A stretch of 9,437 nucleotides of DNA, taken from contig DAHWHV010000371.1 in the NCBI GenBank assembly GCA_027335545.1, positions 1 to 9,437 of the forward strand. Reading direction: 5' to 3'. Origin of the DNA: Clostridia bacterium. Its GTDB lineage: Bacteria > Bacillota_E > RBS10-35 > JAJYVN01. Shown piece after piece: positions 1-9,437 of this stretch. The notes beneath the pieces were generated by a model. The model saw only the letters and a list, made by a program, of their open reading frames with translations. It ran no database searches and had not been told where the DNA came from. How positions within the stretch are numbered: position 1 is the stretch's first letter; the number at the start of each line of letters is the position of its first letter. The position numbers were made by a program, and so were the translations under genes.

Positions 1-106
1 CGGGGCGCGCGGGGCGGGCCGTTCCGGGGGGGGGCCAGGGAGTGGCAGGAGTCCGGTGGCGGCGGCGGGAACACGCCCGGCCGGTGGGCGAGAGGGGCGG
101 GACGGC

Positions 107-1024
107 GTGAGTGGTCCGGTGCCCAGGGTGGGCCTGTTCGCCAACCTGGACAAGGGGCATGCCCTGCAGCTGTGCGTGCGGCTGGTGGGGTACCTGCGCG
201 CGCGGGGCGTCGAGGTCCTCGGGGCTCCGGATCTGGCCGGTGTCCTCGGTGCGGCGGTTCCAGCGGTGGGCATCGAGGAACTGGCCCGCTCGGTGCCGTT
301 CGCCCTGGTGTTGGGTGGGGACGGGACGCTCCTGGCGGCGGCGCGGCGGGTGGCGCCCCACGGGGGGCTGCCGCTGCTGGGGATCAACCTGGGCCACCTG
401 GGGTTCCTCACGGAGTTGGAGGAGGGCGAGTTGTTCGGGGCCCTCCCCGGGCTGCTGGCCGGCGCCTTCGAGATCGACGAACGCATGCTGCTGGAGTGCT
501 CGGTGCACGCGGACGGGGCCGCCGCGGAACGGTACCTGGCCGTCAACGACATCGTGGTGGCCAAGGGTCCGTTCGCCCGTCTGGTCCGCATCTCGCTGTC
601 GGCGGGCGCGGGCCCCGTAGCCGGCTACCACGGGGACGGGATCATCGTCTCCACGCCCACCGGCTCCACCGCCTACTCCCTCTCAGCGGGTGGTCCGGTG
701 CTGCACCCGCAGGTCCAGGGCATGCTCGTCACCCCGATCTGCCCGCACACCTTCTACTCCCGGCCCCTGGTGGTGGCCGTCTCGGAGCGCCTGCGCCTGG
801 ACCTGCACGTCGCGCCCGGGCCGCATGGCCAAGTGGACGTGGCCCTGACCGTGGACGCCCAGGAGGGCCGGTTGCTGCGTCCGGGGGAGTGGGTGGAGGT
901 GTCCGTGGCGCCCGGGCGCGTCCGGCTCCTGCGTCGGCCCGGGTGGAACTTCTACCAGGTGCTGCGGCGGAAGTTGTCGGACGAGGATCGCCAGGGCCTG
1001 GAGGGTGGTGGCGACGCCCGTTGA
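107..1024 (+). CDS. nadK: NAD kinase
   Basis: ATP- or polyphosphate-dependent NAD kinase, a cytosolic enzyme that phosphorylates NAD to make NADP. Counted from the GTG at 107 the protein has 305 residues, a normal length for the family. The first beta strand reads VGLFANLDK. The nucleotide-binding GGDGT motif is at about 70-74, the conserved Asn-Asp pair (VNDIVV) at about 147-148, and the signature GDG...STPTGSTAYSLSAGGP at about 176-196, followed by PICPHTFYSRPLVV. The GTG at 107 is preferred because AGAGGGG lies 9 nt upstream and it leaves a short leader before strand 1. It also overlaps as GTGA the stop of an open frame that enters from the left edge, which may be the tail of a preceding gene. 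GTG at 56 (AGGAG only 4 nt upstream) and GTG at 119 are in-frame alternatives. The gene opens the nadK-argR-recN run. Family assignment is very secure; only the start is uncertain. Confidence 0.95.
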   Translation: MSGPVPRVGLFANLDKGHALQLCVRLVGYLRARGVEVLGAPDLAGVLGAAVPAVGIEELARSVPFALVLGGDGTLLAAARRVAPHGGLPLLGINLGHLGFLTELEEGELFGALPGLLAGAFEIDERMLLECSVHADGAAAERYLAVNDIVVAKGPFARLVRISLSAGAGPVAGYHGDGIIVSTPTGSTAYSLSAGGPVLHPQVQGMLVTPICPHTFYSRPLVVAVSERLRLDLHVAPGPHGQVDVALTVDAQEGRLLRPGEWVEVSVAPGRVRLLRRPGWNFYQVLRRKLSDEDRQGLEGGGDAR

Positions 1025-1117
1025 CGGCCGCGCCCCGCGTGGGGCGGCGGGTCCGGTGCGCCAGCGGGGAGACCCGGGCGGTGCGATCTCCCTAGGTCCA
1101 AGCGGAGGTGGGCGGCG

Positions 1118-1630
1118 TTGGAGGCGTCGGGGGCAGGCGCGCAGAAGGCCCGGCGGCAGGCCCGCATCCTGGAGGTGATCGCCGCCTCCGTGGTGGAGAC
1201 CCAGGAGGACTTGGCCGAGCGCCTGAACAGCGACGGCTTCACGGTGACTCAGGCCACGGTCAGCCGGGACATCCACGACCTGCGTCTGATCAAGGTGCCG
1301 ACCGGGGACGGGGGGTCGCGGTACGCCCAGGGGCCCGCCGACGCCGAGGCCGCCCTCAGCGCCCGCCTCCTGGGGTTGTTCGGCGAGTGCGTGACGGGGG
1401 TGGACGCGAGCCTGAACCTGGTGGTGCTCTCCACGCTCGCGGGGACGGCGGCGGGGGTGGCCGAGGCCGTGGACCGCCTGCACGCCCCCGAGGTGATCGG
1501 CACCCTGGCGGGCGAACGCACCGTCTTCGTGGTGATCAAGCCCGCGGAGGCCGTGGGGTCCTTCCTGGAGCGGGTGCAGCGCCTGCGCGGGCTGCCCCCG
1601 TCGGCCACCGCGCCGCCGGGCGGCGCCTGA
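1118..1630 (+). CDS. argR: Arginine repressor ArgR/AhrC
   Basis: Transcription factor of the ArgR/AhrC family, which as a hexamer controls arginine synthesis and breakdown genes with L-arginine as effector. The protein has 170 residues, slightly longer than the usual 150. An N-terminal winged helix covers about 8-75, with the DNA-contacting Ser-Arg of TQATVSRDI at 49-50. The C-terminal oligomerisation and arginine-binding domain covers about 85-155 (NLVVLSTLAGTAAGVAEAVD, then GTLAGERTVFVVI). The TTG start at 1118 is chosen because GGAGG at 1104-1108 lies 9 nt upstream and no better in-frame start exists. The gene is 93 bp after nadK and 56 bp before recN, consistent with an operon. One oddity: the adjacent acidic pair usual in the effector loop (GTIAGDDT in relatives) is Glu133-Arg134 here, so the arginine response may differ. 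No ARG-box-like operator was seen in the window. Confidence 0.93.
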   Translation: MEASGAGAQKARRQARILEVIAASVVETQEDLAERLNSDGFTVTQATVSRDIHDLRLIKVPTGDGGSRYAQGPADAEAALSARLLGLFGECVTGVDASLNLVVLSTLAGTAAGVAEAVDRLHAPEVIGTLAGERTVFVVIKPAEAVGSFLERVQRLRGLPPSATAPPGGA

Positions 1631-1686
1631 GGGTCCGCGGGCACGACGGCGAGACACCAGCCCAGTCGCCCGGAGCGGAGAGGGGG

Positions 1687-3549
1687 ATGGCGGTGCTGCG
1701 GAGGCTCGAAGTCGAGCACCTGGCCATCCTGGAGGGCCTCGCGGTGGAGTTCGGCCCTGGGCTCAACGTGCTCAGCGGGGAGACGGGGGCCGGGAAGTCC
1801 CTGCTGATCGATGCGCTGCAGTTGGCCCTTGGCGGCCGCGCCGACTCGGGGCTGATCCGCCAGGGGGAGTCCCGGTTGCGCGTCGCAGCCCTCTTCGAGG
1901 TGGAGGACGCGGGGGTGGCCGCGCGCCTGGACGAACTCGGGGTGTCGGCGGAGGACGGCTGCGTGCTGCTGCAGCGCGAAGTGGCCCGGGACAACCGGGG
2001 CACCTGCCGGCTCAACGGCCGCCTGACGAGCGCCGCGGCCCTGCGTGAGGCGGGTCAGGCCCTGCTGGCTCTCCTGGGCCAGGGCGAGCAGCACCGCTTC
2101 GCCCAGAGTCAGGGGCAGGCGGAGTTCCTGGACGCCTACGCCGGGGCCGGTTCGGTCCGTCAGGCCGTGGGCGCGGCCCACGCGCGCTGGCTCGCGGCCA
2201 AGGCCGCGCGGGAGTCGGCGGGGCCGGAGGGTCCCGAACGGGAACGGCGGCGCGCGCTGCTCGCGCAGACCGTCGCCGAGATCGACGCCCTGGGCGCAGC
2301 GCCCGACGAGGAGGAGCGCCTCGCCGGCCGCCGCGCGCAACTGGCGAACGCCCAGCGGCTGATGGAGGCCGCAGGGGCGGCGCTCGGCGCCCTCTGGGAG
2401 GGGGAGGGGGCGGCGCGCGACCGGCTGGGGGCCGCGGCGCGGGAACTGGCGGCCGCGGCCAGGCTCGACCCTGGGGTGGTCCCAGCCCTGCAGCTCCTGG
2501 AGCAGGCGGCGATCGCCCTGGACGAAGCCGGCCGCTGCCTCCGCCGTTACCGGGACGACCTCCCCTTCGAGCCCGCCGAGGCCGCCGCCCTGGAGGCCCG
2601 CTGGACGGAGATCCAACGTTGCAAGCGCCGGTACGGGGACTCCCTCGCGGAGGTGTTGGCGCAGCGCGCCGCGGCCGCGGCGGAATTGGCGGACATGGAC
2701 TCCTCCGTACTCCGCGCGGAGGCGGCGGCGGCCGAGGTCGCCCGCCGGGGCGCGGAACTCGGCGCCCTCTGTGCGGAGCTCGGCGCCCTGCGGGAGGCGG
2801 CTGCGGCGCGCCTGGGGGCGGAGGTGGCCGCGGGCCTCGGGGAGTTGGGCCTGGGCGGGGCCCGCCTGGAGGTCGCCCTGACGCGGCGGGCCGACGCCGA
2901 CGGTGTCCCGGTGGGCGCGGAGCGCCTGGCCTGCACGGAGCGGGGTTGTGAGGCGGTGGGCCTGCTCTGGGCCGCCAACGCCGGCGAATCCCCGCAACCC
3001 TTGGGGCGGACCGCTTCCGGGGGTGAGTTGGCGCGGTTGCTGCTGTGCCTGCACACCCTCATCCCCGTGGCTCCCGGGTCCGGGCCCGCCGACGGTGCGC
3101 CTCCACCCACGCTGGTCTTCGACGAGATCGACGCGGGGGTCGGGGGCCGGGCGGCCGCCGCCGTGGCGGCGCGGCTGCAATCCCTGGCGACACGGCGCCA
3201 GGTGCTGTGCGTGACCCATCAGGCCCTGGTCGCGGCTGCGGCGGACCGGCACTTCGCGATCGAGAAGGCCGAGCGCGACGGTCGGACGGGAACCGCGATC
3301 CACCCCCTGGAGGCCGAGGCCCGGATCGCGGAGGTGGCGCGCATGCTGGACGGGGGCCGCGGCGCGACGTCCCGCCAGCATGCGCTGGAGATGCTGCGGG
3401 GCTTTGCCCGACCCTCGGCCGCGGCAGTGGAGGCAGCGGAGGTGGAGGCCGCCGCGTCGGCGTCCCAACCCTCGGCCGCGTCGGCGGCCCGACCCTCCGC
3501 AGCCGGGGCGGGGCCCGCCCCGGCGTCGGCGGCCCGACCCTCGGCGTAG
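1687..3549 (+). CDS. recN: DNA repair protein RecN
   Basis: SMC-like ATPase that acts early in double-strand-break repair by homologous recombination, gathering DNA ends on the nucleoid. The protein has 620 residues; relatives usually have 550-580. It starts with MAVLRRLEVEHLAILEGLAV, typical of the family. Walker A GETGAGKS is at 31-38. A long Ala/Glu/Arg-rich coiled-coil middle spans about 160-420. The ABC signature ASGGE is at 443-447, Walker B LVFDE at 476-480 (Asp479, Glu480), and the H-loop stretch is LCVTHQALVAAAAD. The ATG at 1687 has GGAG 6 nt upstream inside a purine-rich stretch. The open frame runs far upstream through argR, but that part is a high-GC shadow. The last 46 residues (about 575-620) are an Ala/Pro/Ser-rich tail with no counterpart in typical RecN, built from short DNA repeats. 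The next gene starts 6 bp after the stop. Confidence 0.97.
   Translation: MAVLRRLEVEHLAILEGLAVEFGPGLNVLSGETGAGKSLLIDALQLALGGRADSGLIRQGESRLRVAALFEVEDAGVAARLDELGVSAEDGCVLLQREVARDNRGTCRLNGRLTSAAALREAGQALLALLGQGEQHRFAQSQGQAEFLDAYAGAGSVRQAVGAAHARWLAAKAARESAGPEGPERERRRALLAQTVAEIDALGAAPDEEERLAGRRAQLANAQRLMEAAGAALGALWEGEGAARDRLGAAARELAAAARLDPGVVPALQLLEQAAIALDEAGRCLRRYRDDLPFEPAEAAALEARWTEIQRCKRRYGDSLAEVLAQRAAAAAELADMDSSVLRAEAAAAEVARRGAELGALCAELGALREAAAARLGAEVAAGLGELGLGGARLEVALTRRADADGVPVGAERLACTERGCEAVGLLWAANAGESPQPLGRTASGGELARLLLCLHTLIPVAPGSGPADGAPPPTLVFDEIDAGVGGRAAAAVAARLQSLATRRQVLCVTHQALVAAAADRHFAIEKAERDGRTGTAIHPLEAEARIAEVARMLDGGRGATSRQHALEMLRGFARPSAAAVEAAEVEAAASASQPSAASAARPSAAGAGPAPASAARPSA
3454..3542 (+). 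repeat. 20-bp direct repeats coding the RecN C-terminal tail
   Basis: Three copies of a 20-bp unit beginning GCGTCGGCG and ending CCCTC lie at 3454-3473, 3478-3497 and 3523-3542. The last two are identical and the first differs at two positions. Starts are 24 and 45 bp apart, both multiples of three, so all copies are read in the same frame and code for A-S-A-[A/S]-[R/Q]-P-S. A shorter related stretch (GCCCGACCCTCGG) lies at 3406-3418. The pattern suggests slippage or unequal recombination that lengthened the 3' end of recN. Confidence 0.8.
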
Positions 3550-3555
3550 GGCCGT

Positions 3556-4164
3556 GTGTCCCATGACGCGGGGGGGGGGACGAGGCCGCTGTTTTTCCTG
3601 CTGGCGATCCCCATCGGCCTCGGGCTGGGCTGGCTGCGGGGCGGCCACCTGCCGCGGCTCGCCCAGGTACGGCTGGGCGCGTGGCCCCTGCTCCTGGCGG
3701 GGCCCCTGCTGGAGGCCGCCGTGCCCCAGATCTGGCCGCAGATCGGCGCGCACCCCCGGCTGGAGGAGTTGCGCGCCGCGCTCCTCTATGCGGCGGCGGC
3801 CGGCTTCCTGCTGGCCAACCTGCGCCTGCCCGGTGCCGCCCCGGCGCTGCTGGGGGCCTGCGGGAACGCGCTGGCCTCGCTCTGGGGCGATGGGCGCATG
3901 CCGGTGGCCCGCCAGGCCCTCGGCCGCTTCCCGGCCCCGGTCGTGGCCCGCCTGGACGCCGGGGGGCTCGGGGCGCACGTGCTCCTGGCGCACCCGGTGG
4001 GGATCGGCTGGCTGGGGGACTGGCTCGCCATGCCCGCCCCGCTGCCGCCGGGGGTGATCAGCCCCGGGGACATCCTGTTGGCGGCCGGTCTGGCCCTGTT
4101 CCTGGCGCGTTCGATGCTCGCCCCGGCAGTGGCGCCCGCCTCGGGTCCCGCGGAGCCCGCGTAG
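3556..4164 (+). CDS. DUF5317 family small membrane protein
   Basis: Predicted integral membrane protein of 202 residues that resembles the DUF5317 family, whose function is unknown. Hydrophobic segments lie at about 11-27, 43-56, 73-90, 96-110 and 172-187, giving perhaps five membrane spans. Family-like features are LGWLRGG after the first span, ANLRLPG after the third, GDGRMPV at 111-117, and the pair GDWLAMP...ISPGDILL at 154-175. The GTG at 3556, 6 bp after the recN stop, is the only clear in-frame start, and no good ribosome site precedes it. An ATG at 3563 is out of frame by one base across a run of ten G (3570-3579); one more G would join it to this frame. The position between recN and spoIVB suggests co-transcription with recN, but nothing shows a role in repair or sporulation. 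Confidence 0.82.
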   Translation: MSHDAGGGTRPLFFLLAIPIGLGLGWLRGGHLPRLAQVRLGAWPLLLAGPLLEAAVPQIWPQIGAHPRLEELRAALLYAAAAGFLLANLRLPGAAPALLGACGNALASLWGDGRMPVARQALGRFPAPVVARLDAGGLGAHVLLAHPVGIGWLGDWLAMPAPLPPGVISPGDILLAAGLALFLARSMLAPAVAPASGPAEPA

Positions 4165-4193
4165 CCGAGTCTGGCCCTGGGGGCGCTGTCGCG

Positions 4194-4250
4194 GCGTCGA
4201 GCGGCGCCGGCCCTGGGCGCCCCGCAAGGCCTGAGGCGGTCGCTCGACGC
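4194..4250 (+). other. 10-bp perfect inverted repeat in the recN/DUF5317-spoIVB gap
   Basis: GCGTCGAGCG at 4194-4203 and its exact complement CGCTCGACGC at 4241-4250 can form a 10-bp stem enclosing 37 nt. The enclosed part contains GGGCGCCC and a GGCC pair and could fold further. No T-run follows, so a standard intrinsic terminator is doubtful. It lies 30 bp past the DUF5317 stop and may be a transcript-end structure, or part of a structured element with the tandem repeat that follows. Confidence 0.5.
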
Positions 4251-4252
4251 TT

Positions 4253-4291
4253 GCGGAGCGAAGCCGCGGAGCGAAGCCGCGGAGCGAAGCT
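4253..4291 (+). repeat. 13-bp tandem repeat, three copies
   Basis: The unit GCGGAGCGAAGCC is present at 4253-4265 and 4266-4278, and as GCGGAGCGAAGCT at 4279-4291, with only the final base changed. It starts 3 bp after the inverted repeat and overlaps the start of a hairpin at 4289-4305 (7-bp stem GCTCGCC/GGCGAGC, loop TGC). The rest of the 319-bp gap between the DUF5317 gene and spoIVB (4165-4483) holds no recognisable gene or promoter. Such modules often belong to dispersed intergenic repeats, but this cannot be tested from one copy. Confidence 0.8.
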
Positions 4292-4468
4292 CGCCTGCGG
4301 CGAGCGGTGCTGCGCCGCGGAGCACGGGTGCCACGGCGTCCGGAAGAGGGTGCTGCCAGAGCGGACGCGTTCAGCACCGCCTGGGCGGCAGCGGCCGCAC
4401 CCCGAACCGCTCATAGCCCGCGGCGCTCGGGGGGATGGTGTGGGGGCAGCGTCGCGGTGCGGCGGTGC

Positions 4469-4475
4469 AGGGAGG
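4469..4475 (+). promoter_or_regulatory. Ribosome binding site that sets the spoIVB start
   Basis: AGGGAGG lies 8 nt before the TTG at 4484. It is the best Shine-Dalgarno match in the region and places the start directly before the membrane anchor of SpoIVB. The open frame extends upstream through the repeat-rich gap to 4307, but those residues are low complexity and unlike SpoIVB. Confidence 0.75.
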
Positions 4476-4483
4476 CGCGGCCG

Positions 4484-5797
4484 TTGCGTGGGCAGCCGTT
4501 GCTCAAGCTGCTCGCTGCCCTGGCGGCGGCGGCGATCCTCGCGGTGGACGCCTCGCCGGCCGGCAGGCACGTGCTGCGGCTGCCGACTGCGGTGACCCTG
4601 GCCGTCGGCGAGCCGCAGGCCATCGCCTTGGCGCTGCCGGGGCGGGTCGCGGTCCGGGTCGGGGGCGGGTCGGCGCCGCTCCTGGTGGACGGCCAGGCAC
4701 CCCCCCCCGGTTGGAACCTGCTCCCCGGGCGGAGCCTGGGCCTGCAGCCGACCGCACCCGGCACCTACACGGTCCGCCTCCGGCTGTTCGGTTTCCTCCC
4801 CTGGCGCTCGGTGCGCGTCGAGGCCGTGATGCCGCCCCGGCTCGTGCCGGGGGGGCAGGCGGTGGGCGTCCTGCTGCGGAGCCGCGGCCCCCTGGTGGTG
4901 GGGGAGACGGCGGTCCCCGGACCCGCCGGCCCGGTGCGCAGTCCGGCCGCCGCGGCCGGCATCCGGGTCGGTGACGTACTGGTGGCGGTGGACGGGCGGC
5001 GCGTGACCTCGCCGGCCGCGGTCGACGAGGCCCTGGGTCATGGCGCACCCGCGGGGCCCGTCCCCGTCACCGTGTTGCGCCGCGGACGCCAGTTGCGGCT
5101 GTGGGTGCGCCCGGCCTACGACCCGGCGGACGGGCGCTACCACATGGGGACCTGGGTGCGGGAGACCACCGGCGGGATCGGCACACTGACGTTCACCTCC
5201 CCGGCCGGGGCGTTCGGGGCGCTCGGCCACGTGGTCCTCGACCCCGTGGCGGGGGTACCGGTGGTGCTCGGTGCGGGTCGGTTGGTGCCGTCGCTGATCG
5301 CGGGGGTGGACCCGAGCAGCGGGGGCCACCCCGGGGAGAAGCTGGGCGTGCTGGTCCCGGGCGCACCGTCGCTGGGGACCGTCACCGCCAACACGCCCTT
5401 CGGTGTCTTCGGCCTCCTCACCCGCCAACCGACGCCGGGACCCGTCACGCAGGCCCTGGCGGTCGCTCTCCCGGACCAGGTCCACCCCGGACCGGCGGAA
5501 ATGCTGACGGTGCTGCACGGAGGCGGCGTGGAGGGTTTCGCGGTGCGCATCACCGCCGTGCTGCCGCAGCGGCGGGCCCGGTTGCGCGGGTTCCTGGTGC
5601 GCGTGACCGACCCCCGCCTGCTGCGGGCCAGCGGGGGCATCGTGCAGGGGATGAGCGGCAGCCCGGTCCTGCAGGGCGGTCGGCTGGTCGGCGCCGTGAC
5701 GCACGTCTTCGTGGACGCCCCGACCCGCGGGTACGGCGTGCTCGCCCTCTGGATGGCGCAGGCGGCGGGGTTGGGCGCGGGCGCGCAGGCCGCGTGA
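4484..5797 (+). CDS. spoIVB: SpoIVB sporulation signalling serine protease (S55 family)
   Basis: Serine peptidase made in the forespore and secreted to the space between the two spore membranes. In Bacillus subtilis it cleaves SpoIVFA and so releases SpoIVFB to process pro-sigma-K. From TTG 4484 the protein has 437 residues; the B. subtilis protein has about 426. A single N-terminal membrane anchor (LLKLLAALAAAAILAV) comes first, then a PDZ domain at about 121-206 beginning VPGGQAVGV, with GIRVGDVLVAVDG inside. The S55 domain follows. The likely catalytic triad is His249 (GALGHVV), Asp376 (VTDPRLL) and Ser391 (GMSGSPV). Their spacing equals that of His236, Asp363 and Ser378 in B. subtilis, so the enzyme looks active. 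The block GVDPSSGGHPGEKLG, the NTPFGVFG stretch and GAVTHVFVDAPTRGYGV are also family-typical. A sigma-G promoter would be expected upstream, but none could be recognised. The gene ends 223 bp before spo0A. Confidence 0.97.
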   Translation: MRGQPLLKLLAALAAAAILAVDASPAGRHVLRLPTAVTLAVGEPQAIALALPGRVAVRVGGGSAPLLVDGQAPPPGWNLLPGRSLGLQPTAPGTYTVRLRLFGFLPWRSVRVEAVMPPRLVPGGQAVGVLLRSRGPLVVGETAVPGPAGPVRSPAAAAGIRVGDVLVAVDGRRVTSPAAVDEALGHGAPAGPVPVTVLRRGRQLRLWVRPAYDPADGRYHMGTWVRETTGGIGTLTFTSPAGAFGALGHVVLDPVAGVPVVLGAGRLVPSLIAGVDPSSGGHPGEKLGVLVPGAPSLGTVTANTPFGVFGLLTRQPTPGPVTQALAVALPDQVHPGPAEMLTVLHGGGVEGFAVRITAVLPQRRARLRGFLVRVTDPRLLRASGGIVQGMSGSPVLQGGRLVGAVTHVFVDAPTRGYGVLALWMAQAAGLGAGAQAA

Positions 5798-5823
5798 CGG
5801 TTTGCCCCACCGGCACCGTCCGA

Positions 5824-5851
5824 GGCCCGCCCGACCTCGACGGGTGGGGCC
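5824..5851 (+). terminator. Hairpin after spoIVB, possible weak terminator
   Basis: GGCCCGCCCG and CGGGTGGGGCC flank the 7-nt loop ACCTCGA. They form an 8-bp stem with one G-U pair, then a one-base bulge and two more pairs. It starts 27 bp past the spoIVB stop. No T-run follows (the next bases are GCGCGCGGCC), so termination is uncertain. It would fit separation of spoIVB transcription from the spo0A promoter region downstream. Confidence 0.4.
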
Positions 5852-5863
5852 GCGCGCGGCCTG

Positions 5864-5870
5864 TGACGAA
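5864..5870 (+). promoter_or_regulatory. Candidate 0A box (Spo0A binding site) upstream of spo0A
   Basis: TGACGAA matches the 0A-box core TGNCGAA. It lies about 150 bp before the spo0A ATG and about 40 bp before the candidate sigma-H -35. Spo0A regulates its own promoter in B. subtilis, so the place makes sense. In sequence this rich in GC, one such match in the gap has roughly a 5% chance of arising at random. Confidence 0.5.
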
Positions 5871-5892
5871 AACGCGCCGACGGTCCTACCGC

Positions 5893-5901
5893 TTATCCAC
5901 A
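5893..5901 (+). promoter_or_regulatory. Exact DnaA box upstream of spo0A
   Basis: TTATCCACA is identical to the strongest consensus binding site of the replication initiator DnaA. It lies 10 bp before the candidate sigma-H -35 element and 23 bp after the 0A box. Six of its nine bases are A or T in a region that is otherwise nearly all G and C. No second clear box was seen nearby, and this is not a replication origin context because there is no dnaA or dnaN gene. Confidence 0.6.
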
Positions 5902-5910
5902 GGGTGCCAG

Positions 5911-5937
5911 GCAGGACCCCCTCCGGGGAATCAGAAT
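5911..5937 (+). promoter_or_regulatory. Candidate sigma-H-type promoter of spo0A
   Basis: GCAGGACCC at 5911-5919 and TCAGAAT at 5931-5937, 11 bp apart, resemble the sigma-H consensus RNAGGAWWW, 11-12 bp, RNNGAAT. The AGGA and GAAT cores are exact; the flanking W and R positions are not kept. In B. subtilis the sporulation promoter of spo0A uses sigma-H. It would give a leader of about 75 nt. Confidence 0.45.
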
Positions 5938-5942
5938 CCCCG
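5924..5942 (+). promoter_or_regulatory. Dyad overlapping the candidate spo0A -10
   Basis: CGGGGA (5924-5929) and TCCCCG (5937-5942) are perfect inverted half-sites around ATCAGAA, the segment that carries the putative -10. This could be an operator at which a dimeric regulator blocks the promoter, or simply a 6-bp hairpin with a 7-nt loop. No regulator can be named. Confidence 0.35.
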
Positions 5943-5955
5943 ACTTTGTGACCCG

Positions 5956-5984
5956 GCGAGGGGGCCCTCGCGGCCGAGGGGGCC
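5956..5984 (+). other. GC-rich structured leader segment before spo0A
   Basis: GCGAGGG at 5956-5962 is complementary to CCCTCGC at 5965-5971, a near-palindrome that can form a tight hairpin. The 10-mer CGAGGGGGCC occurs twice, at 5957-5966 and 5975-5984. GTGAC (5948-5952) and GTCAC (5985-5989) could pair around the whole. If transcription starts near 5945, this would be a folded 5' leader ahead of the purine-rich ribosome site GGAAGAGG at 6006-6013. Confidence 0.4.
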
Positions 5985-6020
5985 GTCACCCCGTGGGGTG
6001 GAAGCGGAAGAGGTGGAGAG

Positions 6021-6800
6021 ATGGCGGCTATCGCGCCCGCGACGGCGCCCTATCGGGTGCTCGTGGCAGACGACAACCGGGAGTTTTGCGACCTGCTGGC
6101 CCAGTATCTGCAGAGCCAGACCGACTTCAAGCTCGTCGGCGTGGCGCAGAACGGCCGCCAGGTGCTTGAGCTCGTACAGAGTGAGACGCCCGACGTGGTG
6201 GTGCTGGATGTCATCATGCCCCACCTCGACGGCATCGGCGTGCTCGAACAACTCAACGGCTTGGGGCTCGCTAAGCGGCCCCGGGTGATCATGCTGACGG
6301 CCTTCGGCCAGGAGAGCATCGCCCAGCGCGTCGTGTCCCTGGGTGCCGACTACTACATCCTGAAGCCCTTCGACCTGGCGGTGTTGGCCAAGCGCATCCG
6401 GCAGATCGCCAGCGGTCAGGTCGTGAAGCCCACGGCGACGGAGGGGCGGAGCCTCGACGTCGAGGTGACCGAGGTCCTGCACGAGATCGGCATCCCCGCC
6501 CACATCAAGGGCTACCTCTATCTGCGCGAGGCGATCTGCCTCGTGGTCGTGCGGGTGGAGCTGCTCGGCGGCATCACCAAGGAGTTGTACCCCTCCATCG
6601 CCAAGCGCTTTCAGACGACGCCCAGCCGGGTGGAGCGCGCCATTCGCCATGCCATCGAGGTGGCTTGGAACCGGGGCAACGTCGACCTGATCCACAGCCT
6701 GTTCGGCCACACCGTGAACTCCGAGCGTGGCAAGCCCACGAATTCGGAGTTCATCGCCATGGTCGCGGACAAGCTTCGCATGGAACTGCGGCGTTCTTAG
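6021..6800 (+). CDS. spo0A: Sporulation master response regulator Spo0A
   Basis: Response regulator that receives phosphate from the sporulation phosphorelay or from orphan kinases. It then binds 0A boxes to switch on early sporulation genes and repress growth-phase genes. The protein has 259 residues; the B. subtilis protein has 267. The receiver domain covers about 10-130, with acidic pocket Asp17/Asp18, phosphoacceptor Asp63 ([12 protein letters not shown]), Thr93 (MLTAF) and Lys115 (ILKPF). The linker is variable. The Spo0A-specific DNA-binding domain covers about 145-259 ([24 protein letters not shown]), with the recognition-helix region [21 protein letters not shown] at 199-219 and the conserved end [17 protein letters not shown]. 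The ATG at 6021 is preceded by GGAAGAGG. All functional residues are present. The upstream gap carries candidate 0A, DnaA and sigma-H sites, and a terminator-like hairpin follows. Base use is somewhat less GC-rich than in recN. Confidence 0.99.
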
Positions 6801-6819
6801 AGACCCAATGGACACAGGG

Positions 6820-6859
6820 AGCGCCCACTGGTAGAGGCTGGTGGGCGCTTGCGCCTTTG
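6820..6859 (+). terminator. Probable intrinsic terminator of spo0A
   Basis: AGCGCCCAC (6820-6828) and GTGGGCGCT (6841-6849) form a perfect 9-bp stem with a 12-nt loop, 19 bp past the spo0A stop. The downstream side, TGCGCCTTTG, has only a short T-run, common in very GC-rich Firmicutes. It would end the spoIVB-spo0A transcript before the mobile-element remains. Confidence 0.65.
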
Positions 6860-6877
6860 CCATCATGTTTGCCATCA
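6856..6877 (+). repeat. Short direct repeat TTTGCCATCA, two copies
   Basis: TTTGCCATCA occurs at 6856-6865 and 6868-6877, a 12-bp period. A related 16-mer, TGTTTGCCGTCACGGG, lies at 6982-6997 inside the recombinase fragment and matches 14 of 16 bases of 6866-6881. The repeats sit at the border between the spo0A terminator and the recombinase fragment and could be traces of a recombination or attachment site. Confidence 0.4.
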
Positions 6878-6938
6878 CCGGAGGTGAACGCGCCTGCAAG
6901 CACCGCCCGCGCGCCGGGCCGTCCTTCCAACGCCCGGC

Positions 6939-7193
6939 CTATGGCTGCCCGTTGTTCACGCGGCTGGAGCGGGTGGTCGTGTGTTTGCCGTCACGGGATG
7001 ATAGCAGGGCGCCCCGGTTGCGGTCGGCCAAGAAAGCGTCCACCTGGGCGGCTGCCTCATGGGTGGCTTCCATCAGGAGTTCGGCATAGGTTTCGGTGAA
7101 CAGCGTCACGCTGTGGCCCATCATCTTGGCGGCGACGGCGACGGGCACACCGGCCCCCAGGAGAATGCTGGCCGCGGCGTGGCGCAGTGAACG
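6939..7193 (-). pseudogene. Tyrosine recombinase (phage-type integrase), C-terminal fragment
   Basis: The last 84 residues of a tyrosine site-specific recombinase are readable. They begin RSLRHAAASILLGAGVPVAV, the box with the second catalytic Arg (LRH), then KMMGHSVTLFTETYAELL, with the conserved His of GHS and the nucleophile Tyr of TETY, then a helical tail of about 45 residues. A complete enzyme has about 300-400 residues, so most of the catalytic domain and the whole DNA-binding N-terminus are missing. The frame is closed by TGA at 7194-7196 on this strand, just before the LRH box. The neighbouring frame there reads VTF, the kind of residues expected before the box, which suggests a small deletion or frameshift. 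The GTG at 7146-7148 is internal to the domain and not a credible start. Farther upstream no integrase-like sequence could be found. The gene points away from spo0A's direction and marks a decayed integrated element. Confidence 0.85.
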
Positions 7194-7523
7194 TCACCGG
7201 GGGACGCCCCCGCACCCCCGTGGGCCGGGGGCGCGGCCGCTCCCCGCTGCTGCGGGGCCGCTCGGGATCCCCTGATCGGCGGCCTTGGGCTCCCCAGCGT
7301 ACCCACCGCCGCCCGCTATGCGGGCTGGCGGCCCGGCGCACGGGGGCCGTTCCCGTGCCGGTCCCGGCCCGGATCGCCTCGCCAGGCGCCTGGCAGCCTG
7401 CGACCCTACGGGCTACCCCAGGTTGCCGCGTCCGGCGGACTCCCGACTCCGTCCCACTGCCCCGGCCCGCCCGGCGGTGCGCTCCGCGCCCTCTGGGAGC
7501 CCGTCAAGGCCGCCTCTCAAGAA
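7194..7523. other. Gene-free GC-rich stretch with hairpins
   Basis: No credible gene, RNA gene or tRNA-like T-loop was seen here. It contains CCCCGC-TGCT-GCGGGG (7242-7257). A stronger hairpin lies at 7306-7331: an 11-bp stem with one bulged T, closed by loop TAT and with the inner stem GCCCGC/GCGGGC. The perfect 14-bp palindrome GCCAGGCGCCTGGC is at 7381-7394. The stretch lies where the missing part of the recombinase would have been and appears to be unrelated sequence, so the breakpoint is probably near 7195-7205. Confidence 0.5.
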
Positions 7524-7775
7524 ATGGCCTTGTGCGGGATGGTGGGGACGGTGGCGGTAGCGAAGGCGCGGAGCATCCTGGGAGACGTGGCCGCGGAGGA
7601 CAGGGCCCCTGCCCTGGGGCCGTACCCCCGCTGGGTGCGCGTGGAGTTGGTCCGGGAGGCCCGCGCGGGGGCGTACCGCACCCGGACGCTGCGGGCGCCG
7701 GAGGACGCCGCCCTGATCGTGGAACCCTTGCTCGGGCGCCAACCGACGGAGATCTTCGTGGCCTGCCTCCGCTGA
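7524..7775 (+). pseudogene. RadC-like JAB domain protein, N-terminal fragment
   Basis: An open frame of 83 residues whose second half resembles the start of the RadC/JAB (MPN-like) domain: VRVELVRE, then YRTRTLRAPEDAALIVEPLLGRQPTEIFVACLR. In relatives the pattern is 'sPEDaa.lv.pLLg....E.Fv..lLd', followed by a conserved Gly and a metal-binding His-x-His-Pro segment. The frame stops at TGA 7773-7775 exactly where the next strand should begin, and the metal-binding part is absent. A shifted frame from 7777 reads DGTQTPAIAAL, a plausible continuation of that strand, so a frameshift may have come before the larger loss. No strong ribosome site precedes the ATG. Such JAB proteins often ride on plasmids and integrated elements, which fits the nearby recombinase fragment. 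It could instead be a small intact protein of unknown role; similarity is moderate and judged by eye. Confidence 0.55.
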
Positions 7776-7833
7776 GGTGGACGGGACGCAGACACCGGCC
7801 ATCGCCGCTCTCCGCCGTTGGCGGTGGGGAAAT

Positions 7834-7861
7834 GAGGCGCCGGGCCGCGGCCCGGCGCCTC
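7834..7861 (-). terminator. 28-bp perfect palindrome, probable terminator of the solute-binding protein gene
   Basis: The 28 bases are identical to their reverse complement, beginning GAGGCGCCGGGC. They form a 12-bp stem with a CGCG loop. Read on the minus strand it lies 49 bp past the stop of the solute-binding protein gene and is followed by ATTTCCCC, a short T-run. A second small hairpin (CCGCC-GTT-GGCGG, 7812-7824) follows. A 9-bp inverted repeat, GCAGGGCTG/CAGCCCTGC (7885-7893 and 7914-7922), also spans the stop codon. Confidence 0.75.
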
Positions 7862-7910
7862 ACCCCTGCTGGGCCGGCGTGACCGCAGGGCTGCAGGGCG
7901 CGTTGCCGGC

Positions 7911-9362
7911 CTACAGCCCTGCCTGCACGACGGCGATCGGTGCGCCCAGGGTCGGGAAGGCGCGGATGGAAGCGGCAGCTTCGGTGCTCGTGCGGGCTCC
8001 GGCGGCTTCCAAGGCGTTGACCTGCAGCGTGGCCTGCTGGAGTCCGAGTTGCGGGCTGACCTTGCCGTTCTGAATCTTGCTGAACCAGCTCCCCTTGAGG
8101 TTGTTGGCGGCGAGGGCGTCGTACTTGAAGAAGTAGGTCGACCAGCCGTAGTCGATCGCCTGCTGGTAGTACTCCAGGTGCTTGTTGCGCAGGGGCGGGG
8201 CCACCGCGCGCACGATGGAGATCCAATCGGCCCACAGGTTGGACTGGTTGGGGGTGATGAAGGTGGTCCGGTACTGGAAGTGCTGAAAGCCCACGTCGAG
8301 GGTGATGAACTTGAAGATCGACCAGGCCAACTCCCGCGGCACCTTGGAGAAGGCGTTGATCCCATTGAAGTCGTTGTTGATGAAGGTCGACGGCCGGCCG
8401 CCGGGGAACACGGGCAGCGGCTGGTAGTCCCACTTCAGGCCCCGCGCGGCCAGGGCCATCGTCTCGATGGTCCAGCCTCCGGCCATGCCGAAGGCGGCGC
8501 TGCCGCCGCGCACGTTGCTGGACCCCCCGCCGGTGGCCACGTGCTGCGAGAAGAGGTGCGTGAACCAGCTGAAGGCCGCGACCCCCGCGGGGGAGTCCAG
8601 CAGGGCCTTGGTCCCCGTGGCGTCCCCCTCGGCGCCGCCCCAGCCGTGCAGCCACCAGTTGTGGTCCCCGTAGTCCAGGGCGGCCCCGTAGACGCGCTTG
8701 CCCTTCACCGTGCGCGACAGGCTCGCCCAGAGGGTGGCCGCCTCCGTGTGGGTCCAGCCCGGTTGCGGGTAGGGCAGGCCGAGCTGATCGAGCATCGCCT
8801 GGTTGTACGTCAGGACCATCGGGCCGTCATACTGGGGCAGGGCCATCTGCCGGCCCCCGGCCTGGAGCGCCTGCAGGTGCCCGGGAGAGAAGCCGCCGAG
8901 GTTGATGTTGTCCTGCTTGATGTAGGTGTCCAGAGGCACCAGCAGGCCGGCAGAGAGGTAGGTCTGAATGTCTGAGCAGCACCCGCAGACCGTCGCCGGC
9001 AGGGCCGCCGTGTCGCCGGCGATGGAGGCGGCCACGATCGTCTGGGACCCGATGTTGTTGCCGTTGGCGCCCGATCCGGCCTGCGTCTTCACCTCCACGC
9101 CCTTGTGCTTGGCGGTCCAGTGGGTGGCGATGTACTCCTCGGTCAACTTCTGCATGGTGCCCTGGTAGTTGCCGAAGCCCTGGAAAGGGATCGAGACCAG
9201 CAGCGTCGTCTTGGCCCCCGTGGAGGTGGTGGAGGCCGCCGCGGGCGCCTGGGCTTTGGAGCAGGCCGCGAGGAGGGCACCCCCCGCTGCCGCGGCCGCC
9301 ACGGCGCCCCCCCCGCCCCGCAGGAGTCCCCGCCTAGTCACTGTGGGTGGTGCTGTCGGCAC
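7911..9362 (-). CDS. ABC transporter extracellular solute-binding lipoprotein (family 1 type)
   Basis: Substrate-capturing lipoprotein of an ABC importer, probably for sugars or glycerol-phosphate-like solutes judging by its family; the actual ligand cannot be read from the sequence. From GTG 9362 it has 483 residues, a little longer than the usual 420-450. The N-terminus is a Tat-type signal: twin Arg at 10-11 (TRRGLL), an Ala/Gly-rich hydrophobic core, and lipobox LAAC with lipid-attached Cys34. An Ala/Ser/Thr linker follows. The mature body shows family-typical parts: LTEEYIATH near the first helix, AGLLVPLDTYI, ALPQYDGPMVLTYNQAMLDQLGLPYP, a Trp-rich stretch DHNWWLHGWGG, and GGSAAFGMAGGWTIE. 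GTG is chosen because GGAGG (9372-9376) lies 9 nt upstream; the frame stays open to the window edge. A Cys cluster C-G-C-C at 126-129 is unusual. No permease or ATPase gene is visible; the gene is convergent with spo0A and ends at a strong hairpin. Confidence 0.93.
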   Translation of the reverse strand: MPTAPPTVTRRGLLRGGGGAVAAAAAGGALLAACSKAQAPAAASTTSTGAKTTLLVSIPFQGFGNYQGTMQKLTEEYIATHWTAKHKGVEVKTQAGSGANGNNIGSQTIVAASIAGDTAALPATVCGCCSDIQTYLSAGLLVPLDTYIKQDNINLGGFSPGHLQALQAGGRQMALPQYDGPMVLTYNQAMLDQLGLPYPQPGWTHTEAATLWASLSRTVKGKRVYGAALDYGDHNWWLHGWGGAEGDATGTKALLDSPAGVAAFSWFTHLFSQHVATGGGSSNVRGGSAAFGMAGGWTIETMALAARGLKWDYQPLPVFPGGRPSTFINNDFNGINAFSKVPRELAWSIFKFITLDVGFQHFQYRTTFITPNQSNLWADWISIVRAVAPPLRNKHLEYYQQAIDYGWSTYFFKYDALAANNLKGSWFSKIQNGKVSPQLGLQQATLQVNALEAAGARTSTEAAASIRAFPTLGAPIAVVQAGL

Positions 9363-9371
9363 GTGCGTGAC

Positions 9372-9378
9372 CCTCCTT
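9372..9378 (-). promoter_or_regulatory. Ribosome binding site of the solute-binding protein gene
   Basis: AAGGAGG on the minus strand, 9 nt before the GTG at 9362, is nearly complementary to the 16S rRNA end and fixes the start against the longer open frame that runs to the window edge. No promoter could be recognised in the remaining bases up to 9437. Confidence 0.75.
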
Positions 9379-9437
9379 GCTCGCGACGGACATCCGCGTC
9401 CCGGGGCGGGCCTCCTGCGTCCTGTCCGGATAGGCAA

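Follow-up and report, generated by a model that had tools for sequence, protein, structure and literature searches.

The analysed DNA, a stretch of 9,437 nucleotides called the window, contains spoIVB and spo0A on the same strand, separated by a gap of 223 bp (5798-6020, from the spoIVB stop to the spo0A start) (Table 1). Within this gap lies the 9-mer TTATCCACA, the sole perfect DnaA box in the window, which is identical at 9/9 positions to the DnaA-box consensus TTATNCACA given in a passage of PMC4447404. From left to right, the gap presents the 0A box, 22 bp, the DnaA box, 11 bp, AGGA, 17 bp and GAAT. The AGGA-to-GAAT spacing of 21 bp (5913 to 5934) suits the consensus of sigma-H promoters. 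The 9-mer itself is not a 0A box: the CG of the consensus TG[TA]CGAA, tabulated in the part of PMC4285127 consulted, is missing, and a separate TGACGAA is located at 5864. The site is not a replication origin, recognizable as a cluster of boxes beside dnaA, the box standing alone between spoIVB and spo0A.

Table 1. Features of the spoIVB-spo0A region in the window
Feature	Position	Strand	Evidence
spoIVB open frame, gene upstream of spo0A, start position provisional	4307..5797	+	TIGR02860, 327 bits (cut-off 305)
0A box TGACGAA, predicted Spo0A site, fits TG[TA]CGAA	5864..5870	+	direct sequence reading
Perfect DnaA box TTATCCACA; the next base, G (5902), is likewise invariant in five carriers	5893..5901	+	direct reading and alignment of relatives
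Sigma-H-type -35, AGGA at 5913-5916, 11 bp past the box	5911..5919	+	AGGA in 9/9 close genomes
Sigma-H-type -10 core GAAT, 21 bp past AGGA	5934..5937	+	comparison of close genomes
spo0A	6021..6800	+	TIGR02875, 388 bits (cut-off 200)

Three further observations were made in the window. Inside spo0A, TGATCCACA (6688-6696) has one mismatch to the box, and ATCCACA recurs near this position in several relatives; coding constraint can explain the recurrence. The spo0A leader carries a GC-rich inverted repeat (5957-5986), and a close relative (G001) has a similar stretch followed by a T run. Several folds of the leader were individually strong, a structure common to them was not seen. On the minus strand an open frame extends from 7911 to the window edge at 9437; judged by eye, its product resembles a solute-binding protein that is secreted by means of a twin-arginine-like leader, and a search at E 0.001 yielded no Pfam family.

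An earlier note on this DNA had described a perfect DnaA box between a 0A box and a sigma-H-like promoter of spo0A, which is borne out with a distance of 11 bp to AGGA. Its chance estimate was 1.5e-4. A first-order Markov model gave a slightly rarer expectation, 6.1e-5 to 9.8e-5 perfect boxes in the gap with both strands counted, a post-hoc value for a single word in a single gap. Conservation at a fixed spacing is stronger evidence than this rarity. Relatives were collected by a Spo0A genome scan and a subsequent search among 61 genomes surrounding the closest match. Eight close relatives (G001, G002, G004, G005, G006, G007, G011 and G014) had a Spo0A 81-90 % identical to that of the window; G001 contains locus L001 (record name Bacillota bacterium MAS3.bin161) and G002 contains L002 (FK2.bin46). 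The hosts are uncultured, GC-rich spore-forming bacteria. A perfect box was present in G001, G006, G011 and G014, while the 279 bp upstream of spo0A in G002, G004, G005 and G007 held no box within two mismatches. In all five carriers, the window included, exactly 11 bp lie between the box and AGGA. The 279 bp upstream of spo0A contain no second box within two mismatches in any of them; a multiplicity as at sda or nrdAB was not observed. Ten consecutive columns, TTATCCACAG, are invariant in the carriers; upstream of the -35 region just three further columns are. The box starts 87 to 128 bp before the spo0A start codon, depending on the genome, and 21-22 bp separate the box from a 0A-like CGAA. 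The 0A box reads TGACGAA in G001, G006 and G007 and TGGCGAA in G002 and G005; CGAA alone remains in G011 and G014, and G004 lacks it. AGGA, the anchor of the column comparison and also lined up by MAFFT, is present in all nine close genomes, with GAAT 21-22 bp past it in eight and GAAC in G004.

The surroundings of the box have diverged. Over 57 gap-free flanking columns the pairwise match among seven genomes, with G004 and G011 set aside, was 21-51 %, and 28-40 % among the window, G001, G006 and G014; over the nine box columns of the same genomes, carriers matched one another at 100 % and matched non-carriers at 0-33 %. SpoIVB of the window is only 47 % identical to that of G006 or G014, and RecN only 47 % identical to that of G014, therefore unconstrained DNA should be randomised at this distance. 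The four carrier relatives count as about three lineages, because two of them, G011 and G014, are closely related sister genomes with 98 % identity in Spo0A. For three further lineages to keep the word at the background rate, the joint chance is about 2e-12, a rough value that assumes independence among columns and among lineages.

A five-gene tree (Spo0A, SpoIVB, RecN, ArgR and NAD kinase), calculated without G004 and G011, united the window with G001 (support 98) and then with G002 (78); G005 and G007 were placed weakly (43 and 38), G006 came next, and G014 stood outside with a support of 100 for that split. G006 contributed Spo0A and SpoIVB only, G002 had no NAD kinase and G012 no ArgR. In G004, spo0A is split over two contigs and a SpoIVB match was not obtained. 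Trees of Spo0A alone and of Spo0A with SpoIVB had low support among the closest relatives and were mutually discordant; the Spo0A tree unites G002, G004, G005 and G007 with a support of 28, which would allow a single loss. For the history of the box the five-gene tree was preferred, itself weak for G005 and G007. The box was probably ancestral, with two or three later losses, or it was re-acquired after a loss with its spacing unchanged.

Genome-wide word counts cover the eight close relatives, out of 13 genomes of the order. Copies of the perfect word and, after the slash, of the reversed word as control were: G001 8/6, G002 6/1, G004 2/0, G005 9/4, G006 10/7, G007 11/3, G011 5/1 and G014 6/1. 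In several genomes the total of the box word is not far above the background of the reversed control. G011 and G014 (about 4 Mb each) have three copies just upstream of dnaA and one at spo0A; one more copy in each lies beside a type IV coupling-protein gene, and G014 has an additional one elsewhere. In G005 the 5' end of the dnaA frame carries two perfect boxes, and in G006 one lies just after dnaA; the dnaA contigs of G004 and G007 contained none. The same word is in part used at the origin of the lineage, namely in G011, G014, G005 and G006. The box shared by G014 (L162, position 1501) and G011 (L169, position 1501) adjoins the gene for the type IV secretion coupling protein, identified at L169 by PF10412 and PF02534 over the cut-off, and a short inverted repeat was seen by eye alongside.

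The composite pattern of box, -35 and -10 occurred in four of the order's 13 genomes, with one site each and always at spo0A; the reversed composite pattern had no match in the 13 genomes. Within the class, 14 sites were present in 12 of 154 genomes, and the four at spo0A belonged to the same four genomes. For the other ten sites the retrieved flanks, about 1.5 kb, gave no Spo0A match, and some of the sites lie near contig ends. Separately, a conserved cluster of DnaA-like boxes was seen beside tatC in G001 (L134, 1705-1765), G002 (L237, 1686-1737), G005 (L183, near 1501) and G007 (L187, near 1501). The sequence TGCACAGNGTTRTCCACA was found in 4 of the 154 genomes of the class, in each case at this cluster, with tatC flanking in all four and uvrA matched in three (not in G002); Pfam confirmed UvrA and TatC in G001. 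The cluster looks like a second DnaA site outside the origin, for the control of uvrA or as a DnaA reservoir.

A wider survey of spo0A upstream regions started from 139 rows, of which 135 remained after removal of L033 and L127 (without anchor word) and of L134 and L135 (not spo0A loci), and 122 after removal of 13 duplicates. All 122 anchors lay inside the Spo0A match; L121 comprised 177 bases only. Six regions had a perfect box, the five related carriers and Ammonifex sp. (L008), in comparison to a mean of 0.29 for permuted words, one of 100 permutations reaching six. One-mismatch words were present in 18 regions (5 carriers, 13 others) versus 6.8 for permuted words, again with one of 100 permutations reaching the observed number; outside the clade their offsets were scattered. 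DnaA boxes at spo0A as a general trait of Firmicutes were rejected, as 116 of the 122 regions lacked a perfect box. In Ammonifex sp. (genome G062, three copies of the word) the perfect box precedes AGGA by 12 bp, and from AGGA to GAAT it is 21 bp. The box starts 138 bases before the end of the spo0A anchor codons, and GAAT is part of GTCGAAT, so that the -10 and a 0A-like site overlap. The pattern scan of 113 genomes of the Ammonifex class gave 26 sites, one of them at spo0A (Ammonifex), and a strict scan of 398 genomes evenly drawn from the phylum of G062 gave five, of which only that of G062 was at spo0A; spo0A was looked for within fetched flanks of about 1.5 kb, some sites being near contig ends. 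This sole case outside the clade may be due to chance or convergence, because no other of the 113 class genomes matched at spo0A, and being alone among this many regions it is at most suggestive.

DnaA was found in six of the eight relatives, each time with the DNA-reading motif GGRDHTTV. The domain of G014 aligns with solved DnaA chains, among them 8btg and 1j1v, and the motif is present there too. The assemblies of G001 and G002 yielded no dnaA, which was taken as an assembly gap. A sigma-H gene scored over the TIGR02859 cut-off in all eight relatives. Sda (PF08970) was found in none of the 13 genomes of the order, B. subtilis being the sole positive among 14 control genomes; the part of PMC3533761 consulted tables sda and sirA in most bacilli and in no clostridia. 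Of the checks proposed by the earlier note, that for a box kept at the same spacing came out positive in four of the eight relatives, including the deepest-branching ones, but the other four have no box. The word proved to be rare, the eight counted relatives having between 2 and 11 copies apiece. A wiring of DnaA to spo0A other than via sda agrees with the negative Sda search, but the box is solitary and missing in half of the relatives.

Taken together, we consider it likely that the 9-mer functions as a DnaA box within the sigma-H promoter of spo0A, through which DnaA would affect transcription in either direction; we infer binding and effect from the sequence comparison. DnaA would occupy the box at about -55 to -46 of the transcription start as placed from the promoter, just upstream of the -35 and beside the sigma-H RNA polymerase, with the 0A box some two helix turns farther upstream. 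Transcription of spo0A would thereby be tied directly to the level or the nucleotide state of the replication initiator. A contact of DnaA with RNA polymerase would fit, because the spacing of the box to the -35 is fixed while the distance to the start codon varies. Against a working box stand the solitary site, its absence in four of eight relatives and the one case outside the clade. Escherichia coli nrdAB likewise has high-affinity DnaA boxes at a promoter, where DnaA activates or represses according to its level or nucleotide (in a passage of PMC8203912), but there three boxes serve a metabolic gene, whereas here one predicted box would serve the sigma-H promoter of a developmental regulator. 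As the fixed spacing fits a polymerase contact, we slightly favour over repression an activating or stabilising role of DnaA when its level is low or when it is bound to ADP, as described for nrdAB.

Repression, the other sign of the same effect, is possible and held tentatively: replication-active DnaA at a high level would hinder the polymerase at the sigma-H promoter and delay sporulation, as a direct substitute for Sda. The logic would be that of B. subtilis, in which DnaA blocks sporulation through sda (passages of PMC5295017 and PMC12112137), and Sda was not found in the 13 genomes. However, the box overlaps neither the -35 nor the -10, simple blocking needs no strict phasing, and a second box within two mismatches, from which a filament could form, is not present. 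It is unlikely that the 9-mer serves another regulator or is a divergent second 0A box, its reading as TTATCCACA being a coincidence. Passages of PMC5295017 describe 0A and DnaA boxes as alike and overlapping at oriC of B. subtilis, but the full agreement with the DnaA consensus, the lack of the CG, the occurrence of the word upstream of dnaA (G011, G014) and at the dnaA 5' end (G005), and a separate CGAA site kept also in three of the four box-less relatives point to DnaA. That the box merely titrates DnaA passively or is a relic, and leaves spo0A unaffected, is also improbable. The box is missing in half of the relatives, and a passage of PMC4447404 states that the large majority of the sites bound by B. 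subtilis DnaA in vitro were not seen bound in cells; a passive site, however, has no need for an 11-bp spacing to the -35 kept across diverged flanks. Any 9-mer occurs somewhere and the window was scanned post hoc, but a chance word is hardly credible, given that about three further lineages have it at the identical spacing while the per-column background is 35-40 %, and that the reversed pattern had no match.

A working DnaA box at spo0A, the reading we prefer, has counterparts in B. subtilis. The DnaA-sda-Spo0A checkpoint also couples DnaA activity to Spo0A (passages of PMC8203912 and PMC5295017), as is proposed here, but indirectly via a kinase inhibitor that was not found in the 13 genomes; several boxes matter at sda according to a passage of PMC4447404. 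Spo0A at oriC is a direct cross-talk of sporulation and replication regulators as well (passages of PMC5295017 and PMC4285127), yet as a mirror image: there Spo0A acts on the origin, here a predicted DnaA site lies at spo0A. YabA, which controls DnaA, also has an influence on the spo0A promoter, with transcription twofold lower without yabA, but the part of PMC5871692 consulted names no DnaA site at spo0A and the influence may be an indirect one. A passage of PMC8203912 lists eight gene sets under direct DnaA control in B. subtilis, and spo0A does not appear there. The Sda link and Spo0A at oriC are treated in the parts consulted of PMC8203912, PMC5295017, PMC7561715, PMC4285127, PMC12112137, PMC3533761, PMC4447404, PMC6136694, PMC5871692 and PMC13395437. 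Titles, abstract openings and passages of the open-licence literature contained no report of a direct action of DnaA at spo0A, an absence that is no proof.

On balance we lean towards a broader view, in which some Sda-less spore formers would wire replication to sporulation directly, by DnaA acting on the sigma-H promoter of spo0A. This switch would be ancestral in the clade and then have been lost repeatedly, or it would have returned after a loss with the 11-bp spacing unchanged. To our knowledge, the means by which sporulation is restrained while replication proceeds are not settled for spore formers other than the Bacilli. The conserved predicted DnaA site at spo0A offers a concrete one-site hypothesis, with the relatives that have the promoter and lack the box as potential natural controls. 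A box in a fixed place hints at a direct link between the copying of the chromosome and the formation of the spore.
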